From positions 124,001-188,000 of the forward strand of contig JAHIVW010000003.1 of assembly GCA_018816245.1 (NCBI GenBank): 64,000 bases of DNA, given 5' to 3'. Of the stretch, positions 1-64,000 are shown piece after piece. Origin of the DNA: Nanobdellota archaeon (GTDB taxonomy: Archaea; Aenigmatarchaeota; Aenigmatarchaeia; QMZP01). The first letter of the stretch is position 1. Every line of letters starts with the position of its first letter. The position numbers and the translations under genes were made by a program. The notes beneath the pieces were generated by a model. It saw only the letters and a list, made by a program, of their open reading frames with translations, ran no database searches and had not been told where the DNA came from.

Positions 1-337
1 CAATCGTTGCAAAGCTGCCCGGGCTTCTGCAGAGCTTTGGTCCGGAATGAGGGCGGACTTCCAACGAAGAAATCGTTGTTCCCTCGGGAAGGTCGCCAAG
101 TTGTTTTGAGGAGAAGGCATCACCGACTTTGAGGCCTTCGATTGCAACTAAATAACCAAACTCGTTGTTGCCGTAGCCGATCTTTGCCAACGGCGCGCTG
201 TGCATGGGATGATGAATAATGTCAACGACGGTTCCTTGTTTGTTGTTATACATGATTTTGGGCTGGAAGTGGTATGCTGGGGTTCGGAAGGTTGAGGAAC
301 CTTTTCCGCGTCGTTGCTGGATGAGTTGTTTTCCCAT
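1..337 (-). CDS. rpl2: Ribosomal protein uL2, N-terminal part (cut by window edge)
   Basis: Reading the minus strand from the ATG at 337 gives a protein beginning MGKQLIQQRRGKGSS and continuing with FRTPAYHF and HHPMHSAPLAKI, which is the N-terminus of archaeal uL2. About 112 residues are visible and the frame is open to base 1, so the C-terminal part lies outside the window. uL2 is a large-subunit protein next to the peptidyl transferase centre. The ATG follows the uL23 stop with one base between them (TAGTATG), so the two are co-transcribed and probably translationally coupled. It is not in the ORF track because it is cut by the edge. Confidence 0.93.
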   Translation of the reverse strand, partial: MGKQLIQQRRGKGSSTFRTPAYHFQPKIMYNNKQGTVVDIIHHPMHSAPLAKIGYGNNEFGYLVAIEGLKVGDAFSSKQLGDLPEGTTISSLEVRPHSGPKLCRSPGSFATI

Positions 338-338
338 A

Positions 339-782
339 CTACATCATCCCCAAGCGTGTCGCGAGTTCGGTTGCCGGGTTCTTGGCGTTGAGGGTGACGT
401 ACGCCTTCTTGATACCCTTGTGGGTGTGCTGGAGATTGACAGCATCAACCTTGACCTTGAACCCTTTCTCGATGGCTGTGCGAACCTGCTGCTTGGTTGC
501 GTTGCGCTTGACAATGAACACCAGCTTGTTCTGGCGCTCGACCATAACCATGGATTTTTCGGTTAAGTGGGAGAAGCGGAGGAGCCGCCAGGGGTCGTAG
601 ATTGGTTCCTCTTTCTTCTTTTCGGCTTTGGTTGGTTTTTCAGCTGGTTTTGATTTCTTTTCAACAACGGCCTTTTTCGGTGCTTCAGTTGTTGGCTTGG
701 TTTCTTTCTTGGAAGCTGGTTTTAGCTGAGAAGGAGCAGTGTTCTCTGGCGAGGTAACCTCGACCTTATCGGCGTCTGCCAT
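339..782 (-). CDS. rpl23: Ribosomal protein uL23 with long charged N-terminal extension
   Basis: Large-subunit protein at the exit tunnel, where it contacts 23S rRNA and, in other systems, signal recognition particle. The globular domain is residues about 60-147 (HLTEKSMVMVERQNKLVF, then a C-terminal VTLNAKNPATELATRLGMM). The first 58 residues are a low-complexity Lys/Pro/Ala/Glu tail; archaeal uL23 is usually only 80-90 residues, so this resembles the eukaryotic L23a extension. It has its own promoter: TTTATAAA at 825-832 sits about 45 bp before the ATG. It precedes uL2 by one base. In most archaea uL4 abuts uL23; here an unrelated gene and a promoter separate them. Confidence 0.95.
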   Translation of the reverse strand: MADADKVEVTSPENTAPSQLKPASKKETKPTTEAPKKAVVEKKSKPAEKPTKAEKKKEEPIYDPWRLLRFSHLTEKSMVMVERQNKLVFIVKRNATKQQVRTAIEKGFKVKVDAVNLQHTHKGIKKAYVTLNAKNPATELATRLGMM

Positions 783-824
783 AGCGATCGTTCCAATGAT
801 GAGAGTAAGCTATAGAGGGAGGGG

Positions 825-832
825 TTTATAAA
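825..832 (-). promoter_or_regulatory. TATA box of the uL23-uL2 operon
   Basis: TTTATAAA read on the minus strand, centred near 828. A start about 26 bp downstream (near 802) would leave a leader of about 20 nt before the uL23 ATG at 782. The position inside the ribosomal cluster indicates that uL23-uL2 can be transcribed independently of uL4. Inferred from position and sequence only. Confidence 0.55.
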
Positions 833-848
833 GACCGGTTCTTGGGAA

Positions 849-863
849 TATAACAATGTTATA
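849..863. promoter_or_regulatory. Palindrome TATAACAATGTTATA (copy 1)
   Basis: Perfect 7+1+7 inverted repeat in the gap between the FMN-barrel gene stop (872) and the TATA box of uL23-uL2 (825-832). Its centre is about 27 bp upstream of the TATA centre. It is one of five related copies in the window (others near 5695, 20952, 36314 and 41592). Candidate regulator-binding site; the protein is unknown. Confidence 0.6.
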
Positions 864-871
864 AGAAACGA

Positions 872-1225
872 TTACAAAATTGTTTCCATCTTATCTAAAT
901 CAAAAACACTTTTGATTGTTACTAAAATAGCATTCTTCGTTGAATATTTTTTGTCACGTTGGTTACAAAGATCCACATATTTTCCGGAATTGAATATCTG
1001 AACGCTTCCTGTGACTCTGTAATACACATCTTTACTCTTAGTAACAATACACACTTGCTTCGTCTCTTTCAGATTCTTGAGAGTCGTACGCATCTGACTA
1101 TCGGCAATCAATAGCTTGTCGTCTACAAATCCAAGAGACATGACAACGTTTGCGTTTGGTTTAGCATCAGAAGAGGACGTTGCGAGAACAAGTTCTTGGC
1201 CTTCTTTGAAGGCATCTTTCCACAT
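872..1225 (-). CDS. Pyridoxamine 5'-phosphate oxidase-like FMN-binding split-barrel protein
   Basis: The 117-residue protein has the pattern of the small PNPOx-like/FDOR split-barrel family: an opening helix (WKDAFKEGQELVLATSS), a strand pair MSLGFVDDKLLIAD, then TLKNLKETKQVCIVT and a YYRVTGSVQIF strand. Family members bind FMN or F420 and carry out redox or stress functions; the substrate cannot be told. It lies between uL4 (25 nt upstream) and the uL23 promoter, a very unusual place. Its base composition is visibly more AT-rich than the flanking ribosomal genes, which suggests a later insertion. Fold assignment is fairly sure, function unknown. Confidence 0.75.
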   Translation of the reverse strand: MWKDAFKEGQELVLATSSSDAKPNANVVMSLGFVDDKLLIADSQMRTTLKNLKETKQVCIVTKSKDVYYRVTGSVQIFNSGKYVDLCNQRDKKYSTKNAILVTIKSVFDLDKMETIL

Positions 1226-1250
1226 TATAATCTATTAGATGGTGGAAGTT

Positions 1251-2048
1251 TTAATGCGCAATCCGCTCTAATTCCTTAATTGCGCTCTCCGTAAAAATCG
1301 CCATCCTGCCGGCATCGCCACCAGGTGCAAGATCCTCAACGCGGATTTCGTGAACGTTCACAATATCAAAGCCAGCGAGGTTCGCCACGCCACGACCGAT
1401 GCCCTTGTCTTCGTGCACGACAACGATCGGTCCCTTCCGGGTGATCTTCCGCCGGCCGCGAATCTTCCCTTTCCCGGCGCGTGTCTTCGTCACCGCAACC
1501 CGGGCAAGTTCATCCTGCAGGCCCAACAACACCAACAGTTTCTTGGTTTCCTTAACGGTTTTCAGGGCAGCAAACCCGTCTTCGAGAATCAACGGGAACG
1601 ACTTCACTGCGTCAGCCTTGTGACCTCGCTTCAGGACGATTTCTTTCTTCGTTGAAGCAGAAAATGCAGCACAGAGGGCAAAGCGCCGCTCCTTCTTGTT
1701 AATTTTCTCTTTGAACGAACGCGGCACCGGTGGATGGGCCTTCCGTCCCTTCGTGGCTTGGGGAACAAACCGTGCCGTCATGGCCATATGTCCAACCCGA
1801 CCATGAATTCGGGGCAGTCGTGCTGTCTCCCTGTTCATCATGGAGTAGCGGATGCCGCGCCGTCCGTGGTAGTGAGCACTCGTCCGCTGCCCGGCTTTCG
1901 GGTCAGCGCCGTACGGCTGCCGCAGCTGCGATCGCTCAGCCAGAACCGCCCGGCGGATCACGTCCACGCGAACGTGACAGGTTAGTTTGGGAGTGAGCTG
2001 GATCGTGCCCTTCTGGGCGCCTGCAACAGAATAGACAGGAACGTTCAT
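1251..2048 (-). CDS. rpl4: Ribosomal protein uL4
   Basis: Large-subunit protein lining the exit tunnel. The 265 residues match archaeal/eukaryotic uL4: an N-terminal PVYSVAGAQKGTIQLTP, the tunnel-loop region GQRTSAHYHGRRGIRYSMMNR, and the late segment GKGKIRGRRKITRKGPIVVV. The length is normal for archaea. It is the first gene of its minus-strand unit and diverges from uS13; a TTTAAATA box about 30 bp upstream supports the ATG at 2048. Its usual upstream partner uL3 is absent here and lies 6.4 kb away at 8408-9373. Confidence 0.97.
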   Translation of the reverse strand: MNVPVYSVAGAQKGTIQLTPKLTCHVRVDVIRRAVLAERSQLRQPYGADPKAGQRTSAHYHGRRGIRYSMMNRETARLPRIHGRVGHMAMTARFVPQATKGRKAHPPVPRSFKEKINKKERRFALCAAFSASTKKEIVLKRGHKADAVKSFPLILEDGFAALKTVKETKKLLVLLGLQDELARVAVTKTRAGKGKIRGRRKITRKGPIVVVHEDKGIGRGVANLAGFDIVNVHEIRVEDLAPGGDAGRMAIFTESAIKELERIAH

Positions 2049-2137
2049 AGTGATCAGAGTCTATAATCAGCCTTCGGGTATTTAAACCTTTAAAAAGTCC
2101 ACCTGCCATTAGAAGGTATCCCTCCGGGGGTAGCCAT
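2049..2137. promoter_or_regulatory. Divergent promoter region uL4 / uS13
   Basis: The 89-bp gap between two outward-facing ribosomal units holds two adjoining boxes, TTTAAA at about 2080-2085 and TTTAAAAAG at about 2091-2099. The first fits uL4 on the minus strand (about 35 bp to its ATG) and the second fits uS13 on the plus strand (about 45 bp to its ATG). A CCGGGGGT stretch before the uS13 ATG may act as a ribosome-binding sequence. The 15-bp palindrome seen at other promoters is absent here. Confidence 0.55.
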
Positions 2138-2686
2138 ATGGCGGACAAAAAGACGCAACAATTGAAGAAGAAGGAACGTACTGATACTGATCAGAAAAAG
2201 GAAAAGAAAGGAAAGCCACAAAAGGAGCAGAAACCCGCGCGCGTCAAAGATATTGTCCGCTTTGCTGAAACAAACATCGATGGGACCAAACCCGTGTCCC
2301 AGGCAATCACTGCTGTTTCTGGTGTCAGTGACATGCTCGCGAATGCGATTCTCACGATTTCGGGGTTTGAAAACAAACCATTTAGCCAGCTCTCCGAGGC
2401 TGACGTTGCCAAACTTGAAGACATGGCACTCCATCCTGACAAACACAACCTCCCGTCTTGGCTTCTCAACCGTCGGCGCGATCCAAGTTCAGGTCAGGAA
2501 CGACACCTTGTTGCATCACAGCTCCAATTCACCAGGAACATGGACGTCAATGCGCTCAAGAAGCAGCGCTGCTACCGCGGCATTCGTCACGGCGCTGGCT
2601 TGCCGGTTCGCGGCCAGCGAACCCGCTCGAGTTTCCGAAAGGGCCGCGCAGTTGGTGTGAAACGGGTGAAGGGAGGGAAGAAATGA
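2138..2686 (+). CDS. rps13: Ribosomal protein uS13 with Lys-rich N-terminal tail
   Basis: Small-subunit head protein contacting the large subunit and tRNA. After about 35 Lys/Glu/Gln-rich residues comes the typical archaeal uS13 body: VRFAETNIDGTKPVSQAITAVSGVS, a helix-two-turn-helix region, and the C-terminal CYRGIRHGAGLPVRGQRTR signature ending in a basic tail. At 182 residues it is about 30 longer than usual because of the tail. It is the first gene of uS13-uS4-uS11; its TGA overlaps the uS4 ATG (ATGA), indicating coupling. Confidence 0.96.
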   Translation: MADKKTQQLKKKERTDTDQKKEKKGKPQKEQKPARVKDIVRFAETNIDGTKPVSQAITAVSGVSDMLANAILTISGFENKPFSQLSEADVAKLEDMALHPDKHNLPSWLLNRRRDPSSGQERHLVASQLQFTRNMDVNALKKQRCYRGIRHGAGLPVRGQRTRSSFRKGRAVGVKRVKGGKK

Positions 2687-3315
2687 GGCGACTGAAGCGG
2701 CAGTACAAACGGCCGCGCCGTCCTTGGAACACGACCCAGATCACTGAAGAACGAAAACTCTTGAACACGTACGGATTGCGACGGAAACGCGAACTCTGGC
2801 GGGCACGAGAAATCTTGCGTCAGTTCCGAAAACGTGCACGAACCGCAACCGCACGTGAAGACAAAGAAGCAGAGCAGGTGCTGTTGAAACGGCTCCAGCG
2901 AATTGGCATGCTCTCTGATGAAAAAGAATGCACAATCGATCATGTGCTTGCATTATCTATTGAAAATATCCTTGATCGGCGCCTGCAAACCATTATTCTG
3001 AAGCGAGGGATGGCAACGACCATGAAACAGGCCCGCCAATTCATTACCCACGGTCACGTCGCGATTGACGGACGCCGGGTCTTGTACCCTTCCTTCCTTG
3101 TCCGCCTCGATGCAGAAGACAAGATCGACTGGACAACCGGCAAACCGCCAACAATCCTCGAGGCTTCAAAGAAACGCGTACTGCCGCCTGCCCCAAAGAA
3201 GAATGCACCTAAGGCAGAGGGCAAGAAGGAAAAACCTGTTCAGAAACAGGAAGCCGCTCCAGCTGCGCAACCAACTGAAACTGTCCCGGCGCCGGTAAAA
3301 GAAGCTCATGCGTGA
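2683..3315 (+). CDS. rps4: Ribosomal protein uS4 with C-terminal KAPE-rich tail
   Basis: Primary 16S rRNA-binding protein of the small-subunit body. The ORF-track entry begins earlier in the same frame; the ATG at 2683 overlaps the uS13 stop (ATGA) and gives [11 protein letters not shown], the normal start of archaeal uS4. The S4 RNA-binding domain is at about residues 100-165 ([20 protein letters not shown], then [17 protein letters not shown]). The last 45 residues are a Lys/Ala/Pro/Glu tail not expected in the core family. Length 210 residues. It overlaps the uS11 start by a few bases. Confidence 0.95.
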
Positions 3316-3889
3316 TCATATGCCCGACGAAACTCCAGCTGTTCCAGAAAAGAAGGAAGCACCCACGGCACCAAAAGAAAAGAAAGCAAAAGTGAAGGAC
3401 ACACCCAGGGAGCCGGCGACACCTGAAACAGCAGAGCCAAAAGAAAAGAGATTTGTCCGGGATCGTCGTGAACGCCGACCGCAGAGTTTCCGTCCCATGA
3501 CCTTCAAAGGGACTTGGGGACTTGCCCATATCTTCTCTTCTCAAAATAATACCATTATTCACATCACGGACATCACAGGCGCAGAAACCATTGCCCGCGT
3601 TTCTGGCGGCATGGTGACGAATCGTGATAAAGACAAGGGGATGCCGTTCCCGGCAATGAATGCCGCACGTCGTGCTGCATCAGAAGCCCTTGCCCGCGGA
3701 TTGACTGGTGTTCACCTGAAGGTGCGCGCGCCAGGCGGCCACAAGAAGCGCATGCCTGGCCAAGGAGCACAACCAGCAATTCGTGCGCTGGTTCGGTCAG
3801 GACTGAGGATCGGAAAAATCGAAGATGTGACGCCGATTCCGCACGACACCACACGAAAAGCCGGTGGCCGTCGTGGTCGTCGCGTGTAA
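3308..3889 (+). CDS. rps11: Ribosomal protein uS11 with charged N-terminal tail
   Basis: Small-subunit platform protein binding 16S rRNA. The core begins near residue 65 ([20 protein letters not shown]) and carries the family signatures [23 protein letters not shown] and the end RRGRRV. About 60 N-terminal residues are a Lys/Pro/Glu/Ala tail. Two starts are possible: ATG at 3308, overlapping the uS4 stop, and ATG at 3320 (MPDETP), four residues shorter; neither has a clear ribosome-binding site. In many archaea rpoD and uL18e follow; here the unit ends and GAPDH begins after 77 bp. Confidence 0.95.
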
Positions 3890-3891
3890 AT

Positions 3892-3915
3892 CATACCTGC
3901 AGCTTTTTTTGGTAT
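3892..3915 (+). terminator. Possible terminator after uS11
   Basis: CATACC and GGTATG form a 6-bp inverted repeat flanking a stretch that ends in seven T residues. Archaeal RNA polymerase terminates at T-runs, so this is a reasonable end for the uS13-uS4-uS11 transcript before the GAPDH promoter (TATAAATA near 3935). Confidence 0.35.
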
Positions 3916-3966
3916 GAAAACCGAGTTGGGGCGAGCTATAAATACCTTGAACACCCAACAACCCGT

Positions 3967-5007
3967 ATGAAACCACGTGTTTTAGTGAACGGGTTTGGAA
4001 CCGTTGGAAAGCGTGTTGCCCACGCACTTACCTTACAAGACGATATTGAGCTTGTTGGCGTCGCAAATCGTTCGGTGAATACAACCTGCCGGAACATGCT
4101 CGGTGAACAAAGCCTGCTGAAAGGAACACCACTCTACGCAGCTGTTGCCGAGCAGAAATATATCAGTGCCATGCAGCAATCTGGTTTCAATTATCAAGGA
4201 ACCCTCGAGGACGTTCTGAAAAGTGGTGCTGTTGATATTGTTGTTGATTGCACTCCCGCAGAGGTTGATGTCGCGACGAAACCCCTGTACGAGAAGTATG
4301 GTGTTAAGCAGATTTATCAGGGCGGTGCTCCTGCCTCGATCGCGCCAGTGAGTTTTTCCACAGTTGCGAACTACGACGCAGCGCGCGACGTGAACGCGAT
4401 CCGTGTCGTCAGTTGCAATACCACGTCCCTCGTCCGGACACTGCACGCACTTGATACCCGATTCGGGGTTGATGACGTATTCGCAGTTCTCGTTCGCCGA
4501 ACAACTGATCCTGCGGATGCAAAAAAAGGGCCAGTAAACGCCGTTGTACCAGTTACGAAAGTTCCGTCACATCACGGACCAGATGTGCAGACTGTGATGC
4601 CGCACATTCCGATCAAGACTATGGCATGCAAGATCCCGACGACGCTGACGCACACCCATTTTGTCCGTCTCAAACTCAAACAAACAGCAAGCCGTGAAAC
4701 TGTTCTTGACGCCTTCAGGAACGCACCGCGCATTATCTTGTTCAGCAGCGATGCTGGTTATAACTCAACCTCGCAGATGATTGAGTACTTTCGCGACATC
4801 GGCCGGCCGCGCTACGATATGTATGAGGTCGCGATCTGGGAAGAGGGTGTGAATATTGAAGAAAACGTGCTCTACTGGTCGCATGCAGTTCATCAGGAAT
4901 CCATTGTGTTGCCTGAAAACATCGATGCGATCCGGGCACTGAGTGGTATTGCAACCAAGGAAGAATCGATGCGAAAAACAGACAAGAGTCTTGGCATTCT
5001 CCCATGA
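3967..5007 (+). CDS. gap: Glyceraldehyde-3-phosphate dehydrogenase, archaeal type II
   Basis: Cytosolic enzyme that interconverts glyceraldehyde 3-phosphate and 1,3-bisphosphoglycerate with NAD(P). The N-terminal Rossmann motif VNGFGTVGKRVA and the catalytic SCNTT segment (Cys150) mark the archaeal type II family; VPSHHGPDV and the C-terminal AVHQESIVLPENIDAIRAL are also family signatures. At 346 residues it is of normal length. TATAAATA about 30 bp before the ATG points to a near-leaderless message. The stop overlaps the triosephosphate isomerase start (ATGA), so the two consecutive glycolytic/gluconeogenic steps form one operon. Confidence 0.96.
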   Translation: MKPRVLVNGFGTVGKRVAHALTLQDDIELVGVANRSVNTTCRNMLGEQSLLKGTPLYAAVAEQKYISAMQQSGFNYQGTLEDVLKSGAVDIVVDCTPAEVDVATKPLYEKYGVKQIYQGGAPASIAPVSFSTVANYDAARDVNAIRVVSCNTTSLVRTLHALDTRFGVDDVFAVLVRRTTDPADAKKGPVNAVVPVTKVPSHHGPDVQTVMPHIPIKTMACKIPTTLTHTHFVRLKLKQTASRETVLDAFRNAPRIILFSSDAGYNSTSQMIEYFRDIGRPRYDMYEVAIWEEGVNIEENVLYWSHAVHQESIVLPENIDAIRALSGIATKEESMRKTDKSLGILP

Positions 5008-5687
5008 TCACAATGCAGCCGGTTCTTGTTGTTAACTTCAAAACGTACAAAGAAGGAACGGGGAAGAATGCAGAACAGTTTGCGCTAATCGCCGACGAGG
5101 TTGCAAAATCGTACGATGTTCGTGTTATCCTTGCAGTCCAGGCGTACGATCTACACCAGATCTGTTCGGCTGTGTCTCTTCCGATTTATGTTCAGCACCT
5201 TGATCCTGCATCTTTTGGTTCGCACACCGGTGCAATGCTCCCGGAAGCAGCAAAAGACTACGGAGCAACAGGAACGTTGCTAAACCATGCAGAACGCCGG
5301 ATCTCACTTGAACAACTCCAGCAGACAATAGGACGTTGCAAAGATGTTGGCTTGGAAACCTTGGTGTGTACGGATGTTCTCGGGGATGTAGAGAAGATCA
5401 CCCCATGGGAACCGACGTACATTGCCTACGAAGATCCCAAGTTGATAGGAACCGGAAACTCAATTACCGGTCAGCAAGGCGATGTGATCCGCTCGTTTGC
5501 ATCACTGGTGAACGGTACAACGATTCCGTTATGTGGTGCCGGCGTAACAACGGGAACGGACGTGACTGAAGCGCTTAAGATTGGAACACGGGGAGCGGTC
5601 TTCGCTTCTGCAATTATCCGGACACCTGATCATCGGAAGCTGCTTGAAGAGTTGATCCGGGCACTCCATAACGGGAACCAACAATAA
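5004..5687 (+). CDS. tpiA: Triosephosphate isomerase, archaeal short form
   Basis: Interconverts dihydroxyacetone phosphate and glyceraldehyde 3-phosphate in the cytosol. The active-site set is complete: Asn11/Lys13 in VNFKTYKEG, His95 in LLNHAERR, Glu143 in YEDPKLIGTG, and the phosphate-binding loop near CGAGVTTG. At 227 residues it matches the compact archaeal form (about 225) and not the 250-residue bacterial one. The ATG at 5004 overlaps the GAPDH stop; a second in-frame ATG at 5013 (MQPVL) is an alternative start. Directly after its stop lies palindrome copy 2. Confidence 0.96.
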   Translation: MITMQPVLVVNFKTYKEGTGKNAEQFALIADEVAKSYDVRVILAVQAYDLHQICSAVSLPIYVQHLDPASFGSHTGAMLPEAAKDYGATGTLLNHAERRISLEQLQQTIGRCKDVGLETLVCTDVLGDVEKITPWEPTYIAYEDPKLIGTGNSITGQQGDVIRSFASLVNGTTIPLCGAGVTTGTDVTEALKIGTRGAVFASAIIRTPDHRKLLEELIRALHNGNQQ

Positions 5688-5688
5688 C

Positions 5689-5701
5689 ATAACACTGTTA
5701 T
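5689..5701. promoter_or_regulatory. Palindrome ATAACACTGTTAT (copy 2)
   Basis: Thirteen-base inverted repeat with the same AACAnTGTT core as copy 1. It begins one base after the triosephosphate isomerase stop and lies about 25 bp upstream of the TTTATAC box (about 5718-5724) that serves topoisomerase I. Its place between two tandem genes fits an operator or a transcription boundary. Confidence 0.55.
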
Positions 5702-5755
5702 ACAAATCCGCCTCTTTTTTATACCTGTCACATCCGTTAATGAAACACCGATCAA

Positions 5756-7921
5756 ATGCCCACAAAAAAGACACCGAAGCGTTCTCGAACTGTTCAGGCA
5801 ACGGATGTTGTCCCTTCGGAACCTGTTTCGAACGAGCCCTTCACCCTGATCCTCACGGAGAAACCTGCCGTGGCGAAGAAGGTTGCTGATGCTCTCGCTG
5901 AGGACGAGATCCGTCCCATCGAGCGATTCGGCATCACCTCCTACTGCTTTACGCGCGGCGGCAGGCAGCTTCTCGTTGCCCCCGCAGTCGGGCACCTCTT
6001 TGTACTCGCCGAAGAAATCAAGAAGCAGGTCTGGTCCTATCCTGTGTTCGCAACCAAATGGCAGCCCGTGTTTGCTGACCGGAAGAATACGTGGGCCAAG
6101 AAATACTACCAAAACCTTCAGTCAGTGTCCGACGGCGCGACGGATTTCATTTCAGCGTGCGACTACGACAGTGAAGGCTCGACGATTGCCTACAATATCT
6201 TCCGCTACATCTTCAATACGAAGAAAGGCCGTCGCATGAAGTTCTCGACCTTGGCTAAGGATGATCTCATTGAAGCATACGAATATGCCAGTCCAGAACT
6301 CGACTTCCCACAAATTAACGCGGGATTGGCACGTCATCACTTGGACTTTCTCTGGGGCATTAACGTGAGTCGTGCCTTAACTCTTGCGCTCCGCGAAGCC
6401 GGTGCATTCAAAGTATTGTCAAGCGGCCGTGTTCAAGGACCGACCCTCGCGCTGCTCCAGCAACGGCAGGACGAGATCAACAAGTTCACCCCAACACCGT
6501 ACTGGCAACTGGATTCCGTGATTGATGTCAACGGAAAAGAGGTCTTGGCAACGCATGAAACTGACAAGTTCTGGAAAAAGCAAGAAGGAACAACAGCACA
6601 CGAAAATGCGCAAGGAAAACCAGCGGTTGTTGAAGATATCGTTTCAAAGGAAACCAAGACCGCACCACCATTTCCCTTTGACCTCACCACCTTGCAGCGC
6701 GATGTATACCAGCACTTCGGTTACTCACCCAAACAAACACTCGACTTGGCACAAGGGTTGTACGAACAAGCAGCGATTTCGTATCCTCGAACGGCAAGCC
6801 AAAAACTTCCTGCAAAGATCGGCTTCAAATCCATTCTTTCAAATCTGAAAAAGCAAGGATTGTACCGGGATTTCTGCGATCAGTTGCTCACAAAACCAAC
6901 ACTGAAACCGAACGAGGGGCCGAAAGCAGATCCGGCTCACCCCGCGATCTACCCAACGGGCAACAAACCAGCGAGAGCCTCGACACAACAAAAGAATGTG
7001 TACGATCTGATTGTTCGTCGGTTCCTTGCAACCTTCGGTGATCACGCAACCCGGTCAGTTATGAACGTCTCTTTCTTAATTGGACCAGAACGATTCCATG
7101 CCAGAGGGGCGTACACGGTTGAACCTGGTTGGATCACATTCTACAAACCCTATGCCCGCTTCAAGGAAGTAATACTTCCTCCGCTCGAAAAAAGAGAAGA
7201 ACATCCGGTCAAGGATCTCTCTCTTCTCGACAAAGAAACCCAGCCGCCTAACCGCTTCACGCAGGCAACGATCCTGAAAGAAATGGAGAAACTCGGGCTG
7301 GGGACAAAGGGAACCCGCGCATCAATTCTGCAAACTCTCTACGATCGCGAGTACATCAACGAGAAATCGATTGTTGTCAGTGTTCTTGGTAGTGCGGTTG
7401 TCCACGCCCTCGAGAAACACTGCCCGGAAATCCTCTCAGCAGACCTCACGAAAACCTTCGAAGAGGACATGGAAATCATTCAAGACGGCAAGAAGGAATG
7501 GGAAACAATTGTCGATGAAGCAACCACAACCTTGACAACGATCCTCAAGAAATTCAAGCAACACGACAAGGAAATTGGCGAGGATCTTGCGATTGCATTC
7601 CGAGAGATGTTGAAACGGGACACCACCATAGGAACATGCACGTGCGGCAAGAACCTGATCATCCGGACATCTCATGCCGGGAAGCGCTTTGTCGGCTGCA
7701 CGGGCTATCCGGACTGCACCGAAACCTTTTCACTTCCCCAAAAAGGCCTCCTCAAGATGAGCAAGGAAACCTGCAAGACCTGTGGCCTGTTCATCGTGAC
7801 CATCCGTCAGTTCCGCCGCCGCCCCTGGATGCTCTGCGTCCGTGACGGCTTCGTCAATGCGAAAGGTGAGAAACAAGAACTCAAGAAAAAGACTCCCAAG
7901 AAGACCAAGAAGAAGGCCTAA
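5756..7921 (+). CDS. topA: DNA topoisomerase I, type IA
   Basis: Relaxes negative supercoils by cutting and passing single strands. TOPRIM domain: Glu35 in LTEKPAVAKK and the acidic motif at 136-140 (CDYDSEG), the variant seen in euryarchaeal TopA. The catalytic tyrosine is Tyr343 in ISYPRTASQKLP. The gate domains follow, including GLGTKGTRASI near residue 510. The C-terminus has a four-Cys zinc ribbon (CTCGKN, then GCTGYPDC), a further CKTCG pair, and a Lys-rich tail. At 721 residues it is a normal length. It has its own promoter with palindrome copy 2 just upstream. Topoisomerase III is the main alternative, but the zinc C-terminus favours TopA. Confidence 0.93.
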   Translation: MPTKKTPKRSRTVQATDVVPSEPVSNEPFTLILTEKPAVAKKVADALAEDEIRPIERFGITSYCFTRGGRQLLVAPAVGHLFVLAEEIKKQVWSYPVFATKWQPVFADRKNTWAKKYYQNLQSVSDGATDFISACDYDSEGSTIAYNIFRYIFNTKKGRRMKFSTLAKDDLIEAYEYASPELDFPQINAGLARHHLDFLWGINVSRALTLALREAGAFKVLSSGRVQGPTLALLQQRQDEINKFTPTPYWQLDSVIDVNGKEVLATHETDKFWKKQEGTTAHENAQGKPAVVEDIVSKETKTAPPFPFDLTTLQRDVYQHFGYSPKQTLDLAQGLYEQAAISYPRTASQKLPAKIGFKSILSNLKKQGLYRDFCDQLLTKPTLKPNEGPKADPAHPAIYPTGNKPARASTQQKNVYDLIVRRFLATFGDHATRSVMNVSFLIGPERFHARGAYTVEPGWITFYKPYARFKEVILPPLEKREEHPVKDLSLLDKETQPPNRFTQATILKEMEKLGLGTKGTRASILQTLYDREYINEKSIVVSVLGSAVVHALEKHCPEILSADLTKTFEEDMEIIQDGKKEWETIVDEATTTLTTILKKFKQHDKEIGEDLAIAFREMLKRDTTIGTCTCGKNLIIRTSHAGKRFVGCTGYPDCTETFSLPQKGLLKMSKETCKTCGLFIVTIRQFRRRPWMLCVRDGFVNAKGEKQELKKKTPKKTKKKA

Positions 7922-7956
7922 CACACTTCTTATAGGAAGCGTCCCAAGGACATACT

Positions 7957-8367
7957 ATGGGGAAGAAATGGACACGCTCCCAGCGAGCAGAACACAAGTT
8001 AGGCCGCTACCACCGCAAACGAGAGAAAGTACTGACAATCGTCCTGATCATTGTTTTTGTTCTTGCGTTCCTGGCAGTATTGTTTAATGGCGAGGTTCTG
8101 TTCACTCCGGTCAAGGAATATGCTGTTACCTTCATGGTTGTGGTTTTCTTCATCTTCTTTTTCATCGGGGCGACCATGCACAAACGGCTGTTCCTGATTT
8201 TCATGATCCTTGCGCTGCTCCTATTGGGCCTGATATCGTTAGTGACCTACGATTTCGTTGCCGGCTTGGCGCAGATCATTCTAATCGCGGTGCTAATAGG
8301 ACTCTTTATAATCTTTCTTGCAGTCGCTGTGTTCCTGACCGATTTAGTGATGTACGAGGGCTGGTAA
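7957..8367 (+). CDS. Small membrane protein, four predicted helices
   Basis: Not recognised. The 136 residues start with a basic cytoplasmic segment (about 24 residues, rich in Arg/Lys/His) followed by four hydrophobic stretches at roughly 25-45, 54-72, 76-95 and 101-128, with almost no loops. AAGGA precedes the ATG at 7957. It lies 35 bp after topA on the same strand and is convergent with uL3. No catalytic residue is evident. It is real on grounds of its clean membrane pattern and spacing; function unknown. Confidence 0.75.
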   Translation: MGKKWTRSQRAEHKLGRYHRKREKVLTIVLIIVFVLAFLAVLFNGEVLFTPVKEYAVTFMVVVFFIFFFIGATMHKRLFLIFMILALLLLGLISLVTYDFVAGLAQIILIAVLIGLFIIFLAVAVFLTDLVMYEGW

Positions 8368-8407
8368 TGATACCTTCCAATATACTCAGTGATTAAGAGA
8401 AAAAAGA

Positions 8408-9373
8408 TTACTGCTGACTCTGTAACAGTACACTCTTCAGCTCAATCGGCTCCGGTTTCGTTTTGCTGCGCACACCCTTTTGCAACATAATCAACCGCTT
8501 CTTCGGTCCTGGAACAGAACCAGCAACCAAGAGGTACGGTCCATTGACTTCACCAAAGCGCAAGAATCCACCAGTCGGTGCAATCTTTCCAGACGCAATC
8601 TTCAAAATCTTCTTGTTCTGCTCGGTTCGCGTCTGGAAGCCGTGCTGCCCTGCGTACGGAATCTTCCCTGGCAACACCTTGCCTGGTGTCACGGGTCCGA
8701 TGCTCCCAACGTGTCGCCGCTTGCCCTTGTTCTTCCGGGAACGGATGACGATTCCGAACCGCTTCACTGGTCCCTGAAATCCCTTCCCTGTTGACACAGC
8801 AGCCACATCAACAAGCTCCCCTTCCTTGAACACGTCTGCAGCAGTGATCTCTTTTCCAAGTTTTTCCTTGGCGAATGCCCACTGCTCTTTGGGGTTCCCG
8901 CCGAGGGGAACTTCAAAGATCTCCGGCGTCTTCTTGCCGACTGCTGTCCGTGGTTTGGTGTGCACGAGCAGTCGCACAGCTGCCAGTTTGTCGATTTCCT
9001 TGTCAACAGCAACCTTCTTAACGTTCTTCGGAACACTGAGCTTCCGGGAAAGATCTTTCTCGCTCTTCTCTGTCCAGAACTCTGTCCACTTTCGTATCCC
9101 AGTAGCAGTGGTCTTGTACAAGATAATCCCCATGACCTGTAGCGGTGGTGTTGCCAAGACCGTGGCTGCTGTCACAATCTCCATGTTCTGGGTCGGTGAA
9201 CCCTTCTTCATATCACTATACGAGACACTAACCATGCCGGCCTTGTAGGCAGCGAAACTCAGCGGACCTGTCTCCTTCATGACCCGGGACTTGGCTCGCG
9301 GATAGATCCGCTTCGCCCGTTTTCGAGGCCAGAAGGCCCGGCTTCCCTTCTTGGGTCGTCGTTGTTTGGACAT
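8408..9373 (-). CDS. rpl3: Ribosomal protein uL3
   Basis: Large-subunit protein that binds early to 23S rRNA and reaches the peptidyl transferase centre. The 321 residues follow the archaeal/eukaryotic pattern: SKQRRPKKGSRAFWPRKRA at the start, FAAYKAGMVSVSY, STGKGFQGPVKRFG, and the GQHGFQTRTEQNKKI loop. Normal length. It stands alone, 6.4 kb from uL4, although uL3-uL4-uL23-uL2 is the usual order. Its promoter box TTTAAAAA overlaps the end of the upstream NFACT gene, and a tandem 11-bp repeat fills most of its predicted short leader. Confidence 0.96.
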   Translation of the reverse strand: MSKQRRPKKGSRAFWPRKRAKRIYPRAKSRVMKETGPLSFAAYKAGMVSVSYSDMKKGSPTQNMEIVTAATVLATPPLQVMGIILYKTTATGIRKWTEFWTEKSEKDLSRKLSVPKNVKKVAVDKEIDKLAAVRLLVHTKPRTAVGKKTPEIFEVPLGGNPKEQWAFAKEKLGKEITAADVFKEGELVDVAAVSTGKGFQGPVKRFGIVIRSRKNKGKRRHVGSIGPVTPGKVLPGKIPYAGQHGFQTRTEQNKKILKIASGKIAPTGGFLRFGEVNGPYLLVAGSVPGPKKRLIMLQKGVRSKTKPEPIELKSVLLQSQQ

Positions 9374-9375
9374 AG

Positions 9376-9397
9376 TAATCGCAAGATAATCGCAAGA
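9376..9397. repeat. Tandem 11-bp repeat in the uL3 leader
   Basis: TAATCGCAAGA occurs twice without spacing (9376-9386 and 9387-9397). It sits directly before the uL3 ATG, reading TCTTGCGATTA twice on the coding strand. The TATA box near 9420 would place the transcript start near 9394, so the repeat forms almost the whole leader. It could be a protein or RNA binding site for autoregulation, or a chance duplication. Confidence 0.45.
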
Positions 9398-9420
9398 GTG
9401 TATAATGACCTGATGGGTTT

Positions 9421-11289
9421 TTAAAGTGCGAGCTGCCCCTTGCCGCCAGGAATATACTGCTCAAACGCGGTTGCAGGCAGCTTGACGAGCTGTTCCTGCT
9501 GCACCTTCGATGCTCGGGACAGCAGGGCCCCTTTGATCTGGCGAGCGAGTTCGGGTGCCGGGACTCCACCCGGGACTACCACCACCCCTTTCGCACGCCC
9601 GTAGCGAGGAACGATCTCAAATTCCTCCGCCTTTACAATAGTAATTGTGACCGCCAGCGGCACGTTCCGGTACCACGTCCGCTTTCCTCTAACCACAAAC
9701 GATCCCGTGGGAAGATACTCACCAGACTGCGGCTTCTTGGAGAGCTGGTCTGGGGTCACGGCAAACACGTCCGCAGTTCCCAGACCCCGCTGCCACGCCT
9801 TGGAGTGGACCGCAGCAACCACGGCAGCTTCCTGTTTTGTTTGTTCAGACGCAGGACCCTTCACGACAACGAACGCAGCTCCTGTAATATCTGCATGAAA
9901 CACAAGATCATTTGGGCCAGTCTGTTTCTTAATCAACTGCTCGTTTGTCTCTGCGTCCCTGCCCGCAAGTATCCTAGTGCCGTCTACTGATGTGAATGTC
10001 AAAAATGTTCCCTTTCCTTGAGCACGAACCTTCTCCTTTTTCGGTGTAGAACGCGCAATCTCCCGTTTCATTGCCTTGTGAATGCCTGCTACTTTGTTCT
10101 TTGCCTTCTTCGCGCGCTGGAACTTTTCCGCTGCGTTCTGCAGCGCTGCTTTGCGTACGTCAATGATGATGGGTGTATTTTCGAGTTCAATAATAACTTG
10201 TCCTTGGTCTGGGTGAATATCCTTCAAGAGTGATGGAATTGGTTCTGGTGCAATCGGTCGTTCTTTGAGAACGTTGTCCCATGATCTTGTTTTCCGTGTC
10301 TTAGTAATCCAAGATAAGACTGCATCAACCTCTGCAACATGTGATGATAATAATTCTCCATGTCGCCGAGATTCCTGTTCAATCTGCCTCCATTTCTCAA
10401 GCGCTTTCTCCTGTTGTTGTTTGATGTACACCTGTTTGCCTTCCTTCTCTTTCACGTGTTTCTGCGACGCAGCAGCAACCTCGTGGGTAAAGTAATCATC
10501 CAATGCCGCGGAAAACGACGGGAACGATCGTGCTCCATGTATCGGTGCAGAGTGTAAGGGAAACGGACTCACGATGGTTTCGTATCGAACCGCCATGAGT
10601 TGCTCCTTCTCCAGCGAACGGAGCGCGGTCACGACCCGTGAAAGATCTGCAGCTGGTACCTGGTTTGCAGGGAGCTGCTCATCGACCTTCGCCCGGACAC
10701 ACACCTCTCGTGCATAGACACCACCAAGGCCTAAAATTGATGCAACGAACACGACGAGTTTTTTCGAGTGTTTTTCAGCGAGCTTGACCACGTCATTGAA
10801 TTCCAGAGTAAACGGATCCAGGGGGGACGGGGGCGGGCTATACCGCACTTTAGGTTTGATTACTCTGTCCTTCCATGTTTGCAACTCAAGCGGGAGGGCG
10901 ATCATGCCGTTCATGTCAGTCAAGATAACGTTGCCGGGTTCAAGGAACTCAAAGATCAAAACATGTTCAGCTGTCGCGATCGCAACGATCCGATCAAATC
11001 CTCGCTGTTCGATTTCAAGAATCTTACTCCCAGCCAACCGCTTCCGCAGGAACATGCAGAATTGCGGCGGTTCCGGAGGGCTCTCCGGCTTCTGTGCAGC
11101 CAGAAAGAGCTTCTTCCTATCAATATAGAGGAATTTTGTCCCAGTTCCGGGGACGTTCACTTCGAGCAAGAATTGTTTCTGGCGGTTCCCGTACTGAAAA
11201 ATCTTCTTGATAAACCCGCCGACCAGCGCTCCCCGAAGCTCACGAACGAGGAACCGGAGGTCCAGTGCAGCCACACCTTGTTCGTCCAT
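9421..11289 (-). CDS. NFACT-family protein (Rqc2/NEMF/Tae2 homologue)
   Basis: Archaeal relative of the ribosome quality control factor that binds large subunits carrying stalled peptidyl-tRNA. The 622 residues show the NFACT-N domain (LDLRFLVRELRGALVGGFIKKI), the conserved PPEPPQFCMFLRKRL segment near residue 90, central helix-hairpin-helix and coiled-coil regions (about 270-430), and the C-terminal NFACT-R domain (about 460-570, GRDAETNEQLIKKQ and NDLVFHADITGA). The length is usual for archaea. It ends inside the promoter of uL3, so the two are separate units in the same direction. Confidence 0.9.
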   Translation of the reverse strand: MDEQGVAALDLRFLVRELRGALVGGFIKKIFQYGNRQKQFLLEVNVPGTGTKFLYIDRKKLFLAAQKPESPPEPPQFCMFLRKRLAGSKILEIEQRGFDRIVAIATAEHVLIFEFLEPGNVILTDMNGMIALPLELQTWKDRVIKPKVRYSPPPSPLDPFTLEFNDVVKLAEKHSKKLVVFVASILGLGGVYAREVCVRAKVDEQLPANQVPAADLSRVVTALRSLEKEQLMAVRYETIVSPFPLHSAPIHGARSFPSFSAALDDYFTHEVAAASQKHVKEKEGKQVYIKQQQEKALEKWRQIEQESRRHGELLSSHVAEVDAVLSWITKTRKTRSWDNVLKERPIAPEPIPSLLKDIHPDQGQVIIELENTPIIIDVRKAALQNAAEKFQRAKKAKNKVAGIHKAMKREIARSTPKKEKVRAQGKGTFLTFTSVDGTRILAGRDAETNEQLIKKQTGPNDLVFHADITGAAFVVVKGPASEQTKQEAAVVAAVHSKAWQRGLGTADVFAVTPDQLSKKPQSGEYLPTGSFVVRGKRTWYRNVPLAVTITIVKAEEFEIVPRYGRAKGVVVVPGGVPAPELARQIKGALLSRASKVQQEQLVKLPATAFEQYIPGGKGQLAL

Positions 11290-11336
11290 GCTTACTTATA
11301 GGCAACTAGTTAAATATCAGCTCAGCGGGGTTGTGT

Positions 11337-12677
11337 ATGCACACAAAGGACATTGAGGCACTTCTAGCCAAAGCAAACATTGCAATTGGCGATCGGATCA
11401 AGATTGAGAAAGAGAACCACCTCTTTGAAGGGGTTCTCTTACCGCAAACGGAATTTGGCAATCCCCGTGCGCTCGTTATCAAGCTCGATTCCGGCTACAA
11501 CATCGGGATCGAAGTCACACCACAGACCAAGATTACCAAGGTAGGCCGTGCGAATGAGAACATGATCGGAAAGACGAGCAAGAAACTCCTGAAGCTTTCC
11601 TTCAATCCAAAGAATCCCCCCACCTCGCTTGTTGCTACTGGCGGTACCATTGCAAGCCGCATCGACTATCGAACCGGCGGCGTATATTCAGTTGAGGATC
11701 CCCGCGAATACCTTCACAACGTTCCCGAGCTTGCAGACGTGATCCGCTTCAAGAATATCGTCACGCCGTACACGAAAATGAGCGAGGACACTGATCCCCA
11801 GGACTGGATCGATCTTGCAACTGCAGTTCATAAAGAACTCAAGACAGAAAGCCGCGGGGTGATCGTGACGCATGGGACAGATACCCTCCACTACAGCGCC
11901 GCTGCGCTTTCCTTCTTTCTCCGAAACATCGGCAAACCTGTTGTCTTGGTTGGTTCGCAACGGTCCAGTGACCGGGGCTCAAGTGATGCAGGACTCAACC
12001 TCCTCTGCGCTGCACATGTTGCTCTTGGCCCGTTCGCAGAAGTCGGTACGTGTATGCATGGCAGCTCAAGTGACGAGTATTGTCTCTTCATTCGTGGCAC
12101 CAAAGTGCGAAAGATGCACACAAGCCGACGGGATGCCTTCCGTCCGATCAACTCCCTACCACTGGCGAAAATTTATCCTGACGGTCGCATCGAACACATC
12201 AGAAAAATATACAGCAAACGAACTGACGAACCCGGCACCCTCGACGCTGTCTTTGAACCCAAAACAGCGCTTGTTCGCGTGTTCCCGGGCGCTGATCCCG
12301 ACATTCTCGAATATTACCGGGGCAAGAAGTACAAAGGAATTGTGATAGAAGGAAGCGCCCTTGGTCATGTTCCAAGCTTTGCCCGCAAACCCTGGATTCC
12401 TGCTGTAAAAAAACTCGTCAAAGACGGTATCCCTGTTGTTGTATCAACCCAATGCATCTATGGTCGCGTCAATCCTGATGTTTACACAAACCTCCGCCTC
12501 CTCTACCACGGCGCTGGAGCGATTCCCGCGCATGACATGCACACGGAAACAGCGTTCGTCAAACTCGGCTGGGTGCTTGGCCATACGACTGATATGGATG
12601 AGATCCGAAAACGCATGAAAGAAAATGTTGCTGGTGAATACATGAGGCGAACAGAACTGGAGGCGTTTCTGAACTGA
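11337..12677 (+). CDS. gatD: Glutamyl-tRNA(Gln) amidotransferase subunit D
   Basis: Asparaginase-like subunit that frees ammonia from an amide donor for the archaeal GatDE conversion of Glu-tRNA(Gln) to Gln-tRNA(Gln). After an N-terminal beta-barrel domain (about 1-75) comes the asparaginase fold with the catalytic threonine motif ATGGTIASR, the second motif HGTDTLHYSA and the lysine region GTKVRKMHTSRRDAF. The track starts at a TTG at 11331; the ATG at 11337 is preferred, and a TTAAATA box about 25 bp upstream supports a leaderless message. The stop is followed after 5 bp by gatE. Confidence 0.96.
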   Translation: MHTKDIEALLAKANIAIGDRIKIEKENHLFEGVLLPQTEFGNPRALVIKLDSGYNIGIEVTPQTKITKVGRANENMIGKTSKKLLKLSFNPKNPPTSLVATGGTIASRIDYRTGGVYSVEDPREYLHNVPELADVIRFKNIVTPYTKMSEDTDPQDWIDLATAVHKELKTESRGVIVTHGTDTLHYSAAALSFFLRNIGKPVVLVGSQRSSDRGSSDAGLNLLCAAHVALGPFAEVGTCMHGSSSDEYCLFIRGTKVRKMHTSRRDAFRPINSLPLAKIYPDGRIEHIRKIYSKRTDEPGTLDAVFEPKTALVRVFPGADPDILEYYRGKKYKGIVIEGSALGHVPSFARKPWIPAVKKLVKDGIPVVVSTQCIYGRVNPDVYTNLRLLYHGAGAIPAHDMHTETAFVKLGWVLGHTTDMDEIRKRMKENVAGEYMRRTELEAFLN

Positions 12678-12682
12678 TCCCT

Positions 12683-14545
12683 ATGGATACTGTTACCTGC
12701 GGTCTCGAGATCCATCAGCAACTGGCCACAGAAAGAAAACTGTTCTGTGGATGCACCACAACCTTTGCACAAGAGGAGCTGGACTTTCACCTGCTTCGAA
12801 ACCTCCGTCCAGTTGTCGGCGAACTTGGCGAAATTGATCCTGCTGCACTTCACGAAGTCCTGAAGAAGAAAACATTCCGGTATCACTTCTATCCTCTGGA
12901 GACCTGCCTTGTTGACGCCGATGAGGAACCGATTCACCTCCTCAATGAAGAAGCGTTGCACGCGGCACTCACCGTTGCCCTCTTCCTGAATTGCAAAATC
13001 CCCGATGAAATCCATATCATGCGGAAGCTTGTAATCGATGGCAGTAACACCAGCGGCTTTCAGCGGACTGTTGTTGTTGGGATGGATGGCTCGCTAGAAA
13101 CTGCGAGCGGCACAGTGGGGATTGCAACCGTTGCATTGGAAGAGGAAAGTGCACAAATCCTCGGAAAGGAAAAGAGTATCGTTGACTATGGACTGAACCG
13201 TCTCGGCATTCCGCTTATCGAGATTGCCACCAAACCCGATATCCACACTCCAGAGCAGGCAAAGGATGTCGCCGCAGCAATCGGCCGGATCCTTCGCGCA
13301 CTCCCGAACGTGCGGCGGGGTCTCGGAACCATCCGACAAGACCTGAATGTTTCTGTTCCAGGCGGCTCACGAATCGAACTAAAAGGCATCCAGGATTTGG
13401 GATTGATTCCTCTCTTCGTGAGACGGGAAATGGAGCGGCAACAAGCTCTCGTCAAGATAACAAAAGCACTTAAATACGTTTCTCTTGTTCCCTCGACCAT
13501 TGTTGACGTGTCGAGTACCTTCAAAGCGACCGGGATTGCGAGGATCAAAGACACCCTGAACAATGATGGCGTTGTCCTCGGTGCTAGGTTACCCGGCTTT
13601 GCTGGCCTGCTCGGAACAGAACTCACTCCAGGAAAACGGTTCGGAACAGAACTCGCGGCCTATGCACGGCATGCTGGTGTCGGCGGTCTCTTTCATTCTG
13701 ATGAAGATCTCAAACAATATGGGATTGGAAAACTCGAAATATGGGATGTCAAGAAAAAGCTTGCCTGCCTGCCCCAGGACGCCTTTGTCCTCATTGCTGG
13801 TTCACAACAAACAGCGACTGCGGCACTGCAACGAGTCTTGGAACGAGCAGCCAAACAACTGAACACCCCCGTGATCCCCGAAGTCCGGAAAGCAGAGCGG
13901 GACGGATCAACAACCTTCCTCCGGCCAATGCCAGGCTCATCCCGGCTCTATCCAGAGACAGATTCCCTTCCTGTTCGGATTGACGTGTCGTACCTTTCTC
14001 GTGTCAAGGAACGTCTCCCGGAAAGTCTTGAAACAAAACACGAGCGGTTCCTTGATGAATACAAGGTGAGCCCTGATCTTGCCTGGCAGGTAATTGACAG
14101 CGGCCGTAGCGATCTGTTCGAAGATCTTGCAAAACAATATGATTCCACGCTTGTTGCAACAACACTGACCGCGACGTTGACACAACTGCGCAGAAGCGCT
14201 GTTCCTGTCCATAAACTAACAAATGACCACATTCGTCTCGCGTTTGAGGTATTCCAAAAGAACCATATCAACAAAGACAGTTTGGCCGATGCCCTTCGCC
14301 ACCTTGCACAACATACTGATGCTGATCGTGAACAACTCCGCACCGCGGTCACGGGAACAACAATCCCAACATCTGTTTTGGTGTCCCGGATCAGCGAACT
14401 TATCAAAACCCATCCACAGGAATGTGAGAAACGGAACGCACAGGCAATCATCATGGGCCTCACGATGAAGGAGATTCGTGGCAAGGTTTCAGGGGCCACG
14501 GTTGCAAACCTCGTTGCCGAGGAACTGAAAAAGAGGAAGCAATAG
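12683..14545 (+). CDS. gatE: Glutamyl-tRNA(Gln) amidotransferase subunit E
   Basis: Archaeal kinase/transamidase subunit that binds and activates the glutamyl-tRNA, partner of GatD. The GatB-like cradle carries GLEIHQQLATERKLFC at the start, and the long central part has SRIELKGIQDLGLIPLF. An AspRS-like inserted domain occupies roughly 270-400. Helical and tail domains (GatB/Yqey type) follow to the end EELKKRK. 620 residues is normal. It shares an operon with gatD. Together they show that this cell makes Gln-tRNA indirectly. Confidence 0.96.
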   Translation: MDTVTCGLEIHQQLATERKLFCGCTTTFAQEELDFHLLRNLRPVVGELGEIDPAALHEVLKKKTFRYHFYPLETCLVDADEEPIHLLNEEALHAALTVALFLNCKIPDEIHIMRKLVIDGSNTSGFQRTVVVGMDGSLETASGTVGIATVALEEESAQILGKEKSIVDYGLNRLGIPLIEIATKPDIHTPEQAKDVAAAIGRILRALPNVRRGLGTIRQDLNVSVPGGSRIELKGIQDLGLIPLFVRREMERQQALVKITKALKYVSLVPSTIVDVSSTFKATGIARIKDTLNNDGVVLGARLPGFAGLLGTELTPGKRFGTELAAYARHAGVGGLFHSDEDLKQYGIGKLEIWDVKKKLACLPQDAFVLIAGSQQTATAALQRVLERAAKQLNTPVIPEVRKAERDGSTTFLRPMPGSSRLYPETDSLPVRIDVSYLSRVKERLPESLETKHERFLDEYKVSPDLAWQVIDSGRSDLFEDLAKQYDSTLVATTLTATLTQLRRSAVPVHKLTNDHIRLAFEVFQKNHINKDSLADALRHLAQHTDADREQLRTAVTGTTIPTSVLVSRISELIKTHPQECEKRNAQAIIMGLTMKEIRGKVSGATVANLVAEELKKRKQ

Positions 14546-14684
14546 CTTCCTCAGGTGGCATACACAGACACCATCGCATCACCCCCGGGAGTTCTTCTTC
14601 TGAGAAGAGATATCTCTAACCGAAGGGGATCTGGCCGTATTCCAGAAGATCTTGTTTATAAAACAGAAATGACTAATTATTTCT

Positions 14685-15005
14685 ATGGCGTGTTGGGTTG
14701 TCCCGTTGTTGGCGATGCTCATTGGAGTTATTGGCAGAAAGACAACGGGGAGGAAAGATGCCCAAGGATTCTGGCTCACAATAATGCTCCTCGGCGGCGC
14801 ACTTTTCGGGATAATTGATCACCTCTGGTACGGCGAACTCTTGCTTATCGGGCCAGCGTGGATGTTGGATTTGACATTGGGTGGAGTAATAACCACTGGC
14901 ATCATAACAAGTTGGGGTGTCATTGTGTTCAAACCAAAAATACATGACTCATTAAGAGGCCTGAGTTATCATCTCGGTATTTTGAAGAAGACAACGCTAG
15001 AGTGA
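14685..15005 (+). CDS. Small membrane protein, three predicted helices
   Basis: Not recognised. The 106 residues have hydrophobic stretches at about 3-16, 29-45 and 52-83, loops containing WYGEL, and a short charged end. TTTATAAAAC about 28 bp upstream gives a clean leaderless promoter, which supports the ATG at 14685 (MACWVV). A 139-bp gap separates it from gatE; this gap holds only the promoter and a short TTCT/AGAA hairpin. No function can be assigned. Confidence 0.7.
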   Translation: MACWVVPLLAMLIGVIGRKTTGRKDAQGFWLTIMLLGGALFGIIDHLWYGELLLIGPAWMLDLTLGGVITTGIITSWGVIVFKPKIHDSLRGLSYHLGILKKTTLE

Positions 15006-15028
15006 TGCCATAGAGCAGTTGAACACCA

Positions 15029-15127
15029 CTACTGCTCAATATCAATAAGACAGTGGGTGCAGATGAAGTAGTTCATTCCCTGCTGAGAATCGTCGTAGTC
15101 GCTGCCACACTCAACGCACACGAGCAT
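15029..15127 (-). CDS. 32-residue zinc-ribbon microprotein
   Basis: Too short for the ORF track. The minus strand encodes MLVCVECGSDYDDSQQ followed by GMNYFICTHCLIDIEQ, with two CxxC knuckles 19 residues apart, the layout of a minimal zinc ribbon. A TTTAAAA box about 28 bp upstream of the ATG gives a leaderless promoter, and a GGAG precedes the ATG. A single zinc ribbon with no other domain suggests an RNA-binding or partner-binding subunit. No homologue is recognised by eye. Confidence 0.6.
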   Translation of the reverse strand: MLVCVECGSDYDDSQQGMNYFICTHCLIDIEQ

Positions 15128-15160
15128 ACTCCGTCTCTGTGTGGAGAGGCTTTTAAAGCT

Positions 15161-15226
15161 TCAGCAGAACTCGCAGACGTTCGCCTTCTTCTTGGTTTTC
15201 TTTTTGGTGGTTTTCTTATTTGGCAT
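15161..15226 (-). CDS. 21-residue Lys-rich microprotein ending in CEFC
   Basis: Minus-strand ORF beginning MPNKKTTKKKTKKK and ending ANVCEFC. GGGGTGATGATC before the ATG provides a Shine-Dalgarno-like sequence. It lies just upstream of the 32-residue zinc microprotein on the same strand. Basic tail plus one CxxC knuckle is compatible with a nucleic-acid-binding micropeptide, or with the remnant of a longer zinc protein. It is short enough that chance cannot be excluded. Confidence 0.35.
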   Translation of the reverse strand: MPNKKTTKKKTKKKANVCEFC

Positions 15227-15316
15227 GATCATCACCCCAATACCCATTCTCATGGCTCCTTAAATCCCTTCGGGGCCCGCTGAAGGTTTAAATTATTTAC
15301 GGTGCTTTAGAGAGAC

Positions 15317-17104
15317 ATGAATTGTTCCCCCCTTCCGGTAGTGGCCCTTCTGGCATTTTTCCTGGTCGTGATCCCAGCACCAGTAGCGGGCGCCGCAGTT
15401 GACGTTTCGTTTTCCCAGACGATGCTGGCAACCTGTGCCGAGCCTATTACCCCTGCTGATGTCTTGGTGACTGTTCAGAATCTGGGCGGTACCACAGACA
15501 GTTACAGCCTGACTCTTGGTCTGCCAGATGAGTGGGAAGGACAGATCAAGCAGACCGTTACCCTCGGTTCTGGTGAGTCCAAAACAATTAACCCTTTCCT
15601 TGTTTCCTCAATTCCATTGACAACAGTTCCTGGTGACTACAAACTCACGGTCCATGCAGCATCCTTGTCAAATAGTGCTGATACCGCGTCAACAACCTTG
15701 AGTGTGAAGATTCTCCCTTGTTTTGCTGTCACTGTGATACCAAGCGTGACTTCTCATGATGTCTGTCAGGAAAGCACGACACCCCAAATTATGTCATTGA
15801 CCGTTACCAATAACGGGAAATTCACCGACACCTTTACCCTTGCACCATCTGTTTCTTGGGCAAAAATCACGCCAACAGAAATCACTCTCGGTCCCGATGA
15901 ACACATGGACGTCACGCTGACCCTCACCCCTCCCATCGAATTGAAAGGAAGTCATGATATTTTGGTTACCGCAACTTCGGCAACCTTCCCGGCAACAGAC
16001 ACAGAACATATCACCCTGAACCTGATTGATTGTTTCGCAACCACACTCAACATCGAACCGTCAAAAGCAACGGTTTGCCAGACAGAAAGTGCTGACTACA
16101 CCCTCACCCTAAAAAATAGCGGGAGCAGCAAAGACACCCTGACCATTGCTGCCCCAAACTGGATTACGCTCCCCGAAACTACAGTCACGCTTGCACCGGG
16201 TGATATTATCGAGATGACAATTACCGCACATCCAATAGCATTCGGATCACAACCCTTCGAGATCACCGCAACCTCACATGCTGACGGGACCGTGTTCTCT
16301 GATGAAGCAAGCATTACGGTGAACGACTGTCGTGGTGTGACAATTACTACTGGGCCGTCTGATATTATTGTCTGTCAAGGTGAGGATCTCTCCTTCACCG
16401 CGCTCATCACCAACACCGGAACGGTCCAAACAATATTCAATACTACCAGCACTGCTGGTGTTCTTTCTCATACAAAGGTATCCCTCCTTCCTGACGAATC
16501 GCAAGAAGTGTCCCTCATGTTTGACACCACAACCATGGAACCGGGAACCAAGACGGTCACGATCACGGTGAGCGCTCCTGGCAACATCCAGGACAGCACA
16601 ACGCTCTCCTATACTATCAAGTCAGTAGAAGCGTGCTCTGTTCTCTCAGGGGAGACGATGGTGATCAATGTCCTTCCTGGAAAGGCAGAGGTTGTTGCCT
16701 TGGAAATCCAGAACCCCACAAAGGTTGCGCAGCAAATCGTGATTGAGGTAACCGGTCCCACCTGGGTCTTCGCTACCCCACAGCTCCTCGAGCTGGAACC
16801 TAGTGAGCGAGACACAATTTTTGTCTATGCAAATCCACCCCTGACCGCTGAGAAAGGGAGTCAGGAACAGATCATTGTGACAGCAACATCACCACTTGCC
16901 TCGACCGAAGTCCCCATTACCGTGATCCTCGGTGAAAAGGAAGATACTAGTGTCATCGGGAACGCCACCTTTGGCAACGAGATCACTGGGCAGCTCCTCA
17001 GGGCAGGTGCCCAGGGCGACTGGAAGACCGCAGCTGTTGCCGTCATCACAATCCTGATCATCCTTGTCCTCGTGATCCGCCTCGTCTTCATCGTCCGGAA
17101 GTAA
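15317..17104 (+). CDS. Secreted, membrane-anchored protein with five Ig-like repeats
   Basis: The 595 residues begin with a signal peptide (about 1-26, ending near VAGA) and end with one transmembrane helix (about 570-592) and a basic tail, so the body is extracellular. Between lie five repeats of about 100 residues, each opening with a Cys (CAEPITPA, CQESTTPQ, CQTESADY, CQGEDLSF, CSVLSGE). They contain the beta-strand pattern of CARDB/NEW3-type Ig-like domains, such as LTVTNNGKFTDTF and LGPDEHMDVTLTL. Second cysteines (for example LIDCFAT) probably form disulfides. Likely a cell-surface adhesion or envelope protein. TTTAAATT about 27 bp before the ATG gives a leaderless promoter. Confidence 0.82.
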   Translation: MNCSPLPVVALLAFFLVVIPAPVAGAAVDVSFSQTMLATCAEPITPADVLVTVQNLGGTTDSYSLTLGLPDEWEGQIKQTVTLGSGESKTINPFLVSSIPLTTVPGDYKLTVHAASLSNSADTASTTLSVKILPCFAVTVIPSVTSHDVCQESTTPQIMSLTVTNNGKFTDTFTLAPSVSWAKITPTEITLGPDEHMDVTLTLTPPIELKGSHDILVTATSATFPATDTEHITLNLIDCFATTLNIEPSKATVCQTESADYTLTLKNSGSSKDTLTIAAPNWITLPETTVTLAPGDIIEMTITAHPIAFGSQPFEITATSHADGTVFSDEASITVNDCRGVTITTGPSDIIVCQGEDLSFTALITNTGTVQTIFNTTSTAGVLSHTKVSLLPDESQEVSLMFDTTTMEPGTKTVTITVSAPGNIQDSTTLSYTIKSVEACSVLSGETMVINVLPGKAEVVALEIQNPTKVAQQIVIEVTGPTWVFATPQLLELEPSERDTIFVYANPPLTAEKGSQEQIIVTATSPLASTEVPITVILGEKEDTSVIGNATFGNEITGQLLRAGAQGDWKTAAVAVITILIILVLVIRLVFIVRK

Positions 17105-17154
17105 ATGACCAAAAAATCCAATCTTAATAAAGCCTCTTTCTAATCTTGCATTCT

Positions 17155-18087
17155 ATGCCCCAAAAACGGGCAGTCGTTGCATTGGGAGGGAACGCACTCC
17201 TTCAGGCCCCCCTCCAGAAGGGGACCATTGAAGAACAGCTCGCCAATGTTGATACGGCAGCCTTGCACCTCGTCAAGCTCTTCAAGGACGGCTACCAGAT
17301 CGTGCTCACCCACGGGAATGGTCCCCAGGTTGGGAATCTGCTGATCCAGCAGGACAGGGCCAAGGACATTGTCCCTGAGCTTCCCCTGTACATTTGTGTT
17401 GCTGAAACCCAGGGTCAGATTGGAGCCATGTTCCAGGAAGCCCTCTCAAACAAACTCCACCAGGCAAAATTGACCACACCCGTGGTGACAGTGATCACCC
17501 ACGTGCAGGTGGATCCCAAGGACAAGGCCTTCAAGAAACCCACGAAGCCAGTTGGCCCATTCTATTCCTACAAGGATTACTTCCCCCGTGACTGGGTCTT
17601 CGCGAAGACGAGCAACGGGTATCGGAGAGTGGTCGCGTCTCCTGCCCCGCTGGTGATTCTGGAAGCTGCAGAGATCGAAAAAATAGCTGAAAGCGCAATT
17701 GTTATTGCGTGCGGTGGCGGCGGTATTCCTGTTGTTAAGGAGAAAGCTGGCATGAAGGGCGTCGATGCAGTGATTGACAAGGACCTTGCCTCAGCAAAAC
17801 TCGCGATCGCATTCAAGGCAGACCTCTTCTTGATTCTCACGAACGTTGATTATGTTTCGTTGAATTACCAGAAACCTGACCAGAAATCGCTTCGGAAAGT
17901 CACGATTGCGGATTTGAAAAAATATCAAAAGCAGGGCCATTTTGCAGAAGGGTCCATGGGTCCGAAAATCGAGGCTGCGATCGAATTCTTGACAAAGATC
18001 CCCAAAGCGAACGTCATCATCACCTCATCAAGCCTCCTCGAGCAGGCGCTTGCTGGTGAAGCAGGGACCCACATCACGGCGAAGTGA
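17155..18087 (+). CDS. arcC: Carbamate kinase
   Basis: Transfers phosphate between carbamoyl phosphate and ADP, making ATP, CO2 and ammonia. The 310 residues match the family: VALGGNALL at the N-terminus, LTHGNGPQVGNLL, the substrate loop ACGGGGIPVV and VIDKDLASAKLA, and the nucleotide region ILTNVDYV. The track begins at a TTG (17146); the ATG at 17155 (MPQKRAV) gives the normal N-terminus. No arginine deiminase or ornithine carbamoyltransferase is in the window, so the source of carbamoyl phosphate is unclear. The TGA is followed after 2 bp by a small membrane-protein gene. Confidence 0.93.
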   Translation: MPQKRAVVALGGNALLQAPLQKGTIEEQLANVDTAALHLVKLFKDGYQIVLTHGNGPQVGNLLIQQDRAKDIVPELPLYICVAETQGQIGAMFQEALSNKLHQAKLTTPVVTVITHVQVDPKDKAFKKPTKPVGPFYSYKDYFPRDWVFAKTSNGYRRVVASPAPLVILEAAEIEKIAESAIVIACGGGGIPVVKEKAGMKGVDAVIDKDLASAKLAIAFKADLFLILTNVDYVSLNYQKPDQKSLRKVTIADLKKYQKQGHFAEGSMGPKIEAAIEFLTKIPKANVIITSSSLLEQALAGEAGTHITAK

Positions 18088-18089
18088 AT

Positions 18090-18356
18090 ATGACATTGCG
18101 TGATCTTGAAAAGGAAATTGAGAAACTCAAGCAGCGGAATGCTCATGTTGAAGCTGACAAAGCATGGGAAACCAGCACAACAAGAAAATTCCTTATCGCG
18201 TTGTTCACATACCTTGCCATTGCACTTTATCTGTGGTTTATCGAGATTCCACAAGCTCCTCTGCATGCGATTGTTCCCACAGTCGGCTTTCTCCTTTCTG
18301 TGACAACATTCGCCACATTTAAGAAAATCTGGTTGAAACAAATTTACAGAAAGTAG
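18090..18356 (+). CDS. Small membrane protein with N-terminal coiled coil
   Basis: 88 residues from the ATG at 18090, which is 2 bp after the carbamate kinase stop. An acidic/basic helix (about 1-28, LEKEIEKLKQRN) likely forms a short coiled coil. Two hydrophobic helices (about 33-50 and 57-76) follow, and the end is basic. Co-transcribed with carbamate kinase. Not recognised; it is convergent with eS24, which ends one base away. Confidence 0.65.
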   Translation: MTLRDLEKEIEKLKQRNAHVEADKAWETSTTRKFLIALFTYLAIALYLWFIEIPQAPLHAIVPTVGFLLSVTTFATFKKIWLKQIYRK

Positions 18357-18737
18357 CTACGCCTTTGTTTCCTCGGCTGGTTTTTCTTCTTTCTTTTCGT
18401 CAGCCTTTGGTTTTTCAGCAGGTTTCTCTTCCTTTTTTTCCTCAGCAACCTTCTTCTCGGTCTTGGCGATCCTGCGTTCCTGCTTTTCCTTCAGGTACAG
18501 AGGAATCTTGTCTGCACTTGCGTACGCAAACACATACACCTTTGAGGCGCCACGGCCGGTCTTGGTGAAGATTTTCTGAATGACCACGGTGTCAGGGTTC
18601 ACACCAATTGCCTTGGCAACATGCGGGAGCATCACCTTTCGCACGGGAGTTGGTTTCCCGGCGTGTTCAATCTCAACAACGGCCTCCTTCCGGCCGAGAA
18701 CTTTATTCTCCTTTGTGGAAAGGACGTTGACATTCAC
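18357..18737 (-). CDS. rps24e: Ribosomal protein eS24 with Lys/Glu/Pro tail
   Basis: Small-subunit protein shared by archaea and eukaryotes. The core (residues 1-95) has ENKVLGRKEAVVEIEHAGKPTP, then HVAKAIGVNPDTVVIQKIFTKTGRGAS and VYVFAYAS. The last 30 residues are a repetitive KKEEKPAE tail. The start is a GTG at 18737, five bases after the stop of the histone-fold gene, so the two form an operon. Normal archaeal eS24 is about 100 residues; the tail accounts for the 126. Confidence 0.94.
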   Translation of the reverse strand: MNVNVLSTKENKVLGRKEAVVEIEHAGKPTPVRKVMLPHVAKAIGVNPDTVVIQKIFTKTGRGASKVYVFAYASADKIPLYLKEKQERRIAKTEKKVAEEKKEEKPAEKPKADEKKEEKPAEETKA

Positions 18738-18742
18738 AGGAA

Positions 18743-19177
18743 TCAGAGCTCTTCAGGGTCAAGTCGCCCGAGATCACGTTCAAGCTTCGCAATGTCTGCC
18801 TTGATGGCGTCGAGATGAGCGAGGATCCGGTCCTTCTCTTTCTTGAATTCCTCGAGATTCTCGTACATCGCGATTGCGCTCTTGAACTCATGAAGATGGA
18901 GCATGGTGTACGGGACTTTGTTCATTTCATGGGAAACGGACTCAGCGAGCTTGGCAAGCCACTTGTTCATGGCAATCTTAACTTCCTTCTTGATCATCTT
19001 GTCGCTGTCCAGATTCTTCTTCATGAGCCGGACAACGGCCGCGGTCGGGAAGGGCATCTTCTCGTCTTCTTCCTCAGAGATTTCTTCCTCTACGATGCCA
19101 TCAGCTGGTGCTTCCTCTTGTGTTCGTTCCAGCTGGTCCTCTGGTTTCTCGTTCAGCTGGGATTCATCTGCTGTCAT
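18743..19177 (-). CDS. Histone-fold protein with acidic N-tail and C-terminal coiled coil
   Basis: 144 residues. Residues about 41-108 align by eye with the archaeal histone fold: PFPTAAVVRLMKKNL corresponds to helix 1 with its conserved Pro and Arg, KKEVKIAMNKWLAKLAESVS to the long helix 2, and YTMLHLHEFKSAIAMY to helix 3. Unlike normal 65-70 residue archaeal histones, it has about 40 acidic N-terminal residues (EEEISEEEDE) and a C-terminal helical, coiled-coil-like extension (about 110-144). A strong GGAGGT lies 8 bp before the ATG. It heads an operon with eS24. It may bind DNA as a variant histone, or be a histone-fold protein with another partner. Confidence 0.65.
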   Translation of the reverse strand: MTADESQLNEKPEDQLERTQEEAPADGIVEEEISEEEDEKMPFPTAAVVRLMKKNLDSDKMIKKEVKIAMNKWLAKLAESVSHEMNKVPYTMLHLHEFKSAIAMYENLEEFKKEKDRILAHLDAIKADIAKLERDLGRLDPEEL

Positions 19178-19270
19178 AACAATACCTCCGTGGGTTCTGT
19201 TGCTATAGCAAGAATGCTTATTAAGAGTTAAATAGGTTAGTTAAATACCTGCTGAGCACGTGATGCTTCT

Positions 19271-20941
19271 ATGACCCTTTCCTGGACCCGATTGGCCCTG
19301 CTCCTGATTCCAGTCCTGCTGGCGATCGGTTTTGGTCTCTATCAGGTCATTCCTGACCTCTATCCCGTGAGCTTTCTCCTCTTCGTGGTCCTCGTTTTCA
19401 TGGTCCTTTACAACGACCGGAAGAAATTCGAGCGACAATCGATCATGTTCCTCCGCAAGACCACCCGGGGTCGGCACATCCTGATCTGGCTCGGATCCCA
19501 CGGCCGGGGCTTCTGGAAGCTGCTCGGGATGATCGGGGTTGCCTTTGGCTTTTTCTTCTCGATCTGGATGTTCATCATTCTGGTTCAAATCACGATCCAG
19601 GGGTTGTTGTCGACAACGTCTGTGCCAGGGCTGTCTCTGGTTCTCCCGTCACCAACCGCATCACCGGTGATCGCGCCCGGGGTGTTCGGGGTCCCCTTCT
19701 GGTTCTGGATCATCAGCATTGCGCTCCTCGTAATCGTGCACGAAGGGTTCCATGGGATCTTCGTTGCCCGGGAGAAGATGCGCATTAAATCCATGGGGAT
19801 TGGCGTGCTTGCGGTGCTCCCACTGGCATTTGTGGAACCAGATGAGGAACAACTTAGAAAAGGGCCGTTCTGGGCACAGCAACGGGTCTATGCTGCAGGA
19901 AGTTTTGCGAACTTCCTTCTGGCGGGGTTGTCTGTTTTCCTCTTGGTGGGACTGCTGATGAGTGCCTATGCTGTTCAGGGCGTTGCCTTTGGCAGCTATG
20001 GTGCGAGCGCGGTTCCTGTTTCCTCCTTGGCAACGATGAACGGCCAGCCCATCACCGATCTTGCTGCTGCAATCACCGATCTTGACAACAGGACGCTGCT
20101 CGAATTCACCACGACTGACGGAACATCCTATCTTGCGACGGTGTCGCTGTTGAAAGAACAGAATCTTGCTAATGAGGAACTTGTCTTGTATGACGATTAC
20201 GGGGCCGCGCGTGCCCAACTTGTTGGAACAATAACCGCGATTGACAGCAAGCCGATCATCAACCTGAGCACCTTGCACGATGCGCTTGTTACAGCCGGTC
20301 CTAATGCAACGGTTGCTGTCACGACGGTGAACGGAACAGAAGAAGACACTACGCCTGTTTACCTGAAACCAGAGCCGGTTCCGTCCTTTACCTCAACGCC
20401 GATGATTGATGCAGAACTCTGGCTTGAACAATATATCCCCGGAACCGTTGGCTTCGTGAATGGCGCGACAGCGTTCTCGAATGCGATCCTTGGGACAACA
20501 GTAGCAACGACGTGGCAAACAATCCAGATCGACAAACAATTCTGGAACTATGCAGCTGAAACGTTTCCTGTCCTTACTGAGGAGGCAACGCAGAACACCC
20601 AGAAATTAACAATCCTTGAAGAGGAGTATCCTCGGTCAGGATATCTTGGCATCGCCTTTGTGCAGGAAGATCGCACCGTGATCGAGTCCCTCAAACCAGC
20701 GGAAGGGCTTGTGACCTTCATTGGCGGATTGCTTGCCTTCCTGTTCATTATCAATTTCGGTGTTGGTGCGTTCAATCTGCTGCCGATCGGCGGCATCGGA
20801 TTGGATGGCTACCGGATGTGGGAAACATTGCTGAAACGGGTTGTGCCGAAGCGACAGAAGATCGTCATGAAAGTGGTGAGCTGGATTACAATTATCTTCA
20901 TCGTGTTGAATCTGGCGTTGGCGCTTCGTGGTGTTTTCTGA
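19271..20941 (+). CDS. Site-2-type membrane metalloprotease (M50 family)
   Basis: Intramembrane zinc protease. The 556 residues have N-terminal membrane helices, the zinc motif HEGFH (His157, Glu158, His161) inside a hydrophobic segment, and a PDZ-like extracytoplasmic region (about 235-370). The second metal motif NLLPIGGIGLDGYRMW near residue 505 is followed by the last helix. This is the S2P/RseP architecture used to cut membrane-bound regulators or signal peptide remnants. The promoter box TTAAATACC is about 30 bp before the ATG, divergent from the histone-fold operon. The substrate is unknown. Confidence 0.9.
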   Translation: MTLSWTRLALLLIPVLLAIGFGLYQVIPDLYPVSFLLFVVLVFMVLYNDRKKFERQSIMFLRKTTRGRHILIWLGSHGRGFWKLLGMIGVAFGFFFSIWMFIILVQITIQGLLSTTSVPGLSLVLPSPTASPVIAPGVFGVPFWFWIISIALLVIVHEGFHGIFVAREKMRIKSMGIGVLAVLPLAFVEPDEEQLRKGPFWAQQRVYAAGSFANFLLAGLSVFLLVGLLMSAYAVQGVAFGSYGASAVPVSSLATMNGQPITDLAAAITDLDNRTLLEFTTTDGTSYLATVSLLKEQNLANEELVLYDDYGAARAQLVGTITAIDSKPIINLSTLHDALVTAGPNATVAVTTVNGTEEDTTPVYLKPEPVPSFTSTPMIDAELWLEQYIPGTVGFVNGATAFSNAILGTTVATTWQTIQIDKQFWNYAAETFPVLTEEATQNTQKLTILEEEYPRSGYLGIAFVQEDRTVIESLKPAEGLVTFIGGLLAFLFIINFGVGAFNLLPIGGIGLDGYRMWETLLKRVVPKRQKIVMKVVSWITIIFIVLNLALALRGVF

Positions 20942-20944
20942 GGG

Positions 20945-20959
20945 ATTAACAGTGTTATA
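20945..20959. promoter_or_regulatory. Palindrome variant ATTAACAGTGTTATA (copy 3)
   Basis: The inner eleven bases TAACAGTGTTA are a perfect palindrome; the outer bases deviate by one position from copies 1, 4 and 5. It lies four to five bases after the site-2 protease stop and about 20 bp upstream of the TTTAAA box (20970-20975) that serves the next two genes. Confidence 0.5.
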
Positions 20960-20990
20960 ATAACAAGAATTTAAACCTATCAACAAAGTC

Positions 20991-21254
20991 ATGCTAATGA
21001 AAAAGAGTACCTTCCTTCTTGTTATTGTCATTCTTTCTGGGATCGTGATCCTCCTTTACGGGAGTTCTCTCGCTTCCGCCGACACGTCCGTTGAAGCTGA
21101 TCTCTATGCCTATCTCTCTCACCAGCTTTCGGCTGACGAATTGACCGCCTTTGAACAGGCTCGACAGCAAGATCCTGTTGAGACGATTTTTGCAAAGCTA
21201 CGAGAAATGAGTCCACCCAAACTCGAAACAACGGTCAAGGCAGGACAGCAATGA
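20991..21254 (+). CDS. Small secreted or membrane-anchored protein
   Basis: 87 residues with an N-terminal hydrophobic segment (about 7-27, a signal peptide or anchor) and a soluble helical part of about 55 residues (SHQLSADELTAFEQARQQ). The TTTAAA box at 20970-20975 lies 25 bp before the second in-frame ATG at 20997 (MKKSTF), which may be the true leaderless start. Its stop overlaps the next start (ATGA), so it is coupled to the large secreted protein. Not recognised. Confidence 0.65.
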   Translation: MLMKKSTFLLVIVILSGIVILLYGSSLASADTSVEADLYAYLSHQLSADELTAFEQARQQDPVETIFAKLREMSPPKLETTVKAGQQ

Positions 21255-23470
21255 AATACGTCTTTCTTGTACTTTCCGTAATCCTTGGCCTTGTTAGTAT
21301 TACGACGTTTGCTGGAGCAGCGATTCTTGTTACGCCGGCGACACCATCTCCTTTTCCAAATTATCCTCCGACAACTCCAACAACATTCTTGTGTAACGGT
21401 GTTCCGTGCCAAGACGCAACATATCATAAGCCGCTTCTCCTTCAATGTGCTGGATCAGTTGATGATGAACAAGATCCTATCTCTTATGAGATAGAAGGCT
21501 TTTTCTTCCCTTACAAAGACTGGTGGGATCAGAATTTTCAATATCGAAAATCGGTTTGGGCTTATAATCCATCTAATTCTGTTTTGAATGTTACTGTAGA
21601 AATTAACATGAATGATACTGATTTCACAGAACATGCGAAATCTGATAAAGGTGATATTAGAATAGTTGATAATGAAAATCAAAATGAACTCCCTTATGAT
21701 CTGATTGAAGGAAATAACCGTGTAAGGATTCAAATCATAATACTGCCTCAACAAAATAGAGAATTCTATATCTATTATGGTAATCCTAATGCTCTAACAA
21801 CTGAACAAATATTGGAAGATCATGGAGGTCTTAAGGTTGTTTACACTTTTGTAGGCGGTGCTGCGAGTTCCTGTCGGAATGGTGGACAAAACTGTTGGGA
21901 TGATGCGAAAACACATAGTTGGCCGACCCTTATCGGTTCAGGTGGAGCCTTTGGTGACTTTGAAAAATCAGGAACAGACCCGAGACCATTAGACACACGT
22001 GGCGGAGGATTATATTGGACTATTAACGATGGAGATGCAGCTTCATGGATGAGACTCGACTTACCTGAAATTCTCAGAATTGATGGGGTTTCTCAATCAA
22101 TTTATAATGATTCGAGAACAAACAACTATAGCATTTCTGTTGCAAATGAAACAACTGGTCCTTGGACTGTTGTTGTCCCCTCAGATCAATATACCAAAAT
22201 CACGACATTCGATATCGATGATATCGACGCAAAATATGTCTTGCTTAATACAACCGCCGCCAGTGTTGGGGATCCGATGTCAGAAGAACTTGAAGTCTGG
22301 AAAGATATAAAACCAGAACTCGTTTTGGGTAATGAAAAAGCTTTGTTTGATTGGAATATCCTTGGTTATCATCCTGAAGAATCAACAATCCTGTGGGATT
22401 TCTCGAATATCCCTCCACAAACAGGTATCAATCTTCGCTGTCGAGCAAGTGATCCAATAGGAAGTAATACATTTTCTGATTATTTCGATGCAAATATCGA
22501 TATAACAACTGAAGAAGATTATTCCCCTATTCTAGAAGAAATAGGTGCTCTCAGAGTCTATGAGAACCAAACGTTAAGTCTAAAGGTAAATGCAACGGAT
22601 TACCACAATGATCCACTTACCTATATCTTAGATGCTCCCACGATAAAGAGTCCTTTCTATTTTGATGAAACAACAGGACAACTTGAATGGACTCCTACCT
22701 TTATTGATGAAGGATTCTATCCTGTGAATTTCTCCGTGTCTGACGGTGCTCCTGAGAATCTCGTCTGGGAATCCACAAACATAACAGTCCTTCATATAAA
22801 TGCTCCACCATTCATTGACCCTATTGGCGACAAGACCATTCTTGAAGGGCAGCCACTAACATTCCAACTATCGGTTAATGAAGTTGACAATGACTCATTT
22901 GTTCTTGATAGTGATGTCGAAATGGTCATTCCTTCTGCGACTTTTGATGAAAATTCTGGAATCTTTTCTTGGACACCAAACTTTGTAGACTATGGTGATT
23001 ATAACGTTACTTTTAGTGCAACTGATGGCCAAGCAACATCCTCCGAAACAATCACAATCTCCGTAGCCGACGCAAAAACAGCAAATCTCTATGCTGTTGG
23101 TGCACCCAAACTCGGAAATACGATTTCACTCTTGGCGTCTGATCCCGCAGCGGCAAATCAGTTTTACTTTGTCCTGTTGGCGCTCGGAACAGATCCAGGC
23201 ATTCCTCTTGGTGATGGAAGAAACATCCCGCTTCAGCCAGATGCCCTCTTCCATATTTCTCTTAATTATCCAAATTTCATTGGTCTCAGCGACTCAGTTG
23301 GGTTGCTCAATGAAGCTGGAAACGCTGTGGTAACGTGGACAATTCCTGAAATTTCTGCTTTAGAAAACAAAGATGTCTATATCGTCCTGGGAACAGCTGA
23401 CCTCAGTCTTCAGCCGCCAAAGGCTCTTATTTCAATAACAGATCCCATTCATTTGACACTTCTCCCTTGA
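21251..23470 (+). CDS. Large secreted protein: DUF2341, discoidin-like and cadherin/Ig-like repeats
   Basis: 739 residues with a signal peptide (about 1-25, ending VSITTFAGAA). A DUF2341-type domain (about 95-190) shows YRKSVWAYNPS and REFYIYYGNPNA. A discoidin-like beta domain follows (about 200-350), then two cadherin/He_PIG-type repeats (about 425-620) with FDETTGQLEWTPTFIDEG and FDENSGIFSWTPNFVDYG. The last 110 residues form another beta domain. No C-terminal anchor is seen, so it may be released or held by partners. The coding DNA is clearly more AT-rich than its neighbours, a sign of separate origin. It overlaps the Rad50-like gene tail to tail by 22 bp. Confidence 0.82.
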   Translation: MKYVFLVLSVILGLVSITTFAGAAILVTPATPSPFPNYPPTTPTTFLCNGVPCQDATYHKPLLLQCAGSVDDEQDPISYEIEGFFFPYKDWWDQNFQYRKSVWAYNPSNSVLNVTVEINMNDTDFTEHAKSDKGDIRIVDNENQNELPYDLIEGNNRVRIQIIILPQQNREFYIYYGNPNALTTEQILEDHGGLKVVYTFVGGAASSCRNGGQNCWDDAKTHSWPTLIGSGGAFGDFEKSGTDPRPLDTRGGGLYWTINDGDAASWMRLDLPEILRIDGVSQSIYNDSRTNNYSISVANETTGPWTVVVPSDQYTKITTFDIDDIDAKYVLLNTTAASVGDPMSEELEVWKDIKPELVLGNEKALFDWNILGYHPEESTILWDFSNIPPQTGINLRCRASDPIGSNTFSDYFDANIDITTEEDYSPILEEIGALRVYENQTLSLKVNATDYHNDPLTYILDAPTIKSPFYFDETTGQLEWTPTFIDEGFYPVNFSVSDGAPENLVWESTNITVLHINAPPFIDPIGDKTILEGQPLTFQLSVNEVDNDSFVLDSDVEMVIPSATFDENSGIFSWTPNFVDYGDYNVTFSATDGQATSSETITISVADAKTANLYAVGAPKLGNTISLLASDPAAANQFYFVLLALGTDPGIPLGDGRNIPLQPDALFHISLNYPNFIGLSDSVGLLNEAGNAVVTWTIPEISALENKDVYIVLGTADLSLQPPKALISITDPIHLTLLP

Positions 23471-25437
23471 TCCTCAACCTTCGTCACCCCATCTACACTC
23501 TTCTCCCGCTGCAACCGGTACACGGTCCCGTTTCCAATTTCCGACAACCGTTCCTCGTGGGTAATCAAGAACACTTGTTTTGCAAAAGGAATTCCTTCAT
23601 CCAAAAACTGCGCAAACCGCTGAATAGCCCGTTCATCCAAGTTGTGCGTCGGTTCATCAAGGATCAACAACCGAAGATTTGGGAGAAACGCAAGGGAAAA
23701 CGCAATCCGAAGCGCGAGTGCTGCAAGACTCCGTTCCCCGCCCGAGGCAAGCCCTTCAATTGAAACCCATCGCGCTCCTTCCTTGACTTCAAGAACATAA
23801 TCTTGGCCGCCTGCAAGCCGAAGCCCAGTAAAATCACCGTAGGGATACAGTTGAGTCCATACCTGTTCTAAGATCCGGTTCACCTGTCCGAGAAACTCGG
23901 TTCGCATCCCTTCTTGGGCACCAGTGACGGCCTTGGTGAACACCCCCAGTTCAGTATGAGCACGTTGCTTCCGCTCAATTCGTTCTTGGAGAGACTGAAG
24001 CAGTGTCTGTTTCTTCGTCAGCTCCTTCGCAACCTCTTGTTTATCAACAATCCGCTGGCTCCATGATCGTGCCTCAGCAACCAAGGACGATTCTTTCTCA
24101 AGCGCATCTTTCAACAGCTGTCGCGCCTCTTCCAGTTTCCGAGGATCGACCTGGGTAATCGAGGCGAGCGCTTCTTGTGCAGTAGTATACTGTGCTTTCT
24201 GTTTTGCGTGTTGTTCTCTGTTCTCAGCGAGCTCGTGCTGGAGGCGGGCGTGCCCCTCAAAGGCACTCTCTGTCTTCACAAGCGTTTTCCGGAGGGTAGC
24301 GATTTCCTGTTCCACGGTTGCGACTGCCATTGTCAGCTGGTCAATGGTCTTCGAAAGGTCAGCAGCAACAAGTCTCCGCTCCCGTTCAAGTTTTTCCTTG
24401 TGTGCAGCAGTCAATTCCTTCCCGCAGATGGGACAAGCCCCTGTGACCTCAGCGGTCCGTTTGATACGGTCAAGGACAGACCGCCGTCGTTCAGTGGCAA
24501 CATACAATGATTCTTTTGTTCGTTCTGCAATCTTTTGGTGGTCCGCAAGCTGTTTCTTGGTTCGTTCGAGTGTGCGAGTTAACTGTTCTTCGTGTTGTGT
24601 TTTCAATGCATCTTGAAGACGAGCAATCCGTTCATCAAGCGCCTTCAGAAATCCTGCTGTCTGGTGGAGTCTTCCTTCTTGTGTACCCCGTGCTTGTTGT
24701 TGTTCCTCGAGACGAGTTACTGCTGCATGCACTTGTTCGCGGGCTGTTGTTGCCGAAACACTCTTCTGATGGATCGTTGTTTGTTGTTTCTGAAGTTCTT
24801 GGATCTCTTGCGTCATCAATGCAAGTCGTTCTGTGACCTCTTCAGCAGCAAGATCGTGAGCCAATCGATCATTCTCTTCTGCTTCACTCTTCATTCGGTT
24901 TGCGAGCTGTCGTCCTCGTTCTTTGACTTTGGCAAATCGGTCAAGCCGAAGCAATCGATCAATTTGTTCAGTTCGACCGCCCCGAGGAAGCCGGAGAAAG
25001 TAATCAAGTCCATTCTGATCCGCATACACTGCTTTCGCAAACAAATCATAATCCATTTGTAACAGCCGTTCGACAGCGGTAGTGACAGGAGCGGCATCAA
25101 CCTCAATCAATTTCCCATCTTTTCGAAATTCCGCACGGACCGTTCCCTTTCCTTGTTTAACGGTTCTTGAGATTGTATAGGAAGCATTAGCAAGGTTGAG
25201 CGCCACTTCAATCGTTGCCTCTTTCACTTGCTTTGGCTTCCGCATCAAAGCATCATCCAACGTGACTCGGCGACTGGTGTGTGCGGGGAACGTCCCGAAT
25301 AAACAAAAGGAAATCGCGTCCATGACAGAACTCTTCCCGCTCCCCATGATCCCGACAAGAACATTTGCACCTTCAGCAAACTGGAAGGTTGAATCGAGGT
25401 GCGATCGCCATCCCTTCAGATGCACGCGCGTGATCAT
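23449..25437 (-). CDS. Short Rad50/SbcC-like SMC-type ATPase
   Basis: DNA-repair type ABC ATPase with the order Walker A (GIMGSGKSSVMDAIS, near residue 35), coiled coil, zinc hook CPICGKEL near residue 330, second coiled coil, signature SGGERSLAALALRIA, Walker B LLILDEPTHNLD and D-loop. With 662 residues it is well below the usual 850-900 of archaeal Rad50, the loss being in the coiled coil. The ATG at 25437 (MITRVHLKGW) is chosen because a CTTAAAG box lies about 25 bp upstream; the track starts six codons earlier. No Mre11 gene is adjacent. Confidence 0.88.
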   Translation of the reverse strand: MITRVHLKGWRSHLDSTFQFAEGANVLVGIMGSGKSSVMDAISFCLFGTFPAHTSRRVTLDDALMRKPKQVKEATIEVALNLANASYTISRTVKQGKGTVRAEFRKDGKLIEVDAAPVTTAVERLLQMDYDLFAKAVYADQNGLDYFLRLPRGGRTEQIDRLLRLDRFAKVKERGRQLANRMKSEAEENDRLAHDLAAEEVTERLALMTQEIQELQKQQTTIHQKSVSATTAREQVHAAVTRLEEQQQARGTQEGRLHQTAGFLKALDERIARLQDALKTQHEEQLTRTLERTKKQLADHQKIAERTKESLYVATERRRSVLDRIKRTAEVTGACPICGKELTAAHKEKLERERRLVAADLSKTIDQLTMAVATVEQEIATLRKTLVKTESAFEGHARLQHELAENREQHAKQKAQYTTAQEALASITQVDPRKLEEARQLLKDALEKESSLVAEARSWSQRIVDKQEVAKELTKKQTLLQSLQERIERKQRAHTELGVFTKAVTGAQEGMRTEFLGQVNRILEQVWTQLYPYGDFTGLRLAGGQDYVLEVKEGARWVSIEGLASGGERSLAALALRIAFSLAFLPNLRLLILDEPTHNLDERAIQRFAQFLDEGIPFAKQVFLITHEERLSEIGNGTVYRLQREKSVDGVTKVEDQGRSVK

Positions 25438-25510
25438 GAACAGTGCTTGGAGCAAAACTTTAAGAAAAACAAAACGAGGCCGGAATAGAAAGCCTCATGA
25501 GACCAAGGAA

Positions 25511-25834
25511 TTATCGGATTCGTGTGACCCGATCAACGCGCATCTTCCGGACACGTGGTTTCCAAACAGTTTTTGGCAACCATTCAGGACGATCTTCAGT
25601 ATCCATGCGAAGTTTCACACGGGAACCCTTGAAGATATGGATGCTGTAGGTGCCATCTCGGTTTCGTCGGCCGCGCTCACGAAGAGTAATATCTTTGAAG
25701 CCGCGTGTTGCTGCTTTCAGTGCGGCTTGTCGTGGTTGTCGACCAGTGAAAATGGCACTTGTCCTACCTTGTCGCAGAATGTAGTATTTCCTTGCGCTGG
25801 TACGGGTACGTCGTTTTTTCACTCTTTTCGCCAT
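25511..25834 (-). CDS. MC1-type chromosomal protein
   Basis: Small basic DNA-bending protein of archaeal chromatin. The 107 residues carry the MC1 hallmark FTGRQPRQAALKAATRG, then ITLRERGRR, HIFKGSRVKL and the C-terminal RPEWLPKTVWKPRVRK. It is slightly longer than the classical 93 residues because of a basic N-terminal extension (KRVKKRRTRTSARK). AAGGTGA precedes the ATG by six bases and TTATAAAG lies about 45 bp upstream, so it has its own promoter and a short leader. It coexists with the histone-fold protein at 18743-19177. Confidence 0.92.
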   Translation of the reverse strand: MAKRVKKRRTRTSARKYYILRQGRTSAIFTGRQPRQAALKAATRGFKDITLRERGRRNRDGTYSIHIFKGSRVKLRMDTEDRPEWLPKTVWKPRVRKMRVDRVTRIR

Positions 25835-25912
25835 TTAGTTCACCTTAAAGGTTGTAGTTTATTATACCTCTGATTCTTTATAAGCTTATGCGGGATAGCG
25901 GTTTTGAAGATC

Positions 25913-27406
25913 CTACATCTGATAGAGTCCCTTTCTGATCTTCTGGAGGATCTCTTGTTCATCCCGATAGTATTCTGAAATAATCTTCCCGGTTTTGTTC
26001 ACGTCCCGGACCTGTTGTTTCACCAGCCACTTGAGAATTTCCGCCTTTTCTGCAAGATTCTTGTTGATATCATCATCCTCCATCCCGGAAAACAGCTTGA
26101 TATCATCCATGGTTCGCTGGGATTTTTCAAGGGTTACAATTTGATCCTTTGCAGGGAGCCACCGATAGAGGGTTGACAGATCGATCTTAATGTTGTCACC
26201 ACCGCCGGTAATAAGCTCTGCGATCTGCAGGACGCGCCGGATCTCCCGGCGACGATCCCGGTGCATAATGACCATAAGCTGTAGGCTCGAGAGCAAGGAC
26301 ATGGGGATCGAGATTGGAGGATTTGTCATCCGGCGGAACGCCTCTTCCGCGGTATTGGCATGCAGGGTCGCGTACACAGAGTGTCCGGTATGGATGGCCT
26401 CAAACAATACTTCAGCTTCCTTTGATCGTCGAATCTCTCCGACAATAACACGATCCGGTCGCATTCGCAATGCATTGATCATGAGTTGCAACATCCCAAC
26501 CTCGCCCTGCCCTTCTGCATTGGGCGGTCGGGTTGTCAGGGGAACCCAATGCAGATAGATAGGAAGCTGAATCTCTCGGGTATCTTCAATGGAAATAATC
26601 CGATGATTCGGGGGAATGAAGCTTGCCAGTACGGTCAAGAGGCTCGTCTTTCCACTTGCGGTGCCTCCTGCAATCAAGATATTTAGTTCATATTGAATAG
26701 CCAACCAGAGAAAAGCAGCGGCTTCAACGCCGATTGTTCCGTCTTCGATAAAATCAGCGATGGTCCATGGCCGTCTGGCGAATTTTCGGATCGTCAAGGT
26801 ATTCCCGGAAGAAATCGGGAAGAGGGTCGCATTTGCACGATCTCCTGTTGTCAAGTAAGCGTCCATCAGTGGGTGTAAGTGGGTAATCTGTGTCCCAACG
26901 CGCCGTCCAATCATCGCAGCATAGTTATAGATCTCAATTTCTTTCGAAATAGTAATGTCTGTTTTCAACCAACCATATTTTCGATGATAGACCCAGATCG
27001 GTTCCTTCGAACTGTTGATGACCACCTCTTCCAAGTTATCATCAACAAGGAGCATTTCAATTACCCCAAGACCAAGTGATCGGTGGGCAAGGAGTCCTGC
27101 AAGAACCTTTCGTTCCTTTTCTGGGTGCGTCGGGAGTTCTGTTTTGAGTATGGTGATTGTCCGCTCGATAAACTTTTGTTTTACCCGTGCTGATTCTTCA
27201 GGGTCAAGAACTTCAAGCGGCCTGAGCGACAGTTCTGCCAACATTCGTTCTCGAATAGAATCAAGGACAGCCCACGTTCCGCCTTCAATATCGGGGGTCA
27301 CTAGTTTGTATCGAGGAACAAAATCCTCGCGGTCTTTGATAATGACAATCTTCCCCGGAACACCATCTGCCTCAAGTTGATAGTGATCAATTTCTTGTGA
27401 TTCCAT
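25913..27406 (-). CDS. Type IV pilus/secretion ATPase (PilB/GspE/archaellar FlaI family)
   Basis: Hexameric motor for assembly of pilus-like fibres at the membrane. The 497 residues contain Walker A AGGTASGKTSLL near residue 245, the Asp-box region SIEDTREIQLPI, the Walker B-like segment DRVIVGEIRRSKEA and the His-box AIHTGHSVYATLHANTAEEA. The N-terminal domain (about 1-200) is of the archaeal TadA-like type. It is the last gene of a minus-strand operon of pilin-like and anchored proteins, 31 bp after the preceding gene. The expected TadC/FlaJ platform protein is not in the window. Confidence 0.93.
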   Translation of the reverse strand: MESQEIDHYQLEADGVPGKIVIIKDREDFVPRYKLVTPDIEGGTWAVLDSIRERMLAELSLRPLEVLDPEESARVKQKFIERTITILKTELPTHPEKERKVLAGLLAHRSLGLGVIEMLLVDDNLEEVVINSSKEPIWVYHRKYGWLKTDITISKEIEIYNYAAMIGRRVGTQITHLHPLMDAYLTTGDRANATLFPISSGNTLTIRKFARRPWTIADFIEDGTIGVEAAAFLWLAIQYELNILIAGGTASGKTSLLTVLASFIPPNHRIISIEDTREIQLPIYLHWVPLTTRPPNAEGQGEVGMLQLMINALRMRPDRVIVGEIRRSKEAEVLFEAIHTGHSVYATLHANTAEEAFRRMTNPPISIPMSLLSSLQLMVIMHRDRRREIRRVLQIAELITGGGDNIKIDLSTLYRWLPAKDQIVTLEKSQRTMDDIKLFSGMEDDDINKNLAEKAEILKWLVKQQVRDVNKTGKIISEYYRDEQEILQKIRKGLYQM

Positions 27407-27437
27407 ACCCCATCTTCCATTGGAACCATGCCTTTTA

Positions 27438-27998
27438 TTACTTCAGCAGACCCATCCGCTGCTTCCAATGCCAGTAGCGGATCTTGTTCCGTAATACAAA
27501 AAGGAGAATTGCGAGCACAAAGAGACCAACAGGGATGACCAAAAAGATGGGCTGGTCACGAGGAAGTGGAGGAAGTTCAATCCTCCCGCTCCGCCGAATG
27601 ATCGCGACGATGATAACGACGATTGCGAGTACAAGAAGCACAAGAAATCGGGTCATCTTTCGGTTCTGTTTCATTCGCTTGGGGAGGATTTCTTTCTTTT
27701 TCCGAGCGGCTGGTTCTGGTTGTCCTGGTGGAAGGAGAACAGGCTTGCCAAATGCTGGATAGTGAAGTTTTAGGAGCTGGTGATCCTCGAGGATATTCCC
27801 CCAATTTTCGATGGTTCTGACTTCAACACCGAGCAGGGAAGCAGCTTCCAAAACCGTCATTCCCTTCCGAGCAGCAACCTCTCGGATGAGCCGGTCAACT
27901 TTTGTCTCAATATGTTGTTTCACTTCCCCAGGGGTTGCTGCCTGTACTACCTTGACGGCTTCTTTGACTGCCTGAGGAATTGGTTTTTTCTCTGCCAC
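27438..27998 (-). CDS. Membrane protein with N-terminal helix-turn-helix-like domain, pilus operon
   Basis: From a GTG at 27998 (reading MAEKKPIPQAVKEAV) the protein has 186 residues; the longer track version reads back into the previous gene and is less likely. A helical N-terminal part (about 1-90) contains GMTVLEAASLLGVEVRTIENW, which looks like a helix-turn-helix or winged-helix fold. It is followed by a basic linker, one helix (about 116-134), a short exposed loop and a second helix (about 147-165). It could be a cytoplasmic-domain platform accessory of the pilus machine. Not a recognised TadC. Between the 213-residue protein and the ATPase. Confidence 0.6.
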   Translation of the reverse strand: MAEKKPIPQAVKEAVKVVQAATPGEVKQHIETKVDRLIREVAARKGMTVLEAASLLGVEVRTIENWGNILEDHQLLKLHYPAFGKPVLLPPGQPEPAARKKKEILPKRMKQNRKMTRFLVLLVLAIVVIIVAIIRRSGRIELPPLPRDQPIFLVIPVGLFVLAILLFVLRNKIRYWHWKQRMGLLK

Positions 27999-28039
27999 AC
28001 GCCCACCATATGTTATTCGGTTCAGAGGTTCATAAACTT

Positions 28040-28681
28040 CTATGTGCTCCCACAGACACCGTCGATGCAGGTGAGATAGCCAGCGAGCAACTGTTTGCAC
28101 GCCTCAGGAGAGAATTCCCCTGATTGAATGATTTCACCCCCTTCCTTGACCGTGCAGAAATTGAGCATGCTATTATGTGATGCCGTGAAAGAGGTTCCGA
28201 TCCCCATAAAGTTCTGCCAGACAAATTCCTGGTTTTCCGTGCCAGTAACAAACGTCCCTTCTGATGTTCTGATACACTCCAGAACTGAGGTGCAAGTTCG
28301 ACAGACACCAGTTGGGTCACATACGGGAAGCGGATTCTCACAGTCATAATTAACAAACGTTGTTGATCCGTTGGCGATGGTTTCAGTATATTGGGGAGTG
28401 CAGGAGAGGGGTTCATCTTCTGTTTCATTCGTTTCGGTCATGGCTTGATCGTTTCCTGTTTCACTGTTTTCCGCGCCTGTTGCTGTTGCGGTATTATCTT
28501 GATCCTGTCCAGCTTCATTCTGACCTTCAGTGCCGGTTTCGTTTTGCGTCCCGGGTTCACCTGAAAGAGACGTCGGTGAACCGAGATTCGGATGTTCTTG
28601 AACAGCAGTTTCCAAGAAGAATGAGAGAAAGATCCCAATAATAATCGCGGCAAGGATGAGGAGCGGAATTTTACCTCGCAT
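28040..28681 (-). CDS. Anchored extracellular Cys-rich protein, pilus operon
   Basis: The preferred start is the ATG at 28681 (MRGKIPLLILAA); the track version adds 17 implausible residues. A single N-terminal membrane helix (about 5-25) is followed by a Glu/Thr/Asn/Gly-rich linker (about 30-90). A compact domain with ten cysteines follows (VCDPTGVCRTCTSVLEC and CIDGVCG). That pattern suggests disulfides outside the cell. Its place between pilin-like genes and the ATPase suggests a surface component of the fibre or its base. Not a recognised family. Confidence 0.65.
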   Translation of the reverse strand: MRGKIPLLILAAIIIGIFLSFFLETAVQEHPNLGSPTSLSGEPGTQNETGTEGQNEAGQDQDNTATATGAENSETGNDQAMTETNETEDEPLSCTPQYTETIANGSTTFVNYDCENPLPVCDPTGVCRTCTSVLECIRTSEGTFVTGTENQEFVWQNFMGIGTSFTASHNSMLNFCTVKEGGEIIQSGEFSPEACKQLLAGYLTCIDGVCGST

Positions 28682-28715
28682 ATCTTTTCTCTTTGTTTTC
28701 GGACTACAAGTACTT

Positions 28716-29945
28716 TTATCCAAACAAATCAACGGTTTCCTCTTCTACGGCCTGCGCATTCTCAAGGAGATCGCTGAAATTATAATACTCTGCGAACCGT
28801 GTATTGATTTTCACCCAATCCGGGAGATGCCTGACATGATATCCCTTGGCCTCTTGCGACTGGAAATAGTAAAAATCAACAATTGACTGATTTTCCTTGA
28901 CCGGGAGGCCGGCATCCTCTAATTCCGGAATATATACAAACGAATCGAGTGCATCGAGCATGCTGTAATTATTCCCTGTGAAATTCCCTTGAAGCCGCTC
29001 ATAAACCGAGGCGCCAACACCAACCTGGTACCGTTTGGTGAGAACCGTATCATTCAGAGGGATATGCCAAACACCATTGGTGAAGTTATCCAGCGTGATA
29101 AAGGGATACGGCTCATCGTTCAGAGTTTGGGTTATGGCAGCGATCGCACCGGCTGCACCAACAACAAAACACGAGACGCTCGGTGTCCCGGCCCCTTCAC
29201 CAATTATCCCTGTAAAGCCGGTGATTCCCGTTGGATCTGTTGTGACGAGAATCTTTCCTTCTCCTGTGTCACCCTCATCGAATGTGACGAGACCGCTACA
29301 GTTGCCACTGCTCGCTGATCCGGTCAGGAGCTTTTTTGCATAGTAGCTATACAGGCTCAGGTTATAGGTCCGCTTGATGATGCCTGAGGTTTTCGCGATA
29401 TACAGCGGATCATCAAAACCTTCCACAGTGAAGAAAAGAGGCGTTTTGGTGCGTTTCTCAAATATTGCCCTCCCAAAAGGATCTGAAATATTAACGAGGA
29501 TATCATAGGTTCCAGAGATAGTCATTCCGCTAATGTTATCCAATTGCGGTGTCAAAAAGGAAATTGACGTTTCAAATCCCGTTGTAATATTCTGTATCTT
29601 CATCTTCCAATCAGTAAGGGTATTATTTTGCATAAGGGTATTGGGAACACCATAAAGTGTTCCATTCAAAATTAATTCAACTCCTCGATACCCGGTATTA
29701 TCCATGAATTCACCATTTGTCACCACATGATCTGTGATTGCAATGAAAGCCCGTTTTGCTGACGTAGTTACCCCTTTTTGAAAATCTGCCTCGATTGTTT
29801 TTTCGACAATGCGCATCTGATCAATGACCACCATTTCTGCAACCGCTGAATGCTGTTCTTGGAAGGTAGTGAGGGAGAATGCAAAAAGGGAAAACAGAGG
29901 AATTGCGATCACCAACGCCATGAGCGAGTAGGCTTGTCCCTTCAT
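28716..29945 (-). CDS. Pilin-like surface protein with N-terminal hydrophobic helix
   Basis: Starting at the ATG 29945 (MKGQAYSLMALVIAIPLF), which overlaps the previous gene's stop (ATGA), the protein has 409 residues. A short KGQ leader and a hydrophobic helix of about 20 residues are the form of class III/type IV pilin-like signals. The remaining ectodomain is beta-rich and bears several N-glycosylation sequons (NISG, NLSL, NFTG, NYSM). Likely assembled or displayed by the ATPase encoded downstream. The exact role, major or minor subunit or adhesin, is not visible. Confidence 0.65.
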   Translation of the reverse strand: MKGQAYSLMALVIAIPLFSLFAFSLTTFQEQHSAVAEMVVIDQMRIVEKTIEADFQKGVTTSAKRAFIAITDHVVTNGEFMDNTGYRGVELILNGTLYGVPNTLMQNNTLTDWKMKIQNITTGFETSISFLTPQLDNISGMTISGTYDILVNISDPFGRAIFEKRTKTPLFFTVEGFDDPLYIAKTSGIIKRTYNLSLYSYYAKKLLTGSASSGNCSGLVTFDEGDTGEGKILVTTDPTGITGFTGIIGEGAGTPSVSCFVVGAAGAIAAITQTLNDEPYPFITLDNFTNGVWHIPLNDTVLTKRYQVGVGASVYERLQGNFTGNNYSMLDALDSFVYIPELEDAGLPVKENQSIVDFYYFQSQEAKGYHVRHLPDWVKINTRFAEYYNFSDLLENAQAVEEETVDLFG

Positions 29946-31822
29946 ATCCAAATCCGTATATCTAATTGTGCTGGACCCCAGAGTGAAGGCACATCGCCAA
30001 TACTTTGCGATTCATTTGAGATGTCAATTGCTTGGATAAAGGGGCCGAGCAGTTCTTCGAGTCGTTCGTACGCATCAGCAACAGCATCACTCTCATTCGC
30101 AAAGACAGTACCATACCCAACCGTGCTTCTGATTAATGTTGTGACACTTGCCAGTGCATTGGCAGGATCAATCCCATATCCCTGCGTGAAGTTGAGGGAG
30201 AACAGGTTATTTGCACCGGCAACAAGGGCATTCGCAGACGACACCGGAGTGTACCCGAAGCGAGCAAACTCCACAATCAAAGGATTAGAACTTGGGTTGT
30301 TTGGGTCATGATTGTATAAGACATCTCCATTTACAAATACCTGTTGAACAGGATTCGCTCCTGAGTAGTACAACCATGGAAGTTTGTAGAGTGCTGCAAG
30401 CGGTTCTGATTCGTTATGGATTGAGACATTCCACGTGACATTTCGATAGAACTCGGGAACTGCTTCATCTTGTTCGTACAGTGAGAATAGACTCGCCTGG
30501 GTTGTAAGATCAACTTTTCCAAAGACAATAGTATAAGGGTCATACCCAACCTCAACATACGATGTATCACGCCGAATGACTCGCTGATAATAATCCCTTC
30601 TCGTTCGCGTAACGTATTTATCAATATCAACAACAACCCAGAACACCCCCGTTGAAAATTCGGTAACAGAAATCCCAGAAGCCGCAAGTGTTGTTGCAAT
30701 CTCTGTTTCGTTCCAGAACACAGAGCCATTGGTAACATTTTTTATACTAATGTAATAAGATACCCCTTTCCAAGTGATATTCAAGGTCGCATTCTGGATT
30801 GGTGTTCCGCCGCTCTCATTTGTAAAGTTCAAGGAGACGTTAAGCCCGCTCACATTACCAAGGACAAAGATGGGCTTTTTATACCGAATTGGTGCTTCAG
30901 AAAGAACCTCATAGAAATGGAAACGAGCGGGGTTTGAGATTGTCGCCAAGGTAGTGGTATTGTATTGAACAACGAAATGGGTTGCTCCGTCATCGCCTCC
31001 TTCTGCTCCACCACTTCCGTATCGGCTGACAACACTCACTGTATTATTTCCAGGGACAATGTAGTCGGTAATGTCGGTTAATCCCTTTCCTGAAGACTGA
31101 TAGACAAAATTACCATTCACATACACCTTAAAAGGATTATCAATCCATGCTGTCTCAATGAATGTGCTTGCATTCGAAATATTTGCATTCAACGGGACTT
31201 CAAGTAAATAAGTGATATTAACCTGATTGCCGTTATTCCCCATGGGAAATTGTTTCACGGAACTGGTAATGACATCCCCCAACATAATCAGAGTATTGTT
31301 TTTTGTCGCGGTAATGAGCCACGCACGGGAAATATATCCATAGGATGGTTTGCCGATTTCGAACCCGCTTGCAATAGCGCGCTGTCTGATAACGAATCGA
31401 GCTGTTTCAGTGATATTCCGTTCAAAGAGCTGCGTTCCATCCATGAGAATCTGTGCATTGTATGGGGTACCGTTGAAAAATGGCGACAAAACACTCCCGG
31501 TGATGTTTTCAGCATAGGTTGTATTTCCTTCGGCCCAAAATGCTCCGATGACATCTAAGAGATCGCGCCCGCGATCCGATTGGGTAAGAATCCCGGCGGC
31601 GAAAAGATCAGCAAGAACCGGATAATTATCCTCAAGGTCTCCCACGGTTGCTGTCTGGGTCAGCAAGAGTGTATCTCTGCTCACCATGGAAAGGCGCTGC
31701 ACCGTGAGCTCAGGGGCTGACGTTGAGAAGGAAAGGGCACTCAGCATGATCGCAAGCGTTAGCAGCAACCCCACTGAAACCATGGCGTCGATTGATAGTA
31801 GAAACCCTCGTTGTGTTCGCAC
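29942..31822 (-). CDS. Large pilin-like surface protein (adhesin-type)
   Basis: Starting with a GTG at 31822 the protein (626 residues) opens with RTQRGFLLSIDAMVSVGL and one hydrophobic helix (about 10-30), a pilin-like N-terminus. The following 590 residues are beta-rich with many NxS/T sequons, including NITE, NVSG, NESE and NFTQ. The GTG is preferred because GGTGAGGGG precedes it and the TATATA at 31858-31863 lies 38 bp upstream; the track extension crosses that box. It leads the minus-strand pilus operon. Its size suggests a tip adhesin or surface scaffold. Confidence 0.68.
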   Translation of the reverse strand: MRTQRGFLLSIDAMVSVGLLLTLAIMLSALSFSTSAPELTVQRLSMVSRDTLLLTQTATVGDLEDNYPVLADLFAAGILTQSDRGRDLLDVIGAFWAEGNTTYAENITGSVLSPFFNGTPYNAQILMDGTQLFERNITETARFVIRQRAIASGFEIGKPSYGYISRAWLITATKNNTLIMLGDVITSSVKQFPMGNNGNQVNITYLLEVPLNANISNASTFIETAWIDNPFKVYVNGNFVYQSSGKGLTDITDYIVPGNNTVSVVSRYGSGGAEGGDDGATHFVVQYNTTTLATISNPARFHFYEVLSEAPIRYKKPIFVLGNVSGLNVSLNFTNESGGTPIQNATLNITWKGVSYYISIKNVTNGSVFWNETEIATTLAASGISVTEFSTGVFWVVVDIDKYVTRTRRDYYQRVIRRDTSYVEVGYDPYTIVFGKVDLTTQASLFSLYEQDEAVPEFYRNVTWNVSIHNESEPLAALYKLPWLYYSGANPVQQVFVNGDVLYNHDPNNPSSNPLIVEFARFGYTPVSSANALVAGANNLFSLNFTQGYGIDPANALASVTTLIRSTVGYGTVFANESDAVADAYERLEELLGPFIQAIDISNESQSIGDVPSLWGPAQLDIRIWI

Positions 31823-31857
31823 CAGACACCCCTCACCTTGAATTGGAGTTGAGTTAT

Positions 31858-31863
31858 TATATA
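31858..31863. promoter_or_regulatory. Shared TATA element between divergent pilin-like genes
   Basis: TATATA lies in a 62-bp gap between outward-facing genes. It is 25 bp before the plus-strand ATG (31885) and about 38 bp before the minus-strand GTG (31822). No second TATA-like box is visible for either gene, so one near-symmetric box may serve both directions. Confidence 0.5.
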
Positions 31864-31884
31864 GCTCCAAACCGAAAAAGAGGT

Positions 31885-32271
31885 ATGCGGCACGGCCAGG
31901 CAACTGTTGAATTCCTGATGATCTTCATGCTTTTCCTCGCGGCCCTAAACGTAGTTGCGGTTGTTGCCTACCAACGCTATACCGAGATCCAAACAATTCG
32001 CCAGGATATTGAGGCCAATACGCTTGTGGTATCGCTAGCGAATACCCTCAATTCCGCTTTTCTCGCAGGTGACGGGTTCAGAATTAACATGAGTCTTCCC
32101 AACTCCGTTGGAAACACCAACTATACGATTCACGTCTTGGGAAATCTTCTCATGTTGAATACGAGTCGCGATACCTATAGCGAAACGCTTTTTACACCAA
32201 ATATAACCGGAACTTTTGTTCCTGGTTTAAATACAATCCGTAATATTAACAATAACGTGGTGGTGCAATAG
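31885..32271 (+). CDS. Class III signal-peptide pilin-like protein
   Basis: The ATG at 31885, 25 bp after the shared TATA and preceded by AGAGGT, gives MRHGQATVEFLMIFMLFLAA, a textbook archaeal class III pilin signal (GQ, then E at +5 of a hydrophobic helix). The 128-residue protein has a short beta-rich ectodomain (about 50-128). It probably is a pilin subunit cleaved by an EppA-type prepilin peptidase. It is followed one base later by another pilin-like gene. The 32-residue upstream extension in the track is spurious. Confidence 0.8.
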   Translation: MRHGQATVEFLMIFMLFLAALNVVAVVAYQRYTEIQTIRQDIEANTLVVSLANTLNSAFLAGDGFRINMSLPNSVGNTNYTIHVLGNLLMLNTSRDTYSETLFTPNITGTFVPGLNTIRNINNNVVVQ

Positions 32272-32272
32272 A

Positions 32273-32773
32273 ATGCGAGGACAAATTTGGTCATTAGACG
32301 CGATCGCGTCTATTCTGATTTTTGTTTCAGCGTTTCTGCTTCTCGCTTTTGCATGGAACAATGCCCAGGTTCAGTTGATGGAACGGCAAACACAACTCCA
32401 TCTTGAATCACGAGTAATTGGAATTTCAGACAGTCTCCTTCGTACCCCGGGCCTTCCCCTCGATTGGAATGCAGGAAATGTCCAGTCAATCGGCATCATC
32501 AAAGAAGAAAACGTTATCAACCAGACCCTTTTGATCCGGTTTCTCGATCTTCCAGAGACAATAGCAAAAGCGACGTTTGGGATTTCTGATGCTGCGTACT
32601 TTTTCCAACTGTTTGATATCAATGGGAGCATTCGTTATGTCAATGATCAACTCGCTGTTAGCGGAACGGCTCCTCATCAAAACGCCACACTTATTGTTCC
32701 TGTTGTCCGGTTTGTGCTCCTTGACGGCGACCCAGTCAAACTCTTCCTTACCTTGTGGGTGCCACGTGATTAG
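32273..32773 (+). CDS. Pilin-like protein
   Basis: 166 residues opening with MRGQIWSLDAIASILIFVSAFLLLAF, a short basic leader with GQ and a hydrophobic helix, as in the neighbouring pilin-like proteins. The rest is a beta-rich exposed domain ending PVKLFLTLWVPRD. It begins one base after the previous stop, so the two are an operon. Its 3' end overlaps the stop of a small minus-strand gene by four bases. Confidence 0.7.
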   Translation: MRGQIWSLDAIASILIFVSAFLLLAFAWNNAQVQLMERQTQLHLESRVIGISDSLLRTPGLPLDWNAGNVQSIGIIKEENVINQTLLIRFLDLPETIAKATFGISDAAYFFQLFDINGSIRYVNDQLAVSGTAPHQNATLIVPVVRFVLLDGDPVKLFLTLWVPRD

Positions 32774-33039
32774 AGATCGAATTCAAAAAACTTGTACTTG
32801 ATCGTGAGCCGGTACCCTTTTTTCTTCATGCTTCTGAGAAAGTCGTCAGAGGATCCCGATCCCTTTCCTTTCCCCATTAAATACTTGACCACAGCCTCGG
32901 TGCTCAGAAGAATACTCTTGATCTCGATAATAATATGCTTCCCCTGGACAATGACTTCAGCTGCAGGATGCTCTCCAATGGTGACATAGAAATGGAGCTG
33001 CCCCGACAGTTGATCGAGAAACTCACCAAGCTGCCCCAT
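32770..33039 (-). CDS. Small protein of unknown function
   Basis: 89 residues, not recognised. It has an alternating beta-strand pattern (GQLHFYVTIG, AAEVIVQGKHIIIEIK) followed by a helical VVKYLMGKGKGSG segment and a final strand TIKYKFFEFDL. No signal or membrane helix. It lies 17 bp after another small protein on the same strand, and the two probably work together. Clean spacing and no stops argue for a real gene. Confidence 0.55.
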   Translation of the reverse strand: MGQLGEFLDQLSGQLHFYVTIGEHPAAEVIVQGKHIIIEIKSILLSTEAVVKYLMGKGKGSGSSDDFLRSMKKKGYRLTIKYKFFEFDL

Positions 33040-33056
33040 AGTGCACCGCTCGGCCG

Positions 33057-33272
33057 TTACCGCTTGGCAAGTGGGACAAGGGTGAACTCAATCTTCCCTT
33101 CGAGCGTGACCTTGGACTTCCCGATATTGAAGGCAACGCCGTTCAAATCGATTTTCGCCTTGGTTTCTTTGCCCTGAAGGAGTTCAAGAACCTGAAGGAT
33201 CATCCCTTCCTTGTTTTTCAAGAGTTCTTGGATGATGCTCGTTCCGGTGCCAGTGGATGTGTTTTTCGCCAT
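33057..33272 (-). CDS. Small protein of unknown function
   Basis: 71 residues with a disordered start (MAKNTSTGTGT), a helix (SIIQELLKNKEGMILQVLELL) and two or three beta strands (KIDLNGVAFNIGKSKVTLEGKIEF). The strand pattern resembles that of the next gene. It diverges from the HerA-like ATPase with a 40-bp gap that holds a CTATAAATAC box for the plus strand. No function can be assigned. Confidence 0.55.
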   Translation of the reverse strand: MAKNTSTGTGTSIIQELLKNKEGMILQVLELLQGKETKAKIDLNGVAFNIGKSKVTLEGKIEFTLVPLAKR

Positions 33273-33312
33273 ATGATCATTAATATGCGAAATCGCCTAT
33301 AAATACACACTC

Positions 33313-34605
33313 ATGGAGCGAATTATTGTTGGACGGAACGTCGCAGATCTTGCCTCATTCGGCGACAAGGGAACCGGGTTTCTGGGGAAGCATGTTGTTG
33401 GTTCTGGGGAGCAGATGCACCTCACGAACCCGATTTATATGGATCTTGCACGGCCGCATATCGTCCTTGTATGCGGCAAACGCGGCACAGGAAAGAGCTA
33501 TGACGGCGGTGTTGTCGCCGAAGAAGTGTCCCTGTTGTCGCCGGAGATCCGGAAGAACCTCTCGGTGCTTATCTTCGATACCATGGGTATCTACTGGTCC
33601 ATGAAGATGGCCAATGACCGGGACCAGGATCTGCTCAATGAATGGGGGCTCAAGCCACATGCCATGAAGACAAAGCTCGTTGTCCCAAAGGCATTTGTTG
33701 AATCGTACAAGGAGGTGGGTGTTGCCGTGGATGCGCCGCTAGTGCTTCCCTGCGGGGAACTCTCGGCAACGGATTGGATTATCGCCTTCGGCTTCTCGCC
33801 AATCGACGAACACGGGATCGGCATTGAACGCGCCATCAAGGCTGTCAGCAAGCGGTACGGCACCGTGTACAGCATCGATGACATCACCAAAGCCATCGGG
33901 GAGAACAAGCGGTTGCAGCAGCACGTCCGGGAATCCCTCTTGAACCGGTTTGAAGCAGCAAAGGAGTGGGGGCTCTTCGAGAAACGGGGAACGCCGCTTC
34001 AAGAGCTGTTTGCTCCCGGGGTGATCACGATCGTTGACGTGTCCCACTATGCTGGGGCCAATGCCGGCTGGTCTGTCCGCGGCATGCTGGTGGGGCTGCT
34101 GAGCAGGCAGATCTATCAGGAACGCCTCGTGTCACGAAAGGCAGAGGAGTTCGAGGTCATCTCCGGCGAGCGCCGGAAGACCATTCCTATGGTCTGGATC
34201 ATGATCGACGAGGCCCACATGTTCCTGCCGAACGACGGGGAGACCGCGGCAAGCTCGGCGTTGCAGACTCTCGTCAAGCAAGGCCGTGAACCCGGGATCT
34301 CCTTGCTGTTCATTACTCAGCGACCTAACAAGCTGCATGAGGACGCCCTGGCGCAGGCGGATCTGGTGATCAGCCACCGGCTGACCGCGAAGGCGGACAT
34401 CGAGGCGCTGCGGAGCGTCATGCAGACCTACATGCTCGAGGACCTGCAGGACGCGCTCAACGGCCTGCCGGACATCAAGGGCGCGGCCCTGATCCTTGAC
34501 GACAATTCGGAACGCATTCTGAGTGCAGTGATCCGGCCGCGGTTCTCGTGGCACGCGGGCGGGTCGCCGATGGCAGTCAAGAAGAAGAGTTTGTTTGAGG
34601 AGTGA
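33313..34605 (+). CDS. HerA-like/FtsK-superfamily ATPase
   Basis: 430-residue P-loop ATPase with Walker A CGKRGTGKSYDGG near residue 58, Walker B WIMIDEAHMFLP near residue 299 and a sensor-like LLFITQRPNKLHEDAL. This is the COG0433/HerA pattern for hexameric DNA translocases that act with nucleases such as NurA in end processing. The N-terminus has a short barrel-like region (VGRNVADLASFGD). The DNA here is more GC-rich than that around it. CTATAAATAC about 20-25 bp before the ATG gives a leaderless promoter. No nurA gene is seen, but a nuclease-like gene lies 200 bp downstream. Confidence 0.85.
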   Translation: MERIIVGRNVADLASFGDKGTGFLGKHVVGSGEQMHLTNPIYMDLARPHIVLVCGKRGTGKSYDGGVVAEEVSLLSPEIRKNLSVLIFDTMGIYWSMKMANDRDQDLLNEWGLKPHAMKTKLVVPKAFVESYKEVGVAVDAPLVLPCGELSATDWIIAFGFSPIDEHGIGIERAIKAVSKRYGTVYSIDDITKAIGENKRLQQHVRESLLNRFEAAKEWGLFEKRGTPLQELFAPGVITIVDVSHYAGANAGWSVRGMLVGLLSRQIYQERLVSRKAEEFEVISGERRKTIPMVWIMIDEAHMFLPNDGETAASSALQTLVKQGREPGISLLFITQRPNKLHEDALAQADLVISHRLTAKADIEALRSVMQTYMLEDLQDALNGLPDIKGAALILDDNSERILSAVIRPRFSWHAGGSPMAVKKKSLFEE

Positions 34606-34608
34606 AGA

Positions 34609-34794
34609 ATGCAGAATCTTCTGTTGATAGGGATTGTATTACTATTACTAGCTATCGTAATCTATGTTTCTGGGTTCTTTCAGATTCTGATGTTTTTCGT
34701 GATGATGCTTGGTTTCGGCTTATTTGGAATAATCTGCATTGGCTATTGGATTTATTTAGAACGACAAAATACAAGCGGATCTGGTGGAGTATAA
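34609..34794 (+). CDS. Small membrane protein, two or three helices
   Basis: 61 residues, almost all hydrophobic (LLLIGIVLLLLAIVIYVSGFF, then a second stretch to about residue 50), with a short polar end QNTSGSGGV. It begins 3 bp after the HerA-like stop and is probably co-transcribed with it. Not recognised. Confidence 0.55.
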   Translation: MQNLLLIGIVLLLLAIVIYVSGFFQILMFFVMMLGFGLFGIICIGYWIYLERQNTSGSGGV

Positions 34795-34801
34795 GTCTTC
34801 T

Positions 34802-35152
34802 TTAAATCCGCCGCTCCTCAAACGTGACCTTCTTTTTCTCGATTAATTCCTTCACGCGCTTCTGTTTTTCCGAAAGCCGGCTTGTATTTGCCTTGAACTC
34901 AACGAAAATCACTTTGTCATCCGTGAACTGAACGCCGTCCACGGGCGTTCCCAGAAACCGGAATTCCTGGGGATCGTACGGATAGTCCTTCAGGAACGGA
35001 AAGAACTGCTCGCTCATCTTGCCGTACTTCACTGATTGCGATTGTTTCTGGAACGTGATGTCGCCAAGTCTCGCTTTGATGCGGCGCTGGTTCCAGACAA
35101 GCAGCACAATGATCACGGCAAGCAGCAACATGATGATTAGTTCAAAGTCCAT
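34802..35152 (-). CDS. Membrane-anchored protein related to Holliday-junction resolvase-type nucleases
   Basis: From the ATG at 35152 (MDFELIIMLLL) the protein has 116 residues: one N-terminal membrane helix (about 4-22), a basic linker, then a small restriction-endonuclease-like domain. Its motifs are FRFLGTPVDGVQF and KVIFVEFKANTSRLSEKQKRV, the Asp...ExK pattern of the COG4741-type family. Whether it cuts DNA is unproven. It follows the DRG GTPase gene by 4 bp in the same direction and is convergent with the HerA-like unit. The track version adds 18 residues that overlap the DRG gene. Confidence 0.65.
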   Translation of the reverse strand: MDFELIIMLLLAVIIVLLVWNQRRIKARLGDITFQKQSQSVKYGKMSEQFFPFLKDYPYDPQEFRFLGTPVDGVQFTDDKVIFVEFKANTSRLSEKQKRVKELIEKKKVTFEERRI

Positions 35153-35156
35153 ACGC

Positions 35157-36254
35157 TCACCGAATGTGGAGTTCGATAATATCCTTGTCCTTGATCTTGA
35201 AATCAATGCCGATCTTCTGGCCCCCGAACTTCGCGGAAGGTCCCCAAAGCCGTGCGTATTCCACGTTCTTCACCACATCCTTGTGGAGGGTCTCGCAAAT
35301 CGTCCGGACCGTCGCCGGTGCTTTCAGAATAAGTGGTTCCTTCAGGTCAGGCTCCTGCCCTTCTTTCTTGAGGAATATCCGAATGAGGCCGAGTCGGTTC
35401 CAAATTGCATCGCGCAACTGGTTGATGTTCGTTCCTTCTGTTGCAGAAATGGCTGTTGCATCAAACCTTTGGACGATCTCCTGTTCCCCCGATGGGAGAA
35501 GATCCAGCTTATTCACAATTACAAGAAGCGGGACATACACCCGGCTTGGTGACAGGGCATCGATCAACCGGTCAAGGGTCGGGTCCTCGCGAAACGTGAC
35601 CTCTGCATTCATGATACCGAACTCGTGGAGAACGCCGATGATGGTCTTCCGGTCGAGGTGTTTCAAGGCAACAGCTGCGGCAATGGTGATGCCGCCGCCT
35701 TCCCGTTTTTCGATCGCGATATCCGGTCTGGTCTGGTTCGGCCTGATCCCTGCGTTGATCAATTCGGTGAGCATGATGTTATATTGTTCTTCTAAGCTCA
35801 CATCAGCACGGGGTGCCAGGAGCATCACGATCGCGTCAGCAACACGGATGACCGATAAGACTTCTTTCCCCCGACCGCGTCCTGCTGACGCTGCTTCTAC
35901 AAGTCCAGGGACATCCCAGAGCTGGATCCGTGCACCGTCATACTCGAGGACACCAGGAACAACCGTCAAGGTCGTAAACTCGTAGGCAGCGACCTTGCTT
36001 TCAGCGTTTGTCAGGAGATTGAGCAAGGTTGATTTTCCTGCAGACGGGTAGCCGACGAAGACGACCGTGGCGTCGCCGCGTTTCTTCAGGCCGTAGCCGA
36101 GGCCGCGGGCGCCGCCGGAGTGACGCTTCTGTTCATCGTTCTTGAGCTTGGCGAGTTTGGCGCGGAGCTTTCCGAAGTGGAACTGTGTTGCCTTGTTGTA
36201 CTTCATCTTGGCGAGCTCTGCTTCGATGTCCTTGATCTGGTTCTCGATGCTCAT
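35157..36254 (-). CDS. DRG-family (Obg-like) GTPase with TGS domain
   Basis: Translation-associated GTPase conserved in archaea and eukaryotes. The 365 residues show an N-terminal helical region, G1 VGYPSAGKSTLLN, switch region YEFTTLTVVPG, G3 WDVPGLVEAASAGRGRG, G4 NKLDLL and G5 ISATEG, then a C-terminal TGS domain (about 285-365, ending IIELHIR). Length matches the archaeal DRG proteins. TTAAT about 25 bp before the ATG is the likely promoter. The palindrome at 36307-36321 lies further upstream. Confidence 0.95.
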   Translation of the reverse strand: MSIENQIKDIEAELAKMKYNKATQFHFGKLRAKLAKLKNDEQKRHSGGARGLGYGLKKRGDATVVFVGYPSAGKSTLLNLLTNAESKVAAYEFTTLTVVPGVLEYDGARIQLWDVPGLVEAASAGRGRGKEVLSVIRVADAIVMLLAPRADVSLEEQYNIMLTELINAGIRPNQTRPDIAIEKREGGGITIAAAVALKHLDRKTIIGVLHEFGIMNAEVTFREDPTLDRLIDALSPSRVYVPLLVIVNKLDLLPSGEQEIVQRFDATAISATEGTNINQLRDAIWNRLGLIRIFLKKEGQEPDLKEPLILKAPATVRTICETLHKDVVKNVEYARLWGPSAKFGGQKIGIDFKIKDKDIIELHIR

Positions 36255-36306
36255 CCGGAGGTATTAAACCGAGACGATTAATAGGTTTTTAGTTTGATGG
36301 TACATT

Positions 36307-36321
36307 TATAACATTGTTATA
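36307..36321. promoter_or_regulatory. Palindrome TATAACATTGTTATA (copy 4)
   Basis: Perfect 7+1+7 palindrome between the divergent DRG gene and the RHS fragment. It lies about 24 bp upstream of TTTAAT (36336-36341), which in turn is 25 bp before the RHS ATG. It is about 35 bp upstream of the DRG box on the other strand, so it could act on either gene. Confidence 0.6.
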
Positions 36322-36363
36322 AAAGATACGTTCTATTTAATTATTCCAATCAATCAAATCCCA

Positions 36364-36690
36364 ATGGGGGCAGCGTCGAAGGTTGCAAAGCTATCGGTAC
36401 CGTTCTTCCCCAACCCCACGTTCGTCCGTGCGGTCAACGCATCTGACACGTTCGACACGGTCTACTACCGCGACGCGCAGGGCACGCTCCTCGCCCGCAG
36501 GGACCCGGGCAACGCGACCTTCTTCTCCCATCCCGACCACCTCGGCTCCACGAGCCTCGTCACGGACGAGAGCGGCGACGTCGTCGAAGAAACGGCCTAC
36601 GCCCCGTTCGGCCTGCCCTTGTACGGCGCGGACTCCAAGTACCTGTACACCGGCAAGGAACTGGACCGGGGGACGGGGCTCTCCTCTTAA
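36364..36690 (+). pseudogene. Truncated RHS-repeat core fragment
   Basis: The 108 residues contain the RHS-repeat-associated core motifs VYYRDAQGTLLAR, HPDHLGSTSLVTDESG, VVEETAYAPFG and YLYTGKELDRGTGL. The frame then ends with SS and a stop exactly where YYFGARYYDP and a variable toxin tail would follow. There is no signal peptide and no upstream YD-repeat barrel, so this is a remnant of a large RHS/polymorphic-toxin-like gene. The DNA is markedly GC-rich against its AT-rich flanks, a sign of transfer. It nevertheless has a TATA box 25 bp before its ATG and palindrome copy 4 upstream, so it may be transcribed. Confidence 0.75.
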
Positions 36691-36714
36691 GAGGATTATA
36701 AACTAATTTGTGTC

Positions 36715-37467
36715 ATGATCGATCACGATCAGCACCTCCTGACCGATGAAACAATCCTCAAGAAGATCGTCCGGGAGGCCAAGATCACCCCCAAGGAATC
36801 CGTCCTCGAGATCGGGGCCGGTCCCGGCAATCTGACCCGGGAACTCTGCAAGGTCGCTAACCACGTGACCGCCGTTGAACTCGACACGGACTTCCTCAAT
36901 GAGCTCGCCTTGCTCCAGGAAGAAACAGGAAATCTCGACATTGTCTTCGGGAATGCGCTGGACTACCTCAAAACAGACCATCCCCACTTCCTGGTCCTCG
37001 TCGGGAACATTCCCTACGCTATCTGCGAGCCCCTCCTGCAGGCACTCTTCCGGGAGGCCTTTTCCCGCATCATTCTCATGGTTCCAACCGGCTTTGCCGC
37101 CAAGCTCACCGGAGAAACGAGCATCGGCGTCCGCACAGCTGCCTTCTTTACGGTCACGACCCTCTTCCCTGTTTCCCGGAAGGCCTTCGAGCCCCCTCCT
37201 AAGACCGATTCCGTGGTCATCCGCCTCACACCGAAGGCAGGGAACCGCCTCGTGCAGCTCACCCTCCAACAACGGGACAAAAAGCTCGGAAACGCCATCC
37301 GGGAAGCCCTCATCCAGCGAGCAATAGAAAAGGGGTCAAAAATGACCAAAAAGGAGGCAGGTAAACAGTTAAATACCCTCCCACTAAGGAAGATGCAGGA
37401 GACAAAGATCGCCAGTTTGAGTTGTTCTGAGCTCCAAACCGTGGTCTCGTCTTTAAAACGTTTATAA
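36715..37467 (+). CDS. ksgA: 16S rRNA adenine dimethyltransferase (KsgA/Dim1)
   Basis: Dimethylates two adenines in the 3' terminal helix of 16S rRNA using S-adenosylmethionine, late in small-subunit assembly. The 250 residues contain the N-terminal DQHLLTD (equivalent of QNFL), the SAM-binding [13 protein letters not shown], acidic AVELD, and catalytic NIPYAI (NxPY). [11 protein letters not shown] and a helical C-terminal domain follow. TTATAAAC about 18 bp upstream marks a promoter. It follows the RHS fragment with no gap beyond that promoter and precedes top6B by 37 bp. Confidence 0.95.
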
Positions 37468-37504
37468 GGAAATCAAGCGAAGTACGTACGTTATTTTGGT
37501 TCAT

Positions 37505-39100
37505 ATGCCAGACGAAGTTGCTACTCAAGAGGAAAAAATTAAATCAGCAGAAGAACTCTCCCAGCACCAGAAAGCGATCTCCATTTCTGAGTTCTTTGAG
37601 AAGAACCGCCACCTCCTGGGCTACGACAACAAGACCAAGGCGCTCATGATTATCGTGAAAGAAGGCGTCGACAACTCGCTGGACGCCTGCGAGGAGGCGC
37701 GGATTCTCCCTGACATTACGGTGAAGATTGAGGAACTTGAGAAGGAGAAATACAAGATTATTATCAAGGATAATGGACCCGGAATCGTGAAGAAACAGAT
37801 CCCGAAAATTTTCGGAACGCTGTTGTACGGATCGAAGTTCCATCGATTGCGCCAATCTCGCGGGCAGCAAGGACTTGGCATCTCCTGTGGTGTGCTGTAT
37901 TCACAGCTGACAACCGGAGAGGCTACAGAAATCGCGAGTTCAACGGGAAAAGAAGAAATTCACAAGTACACGTTGAAGATCGACGTCAAGAAGAATGAGC
38001 CAGTTATTTTAAATGAAAAGAGCGAGGCAAACCCACATAAGTGGCGTGGCACCCGTATCTCATTTGTTGCTGAAGGAATTTATCGAGAGCATAAACAATC
38101 GGTGCTCGAATATCTGAAGGAGACGGCGATTTCAAATCCGTTTGCAAACTTCATCTTTGAAAGTCCAAGCGGGAAACTCGAGTTCCGACGTGGTGTTGAG
38201 AAATTGCCGATCATTCCAAAAGAAATTAAACCACACTTGTATGGTGTTGAAGTTGGGCTGTTTACACGGATGTTGAATGAGACAAGTGCGCGGTCGATTT
38301 CCGGCTTTCTGACAACGGAGTTTTCACGAATCGGTGCAACAACAGCGACAGAAATACTCAAGAAGGCTCAGATTGACCCGAAGATCTCGCCGCGCCGGAC
38401 CACTGATGAGAATATTGTCAATATTGTAAAGGCAGTCAAGGAAGTGAAATTGTCGAAACCGCCGACCGACTGTCTTTCCCCGCTTGGCGAGAAAGCGATA
38501 ACCAAAGGGCTGCAGAAGGAACTGTCGCCTGATTTTGTCGCTTCCGTGACCCGTTCTCCAGCAGTGTATCGTGGGTGGCCGTTTCAGATTGAAGTTGGTA
38601 TTGCGTTTGGTGGTACCATTGCTGAAGCAAACTTCATGCGCTTTGCAAACCGTGTGCCACTCCTGTATCAACAGGGATCATGTGCCCTTACCAGATCAGC
38701 GGCGTCCGTTGACTGGAAACGGTATGGACTTGATGCCGACAAGTTGCCAAAAGGACCGATTGTACTGATGGTGCATATTTGTTCTGTCTGGGTGCCATTC
38801 ACCTCTGAATCAAAAGAGGCGGTTGCGAGTTACCCTATCATTGTGAAAGAAACAAAGCTTGCGTTTCAGGACGCGGCGCGGAAGCTGTCATTATATTTGT
38901 CCGGTATTCGAAGGGCAGAGCGGATTGCTGAACGCAAGCGGATCTTCGAGCGGTACGCGATTGAAACCGCACGGGCACTCCAGGAACTGACCGGAGAGGA
39001 TGAAAAGAAGATCAAAGGCATGATTGCAACAGTCGTTGAAAAACGATGGGGCGAAGTTGTTGATTCCCCGAGCGGGAATGGCCCCACTGATGGTGATTAA
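37505..39100 (+). CDS. top6B: DNA topoisomerase VI subunit B
   Basis: ATPase subunit of the type IIB topoisomerase that relaxes and decatenates DNA. The GHKL ATPase domain has [20 protein letters not shown] and [15 protein letters not shown]; an H2TH region follows (about 225-305, ending near SPRRTTDEN), then the transducer domain. 531 residues is normal. The track starts at a TTG; the ATG at 37505 (MPDEVATQ) is preferred, with TTTATAAG about 40 bp upstream. The stop is followed one base later by the top6A ATG. Confidence 0.96.
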
Positions 39101-39101
39101 C

Positions 39102-40211
39102 ATGACAGTGAAACGAACAGAAAACACAAAAGAATCCATCGTCGATCTCGGAAAGGATGTTCTTGGACAGTTGAAAAAAGTGCAGAATCCGAACATCTCC
39201 CTTCCTGTTCGGGCGCTTTCAAACATAAAATTTGATGAGAAGAACAAGCTCATCATCCTTGGTGACAAGATGAGCCAGCGGACCTACATGAATATCGCGC
39301 ACACCCGAAAGTTCATGCAGACCCTGATGGTTGCAGCGGAGTGTAAGAAGCTCCTGAGCGAAACAGAGAACACAACGACGTCAATTCGTGATTTGTACTA
39401 CATTTTGAAGCGCACGATTCCGGGAACAACTGAAAACACGTTCGAAGAACAGAGTGAATCTGACCCGATTATTGAAGACCTTGAAGCAGCGCTCAGCACA
39501 CTCCGAGAGAACCTGCACCTGCACGCGGATCAGAAAGGATCGCTTGTTGGTCCAATTGTGATTGAAGAGCCGAAGTTCGGCTCTGAAACCGATTGCATGA
39601 AACTCGGGGCATCAGGATTCGGTATCCCTTCAATTTGTGAACCTGATACAGTAAAACTCAAATCGACCACAGCAGACTTCGTGCTGGTCGTCGAAAAAGA
39701 TGCGGTGTGGCAGCGATTAAACGAGGACCGATTCTGGAAGAACCATAACTGCATCGTGATCACCGGCAAGGGGCAGCCTGACCGAGGAACTCGTCGGATG
39801 ATTAATCGGCTCAACGCTGAATTGAAGCTTCCGGTGTACGTCCTGACCGATGCGGACGTGTGGGGATACTACATTTACTCGGTCATTAAACAAGGATCGA
39901 TTAACTTGTCCTTTGTGTCTGACCGCCTTGGCACTCCCGAGGCGCGATTCATCGGTCTGACAACACAGGACGTTGTGAAATTCGATATTCCGAAGAATGT
40001 GACAATCAAACTGAACGAAGGTGACAAGAAACGGGCAGCGGAGATGCTGAACTACCGCTGGTTCAGGCCTAAAGAATGGCACCACGAAATTAATCACATG
40101 CTCAAAGTCGGACACAAGCTGGAGCTGGAGGCGCTCTCAGCAAAGAATATCCGGTTCATCACCGAGAAGTATCTTCCTGAAAAGATCAAGAAGAAGGACT
40201 TCCTGCCGTAA
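39102..40211 (+). CDS. top6A: DNA topoisomerase VI subunit A
   Basis: Catalytic Spo11-like subunit that makes the double-strand cut. From the ATG at 39102 (MTVKRTENT) it has 369 residues. The winged-helix domain contains SIRDLYYILKR with the catalytic tyrosine (Tyr99/Tyr100), and the TOPRIM domain has VVEKDAVWQRL and the metal-binding TDADVWGYYI, where the common form is DGDPYG. Operon with top6B, separated by one base. The longer track version starts inside top6B. The protein ends EKIKKKDFLP. Confidence 0.96.
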   Translation: MTVKRTENTKESIVDLGKDVLGQLKKVQNPNISLPVRALSNIKFDEKNKLIILGDKMSQRTYMNIAHTRKFMQTLMVAAECKKLLSETENTTTSIRDLYYILKRTIPGTTENTFEEQSESDPIIEDLEAALSTLRENLHLHADQKGSLVGPIVIEEPKFGSETDCMKLGASGFGIPSICEPDTVKLKSTTADFVLVVEKDAVWQRLNEDRFWKNHNCIVITGKGQPDRGTRRMINRLNAELKLPVYVLTDADVWGYYIYSVIKQGSINLSFVSDRLGTPEARFIGLTTQDVVKFDIPKNVTIKLNEGDKKRAAEMLNYRWFRPKEWHHEINHMLKVGHKLELEALSAKNIRFITEKYLPEKIKKKDFLP

Positions 40212-40244
40212 GCCTTTAAAAAGACGACTCCTAAGAGGTAGCCT

Positions 40245-40439
40245 ATGATCATCCCTATCCGGTGCATCAGTTGTGGAAAACCCATTGGCCACTTGTACGA
40301 GAAATACAAGAAGCAGATCAAGGAAGGAAAGGACGCCAAGCAGGTGCTTGATGGCCTTGGGTTGGAACGCATGTGTTGCCGGAGTGTGTTCTTGACCCAC
40401 GTGGACATGATCCCCAAGATTGGGGTGTTCAAGAAGTAG
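40245..40439 (+). CDS. rpoN: RNA polymerase subunit N (Rpo10)
   Basis: Small zinc subunit that helps to assemble the D/L platform of RNA polymerase. The 64 residues contain PIRCISCGKPIG and the paired-cysteine MCCRSVFLTHVD, the full CxxC...CC zinc-bundle signature. TTTAAAAAG lies about 28 bp before the ATG, so the message is near-leaderless. Usually rpoN follows uS9 in archaea; here it stands alone after top6A and is convergent with tRNA-Leu. Confidence 0.96.
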   Translation: MIIPIRCISCGKPIGHLYEKYKKQIKEGKDAKQVLDGLGLERMCCRSVFLTHVDMIPKIGVFKK

Positions 40440-40451
40440 TTGTTCTCGGTA

Positions 40452-40535
40452 TGCGAGAGGCCGGATTCGAACCGACGAAGGCACTAAGCCACAAGGCCCT
40501 CAACCTTGCCCCTTAGACCGCTCGGGTACTCTCGC
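40452..40535 (-). tRNA. tRNA-Leu (GAG)
   Basis: Minus-strand class II tRNA of 84 nt including the discriminator A. The acceptor stem GCGAGAG pairs with CTCTCGC. The anticodon stem CAAGG/CCTTG encloses TTGAGGG, giving anticodon GAG. A variable arm of about 15 nt (GGC/GCC stem) and the T-arm loop TTCGAAT follow. CCA is not encoded. A TTTATATCC sequence about 30 bp upstream is a likely TATA box. It lies downstream of eL32 on the same strand. Confidence 0.93.
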
Positions 40536-40568
40536 AGATAGTATACTCAGAAGCAATGAGGATATAAA

Positions 40569-40934
40569 TCAGTTCTTCACGGGAATCTTGCGCTCTTCAG
40601 CAGTCTTCATGAGTTGCGTTCGCAGGCGCTTTCCCACAGCAGACGCAATGAGTGCGGTATCGGTTTTGGGATCGAGTTTGCTGAGATCGTTGACACTGGC
40701 AATCCGAATCAGCCGGCGGCCGTCCTTGGTGAGATGACGCGTTGCGGCAGGGACACCATAGCCGATGCTCGGTCGTTTGCCGCGTCCTTTGACACGCCTG
40801 CGGGTTTTCGATGATTTGCCTCGCGGGACACGCCAGCCGCCTTCCAGTCGCTTCAGAACATGGGCTTCCTGCTGTCGAAACGTGGGCTTTGCCCGTTGTT
40901 TCTTGTGCCGGAGGGTGAGTTGTTTCTTTTCCAT
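40569..40934 (-). CDS. rpl32e: Ribosomal protein eL32
   Basis: Large-subunit protein of archaea and eukaryotes. The 121 residues match: LRHKKQRAKPTFRQQEAHVLKRL, WRVPRGKSSKTRRRVKGRGKRPSIGYG and VPAATRHLTKDGRRLIRI. Its start lies one base after the uL6 stop, so they are one operon as in the archaeal spc cluster. The usual next genes (eL19, uL18, uS5) are missing; tRNA-Leu follows instead. Confidence 0.95.
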   Translation of the reverse strand: MEKKQLTLRHKKQRAKPTFRQQEAHVLKRLEGGWRVPRGKSSKTRRRVKGRGKRPSIGYGVPAATRHLTKDGRRLIRIASVNDLSKLDPKTDTALIASAVGKRLRTQLMKTAEERKIPVKN

Positions 40935-40935
40935 A

Positions 40936-41508
40936 TTACGCCTCGATTGGTTTGCATTTCTGAATCAAATGACATCCGTCCTGGAACACGCGCCGGTCGA
41001 ACTTGTTAATCTTTGTTGCAATTTCAATGTTTGCTGCTGTATTCCCAACATCTTCGACATTTATGCCAGTGATAATCACTTCGTCCTTCTGGACCTTGAC
41101 CTCTATTCCCGGAATCACTTTTGCTTTGCGAGGTGCTCGTTCACCAAGGAAATTACTGATGACAACGGTGTCACCTTCCACGGCAATTTTGATCGGGAAG
41201 TGAGAAAAAATAATCTTGAGGCGGGCTTCAAACCCCTGCTGGACACCAAGGAACATGTTCTTCATATGTGCTTGCCATGTTCCCATAAGGGTGCCCGTTC
41301 GCCGACGAACAAACTCCTCATCACCTTTCTTCCGAACCGTTGAGGCGTCTTTCTTGGTTCGGATAACGATCTCCTTCCCGGTCAGGGCGAACTCGATCTG
41401 GGTGTTCTCAAAGGTTCGAGTGAGCTCCCCTTTCGGTCCTGTGACTGTGAGGGCTGTTCCTTTGGCGGCGGCTGTGGCGCCTTCGGGAATGGGAAGGGAG
41501 TGTTCCAT
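40936..41508 (-). CDS. rpl6: Ribosomal protein uL6
   Basis: Large-subunit protein near the sarcin-ricin loop. From the ATG at 41508 (MEHSLPIPEG) it has 190 residues, normal for archaea. Two tandem uL6 domains are visible: ALTVTGPKGELTRTF with FVRRRTGTLMGTWQAHMKN, then ARLKIIFSHFPIKIAVEG and SNFLGERAPRKAKVIPGIEV. The track version carries 66 spurious upstream residues that run through the promoter. TTTATAAA at 41551-41558 is the TATA box, and palindrome copy 5 lies upstream of it. Confidence 0.95.
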   Translation of the reverse strand: MEHSLPIPEGATAAAKGTALTVTGPKGELTRTFENTQIEFALTGKEIVIRTKKDASTVRKKGDEEFVRRRTGTLMGTWQAHMKNMFLGVQQGFEARLKIIFSHFPIKIAVEGDTVVISNFLGERAPRKAKVIPGIEVKVQKDEVIITGINVEDVGNTAANIEIATKINKFDRRVFQDGCHLIQKCKPIEA

Positions 41509-41584
41509 GCGGTTCCTCGCAAACGAGATCCTATATTGTCTTGCTGAAGGTTTATAAAGATCGAAAAGCAGAGGACTGCTGTTG

Positions 41585-41599
41585 TATAACAATGTTATA
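41585..41599. promoter_or_regulatory. Palindrome TATAACAATGTTATA (copy 5)
   Basis: Perfect palindrome, identical to copy 1. It sits 10 bp after the rpoA'' stop (41609, minus strand) and about 37 bp upstream of the TATA box TTTATAAA (41551-41558) of uL6-eL32. As at copies 1, 2 and 3 it separates two tandem transcription units. Confidence 0.6.
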
Positions 41600-41608
41600 A
41601 AACAATAC

Positions 41609-42730
41609 CTACTTCTCTTCTTCCGGCAGTTGCTGCGGAATCTTCCCGACCAAATCAAAGGCCCCGGTCCCGACCGGTGCAACCTGGTTAACCATGATGT
41701 TTTCAATGGTCCCCTTCAACAAGTCACACTCCCCGTGGATCGCTGCTGAGGTAAGGTGCTTCTTGGTTTCCTCGAAGGATGCACGAACGAGGACAGAGTC
41801 TTTCTCTCCGGAGATACCGTACCGGCCAATTGCTTTCACGTTTCCCTCTGTCGTCATCATGTCTGCGAGCAACATAATGTAGCGCGGGTCCACAACCAAC
41901 CCTTGCTCATCGAGGGTAAATCGTGTTTGTTTGATGATTGCATTGCGGGCCGCTTCAACTCCAAGAACATCCAGGATCTCAAAAATGTTATTGCTTGTGG
42001 TCCGGGTTGCATCAACCCCTTCAATCTCAAATACTTTTTTCAGGTTCGAGCCAAGGGTGTTAATCACCCATTCGCCCTCTTCCTTCGTAACCAAGACCTG
42101 AGTAATTCCTTTGATTCCTTTCACGTGTGCTTCCAGCACGCCAAACTTAATCTTATGAATATTGGTAATATCCTTTTTCTTGGGAATGACATGCAGCATC
42201 TCACCAGCAAGTTCAGCAACTGCATTGCGCACGTTGACCAATCGGCTCAACTTCTTTTCGTCAACATCAAGAGCGTGCAACCGCTCAAGATCAAGTTTGT
42301 ATTTGATCTTGAGTTCTGTCAGATCGAGGATGGTGGACTTCACGAGATCGCGGAGCTTCACCTCTTTGATATTTTCTGCAATCTTCCGCACACGATCCAA
42401 AGTCTGATGACTCTTCTCAATGTAAATCGTCATGGTTGGAGTCCGTGGCTCCTTCCGGGCATCAAAGATCTCCAGAACCCGTGGCAGCCCGAGCGTGACC
42501 TGGATTCCTGCAGTTCCTGCGAAGTGGTATGTTCGCATGGTCATTTGTGTTGCTGGTTCAGAAATCGACTGCGCCGCAACAACGCCCATGGGCTCCTGTG
42601 GATCGTAGGTTGACATCTTATGAATCTTTGTCACCGCATCAATGATTTGTTGCTGTTGCTTTTCTGAAATCTTGTTCTCTTCGGTATACTTGAGGATTTC
42701 CTCTTGGATCTTTGTTGGTAAATTGTACAT
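41609..42730 (-). CDS. rpoA2: RNA polymerase subunit A'' (C-terminal part of the largest subunit)
   Basis: Forms the jaw/cleft part of the catalytic core together with A'. The 373 residues include EPMGVVAAQSISEPATQMTMRTYHF, the trigger-loop region, and TLGLPRVLEIFDARKEPRTP. The C-terminal part is GECDLLKGTIENIMVNQVAPVGTGAFDL. Length is normal. It begins 5 bp after rpoA' in the H-B''-B'-A'-A'' operon. Instead of the common rpl30e-nusA-rps12 continuation, the operon ends here, followed by palindrome copy 5. Confidence 0.97.
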   Translation of the reverse strand: MYNLPTKIQEEILKYTEENKISEKQQQQIIDAVTKIHKMSTYDPQEPMGVVAAQSISEPATQMTMRTYHFAGTAGIQVTLGLPRVLEIFDARKEPRTPTMTIYIEKSHQTLDRVRKIAENIKEVKLRDLVKSTILDLTELKIKYKLDLERLHALDVDEKKLSRLVNVRNAVAELAGEMLHVIPKKKDITNIHKIKFGVLEAHVKGIKGITQVLVTKEEGEWVINTLGSNLKKVFEIEGVDATRTTSNNIFEILDVLGVEAARNAIIKQTRFTLDEQGLVVDPRYIMLLADMMTTEGNVKAIGRYGISGEKDSVLVRASFEETKKHLTSAAIHGECDLLKGTIENIMVNQVAPVGTGAFDLVGKIPQQLPEEEK

Positions 42731-42735
42731 AGCTC

Positions 42736-45294
42736 CTACTCCTTCACCATCATATCAAGTCGGTCTTTCCAGGCAATAGTTCCCCAGTCCGACTTGCTCG
42801 GATCAATGCCGTCTTCACCGGCAGTAAACTGAATAATGCGGCCATGAGCATTCCGCACTGTCCCATCATGCATGACCTTGAGATCTTGGAGCGCGTTGAT
42901 GAGTCGCCGCTGCATGTACCCACTCTTTCGCGTCCGGAGACTCTTATCCATGAGCCCTTCACGCCCGTTCATGATGTTCCACATCATCTCGAACGGGTCA
43001 AGTCCTTGTTTGAAACTGTGAGCCACAAATCCGTGTGCTCCTGGTGTCAAATCACCTTCTTTATAATGGGCAAGGGTGCGCTTCTGATACCCGCGCTTAA
43101 TCCGCTTCCCGAGAATCGTTTCCTGCCCGACAACAGCAGCCATCTGGGTTGTCGTAATCACCGATCCCTTTGATCCCGCAAGGTACATGTTTCGGATATC
43201 ATTCGGTTTCATGCTTGTTTCAACAACATCAGAGGCACGGGATACACCGCTCGCGAGAGCATTCATGATCTGCGCTTCAAGCGACTCCTTCCTGGTCATG
43301 CCGGGAAGGGTGGTGAGTTCCTTTGTCTGATATTGAACAATTAACTGGTTCGCTTCCTCTTCTGCCTTCTGAATCTCTTCTCGTGTCTTGGTCTGTGCCT
43401 CAGGAGGAAGATCAAGGTCGGCAATGGAAAGTGAAAATCCGCGAAGCATGAGGTATGCGGCACCAAGCCGGCCAGCCCGGTCAATAAACATTTTCGCAGT
43501 TGTTGGGTTAGTCATACGCTCAAGCTTCTGAATGAGTTTTCCGTTTTCTGCAGCAACTGATTGTTTGTCAATAATACCACTGATCAGTTTTCCGTCCTTG
43601 ATCTCGATCCATTCATCAGGATCCTCACCCTTCTTCTCAATCTTCCTGTTCTTGTAGAAGTTGGAACGATATCCGGAGATTGCGAAGTCCTCAGGAAGCA
43701 GTAAAGAAAAGAGTTCTTTCCCGGTGAGTTCCTCCTTTCCTGCTGGGAGCTCCATAGCAAACCCAGCCAGCCCGAATAAGAGCGTAGCATCACGTCGCGA
43801 GAGCTTCGTCTCTGCTTTCGTGAGCAGCGCAATACCAGAAATCTGATCCAGATCGAGTCCGATCACCGGACCCCCGAACCGCGGGGAAATTAAGTTGTTT
43901 TCCACAGCCATGAGCATGGCTGCTTCCACACGTGCTTCCTCGGTTTGCGGGACATGTACGTTCATCTCATCCCCGTCGAAATCTGCGTTGTAGGGGAAAC
44001 AGACAGACGGGTTCATCCGGAACGTCTGATATGGCATGACTCGTACCCGATGGGCCATAATTGACATCCGGTGCAGTGACGGTTGTCGGTTATAGAGGAC
44101 AACATCACCGTTTTCTAGCTGGCGTTCAACAATCCATCCCTCGATCAAGTTTTGAACGATCTCGGTTTTATTTTCTTCTGTAATCTTGATTCGCCGTCCA
44201 TCAGGACGGATAACATAATTGGCCTTCTGATTCCGGATCAGTCGCTGCGCTTCCTTGACATTCTTTGTTGTGACGTAGAATGGCAGCGTCAGCTCTTGAG
44301 CAATGCTCTCGGGAACACCAACTTCGTTGATCGATAATCGCGGATCAGGAGAGATCACAGTTCGCGCAGAGAAGTTCACTCGTTTTCCGAGGAGATTGCC
44401 ACGAAGCCGACCTTCCTTTGCCTTGAGTCGCTGAATCAATCCTTTCAGGGCGCGGCCTGATCGGTGTCGTGCCAACGGTGCACCCGTCAGCTCGTTATCA
44501 AAGTAGGTTGAAATATGATACTGAACAAGCTCCCAGAGATCATTCAAAATAAACTCTGGAGCACCAATGTCTATGTTCTCCTTCAGGGATTGATTGATAC
44601 GGACAATATCAACCAATTTGTGTGTCAAATCATCTTCACTTCGTTCACCACCTTCGAGAGTGATCGACGGGCGCATGGTGACGGGTGGAACCGGAAACAA
44701 GGTCAGAATGAGCCACTCTGGCCGCCCACCATTGAAGCCAACCTTTGTCAATTCCTTGTCCGAGACCTTTTCAAAACGTTCTCGGATGTCCATTGGTGAC
44801 AACTCTTTCTTCTCTTCGTAATAGGTGTACGGTTTCACGAAAGTGATTTTCTTCGATTTCGTCTTGCAGAACGGGCAGGTTGCTGGCTGGACAATGACAG
44901 AATCAAGGTCAATATTAGCCTCAACATCGCTTATCGTGATTTTATGTTTCCGTTTTGACTTCCGTTCCTTACCCTCTTCAACCATAACTTTCTGACACTT
45001 TCGGCAAACCATCTTGAGCAATTGATACACAACCTTCGTATACAGGACATTGATGACTGGTTTTGCAAGTTCCAAGTACCCAAGGTGACCAGGGCAATCG
45101 CCAATACCACCGCCACACGTCCGGCAGTGCAATCCCGGATCAATGACGCCAAGTCGCGGATCCATGACGCCACCTTCAACCGGATAGCCATCTGCATCGT
45201 ACAAATCCGCAGTGACAACGCGAACGCGGGCAAGATTCTTCACCACATCCGGTGACAACAAACTGAAGTGAAGTTCGCTGATACGATAAACCAT
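42736..45294 (-). CDS. rpoA1: RNA polymerase subunit A' (largest subunit, N-terminal part)
   Basis: Carries the clamp and the active-site loop. The 852 residues include the zinc region CRTCGGGIGDCPGHLGYLEL, a second zinc pair (CRKC, then CPFC), the bridging motif LLGKRVNFSARTVISPDP, and the metal-binding active site NADFDGDEMNVHVPQ. No intein is present. It starts one base after rpoB' (TAGTATG) and ends 5 bp before rpoA''. Confidence 0.98.
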   Translation of the reverse strand: MVYRISELHFSLLSPDVVKNLARVRVVTADLYDADGYPVEGGVMDPRLGVIDPGLHCRTCGGGIGDCPGHLGYLELAKPVINVLYTKVVYQLLKMVCRKCQKVMVEEGKERKSKRKHKITISDVEANIDLDSVIVQPATCPFCKTKSKKITFVKPYTYYEEKKELSPMDIRERFEKVSDKELTKVGFNGGRPEWLILTLFPVPPVTMRPSITLEGGERSEDDLTHKLVDIVRINQSLKENIDIGAPEFILNDLWELVQYHISTYFDNELTGAPLARHRSGRALKGLIQRLKAKEGRLRGNLLGKRVNFSARTVISPDPRLSINEVGVPESIAQELTLPFYVTTKNVKEAQRLIRNQKANYVIRPDGRRIKITEENKTEIVQNLIEGWIVERQLENGDVVLYNRQPSLHRMSIMAHRVRVMPYQTFRMNPSVCFPYNADFDGDEMNVHVPQTEEARVEAAMLMAVENNLISPRFGGPVIGLDLDQISGIALLTKAETKLSRRDATLLFGLAGFAMELPAGKEELTGKELFSLLLPEDFAISGYRSNFYKNRKIEKKGEDPDEWIEIKDGKLISGIIDKQSVAAENGKLIQKLERMTNPTTAKMFIDRAGRLGAAYLMLRGFSLSIADLDLPPEAQTKTREEIQKAEEEANQLIVQYQTKELTTLPGMTRKESLEAQIMNALASGVSRASDVVETSMKPNDIRNMYLAGSKGSVITTTQMAAVVGQETILGKRIKRGYQKRTLAHYKEGDLTPGAHGFVAHSFKQGLDPFEMMWNIMNGREGLMDKSLRTRKSGYMQRRLINALQDLKVMHDGTVRNAHGRIIQFTAGEDGIDPSKSDWGTIAWKDRLDMMVKE

Positions 45295-45295
45295 A

Positions 45296-47095
45296 CTACA
45301 TATCCTCCGTCACAATCTTCGGGTAGATTCCCATTGCCTTCATTTCATCAAGGGTGAGTTTGAAGGCGTATGCGGTTTCTACCCACACAATCTCTGTGTC
45401 CTTGCAGAGTGCGCAGTAACTCTTGTTTTTAATAACATCATGAATTGCAATCATCCCACATTTGGTGCACACCGGAATGACCGTCTTATCTGAATCAAAC
45501 CGCTCCTTGAGTGTGAGGGCTGCCCCATGACCAACAAGACATTGCTGTTCCATCTCTCCGATACGCAGGCCACCACGCTTTGCCCGTCCTTCAGTGGGCT
45601 GCTTGGTGAGCAGGGTGACCGGTCCTCGACTCCGTGCATGGATCTTATCTTGGACCATGTGATCGAGTTTCAAATAAAACGTAATCCCGGTGAAGATGAG
45701 CACATCGTACTTCCGTCCTGTCCGTCCATCATACAAGGTCTCCTTTCCATCATCACGGAACCCGAGGTCAACCATGGCCTTTCGAATCTCGTCTTCCTTG
45801 ACATGATTGAATGCTGATCCGTCATATATCTTCCCGCCGAGGGCACCTGCTTTCCCTGCAATGAGTTCCAGTAAATGACCAACGGTCATTCGGGATGGAA
45901 TTGCGTGTGGATTGAAAATCAAATCAGGAACAGACCCATTCCCCGTGAACGGCATGTCTTCCTGTGGAACGAGGAGTGAGACAACCCCCTTCTGACCGTG
46001 CCGGCTTGCAAACTTGTCACCGAGCTCCGGAATTCGTTCATCCCTGATGCGGATCTTGATGAGGTGGTTTGCATCCTGGGTTTCGGTAATCATCACTTTA
46101 TCGACGATGCCCTTTTCCCCATGACGGAGGGTCATGGACGTTTCCCGTTTGTTCTCAATACCAGCAGCGAATTCTTCTGCAGAAAGGAACCGGAGCGGTG
46201 AGACTTTCCCGACAAGAACAGAATCAGACTGGACTCTTGTTTCCGGGTTAATGATCCCGTTTTCGCCGAGATCCCGGTAGGCATCCTCGCCCCGGTGACC
46301 GCGAACAGCAGGATCAGGAATCGTAATATCGTCCTCCTGACCACTCCAGTATCGCTTCTTGATAGTCTCATATGTACGGAAGTAGAAGGACCGGAACAGC
46401 CCACGCTGGACCGATGATTTGTTGATGACAATAGCATCGTTCATGTTGTACCCATCGTAGCACATGATGGCAACAACAACATTCTGTCCCTCCGGATAGG
46501 CAATAAGCGGTCCGCTGGTGACGGTTTCGACAAGTGGTGCCTGTGGATACGTCATGATGTTGAACTTTGTATCAGAACGAAGCAGGTAGTTGATGGACGG
46601 CATGCCGATCGCCTGACCGACCATCTTTGCGCCGTAGTTGATACGGTCACCACGATTGTATTCAGGATATGGAATAAGATTTGCAGAAAACCCCATCATC
46701 GTCAACGGGTTAATTTCCAAATGGGTGTGATCTTTGGTCACGTCCTTCACTTCAAGGGCAATGTACGAGTTCTCCTCTTCCGTGGCATCGAGATATTCAA
46801 TCACTCCGTGCTGGACAAGATACTGCCAATCAATCTTCCCTTCTTTGAGTTTTTCCGCAAGTGATGGAGTGAACTTCGATTTTCCATTCTCAACGATGAC
46901 CAATGGCCGTCGAACCCGTCCGTGTTCTGTTGAAATGCGGACCTCGTTGAAAGCCGTGAGGTAGCTGACGTTCAGTTGGTGTGGGAGAATGCCGGCACGG
47001 CGCTTGGTTTTGATATCATCAACAAACGCCTCAGGGTTGGTGATATGGCTGAGATATCGTCCATTGAAGTAGACATCAACCTTTTCCTTCGTCAT
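45296..47095 (-). CDS. rpoB1: RNA polymerase subunit B' (C-terminal part of the second subunit)
   Basis: 599 residues. Key regions are the wall and hybrid-binding segments with GDKFASRHGQKGVVSLLVPQ, KLDHMVQDKIHARSRGPVTLL and AKRGGLRIGEMEQQCLVGHG. The C-terminal zinc site is CTKCGMIAI with YCALCKD. The ATG overlaps the rpoB'' stop (ATGA). The split of the second subunit into B'' and B' occurs in many but not all euryarchaeal groups and is a useful taxonomic marker. Confidence 0.97.
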   Translation of the reverse strand: MTKEKVDVYFNGRYLSHITNPEAFVDDIKTKRRAGILPHQLNVSYLTAFNEVRISTEHGRVRRPLVIVENGKSKFTPSLAEKLKEGKIDWQYLVQHGVIEYLDATEEENSYIALEVKDVTKDHTHLEINPLTMMGFSANLIPYPEYNRGDRINYGAKMVGQAIGMPSINYLLRSDTKFNIMTYPQAPLVETVTSGPLIAYPEGQNVVVAIMCYDGYNMNDAIVINKSSVQRGLFRSFYFRTYETIKKRYWSGQEDDITIPDPAVRGHRGEDAYRDLGENGIINPETRVQSDSVLVGKVSPLRFLSAEEFAAGIENKRETSMTLRHGEKGIVDKVMITETQDANHLIKIRIRDERIPELGDKFASRHGQKGVVSLLVPQEDMPFTGNGSVPDLIFNPHAIPSRMTVGHLLELIAGKAGALGGKIYDGSAFNHVKEDEIRKAMVDLGFRDDGKETLYDGRTGRKYDVLIFTGITFYLKLDHMVQDKIHARSRGPVTLLTKQPTEGRAKRGGLRIGEMEQQCLVGHGAALTLKERFDSDKTVIPVCTKCGMIAIHDVIKNKSYCALCKDTEIVWVETAYAFKLTLDEMKAMGIYPKIVTEDM

Positions 47096-48561
47096 GCTGC
47101 CTTCTCCTGTGGCCCGAGGATCTTCTGGAGTTTCTCATCGTCTTCCTTGGTCAATCCCGTGGTAATCTCTGCTAACAACGCAAGGTGCTTCCGCAAGCCG
47201 ATGCTTGAGCCTTCCGGTGTTTCTGCAGGACACAGACGGCCCCACTCTGTCGGGTGGGTTTGTCGTGCACGAAAGTGTTCCTGCGTACTTGTTAATGGTG
47301 AAATAATGGAACGCAAATGAGAGATTGTTTTCACATAACTTGAACGGTCAAGACGCTGTGATACGCCTGTTCGTCCACCGATCCAATTTCCTGTTGCGAG
47401 GGATGAGAGGATTTGTTTGGTAACGGCATCCGCTTCTACAATTCCTTGGACACTCGGGGTCTTTCCGCGCTTGATTAGTTTCTGGTAGTTGTAGCTCATC
47501 TTGGCGAGCAGGCCCCATCGGCCAAGGAGAATAGAACGGAACAGTTGCCCAAGGAGTTCACCTGACATGAGCAATCGCTTGTTCCCGTAATGATCAATAT
47601 CGTCCTCCGGGATCATTCCCAGCGAGAGTGAAACCGTTTTCTTAATAACCTTGGCAAGCATCAATGCCTTTTCCTTCCGATGTTCCGGTGTCTGACCGAT
47701 GTGCGGCAGCAGGTATCGGTCGAGAATCTGGCTGACGCGCTCTGCCCGATAATCTTCTTCAACACGCAGCCGGCGGCCGATTGCGTCAATCGCCTCTGCA
47801 ATGGTTGTTGCCTCTTCTTGGTACAGGTTAATGTACAATTCATTGAGAATTTTAGGATCATCGGAAATTGCGGATGCGATGTCGCGGTCGGTTTCAAGGC
47901 CCAACGCCTTGAGCAACGTAAAAATCGGGAGCTTACGGATGTTTGCAAAGGAGATGGTAATCTCTCCGTCCGGTTTGCGCTCCACAAGATGGCGCTGTTT
48001 GAAACCGGCATTTTCCGTGTTGATGCGCACGGTGATTTCACCCTTGCTGCGTTCGAAGATCGGTTTGTTGGTGGTGATCTCTTCAATCAAGACAAGCACA
48101 CGTTCTGTGCCGTTGATGACAAAGTACCCGCCAGGGTCGCCAGGGTCTTCCCCGCGATCGATCAGCTCAGCGTCCGCCAAACCAAATGATGAACAGAGTT
48201 GGCTCTTGACCATAACCGGCAGGTTCCCGATATGCACGCGCTCGGGTTTTTCCTGCACGCCGTTAATGACCGGCGTAATGTTGATATACATAGGTGCAAA
48301 GTACGTGAGGTTTCTGATACGCGCTTCATTTGGATAAATCGATCGCGTTGCGCCGTCTGCTTCTTTCAAGAATGGTTTTTCAACCTTCACCTTTCCGAAA
48401 ATCAGTTTCAATTCTCCGCCTTCGGGATTCAGTGAAATTGTTCCAATCTCATTAATAATATTCTGAACACCATAATTGATGAAGTTGTTGTACGAATCCT
48501 TCTGGAAATTCACCCAACCAATGTCTTGTTCAAACGATCGAAGGAGAGGATCTTGCAACAT
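47092..48561 (-). CDS. rpoB2: RNA polymerase subunit B'' (N-terminal part of the second subunit)
   Basis: 489 residues forming the protrusion and lobe. It has the N-terminal SFEQDIGWVNFQKDSYNNFI, LPVMVKSQLCSSFGL, and GYFVINGTERVLVLIEE. Near the end comes SRLDRSSYVKTISHLRSI-like text (here QRLDRSSYVKTISHLRSI), then the fork-loop region RQTHPTEWGRLCPAETPEG. It follows rpoH by about 35 bp and is overlapped by rpoB' (ATGA). Normal length. Confidence 0.97.
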   Translation of the reverse strand: MLQDPLLRSFEQDIGWVNFQKDSYNNFINYGVQNIINEIGTISLNPEGGELKLIFGKVKVEKPFLKEADGATRSIYPNEARIRNLTYFAPMYINITPVINGVQEKPERVHIGNLPVMVKSQLCSSFGLADAELIDRGEDPGDPGGYFVINGTERVLVLIEEITTNKPIFERSKGEITVRINTENAGFKQRHLVERKPDGEITISFANIRKLPIFTLLKALGLETDRDIASAISDDPKILNELYINLYQEEATTIAEAIDAIGRRLRVEEDYRAERVSQILDRYLLPHIGQTPEHRKEKALMLAKVIKKTVSLSLGMIPEDDIDHYGNKRLLMSGELLGQLFRSILLGRWGLLAKMSYNYQKLIKRGKTPSVQGIVEADAVTKQILSSLATGNWIGGRTGVSQRLDRSSYVKTISHLRSIISPLTSTQEHFRARQTHPTEWGRLCPAETPEGSSIGLRKHLALLAEITTGLTKEDDEKLQKILGPQEKAA

Positions 48562-48595
48562 GTTCCACGCTCATACTCTTTCTCGTAATGCGATC

Positions 48596-48832
48596 TTACT
48601 CAGGGATGACGAGCCTAAAATAGATCGCTGTACCTGCAGTTGATGATGTTCGGGTGATGCGGAGCACATCGTCTTTCTTTGCTCCAATCTTCTTGACAAC
48701 AGAATCGGAATCGAGGATCTTGGGAAGATCATTCTTTGTAATATGAAGTTTAGTAAAGAGTTCGTTCTTCTCCTCATCTGAGAGGATTTCATGCTTTGGA
48801 ACAAGTTCGTGTTGCAACAGATCCATAGACAT
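48596..48832 (-). CDS. rpoH: RNA polymerase subunit H (Rpo5)
   Basis: Small subunit homologous to the C-terminal domain of eukaryotic Rpb5. HELVPKHEILSDEEKNELF, KIGAKKDDVLRITRTSSTAG and YFRLVIPE are its full signature. The track ORF starts far upstream with an implausible Cys/Ser segment. The ATG at 48832 (MSMDLLQHELVP, 78 residues) fits family length, with ATG 48826 or 48853 as alternatives. The TATA box CTTTATAA at 48918-48925 would give a leader of about 60 nt for the whole rpoH-B''-B'-A'-A'' operon. Confidence 0.92.
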   Translation of the reverse strand: MSMDLLQHELVPKHEILSDEEKNELFTKLHITKNDLPKILDSDSVVKKIGAKKDDVLRITRTSSTAGTAIYFRLVIPE

Positions 48833-48947
48833 CTTGTCGTACCCGTACATCATTGAGGCGCAAGCCGATGGACAGGGCTGGCAAATACCAAGTACAAGCA
48901 AAGTTGGCGGGATATACTTATAAAGGTTTCGTTCATTGCCGATCTGG

Positions 48948-49340
48948 CTAGTCGACTTCGAATTTCTCAATAATGGGCGATTTGGAGAGTTGTTTGAGGA
49001 GGTCATCCATCCGGTCCCCGCAGGCCGAGGTGTCTGCGATCAGGTGCCACTCGAGGAGTTTTCCCTTCCCTAGGGACCGGCTCTCACTCATAATCACATT
49101 CACCTTGTAATCAGCGAAGATGGACATGACCTTGACCATGCTCCCGAGGTAGTCAGGGAGCAGGAGCTTGAACCGGGCTGTCCGCTCCTTCACGAGGGGG
49201 AGGAGCCGCAGCTGCCCTTCGTCACTATCGTGGATCATGAGGATTTCTGTCCCTGGCCCAGCGCTCATCTGTTTTCGAAGGTGCTTGGGGAGGAGAATCC
49301 GCCCTTTTTCATCTAAGGTAACGATATTCGAATGATTCAT
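48948..49340 (-). CDS. AbrB/SpoVT-type regulator fused to an ACT-like domain
   Basis: 130 residues. The first 50 are a swapped-hairpin AbrB DNA-binding fold (IVTLDEKGRILLPKHLRKQM). Residues about 57-130 have the ACT-like pattern FKLLLPDYLGSMVKVMSIFADYKVNVIMSESRSLG. This combination suggests a transcription factor whose DNA binding responds to a small ligand, perhaps an amino acid. It lies upstream of the RNA polymerase operon in the same direction. TTTAATACC near 49445 leaves an 80-nt leader that is worth examining. Target genes are unknown; it might bind the palindrome described here, but nothing in the sequence shows that. Confidence 0.8.
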   Translation of the reverse strand: MNHSNIVTLDEKGRILLPKHLRKQMSAGPGTEILMIHDSDEGQLRLLPLVKERTARFKLLLPDYLGSMVKVMSIFADYKVNVIMSESRSLGKGKLLEWHLIADTSACGDRMDDLLKQLSKSPIIEKFEVD

Positions 49341-49506
49341 TCAATTCAACCGCCAAACGACCGGTTGTTGACATCCACTACCGGCAATGTTCGACACACC
49401 CGACCGTACGTGATCGAGAAGCTAAGATAGGTCATACAGGGTATTAAAGATTCCTTTTTTCGGGAGTACAATCTCAAAAGGTGGGAACATACCAACAACT
49501 GGGAAG

Positions 49507-49580
49507 TGAGTCCGGAGGGATTTGAACCCTCGACCCGTCGGTTAAGAGCCGACTGCTCTACCAGGCTGAGCTACGGACCC
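49507..49580 (-). tRNA. tRNA-Lys (CTT)
   Basis: Minus-strand tRNA of 74 nt including the discriminator A. The acceptor GGGTCCG pairs with CGGACTC with one G-U. The D-arm is GCTC...GAGC, the anticodon stem GTCGG/CCGAC encloses CTCTTAA (anticodon CTT), and the T-arm is GAGGG TTCAAAT CCCTC. CCA is not encoded. Its TATA box appears to be shared with the divergent aIF2-gamma gene. Confidence 0.94.
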
Positions 49581-49606
49581 AATGTTCGTGTATTCACTCT
49601 CCTGTC

Positions 49607-49615
49607 TATATAAAA
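49607..49615. promoter_or_regulatory. Shared TATA element between tRNA-Lys and aIF2-gamma
   Basis: TATATAAAA is 28 bp before the aIF2-gamma ATG (49639) and 31 bp before the 5' end of the divergent tRNA-Lys (49580). It is the only TATA-like sequence in the 58-bp gap, so one box seems to serve both a tRNA and an mRNA. Confidence 0.5.
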
Positions 49616-49638
49616 TACGAACTGTCCAATACTAGCGA

Positions 49639-50856
49639 ATGGTAAAGAAACCCGAAACCTCACTCTTCGTCCCTGAAGTGAATATCGGGATGGTCGGCCA
49701 CGTCGACCACGGCAAGACCACTCTCACCCAGGCCCTTTCCGGCCGCTGGACAGGAACCCATTCTGAGGAAATCAAGCGGGGCATCACCATCAGGATTGGG
49801 TATGCTAATGTCACGATCTACAGGAGTGGTGACACCTACTGGTTCAGTGACACACTCCCTGATGGAAAGAAGGCAGAGCCGGTGCGAACAATCTCTATTG
49901 TTGATGCTCCTGGCCACGAAACCTTGATGACCACTATGATTTCTGGCGCGTCCCTGATGGATGGTGCCATTCTCGTTATTTCTGCGAACGATCACTGTCC
50001 GCAGCCACAGACCCGCGAGCACCTGACCGCACTCGAAATCATGAAACTCACCAAGATCATTGTGGTGCAGAACAAGATCGACCTGGTCACGCCTGAAGAA
50101 GCGAAGAAAAATTACCAGCAAATCAAGGCATTCTTACAAGGTAGTGTCGCGGAACACGCCCCAATCATTCCGGTGTCTGCACAGCAGGGAATTAACATTG
50201 ATGCATTGCTGGAGGCAATCCAGGAACAGATCCCGACCCCAACCCGTGACACAACAAAACCAACACGCATGCTGATCGCCCGAAGCTTTGATGTGAACAA
50301 ACCCGGGACGCCGATTGCGAAGCTCAAGGGAGGAGTGCTTGGCGGGAGCCTGGTTGCTGGCGAACTCCACGAACAGGATGAAGTGGAAATCAAGCCGGGA
50401 ATCAAGGTGAAGGATGCGTACCAATCCTTGACAACAATGGTTCGGGGGCTCCAGAAAGGAAAGGACAACATCTCAACAGCAGGCCCTGGCGGGCTGCTCG
50501 GCGTTTCGACCGGGCTTGACCCGTCCCTGACCCGGTCTGATTCCCTTGCCGGGAACATGCTGGCAAAGAAGGGAACGCTTCCTGATCCGGTGACCGTGCT
50601 GACGATCAAGCCGCACCTGATTGACCGGGTGATCGGGTCCAAGGAAGAACGCACGGTTGACCCCATTAAGATGGGGGATGTGCTGCTGTTGACCGCGGGG
50701 ATTTCCAGGACCATCGGGTCAGTGACCAAGGTCGGGGGCGGAAAGGCGACCGCGACGCTGAAAATTCCGCTTGTTGTTGACCAAGATGAGCGCATTGCGA
50801 TTTCTCGCCAAGTGCTCGGGCGGTGGCGCTTGATCGGCTGGGGCGAAGTGGCGTAA
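49639..50856 (+). CDS. eif2g: Translation initiation factor aIF2, gamma subunit
   Basis: GTPase that brings initiator tRNA to the small subunit. The 405 residues show G1 GHVDHGKTTLT, the switch-1 segment SEEIKRGITIRIGYA, G3 DAPGHE, G4 NKID, PVSAQQG, and two beta-barrel domains (DVNKPGTPIAKLKGGVLGGS; ISRQVLGRWRLIGWG). The zinc knuckle that normally follows ITIKIGFA (four Cys in CPNC...CPYC) is replaced by YRSGDTYWFSDTLPDGKK, with no cysteine. The stop codon abuts that of the convergent aldehyde dehydrogenase. Confidence 0.96.
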   Translation: MVKKPETSLFVPEVNIGMVGHVDHGKTTLTQALSGRWTGTHSEEIKRGITIRIGYANVTIYRSGDTYWFSDTLPDGKKAEPVRTISIVDAPGHETLMTTMISGASLMDGAILVISANDHCPQPQTREHLTALEIMKLTKIIVVQNKIDLVTPEEAKKNYQQIKAFLQGSVAEHAPIIPVSAQQGINIDALLEAIQEQIPTPTRDTTKPTRMLIARSFDVNKPGTPIAKLKGGVLGGSLVAGELHEQDEVEIKPGIKVKDAYQSLTTMVRGLQKGKDNISTAGPGGLLGVSTGLDPSLTRSDSLAGNMLAKKGTLPDPVTVLTIKPHLIDRVIGSKEERTVDPIKMGDVLLLTAGISRTIGSVTKVGGGKATATLKIPLVVDQDERIAISRQVLGRWRLIGWGEVA

Positions 50857-52233
50857 CTACTTTTCGGCAATCAGTTTGATTTGACAGAGTTCGCGGAATC
50901 CGGCAACGCCGTGATCGCGCCCCATGCCTGACTGTTTATAGCCGCCGAATGGGTTGCATGGATGCCAACGATCGCCATTGTTAATCTCGACTGTTCCGGC
51001 ATCGATACGCGAAGCAACGCGCTGTGCGCGTGTAGCGTCTTTTGAGAAAATACGGGCACCGAGGCCATAGAGGGTATCGTTCGCAAGCTCGATAGCCTCT
51101 TCTTCTGTCTTGAACGGAACGATCGGCAAAACGGGACCAAAAACTTCTTCCTTCCAGACGCGCATATTCCGTGTCACATTCGTGAGAATGGTTGGTTCAT
51201 AAAATGCACCATCGAGTGTTGTCAGTGGTTTTCCGCCCGTGACCACCGTCGCGCCTTTTTTGATCGCGTCGGCGACCTGATCGTTCAGAAGATCGACCTG
51301 CCGCTTCGCAACCAAGCTTCCAATGTCCGTTTTCTCATCTGTCGGGTCTCCTACAACCTTCGTCTTGACGAGAGCCGTGAGCTTGTCAACGGTCTCGTTG
51401 AACAATGATTCGTGAACAATCACCCGCTTGAGAGCATCACAAACTTGTCCACAGTTCAGGAACCGGCCGCCGTACAGCATTGGCACGACTTCGTTGAGAT
51501 CAACATCCTCGAAGATCACGGCGGGGCTTGAGCCGCCCATCTCAAGAACAGCCTTGATGAATTTCCGTGCCACGATTTCGTACAACAGCCTCCCGACCTT
51601 TGTGCTGCCGGTAAACCAGATAAGGTTCACAGCAGCTTCAGCGATTTTTTTGCCGACATCACTGGCGCCGTACACCTCTGAAAACACACCTTGGGGAAGC
51701 TTGTGCCTGTTCATGACGTCTTCAATGAACTTTCCCATCAACGGGCATTCCTCAGAAATCTTGAAGATGACAGTGTTCCCCGCGACCAAGTTTGGAATGA
51801 CACCCCAGACAAACATAGTGAACGGGAAATTCCATGGGACGATGACCGCTGCTGTTCCGAATGGTTCGTACACAATCCGATTCAGTGCTGTACCGTCTTT
51901 CATGGTAATCTCGTCGGCTAGTGACTGTTCCCCGTTCTCCAGGGCCCACGAGAACTTGAAAAGCGCACTCTCAATCTCTGCTCTGCTTTCTGAAAGCGGC
52001 TTCCCAATCTCGTCCGTTGTGAGCACGGCAAGCTCGTCTTTCTTTGAGGCAAACTCCTCATAGATCGGCTTAAGCAGCGCAATCCGCTTCCTGATGCCTA
52101 GTTCCTTCCATGCGAGCTTCGCCTTATTGGCCATCGCAATCTTTCTCTCAATCTCACTGTCGGAGGATACCGCCACCTTCCCGAGAACAGCGTACCCCTT
52201 CGCGGGGTTTGTTGAGACAAGTTCACGTACCAT
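50857..52233 (-). CDS. NAD(P)-dependent aldehyde dehydrogenase (succinate-semialdehyde type)
   Basis: Oxidises an aldehyde to the acid. Visible motifs are PWNFPFTMFVWGVIPNLVAGN, the cofactor-binding WFTGSTKVGR, the catalytic Glu region LEMGGSSPAVI, the catalytic Cys segment NCGQVCDALKR and FGGYKQSGMGR. The short, single-domain form resembles succinate-semialdehyde/lactaldehyde dehydrogenases; the substrate is not decided by sequence. CTTATTAAG about 25 bp upstream favours the ATG at 52233 (MVRELVSTN, 458 residues) over the track start at 52251. Convergent with aIF2-gamma, with no bases between the stops. Confidence 0.92.
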   Translation of the reverse strand: MVRELVSTNPAKGYAVLGKVAVSSDSEIERKIAMANKAKLAWKELGIRKRIALLKPIYEEFASKKDELAVLTTDEIGKPLSESRAEIESALFKFSWALENGEQSLADEITMKDGTALNRIVYEPFGTAAVIVPWNFPFTMFVWGVIPNLVAGNTVIFKISEECPLMGKFIEDVMNRHKLPQGVFSEVYGASDVGKKIAEAAVNLIWFTGSTKVGRLLYEIVARKFIKAVLEMGGSSPAVIFEDVDLNEVVPMLYGGRFLNCGQVCDALKRVIVHESLFNETVDKLTALVKTKVVGDPTDEKTDIGSLVAKRQVDLLNDQVADAIKKGATVVTGGKPLTTLDGAFYEPTILTNVTRNMRVWKEEVFGPVLPIVPFKTEEEAIELANDTLYGLGARIFSKDATRAQRVASRIDAGTVEINNGDRWHPCNPFGGYKQSGMGRDHGVAGFRELCQIKLIAEK

Positions 52234-52277
52234 GTGCAACAATTCATCCACAACTTAATAAGAGTATACAGGATTCC

Positions 52278-52553
52278 CTATGTTCGAACATGTACCCACA
52301 CCTTCCCGATGATCTCCTTTTTTGGAACCGGCCCGAACCGCCGCGAATCAACGCTTTTTGTTTTGTTGTCGCCTTCGACGACAATACGATCGCCACGAAT
52401 CTGAACAATCCGTTTCAACAGCCGCTTCGTTTCGTGCTCAAGAACAACGACGTCACCGACGCGGAGCGTCGTGACTTGCCGAACCAGGAGAAGATCCCCT
52501 GGCCTGAATGCCGGGAGCATGCTTTCGTCCTCGACACGGAACCGCTTGAGCAT
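52278..52553 (-). CDS. sodX: Ni-SOD maturation protease (SodX-like, S26 family)
   Basis: Small serine protease of the signal-peptidase family predicted to remove the propeptide of nickel superoxide dismutase. From the ATG at 52553 (MLKRFRVEDESMLPAF) it has 91 residues. The catalytic serine is in DESMLPAFRPGD and the lysine in the ETKRLLKRIVQIRGD segment; VEGDNKTKSVDSRRFGPVP is characteristic of the Ni-SOD protease subgroup. No membrane helix is present, so it acts in the cytosol. It starts 4 bp after the Ni-SOD stop. The longer track version overlaps the Ni-SOD gene. Confidence 0.9.
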   Translation of the reverse strand: MLKRFRVEDESMLPAFRPGDLLLVRQVTTLRVGDVVVLEHETKRLLKRIVQIRGDRIVVEGDNKTKSVDSRRFGPVPKKEIIGKVWVHVRT

Positions 52554-52557
52554 AGCC

Positions 52558-53034
52558 CTACAGCTTCGGGTACACCAGCTCTGCCTTCGTCGGATACGGC
52601 GCTGCCACCCGTGTTGTTTCCACACCCTTGGTCTTCCAGAAGATCTCGGCAATGGTGTTCACGGCATCGAGCAGGTTTTGTGCCGCCTGCTTGTCCGCGG
52701 TCTGCCGCGCTGCTGACCCTGTTTGCATGACCTTCCAGACGAGCTCGTGTAAGTTCGGGAACTGCTTCAGATGGTCAGGTTTGAAGTAGTCGCCCCAGAG
52801 GATGCGGACCTCGTGCTTCGCAAGTTCTGCGTGCTCTTCCTTGATGGCAATGAGCCTGGCAATCTTGTGGTTGTCTCCTTTACTTTCCTCGATCAGGGTT
52901 GCCATCCTGAGCACGGTGTGTGCTGCAAGCTGGGCAATGTGCGGGTCATAGACCCCGCAGGGAATGTCACAATGGGCGTAGACTGGTTCTGCTGGTGCGA
53001 TATTTTCAAGGAATCGCAAAAGTGTTCGAATCAT
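52558..53034 (-). CDS. sodN: Nickel superoxide dismutase precursor
   Basis: Converts superoxide to oxygen and hydrogen peroxide. The mature N-terminus carries the nickel hook HCDIPCGVYDP, with His1, Cys2 and Cys6 as ligands after removal of the 20-residue propeptide ending PVYA. The rest (IKEEHAELAKHEVRILWGDYFKPDHL and EIFWKTKG) is the four-helix bundle of the family. 158 residues is normal for the precursor. TTTAAAAG about 25 bp before the ATG makes it leaderless. With the protease gene it forms the complete sodN-sodX pair, known mainly from bacteria. Confidence 0.97.
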   Translation of the reverse strand: MIRTLLRFLENIAPAEPVYAHCDIPCGVYDPHIAQLAAHTVLRMATLIEESKGDNHKIARLIAIKEEHAELAKHEVRILWGDYFKPDHLKQFPNLHELVWKVMQTGSAARQTADKQAAQNLLDAVNTIAEIFWKTKGVETTRVAAPYPTKAELVYPKL

Positions 53035-53088
53035 GATTGCCCTTTGGATTGAATCTTTTAAAGGGCATGTTGAATTCTTCGACTCGTG

Positions 53089-54120
53089 TTATGGCACGCA
53101 GTACACCCGCCAGCGGCCTTCCCCGGTCGCACTAATCGCCTTGTAGCGGATCAACCGTTCCAGATACTTCCGGATCGTTCGTTCATTAATAACGTCGAGC
53201 TGCTGTTCTTGGCTCTGCTGTTTGAAGAGCATGTAGAGCTCGTCCGGTTTCACGGTCTTCTTCTCCGCGATGATCGCCAGCAGGAGTTTCTGGTGGTCGT
53301 TCAGCCGCTCCAGTGCCTCCCGCTGTTCCTGTTTCGTAAACCACTCGTAGGCCATGCCAATCGCGCCCTCAGGAATCTTCGTCAAGTCCTTTCGTTCCGC
53401 GTCTTCAGCAAGCGACCGCAACGTTGCCAGGGCGATCCGCGCATCGCCTTTTGCCAACGCAGCAACGCGTCGGACCTGGTTGTGCGTCACAGTTTCAGGA
53501 AGCATTCCCCATTCTGCACGATCCCACAAAATGTCTGCCAATTCATCAATGCCATAGGAAGGAAAATCAATCCGGTCTGCCCCCATGAGCCGCGACTGTA
53601 CCCGGTCATCGAGGTCACCGATAACGGTTTCGTGGTTCCCGATCAGCAGTAAGCAGACATTCGCATGCTGCACAAGGTCATACAAAACCCGATCGTCCTC
53701 GAGTTGGTCGATTTCATCAAGGATGATGACTGCTGTTTTCTTCGCAACCTTCCGCTCCAAAATTGCGAGCAACTCATCAACCGGCGTCCCTTTGCGGTGG
53801 ACAGAAAGAATCTCCCCCATCTCCTGTAAAAGTGTGTAAAGAATGTTGAATCTCGTTGAATACGACCAGCAGTTGATGTAGCACCCGTACACTGAAACCT
53901 GTTTCTTGAGTTCTTCGAGGACATACCGTGCCATTGACGTCTTCCCGGTTCCCGGTGGGCCGAACAAAAACATATTCCTGGGAGGTTGCTCATCAAGCAA
54001 TGGTGCAAGATTATCCCGGATGACCTTGAGTTGTCCATCCCGATGAATGATTCTGCTAGGAATGAACTGTTCGGTTAACACCCGTAAGTCTTTAATGATC
54101 GTTGCGTGCGTGTCCCACAT
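53089..54120 (-). CDS. Orc1/Cdc6 replication initiator-family AAA+ ATPase
   Basis: 343 residues with Walker A LFGPPGTGKTSMARYV near residue 55, Walker B AVIILDEIDQLED, sensor LLIGNHETV and the GDARIALATLRSLAEDAE sensor-2 region. The C-terminal winged-helix domain (about 265-343) has INERTIRKYLERLIRYKAIS. Archaeal Orc1/Cdc6 proteins bind origins and load the MCM helicase. TTTTATAG about 25 bp before the ATG gives a leaderless promoter. The flanking gaps are under 100 bp and show no obvious origin repeats, so a nearby origin is not supported. Confidence 0.92.
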   Translation of the reverse strand: MWDTHATIIKDLRVLTEQFIPSRIIHRDGQLKVIRDNLAPLLDEQPPRNMFLFGPPGTGKTSMARYVLEELKKQVSVYGCYINCWSYSTRFNILYTLLQEMGEILSVHRKGTPVDELLAILERKVAKKTAVIILDEIDQLEDDRVLYDLVQHANVCLLLIGNHETVIGDLDDRVQSRLMGADRIDFPSYGIDELADILWDRAEWGMLPETVTHNQVRRVAALAKGDARIALATLRSLAEDAERKDLTKIPEGAIGMAYEWFTKQEQREALERLNDHQKLLLAIIAEKKTVKPDELYMLFKQQSQEQQLDVINERTIRKYLERLIRYKAISATGEGRWRVYCVP

Positions 54121-54216
54121 ACTGGAACATTCGTCATGCCGCTATAAAACCATTCAGAAGCATCGGGCCACCAGGGCCGATACCCCTTTATCTGGCATTC
54201 TCTCCAATTGGTCTCC

Positions 54217-56886
54217 ATGCCGAAGGAGGCGTGGTACCAACGTTCCTCCAAAGAAACGCTCTCCCTCCTTGGAACCAGCCAGGACGGCCTTTCAGAGCAT
54301 GACGTTGTGAAACGCCGGGAACAGTATGGTCCCAATACCCTGAAAGAGAAGAAGCCCCAAAGCGCGGTTGTCCTGTTCCTCCACCAGTTCAAAAATTTCC
54401 TCATTCTCATCCTCTTGTTTGCAACAGCCTTCTCAGCATTGATCGGTGAACTGACAGACGCTGCTATTATCATCACCATTGTTGTCCTTAACGCGATTTT
54501 TGGGTTTGTTCAGGAGACCCGGGCCGAGAAGGCAATTGCCGCGCTCAAAAAGCTCGCTGCACCGAAAACCATTGTCCGGCGAGATGGAACAGAAAAGGAA
54601 ATCCCCAGCAGCGAGCTTGTCCCCGGTGATATCGTCCTCATCGAAGAAGGGACCAAGATTCCTGCGGATATTCGACTGCTCGAGACCGTGAACCTGAAGG
54701 TTGACGAAGCGTCCTTAACAGGAGAATCAATTCCGGTGACCAAAGATGTGGACCCAATTGTGAAAGCAGAGCTCGCGGACAGGACAAATATGTGCTTCAT
54801 GGGCACCATGGCAACCTATGGCCGCGGTGTTGGTGTTGTTGTTGAAACCGGGATGAACACCCAGATCGGGAAGATCGCCAATATGATCGCTGAAGCCGGC
54901 GAGAAGCAGACGCCGCTCCAAAAACGGCTTGGCCACTTCGGCCGGTCGCTGGGCATCCTGATCCTCGGCATCTCCCTGCTGGTGATTCTGGTCGGGGTCA
55001 TGTTCGGGTATGACGGCCTCCAGATGATCCTGACGGGCATCTCCCTTGCGGTTGCGGCTATTCCTGAAGGCCTCCCTGCGGTCGTGACCGTGACCCTAGC
55101 GCTCGGTCTCCAGCGACTCTCGAAGCGAAACGCAATCATGCGCCGCCTGGGCGCTGTTGAAACCCTCGGATCCACAAGTGTGATTTGTTCTGATAAGACC
55201 GGCACCTTGACCAAAGGGGAGATGACCGTTCGCTCAATCTGGGTAAACAATCGAACGATTACCGTGACCGGCAAAGGGTACGAAGCAACTGGTGCCTTCT
55301 TCGAAGAAAAGAAGAAACTCGATCCACGAAAGGAAAGCGTCCTCTATACTTTGTTACAGGCAGGCGCACTGTGTAATAATGCAACGTACCGAAACAATGC
55401 GATTTTTGGAGATCCCACCGAAGGTGCCTTGCTCGTGGCTGCAACCAAAGCGATGCGGCTGGACGTCTTACAAAACTCCTATCCCCGCGTTGGGGAAGTT
55501 CCCTTTTCCTCGGAACGGAAGCGGATGACTACTATCCACAAAACAGCACATAACAAACTCATTACCTACAGTAAAGGGGCGCCGGAAGTGATCCTTGAGC
55601 GCTGTACCCATGTCTTGCAAGGGAACCATCCTGTGAAGTTAACGCCGCTCCTCCGAAAGGACATCCTTGAGGCGAACAAGAATCTCGCAAACCAGGCGCT
55701 CCGCGTTCTTGCATTTGCCTACCGGCCTGTTCTCGCCAAAGAGCAACATAATGAAAGTCTTGAACGCCAGCTGATTTTCCTCGGTCTGCAAGGCATGATC
55801 GATCCTCCGCGGAAAGATATTGAAGAGAGCATTCTCCAATGTACCCGCGCCGGGATCCGGGTGATTATGATCACTGGCGATCATCAGAACACCGCTGTGG
55901 CAATTGCAAACGAGCTGAATATCAAGAGCAGCGGGGTTCTCTCTGGTGCAGACATTGAGGCGCTTTCTGACAAAGACTTTGTCAAGGCCGTCCGGACGGT
56001 CTCGGTGTATGCACGGGTTAATCCAGAGCACAAGGTTCGTATTGTGAATGCACTGAAGCAGCAGGGTCTTGTCTGTGCGATGACCGGCGACGGCGTGAAC
56101 GACGCGCCAGCGCTGAAAGTTGCTGATATCGGCGTTGCCATGGGAATCAAGGGAACTGATGTTGCAAAAGAAGCATCAGATATGGTGCTTGCTGATGACA
56201 ACTTTACCAGCATTGTCTCTGCTGTTGAGGAAGGCCGCGCAATCTACGATAACATCATGAAGTTTATCTTGTATTTGCTCTCGAGCAACATCGCCGAAGT
56301 CTTGATCGTGCTTCTTGCATTCTTCATTTCGCCGATGCTCGGTGTTTTGGCGATCCCGCTCCTCGCGGTTCACCTCTTGTGGATCAACCTGGTGACAGAC
56401 GGATTACCGGCGCTGGCGCTCGGTGTTGACCCACCAGAAAAGAATATCATGAAACGACCGCCCCGTGATGCACAAGAGAATATCCTTTCACGGCGAAACT
56501 TCGCCTTCATCCTCGTGACCGGAATGATCGTCACGATTGGAACACTGTTCCTGTTCTATCAGGATCTTCCGAAAGGGATCCACCACGCCCAGACAACAGC
56601 GTTCACAGCGCTCGTGATCTACGAATTGTTGAATGTCTTCAACAGTCGGGCTATTCATTCCTTTGTCTTCACGAAGGCCATGTTTGCGAATCACAAACTC
56701 TTGCTCGCGATCGGCGCGTCGTTCACCCTCCATCTCGTTGTGCTGTACTTTCCACCCTTAGCAGCGGCCTTTGAAGTCGTGCCGCTTACGCTTCTTGACT
56801 GGGGAGAGATTGCCCTCTTTTCCTTGTCTGTTTTACTTGCTGGCCTGGTGTTTGGCTGGAAGAACCGGACGCCCGCATGTTCCTGA
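54217..56886 (+). CDS. P2-type cation-transporting ATPase (probably Ca2+)
   Basis: Membrane pump of 889 residues. Actuator motif LTGES, M4 motif AAIPEGLPAVVT, phosphorylation site CSDKTGTLT, nucleotide-binding KGAPE and hinge TGDGVNDAPA are all present. M5 has SSNIAEV and M6 has NLVTDG, matching the Ca2+ ligand positions (Asn, Glu, Asn, Thr, Asp) of SERCA/PMR1-type pumps; Ca2+ is therefore likely but Mn2+ is possible. The track starts at a TTG; the ATG at 54217 (MPKEAWYQ) is preferred, with CTTTATC about 30 bp upstream. Ten membrane helices are expected. Its 3' end overlaps a small antisense gene. Confidence 0.94.
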   Translation: MPKEAWYQRSSKETLSLLGTSQDGLSEHDVVKRREQYGPNTLKEKKPQSAVVLFLHQFKNFLILILLFATAFSALIGELTDAAIIITIVVLNAIFGFVQETRAEKAIAALKKLAAPKTIVRRDGTEKEIPSSELVPGDIVLIEEGTKIPADIRLLETVNLKVDEASLTGESIPVTKDVDPIVKAELADRTNMCFMGTMATYGRGVGVVVETGMNTQIGKIANMIAEAGEKQTPLQKRLGHFGRSLGILILGISLLVILVGVMFGYDGLQMILTGISLAVAAIPEGLPAVVTVTLALGLQRLSKRNAIMRRLGAVETLGSTSVICSDKTGTLTKGEMTVRSIWVNNRTITVTGKGYEATGAFFEEKKKLDPRKESVLYTLLQAGALCNNATYRNNAIFGDPTEGALLVAATKAMRLDVLQNSYPRVGEVPFSSERKRMTTIHKTAHNKLITYSKGAPEVILERCTHVLQGNHPVKLTPLLRKDILEANKNLANQALRVLAFAYRPVLAKEQHNESLERQLIFLGLQGMIDPPRKDIEESILQCTRAGIRVIMITGDHQNTAVAIANELNIKSSGVLSGADIEALSDKDFVKAVRTVSVYARVNPEHKVRIVNALKQQGLVCAMTGDGVNDAPALKVADIGVAMGIKGTDVAKEASDMVLADDNFTSIVSAVEEGRAIYDNIMKFILYLLSSNIAEVLIVLLAFFISPMLGVLAIPLLAVHLLWINLVTDGLPALALGVDPPEKNIMKRPPRDAQENILSRRNFAFILVTGMIVTIGTLFLFYQDLPKGIHHAQTTAFTALVIYELLNVFNSRAIHSFVFTKAMFANHKLLLAIGASFTLHLVVLYFPPLAAAFEVVPLTLLDWGEIALFSLSVLLAGLVFGWKNRTPACS

Positions 56887-57019
56887 GGGAACAATTGACA
56901 ACGACACAGTCTTCACACGCCTGCGCATCTTTCTCACAGAAACTCACGCGCATTTCGTCAATGGTCCCAGTACAAATAACATGGTTGAGTTCATCACCAC
57001 AGAAGATACACGTTGACAT
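56786..57019 (-). CDS. Small Cys-rich (zinc-binding) protein overlapping the ATPase 3' end
   Basis: From the ATG at 57019 the protein has 77 residues: MSTCIFCGDELNHVIC and SFCEKDAQACEDCVVVNC give two zinc-knuckle-like cysteine clusters. The C-terminal 30 residues are low-complexity and run antisense to the last 101 bp of the P-type ATPase, so the functional part is the first 45 residues. It lies downstream of the secreted protein at 57086-58531 and may share its transcript. The cysteine pattern argues for a real gene, but the antisense tail makes it less certain. Confidence 0.5.
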   Translation of the reverse strand: MSTCIFCGDELNHVICTGTIDEMRVSFCEKDAQACEDCVVVNCSLRNMRASGSSSQTPGQQVKQTRKRGQSLPSQEA

Positions 57020-57085
57020 ATTGTTTTTCAACTCCAAAAGGATATGTCGTAGACGGGACGGGGATAAGAAGACCGTGTTGAAAAT

Positions 57086-58531
57086 TCAACTTTCGGTTGA
57101 TGGTGGTGTTTCGGTGATATCGTTCCGCCGTCGAAGCCAGAAGTACAAGCTCCCAATCACGATGATCGCAAGCAGCCCGACGAAGAGCCCGGAGACGTTT
57201 TGGGTGAGAAACCCTGTCACGGTCCCGAACGGTGAGGAAGCGTCTGTTTCTCCTTCATCACTCGTTGTTGTTTCAGGAATGAGACAGACGTCATTCTGGC
57301 ACCCAGCTTCGCAGGTTTCGAGGAAGATGAGCTCATTGTTCTCACAGGTCATCAGGTCGTCTCCATTGCAGCTTGTCATTCCTTCATCACAGAAGAGCAC
57401 AACAGGAAGGACAGGAAATTCGGGTTCAGGAGGTTGTGGGGGTTCTTGCTCTTTGGTCTCGTTCTTTCGCGTAAAGTCTAAGATGGTTCCACCTCCATTA
57501 CCACCACCTCCAGAAGGTGGTGCGTTCACACTAAAGGAAATTGAGGTAAGAACTTCTGCGTTTCCTTGCTGGTCAGTCGAAAAGTAGGAGAGGAAATAGG
57601 TTCCGCCACTGCTCAGGGTAAAGGGCGTTGTGTAGGTAGTTCCCGGGGTGCAGGAGATAGTATTACTACAGTACCATGTCGTTGCGCAGCCGCTTCCGGT
57701 GCTGCCATCATCACAGGAGAGCTGAACTGTAACCGGGGAAGGATAGGATGCCCCATCACTGACATTGCTTGTCGTGGTTGGGGGGGTGGTGTCCTTGAGA
57801 ATTGGGTTCAATGGACTTCCTCCAAGGTTCGTGTTGTTCAGATCTTTTGGACGAATGATGAGAATTGGGGTGGTTGGGTCAACCGGTCCCTCGTTCTTGG
57901 GATGAAAAATCAGAATCGGTGTATCAGGATCAACCGGTCCTTCATTCTTTATTTTCTCAACTGGATCAGTCGGATCAACCGGCCCTTCGTTGTGTATTTT
58001 TTCCACCGGATCGGTGGGATCAGCTGGTCCTTCATTATGGATCTTTTCAATAGGATCAGTCGGATCAGCAGGTGACGGGTTTGGTGGTGCGATCTTGCAA
58101 GGATCAACACCATCAGGACACTCGTTCGTGTCACTTCCACCAGTGAAATCATCAGTAAAGTCATGTGGCTGTGGCGGCGTTGGGGGAATCGGGGCAGTCT
58201 CTTGATACAGTTGTTCTGCCTCACCGCTCGGACCAGAACCAGGAACACTGGACATCGATGGTGGGATTGGTTCCGGTATTGCAATATCCGGTTCGCTTGC
58301 CGGACTCTCGGGAGAAGGAAGCGGTGCCTCAGGAGCTGCTGGCGCTGGTTCAGGGGACGGCGGGGACGGTGTTGTTGGTTCAGTAGGAACCGGGGTCGGT
58401 GTCCCTCCCACACGAACCGTGCCATCAATGTTCAGTTGCGCGTTCGCCAGCGTTGTGAAACTGATTTGGGCGAGCAGGAGCACGCTTATCAAAACCGGGA
58501 TGGCAATTAGTCCAAGAACCTTTCCTTGCAT
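57086..58531 (-). CDS. Secreted, membrane-anchored Pro-rich repeat protein
   Basis: 481 residues with a signal peptide (about 1-31, ending ANAQ), a Pro/Glu/Ser/Ala-rich stalk (about 40-115) and a tandem-repeat block (about 155-228, unit DPTDPVEKIHNEGP). A beta domain of CHB_HEX_C/Ig-like type follows (about 245-335, TWYCSNTISCTPGTTYTTP and YFLSYFSTDQQGNAE), then a Gly-rich linker, a Cys-rich segment (about 375-425) and a C-terminal membrane helix (about 447-466). Likely a cell-surface protein held in the membrane at its C-terminus. No catalytic motif is seen. Confidence 0.8.
   Translation of the reverse strand: MQGKVLGLIAIPVLISVLLLAQISFTTLANAQLNIDGTVRVGGTPTPVPTEPTTPSPPSPEPAPAAPEAPLPSPESPASEPDIAIPEPIPPSMSSVPGSGPSGEAEQLYQETAPIPPTPPQPHDFTDDFTGGSDTNECPDGVDPCKIAPPNPSPADPTDPIEKIHNEGPADPTDPVEKIHNEGPVDPTDPVEKIKNEGPVDPDTPILIFHPKNEGPVDPTTPILIIRPKDLNNTNLGGSPLNPILKDTTPPTTTSNVSDGASYPSPVTVQLSCDDGSTGSGCATTWYCSNTISCTPGTTYTTPFTLSSGGTYFLSYFSTDQQGNAEVLTSISFSVNAPPSGGGGNGGGTILDFTRKNETKEQEPPQPPEPEFPVLPVVLFCDEGMTSCNGDDLMTCENNELIFLETCEAGCQNDVCLIPETTTSDEGETDASSPFGTVTGFLTQNVSGLFVGLLAIIVIGSLYFWLRRRNDITETPPSTES
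57849..58070 (-). repeat. In-frame tandem repeat, about 45 bp unit
   Basis: Five units inside the secreted protein gene. Three encode 15 residues each (ADPTDPIEKIHNEGP, ADPTDPVEKIHNEGP, VDPTDPVEKIKNEGP), followed by a diverged 17-residue unit (DTPILIFHPKNEGP) and a shortened last one. The graded divergence suggests expansion by unequal exchange or slippage and predicts copy-number variation between strains. Confidence 0.75.
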
Positions 58532-58631
58532 GCGATCACGTCCAAATCGTGGAAAGCTGAGAATCTGAGTTTTAAATACCTTGGTTGAGTATGAAGCCGC
58601 CCTTTTTAAGCTCCTAAGGCAACATACGGCA

Positions 58632-58925
58632 ATGCCAGACGCTCCTAATCAAGTCGTCCGGGTTCGCCTTCCCCGTGGGAAAGAGATGTTCGGAATCATT
58701 GAAGAACTCCTCGGCGCCAGCCGGTTTAGGATCCGCTGCAAAGACGGGAACACCCGGCTTTGCCGTATCCCTGGAAAGTTTCGGAGACGCATCCGCGTTT
58801 CTGTCGGTGATGCAGTCATCATCGAGCCCTGGGATATTGAGCCCAAGGACAAGGCCGATGTTGTCTGGATTTATAACAAGACACAGAATGTCTGGCTCCG
58901 CCAACGCGGCATGCTGGACTGGTAG
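58632..58925 (+). CDS. eif1a: Translation initiation factor aIF1A
   Basis: OB-fold factor that binds the A site of the small subunit during initiation. From the ATG at 58632 (MPDAPNQVVRVRLPRG) it has 97 residues. FGIIEELLGASRFRIRCKDG, RLCRIPGKFRRRIRVSVGD and VWIYNKTQNVWLRQRG are the conserved core. The track version begins 17 codons earlier with no support; TTTTTAAG about 28 bp upstream of the chosen ATG gives a leaderless message. Five bases separate it from the KH-domain gene. Confidence 0.96.
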   Translation: MPDAPNQVVRVRLPRGKEMFGIIEELLGASRFRIRCKDGNTRLCRIPGKFRRRIRVSVGDAVIIEPWDIEPKDKADVVWIYNKTQNVWLRQRGMLDW

Positions 58926-58930
58926 GCGTT

Positions 58931-59443
58931 ATGATCGAGGAAATTCTCGTCCCTGAGGAACGACTTGCGGTCATTATCGGCAACAAGGGACAGACCAAGA
59001 AACGAATTGAGGAAAAAACAAAGACCAGACTTTCGGTCAGTAGTGGGATCATTGTGTCAGGTGACACCGAAGGCGTGCTTGTTGCAAGCGAGATCGTGCG
59101 CGCGATCAGCCGCGGTTTCACTCCTCGGGAAGCCTTCTCGCTCCTGAATGACGATACTCAATTGCAAACGATCAGCCTTTGGAAAGAGACCGAAGCAACG
59201 CGGCAGCGCTTGTTCGCTCGGGTGATTGGGAGGAGCGGGAAGGTCCGCCAGAACATCGAGCGGTACACCCGCACAACCATTTGTGTTTATGGGAAAACGG
59301 TTTCTGTTATCGGGCGGTTTGATACGATGCGCATTGCCGTTGAAGCAATCAAAATGATTCTGAACGGCCGGTCAATTGTAGTCGTGTACAACTTTATTGA
59401 GAAGCAGATGCGGGAGCAGAATCCGTTGTTGCCTGATGAGTAG
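58931..59443 (+). CDS. KH-domain protein, archaeal Dim2/Pno1 (Krr1-like)
   Basis: 170 residues with two KH domains: the first at about 1-70 (ILVPEERLAVIIGNKGQTKKRIE) and the second at about 85-150 (RVIGRSGKVRQNIERYTRTTICVYG). The family assists small-subunit rRNA maturation with Nob1 and Rio1. It is coupled to aIF1A (5 bp apart). In many archaea the Rio1 kinase gene lies between these two; here it is missing from the cluster. Its last 50 bp overlap the convergent eS31 gene. Confidence 0.92.
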   Translation: MIEEILVPEERLAVIIGNKGQTKKRIEEKTKTRLSVSSGIIVSGDTEGVLVASEIVRAISRGFTPREAFSLLNDDTQLQTISLWKETEATRQRLFARVIGRSGKVRQNIERYTRTTICVYGKTVSVIGRFDTMRIAVEAIKMILNGRSIVVVYNFIEKQMREQNPLLPDE

Positions 59444-59654
59444 CTTTTTCAGTCTCTGAGTAGCCACAGCGGCCGCAGACCACGCGCGTCTTGTGGACGC
59501 CGAGCCACGTGCCAGGACCGCAGCGCGGGCAGCTTTTGTGGACCCGTTCGACGGTTTTTCCTTTCATGGTGTAGTACTTGTTTGCAGCAGCCGAACTGTG
59601 TTTCTTCCCGGTTCGCTTTTTCTTTTCGCGCCGTCGAATTTTCTTTTCTGCCAT
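59394..59654 (-). CDS. rps27ae: Ribosomal protein eS31 (S27ae)
   Basis: Small zinc-binding small-subunit protein. The 86 residues have a basic N-terminus, KYYTMKGKTVERVHKSCPRCGPGTWLG and the second knuckle VVCGRCGYSE, giving the four-Cys zinc site. No ubiquitin-like fusion, as expected for archaea. A short Ala/Thr/Ser tail reads over the end of the KH gene on the other strand (50-bp tail-to-tail overlap). Confidence 0.92.
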   Translation of the reverse strand: MAEKKIRRREKKKRTGKKHSSAAANKYYTMKGKTVERVHKSCPRCGPGTWLGVHKTRVVCGRCGYSETEKATHQATTDSAPASASQ

Positions 59655-59706
59655 GGAATCACGAGTGCTATATATAACGGGACGGCCTATTTAAAGGCAC
59701 CGTTGT

Positions 59707-60615
59707 ATGAAATACCGCATTCGCATCGTCCTCACAATGGCGCTCCTGTTCTTGCTTTCGCAGGTGGTCGGCCTCGGATTGTTGTTTCAGGACACGATCG
59801 TCACCCAGATGACCGACGAGACCGGGTCGCTCGTGACCAGCGTTGCTCACGGAGAGACCGCAATCGGTCCCCGTCCGGACCTGATCGGGTTCGAGACGAT
59901 CATCTACATCCTTGCGGGAGTGCTGATCGGGACGTCCCTGGTGCTCCTCTTCATGCGGTTTCAGAAGTTCGGGCTCTGGCGGGCCATGTTCTTCTTCGCA
60001 GTGTTCGCGACGATCTCGGTCGCCCTCGGAGTGATCCTTCCTCAACTCGTTGCTGTACTGCTGGGATTATTGTTGGCGATCCTGAAGATCAAGAAACAGA
60101 ATGCACTGTTACACAACGGGACCGAGCTGTTGATGTATGCGGGGATTGCCCTCTTGTTCGTGCCGTTGTTGGATCTCGTTTCCGTGGTCGTGTTGTTGCT
60201 GGTCATCGCTGCCTACGACGCATTCGCGGTGTGGAAGAGCAAGCACATGATCTCGCTCGCGAAGTTCCAGGCAGAGAGCAAGGTGTTTGCCGGCTTGTCG
60301 GTTTCGACGAAGAAGCCAACAACAGTGAAACAAGAGAAGAAGACCCAGAAACTTGGGGTTGGCCAGGCGATCCTTGGCGGCGGGGACATGGCGTTTCCGT
60401 TACTGTTTGCCGGGGTGGTGTTCGAGTGGCTCGTGGTGTCCGTGGGGATCGCCAAGAACCTCGCGTTCCTGTATACACTGCTGATTCCGGTGCTGTGTAC
60501 CGTGACCCTGTTCCTGTTGCTGGTCAAGGGAAAGCAGGGGACATTCTACCCAGCGATGCCGTTTCTGAGCGCTGGATGCTTTATTGGCTTCGGGCTGCTC
60601 TGGCTCTTTTTATAA
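59707..60615 (+). CDS. Presenilin/signal-peptide-peptidase-type aspartyl protease (A22 family)
   Basis: Intramembrane protease of 302 residues with about nine hydrophobic helices. The two catalytic aspartates are in AAYDAFAVW (Asp171) and ILGGGDMAFP (Asp227), the YD and GxGD motifs; the C-terminal PAMPFL corresponds to the PAL motif. A polar loop (about 195-215) separates the two catalytic helices, as in known archaeal homologues. Probably clears signal peptides or cuts membrane proteins. It has its own promoter divergent from eS31 and lies just before tRNA-Thr. Confidence 0.88.
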   Translation: MKYRIRIVLTMALLFLLSQVVGLGLLFQDTIVTQMTDETGSLVTSVAHGETAIGPRPDLIGFETIIYILAGVLIGTSLVLLFMRFQKFGLWRAMFFFAVFATISVALGVILPQLVAVLLGLLLAILKIKKQNALLHNGTELLMYAGIALLFVPLLDLVSVVVLLLVIAAYDAFAVWKSKHMISLAKFQAESKVFAGLSVSTKKPTTVKQEKKTQKLGVGQAILGGGDMAFPLLFAGVVFEWLVVSVGIAKNLAFLYTLLIPVLCTVTLFLLLVKGKQGTFYPAMPFLSAGCFIGFGLLWLFL

Positions 60616-60639
60616 AAGGCCGAACTAACTTCTCTGCAC

Positions 60640-60712
60640 GCCTCCGTAGCTCAGTTGGTAGAGCGGTTGCCTCGTAAGCAACAGGTCCCGCGTTCGATCC
60701 GCGGCGGGGGCT
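60640..60712 (+). tRNA. tRNA-Thr (CGT)
   Basis: 73 nt including the discriminator T. Acceptor GCCTCCG/CGGGGGC, D-arm GCTC...GAGC, anticodon stem GTTGC/GCAAC enclosing CTCGTAA (anticodon CGT), T-arm CCGCG TTCGATC CGCGG. CCA is not encoded. TTTATAAAAG about 28 bp upstream is a perfect archaeal TATA box, overlapping the end of the presenilin-type gene. The sequence downstream is a likely accessory segment. Confidence 0.95.
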
Positions 60713-60800
60713 TGCGTATAAAGGACAGTACCCTAACCAAGAATCGGAACATGATTGTTGAAAACTACCATGAACAAGAGACAGCGTCTGGAATATTATC

Positions 60801-61130
60801 TCAAGTTTTTGAACACGTTTTCTCGTGGTCAGTGGTCTGTTTCTTTGTATCGAAATCGCTCTTGCAGAAACTACATCTCCAGATTTTATCGTTCGTTCTC
60901 CCTTCTAATTCTTGATCGCAGTTTGGGCAGTTGGTTTTGAAATGCACACCTTCGGTTATGTCAATATTAATTTTGAAATCATTCTCACAGAAGGGACAAG
61001 TCAAATCAATCTCTCGATTGTTTCCCTCTCCTTTTAACTCCACATTCTTTTTTAACGTCAATCCTATCTCGCCTTCATCACTATGAGGAACCGTACCAGC
61101 CTGTTCATTTGTCCAATATTTAAATTTCAT
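60801..61130 (-). CDS. Zinc-ribbon protein of unknown function
   Basis: 109 residues with four paired knuckles: CPFCENDF, CPNCDQEL, CSFCKSDF and a final HEKTC. The arrangement suggests two zinc sites, the last resembling a C2HC finger. The first 50 residues are polar with no signal. AT-rich, unlike the core genes nearby. It lies 88 bp after tRNA-Thr in the opposite direction. It may bind nucleic acid; no family is recognised. Confidence 0.65.
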   Translation of the reverse strand: MKFKYWTNEQAGTVPHSDEGEIGLTLKKNVELKGEGNNREIDLTCPFCENDFKINIDITEGVHFKTNCPNCDQELEGRTNDKIWRCSFCKSDFDTKKQTTDHEKTCSKT

Positions 61131-61204
61131 TCGATAGAATTCTAATAAGACTCCTCGTGAGGGGAGAGTCCCTTATCAATGAATCTCCCTAAGAGTTGTA
61201 CCGT

Positions 61205-61474
61205 ATGAAAACAGTGAAGCTTGAAGTATTTGGTCCTGAACCACCATGTGTGAGATGCCAAGCCGTGAAGAAAAATGCAGAGGAAGCAACAAAGAAGCTG
61301 AAGCAAAAAGGAATTGATGTCATACTTTCAAAGCAGAAGATAAACTCACGGCAGACGGTGAGCAAGTATGGAGTTCTCGTTTCCCCCGCTCTTGCAATCA
61401 ATGACGTGATCAGGTTCATGGGGAGGATACCTTCTCCAGACGAAATAGAGAAAGAAATATTGAAGACGATCTAG
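61205..61474 (+). CDS. Thioredoxin-like redox protein (CxxC)
   Basis: From the ATG at 61205 (MKTVKLEVFG) the protein has 89 residues with the active-site-like PPCVRCQAVKKN, a thioredoxin-fold strand/helix pattern and a cis-proline-like SPALAIND near residue 62. It resembles the small redox-active disulfide proteins encoded beside ArsP-type permeases. The permease starts directly after its stop codon, so they form an operon. It probably handles a thiol-bound substrate or keeps the permease cysteines reduced. Confidence 0.85.
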   Translation: MKTVKLEVFGPEPPCVRCQAVKKNAEEATKKLKQKGIDVILSKQKINSRQTVSKYGVLVSPALAINDVIRFMGRIPSPDEIEKEILKTI

Positions 61475-62509
61475 ATGGAATTTAATAGAATAATCAGGAC
61501 TATTATATTAGTAATTTTCATAGGTGTTATTTTTTATCTGCTTATAGATAGTAGGATTCGGGCCTATTCATTAGCACCGACATTAACCCAAGCAGATATG
61601 AGCGGGTTGGTATGGTACGAGATTCCTGTTCATTACATGTGGGATTACGCGTTGCATGGATGGATATGCTTGCTATTTGCTTTTGTTTTGGCTGGGTTAT
61701 TCTACGAGTTTGTTCCCAAGGAATTCCTTACAAAATATATGAGTAGCAAGAAAGCTTCTGGTTATCTGATAGGGATAATCATGGCACCGTTCTTTACAGT
61801 ATGTTCTTGCACAATGGTTCCAATATTCGGGAGTATAATGTATGCCGGAGCAGGTATAGGACCTGCTATAACATTTCTTCTGATGGCTCCTGCTGCGAAT
61901 ATTCTTTCGGTGGTCGTGACAGGGGAAATGATAGGTTGGGATATCGCTATTATTAGGATATTGGTATCAATAGTGACTGCTTTAGTTGCCGGGATTTTCA
62001 TTTCCAGAACATCATGGGGAAAGTCTATTGAGAAAAAGTTCAGCTCTGAATCATCAAAAAATATAAAGGGAAAGGTGGAGTTGGTCAAACCACAAATAGA
62101 CGAAAGATTGTGGTCTTCCATAAAATTTAGTGGTTTTCTTGCGAAGAAAATACTTCCTTATTTTATACTGGGCCTTATTGCAGTGAGCTACGTTCAGGCA
62201 TATCTTCCTGAGGACGTTGTTGCAGTTTACCTCACGGGAATAACAGGCATTCTTTTGGCATCTGTCATTGGAGGTCCATTATATACACCAACACTTGTTG
62301 AAATTGCTCTCGGGAAGGTTTTACTAACATTGGGAATGTCAAAGGCGGCTCTTCTTTCGTGGCTTATGGGACAGCCATATGACATACCAAACATGGTAGC
62401 TGTTTCAAGAATTGTGAAATGGAAAGTTGTAATAAACTATGCAATCATAGCCTTGTTTTCCAGTATATTCTTCGGCATGTTGTATGGAATATTTCTGGGA
62501 ATTATTTAA
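61475..62509 (+). CDS. ArsP/SO_0444-type permease (COG0701)
   Basis: Integral membrane protein of 344 residues with about eight helices in two repeats. The signature PFFTVCSCTMVPIFGSIMYAG with IGPAITFLLMAPAAN marks the PF03773 permease family, whose characterised members export organoarsenicals or related metal(loid)s; the vicinal CSC cysteines are probably functional. A cytoplasmic loop (about 185-215) separates the halves; GGPLYTPTLVEIALGK is the second-half counterpart. AT-rich composition and the position after tRNA-Thr suggest horizontal transfer. The next 129 bp hold no gene. Confidence 0.86.
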   Translation: MEFNRIIRTIILVIFIGVIFYLLIDSRIRAYSLAPTLTQADMSGLVWYEIPVHYMWDYALHGWICLLFAFVLAGLFYEFVPKEFLTKYMSSKKASGYLIGIIMAPFFTVCSCTMVPIFGSIMYAGAGIGPAITFLLMAPAANILSVVVTGEMIGWDIAIIRILVSIVTALVAGIFISRTSWGKSIEKKFSSESSKNIKGKVELVKPQIDERLWSSIKFSGFLAKKILPYFILGLIAVSYVQAYLPEDVVAVYLTGITGILLASVIGGPLYTPTLVEIALGKVLLTLGMSKAALLSWLMGQPYDIPNMVAVSRIVKWKVVINYAIIALFSSIFFGMLYGIFLGII

Positions 62510-62641
62510 GATGAGAGATAAGGAACCTTTCCCGTAGGAAACATAATCTAACAAAATCGTTTTTACGCCGTGTCGAGCCTAGAACCGAAATGCTAAACGG
62601 GAACGCTATACAAGAGAATAGAAATAATTCGAACAATTAGT

Positions 62642-62833
62642 CTACTTGACCCACAAACAATATCGTCCAGGCGCCTTAATTTCTAGAAGTTTCGCAATCT
62701 CTGATTCGTTCGGATCAACAACAATAATAACACCCTTCCAGCTCCGGGAAAAGTTCGCCTGGTTACAGAGCGGACACATGTCCCCTTTCACGAACACCTT
62801 GCAGGACCGGCACACTTTGTCTCGAGAACTCAT
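62642..62833 (-). CDS. spt4: Transcription elongation factor Spt4 / RNA polymerase subunit E''
   Basis: Zinc protein of 63 residues that pairs with Spt5 to aid processive elongation. KVCRSCKVFV and CPLCNQANF supply the zinc site, and VVDPNESEIAKLLEIKAPGRY is the conserved Spt4 C-terminus. The ATG at 62833 (MSSRDK) follows the rpoE' stop by one base; a GTG three codons earlier would overlap that stop. The rpoE'-spt4 order is conserved in archaea. Confidence 0.94.
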   Translation of the reverse strand: MSSRDKVCRSCKVFVKGDMCPLCNQANFSRSWKGVIIVVDPNESEIAKLLEIKAPGRYCLWVK

Positions 62834-62834
62834 G

Positions 62835-63434
62835 CTAATCACTCAACTTCTTGGGCGCTTGCTGCCCTTTCCCGCCTTTCCGGCGCACATGCTTTTCTTG
62901 GGATTCTTTCTCTTTCTGCGGCCAGCCTTCAACACCAAGGCCTGGCTGCCGCATGGTCAACCCAATCTTGTACTCTTTGCCAAGCGACACAGCAACAATC
63001 CGCGCCTTCGCCGTATCACCCTCTTTCAGCACGCGGCTCGATTCGCGACCAGTGAAGATCGCGTTCTTCTGGTCATAGGAAACAAAATCATTCATGATCT
63101 GGCTCACGTGGACCATGCCATCAAGCGCCCCGATCCGGACGAACACCCCGAACTCCGTGACGTCGATCACCGGCCCCTTCACGAGCTCGTGCAGCTCAGG
63201 AAGGTAGATCAACACCTTGAACTGGACAGGATAGTTGATCGATCCGTCTCCGGGGAAGATCCTGCCTTCACCAATGGAGATGATCTCGGTCACCGCGAGG
63301 ATGACCCCGACCTTCCGGTCAATGATGCCCTCGAATGCGTCCTCAAGGCTAACTTTGATGGCCTCGTCTTGAGCAAGGCGGAACTTCACCGGGGGAACCC
63401 GGACTTTGTCTTCAACGGTCAGGATCTTGTACAT
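62835..63434 (-). CDS. rpoE1: RNA polymerase subunit E' (Rpo7)
   Basis: Stalk subunit, partner of RpoF, that binds nascent RNA. The 199 residues start MYKILTVEDKVRVPP and contain the tip domain and the S1 domain (GPVIDVTEFGVFVRIGALDGMVHVSQI). The last 25 residues are a Lys-rich tail. TTTTTAAAC near 63500 is the likely promoter, with a leader of about 45 nt. It is followed by spt4. Confidence 0.95.
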   Translation of the reverse strand: MYKILTVEDKVRVPPVKFRLAQDEAIKVSLEDAFEGIIDRKVGVILAVTEIISIGEGRIFPGDGSINYPVQFKVLIYLPELHELVKGPVIDVTEFGVFVRIGALDGMVHVSQIMNDFVSYDQKNAIFTGRESSRVLKEGDTAKARIVAVSLGKEYKIGLTMRQPGLGVEGWPQKEKESQEKHVRRKGGKGQQAPKKLSD

Positions 63435-63511
63435 ATTCTCTCCAGAGTGGACCTCTCCAGGAAATGCTGGAAATAGAGTCTTTTTTTCTATGCGGGCGAT
63501 GTTTAAAAAGG

Positions 63512-64000
63512 TTACTTCTGGAGGAGGTAGTCCCCCAGGACCATGGCGTCGATCCCGGTCATGAAGAAGGTCCTGAGGGCGTCCTTGGGAGAGCAGGCCA
63601 TGGCCTCACCCTTGATGTTCAGGCTCGTGTTCAAGACAACAGGGACTGAGCTCTCATTTTCAAAGGCCTTGATAACCTTCCAGTAACGCGGATTCACGTC
63701 TTTTTCAACAGTCTGGGGCCGGCAGGAGTTGTCTGTGTGGACAACCGCGGGGATCTCCTTTTCCTTCCCCGGCTTCATCTGGAAGGACAGAATCATGTAC
63801 GGGCTCGGGTATGCCCCCTCGAGGTACTCGTCCGCTGCCTCAGCAAGCATGCTCGGGCAGAACGGCCGGTAGGGCTCACGAAACTTGACATTCAGATTAA
63901 TCTTGTCCTTGTTTTCTGGTTTCCCGGGATTCATGAGAATAGACCGGTTGCCAAGTGCACGCGGTCCCATTTCCATGCGTCCCTGGAACCAGCCGACAAT
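63512..64000 (-). CDS. Carbamoyltransferase (NodU/CmcH/TobZ family), C-terminal part
   Basis: The frame is open to the window edge and reads, from the edge inward, IVGWFQGRMEMGPRALGNRSIL, then NLNVKFREPYRPFCPSML, SSVPVVLNTSLNIKGE and the end GDYLLQK. These are the motifs of the C-terminal domain of carbamoyltransferases that use carbamoyl phosphate, often to modify sugars or secondary metabolites. About 163 residues are visible. The product is unknown. The carbamate kinase at 17155-18087 could share the carbamoyl phosphate pool. Confidence 0.9.
   Translation of the reverse strand: MVGWFQGRMEMGPRALGNRSILMNPGKPENKDKINLNVKFREPYRPFCPSMLAEAADEYLEGAYPSPYMILSFQMKPGKEKEIPAVVHTDNSCRPQTVEKDVNPRYWKVIKAFENESSVPVVLNTSLNIKGEAMACSPKDALRTFFMTGIDAMVLGDYLLQK

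Follow-up and report, generated by a model that had tools for sequence, protein, structure and literature searches.

The gene at positions 18743-19177 of the window (the whole stretch of archaeal DNA that was analysed, 64,000 nucleotides long) very probably encodes a coiled-coil (CC) archaeal histone, a protein that would assemble into a DNA-bridging tetramer and carry an acidic tail lowering its affinity for DNA. The protein is filed in this class because it combines a histone fold, a C-terminal helix with a heptad pattern and a characteristic set of basic positions, and because its homologues occur in groups named for CC histones, whose carriers include Aenigmatarchaeota and Methanobacteriota (Schwab et al., 2024, PMC11390915). 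The source genome comprises 886 kb on 6 contigs, and the features of the locus are as follows.

18743..19177, reverse strand: CC histone gene, 144 amino acids (open reading frame; PF00808 above cut-off; orthologues)
19184..19189, reverse strand: Shine-Dalgarno sequence GGAGGT, 6 bases before the ATG (sequence; start scoring)
19058..19177, reverse strand: acidic N-tail, residues 1-40, predicted disordered (composition; pLDDT)
18857..19057, reverse strand: histone fold, residues 41-107, basic (AlphaFold model, PDB fold matches, conservation)
18764..18856, reverse strand: C-terminal coiled-coil helix, residues 108-138 (AlphaFold model, heptad test)
18357..18737, reverse strand: eS24 ribosomal protein gene (PF01282, 57 bits)
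19271..20941, forward strand: M50 family membrane peptidase gene, divergent (PF02163; synteny)

The open frame is a real gene and not a chance one, since a first sample of relatives yielded homologues of 33-68% identity in 25 other genomes. It starts with ATG, and the strong GGAGGT pointed out in the first-pass annotation does lie upstream of that codon. The same annotation had proposed a three-helix archaeal histone fold, and three kinds of evidence agree with it. First, the PF00808 profile (archaeal histone / CBF-NF-Y) matches residues 43-84, covering alpha-1 and alpha-2, with 23.0 bits against a curated cut-off of 21.4 bits. Second, prediction of the monomer structure, one of the checks that had been proposed, returned a histone fold: AlphaFold places its helices at residues 45-55, 64-85 and 95-106, or four helices overall with the C-terminal one (mean pLDDT 73 and pTM 0.50 from a 27-row alignment, with block means of about 78-94 across residues 41-140). 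Third, the best 50 matches listed by Foldseek against the PDB are all histone-fold proteins (NF-YB, Dpb4, H2A/H2B and others), although none of these fold matches was better than E 0.001 (the best reached 1.4e-3). When the profile of the CC core was compared with that of 16 canonical archaeal histones, it gave P 3.7e-5 over alpha-1 and alpha-2, a value obtained with the histone core alone and more homologues, against P 0.47 for a reversed decoy. With the full alignment, hhalign found no match to one canonical histone and reached no better than P 0.008 against 16 of them. Searches of PDB sequences with the protein (phmmer) and with its profile (hmmsearch) found no histone; their hits were all weak and fell on coiled-coil and other proteins. 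Matches to Bacillus HBL/Nhe in Pfam and NCBIfam fell under the cut-offs, lay over the helical part and were rejected as helix artefacts.

The fold itself is basic (residues 41-107, computed pI 9.5), and its DNA face carries R50, K53, K63 and K67. R50 and K67 are each kept in 58 of 63 homologues, and positions 53 and 63 are K or R in all 63, so the conserved basic surface residues whose absence had been named as grounds for abandoning the histone assignment are present in 58-63 of 63 homologues. Equated by spacing from the first residue of each set rather than by direct alignment with HMfC, the four correspond to R32, K35, R45 and K49, the basic positions of CC histones according to Schwab et al. 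(2024, PMC11390915). The loop-2 RKT DNA-contact motif of canonical wrapping histones is absent: positions 88-92 read VPYTM. Among 16 canonical histones, K53 and T54 of that motif are invariant and R52 is nearly so.

Beyond the fold, the C-terminal coiled-coil extension claimed at first reading is recovered as a single, continuous helix of 31 residues in the AlphaFold monomer, with near-perfect heptads. The a/d positions are occupied by L108, F111, K115, I118, L122, I125, I129, L132 and L136; over helix 108-138, large hydrophobics make up on average a fraction of 0.83 at a/d positions across the family versus 0.09 elsewhere, and the 3-4 heptad pattern was equalled by 1 of 20,000 shuffles. This architecture suggests how the protein might act. 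Two chains would pair through their histone folds, and the basic alpha-1 face of this dimer (R50, K53, K63, K67) would bind a DNA duplex. By analogy with HMfC, the Methanothermus fervidus CC histone (Mfer0945, E3GZL0) for which DNA bridging has been shown in vitro (PMC11390915), two such dimers would join into a tetramer by packing their C-terminal helices as a coiled coil, and the DNA-binding faces at opposite ends of that tetramer would bridge two duplexes. Two DNA strands would thus probably be clipped together, not wrapped. Wrapping is presumably left to a separate, tail-less canonical histone of 69 amino acids in the same genome (G000:C4:249218-249406), which matches HMfA in the PDB; a search for such a canonical protein elsewhere in the genome was among the checks originally suggested. 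The early guess of a bridging histone therefore holds in the form of a CC histone, by way of the HMfC comparison.

The 40-residue acidic N-terminal tail was also described correctly: residues 1-40 contain 17 D/E and 3 K/R (computed pI 4.1), and pLDDT is below 50 over residues 1-34. The tail, which would be disordered, probably lowers affinity by competing with DNA for binding to the basic face; acidic tails have been suggested to inhibit DNA binding by CC histones (PMC11390915). A chaperone-like partner had been offered as the other option, that is, a histone-fold chaperone or heterodimer partner whose acidic tail would shield canonical histones or evict them and which would not organise DNA itself. 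The acidic tail, the overall pI of 4.8 computed for the whole protein and the presence of a canonical histone in this genome would fit, but nothing found supports the role itself. The basic residues of the DNA face are near invariant while net tail charge spans -34 to +8 among 63 sequences (-14 in the window protein; some start codons are uncertain, so single tail charges, above all the extremes, need care). Acidity cannot be the core function, given that the tail is basic or very short in some orthologues, and family member HMfC bridges DNA (PMC11390915). We consider the chaperone reading improbable.

Against this variation in the tail stands a core (residues 43-139) that is 97 residues long in 62 of 63 sequences; the remaining one is truncated by its contig. 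Two loci from one genus of the same family (g7; L022 in G020 and L023 in G006) encode basic N-tails starting MTKKAK (MTKKAKEAKKAKPKQKP...), whereas their close relatives have tails of the opposite, acidic charge. At another (L016 / L064, genome G019), the CC histone lies in a 258-residue open frame, so that its N-tail is possibly far longer, with an uncertain start. One speculative reading, to which we give a small chance, is that evolution has tuned the N-tail as an electrostatic switch: acidic-tailed members would be self-inhibited and the basic-tailed ones of g7 strong bridgers. If true, this would give prokaryotes an equivalent of regulation through histone tails. The series of tail charges over a constant 97-residue core offers a natural set for testing the published idea of tail inhibition.

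Homologues are found in 20 of 24 genomes of the source organism's own family and in 37 of 156 of its phylum; one Iainarchaeota genome also has one. The window protein is 65-69% identical to those in named Candidatus Aenigmatarchaeota genomes, and in the tree it groups among Aenigmatarchaeota sequences. The Methanobacteriales, in which 95 of 100 sampled genomes have a homologue (including 46 of 46 passing a 99% completeness filter), form a well-supported group, and homologues were found in Methanobacteriaceae. One Methanobacteriales genome carries two tandem CC histone genes (L144, G092:C1:641326-642520), and G091 and G139 have two close copies each.

The window histone is flanked by genes for eS24, an M50 peptidase and Ig-domain proteins. 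The eS24 gene starts 5 bases past the histone stop on the same strand and is probably translationally coupled to the histone gene; it begins with GTG, and its K/E-rich C-terminal tail extends beyond the PF01282 domain. Of the operon with eS24 claimed in the first-pass annotation, the shared strand and the 5 bp spacing stand; the pairing is not kept in relatives. None of the relatives' loci examined has eS24 beside the histone: where a relative has both genes, eS24 is on another contig or, in the single-contig genome G020, about 105 kb off (eS24 at 308.6 kb, histone at 414.0 kb). Because the linkage is peculiar to this genome, it carries no functional signal for the CC histone family, and the adjacency is a local accident. 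Nor does the high expression deduced from the coupling survive, the linkage being unconserved; the sole CC histone for which Schwab et al. report expression, that of Methanobrevibacter smithii, is expressed at a low level (PMC11390915). For the same reasons (eS24 far off or on another contig, and adjoining the histone at no relative's locus), there is next to no chance that this is a ribosome-linked protein, an idea prompted by the same-strand eS24 gene only 5 bp away.

The divergent M50 gene is a different matter. It is the conserved neighbour, directly adjoining the histone gene in about 15 of 22 genomes and mostly divergent (a count from the locus map); genes for eS6, an OB-fold protein and a Rad50/SMC-like protein often lie beyond it in the family. 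In the window, only a short divergent intergenic stretch (19177-19271) separates the pair, which is kept in most of the family. In G020, the M50 gene near the histone (L061, 3726-5129) is split by stops into three same-frame open segments and looks like a pseudogene or the product of sequencing errors. That so frequent a neighbour is divergently transcribed could point to a specific regulator of the NF-Y, NC2 or TAF type, acting for example at the M50 promoter. The best fold matches are indeed NF-YB, Dpb4 and NC2-type proteins, and Schwab et al. note that genome organisation may no longer be the task of some prokaryotic histones (PMC11390915). However, no M50 gene adjoins the homologues in Methanobacteriales, where the surroundings differ (QPRTase, ZPR1-like and 3H-domain genes), and the basic DNA face is kept; a regulator is accordingly a very improbable reading.

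The protein is thus a new member of a family described in 2024, and the homologue search that had been recommended found relatives in groups named for that family (PMC11390915). The early claim that its architecture is absent from standard archaeal histones is right in that it differs from canonical ones, but the architecture was already known, having been described as that of CC histones (PMC11390915). What is added is a set of well-supported CC histones from a little-studied DPANN lineage that has a canonical histone alongside a probable bridging one. Like CC histones such as HMfC, the window protein has a histone fold followed by one long C-terminal coiled-coil helix, and it shares with the class the basic positions matching R32, K35, R45 and K49, the same groups of hosts and an acidic, predicted disordered tail; highly acidic disordered tails are common among CC histones (PMC11390915). 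Its homology link to HMfC runs through the order of the latter, Methanobacteriales. HMfC lacks tails, unlike the window protein with its 40 acidic N-terminal residues, and CC histones are described by Schwab et al. as single-gene operons (PMC11390915), whereas here eS24 directly follows. The Methanococcales (Mc) histone MJ1647 likewise joins a histone fold to a C-terminal extension for tetramerisation, and the protein bridges DNA (PMC10516927); that extension is a two-helix handshake, in contrast to the one long heptad helix (in the monomer model) and acidic N-tail seen here. In RdgC histones, too, the fold is followed by a long C-terminal helix, for which a tetrameric coiled coil is predicted, but their genes, known from certain Bacillus and Halobacteria, come first in operons that also encode RdgC-like and membrane proteins (PMC11390915), and the window locus shows no neighbours of this kind. 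With canonical HMfA/HMfB, finally, the protein shares homology over alpha-1 and alpha-2, R50 and K53 matching the alpha-1 basic residues; it differs from them in having lost the loop-2 RKT motif and gained the tail and the C-terminal helix.
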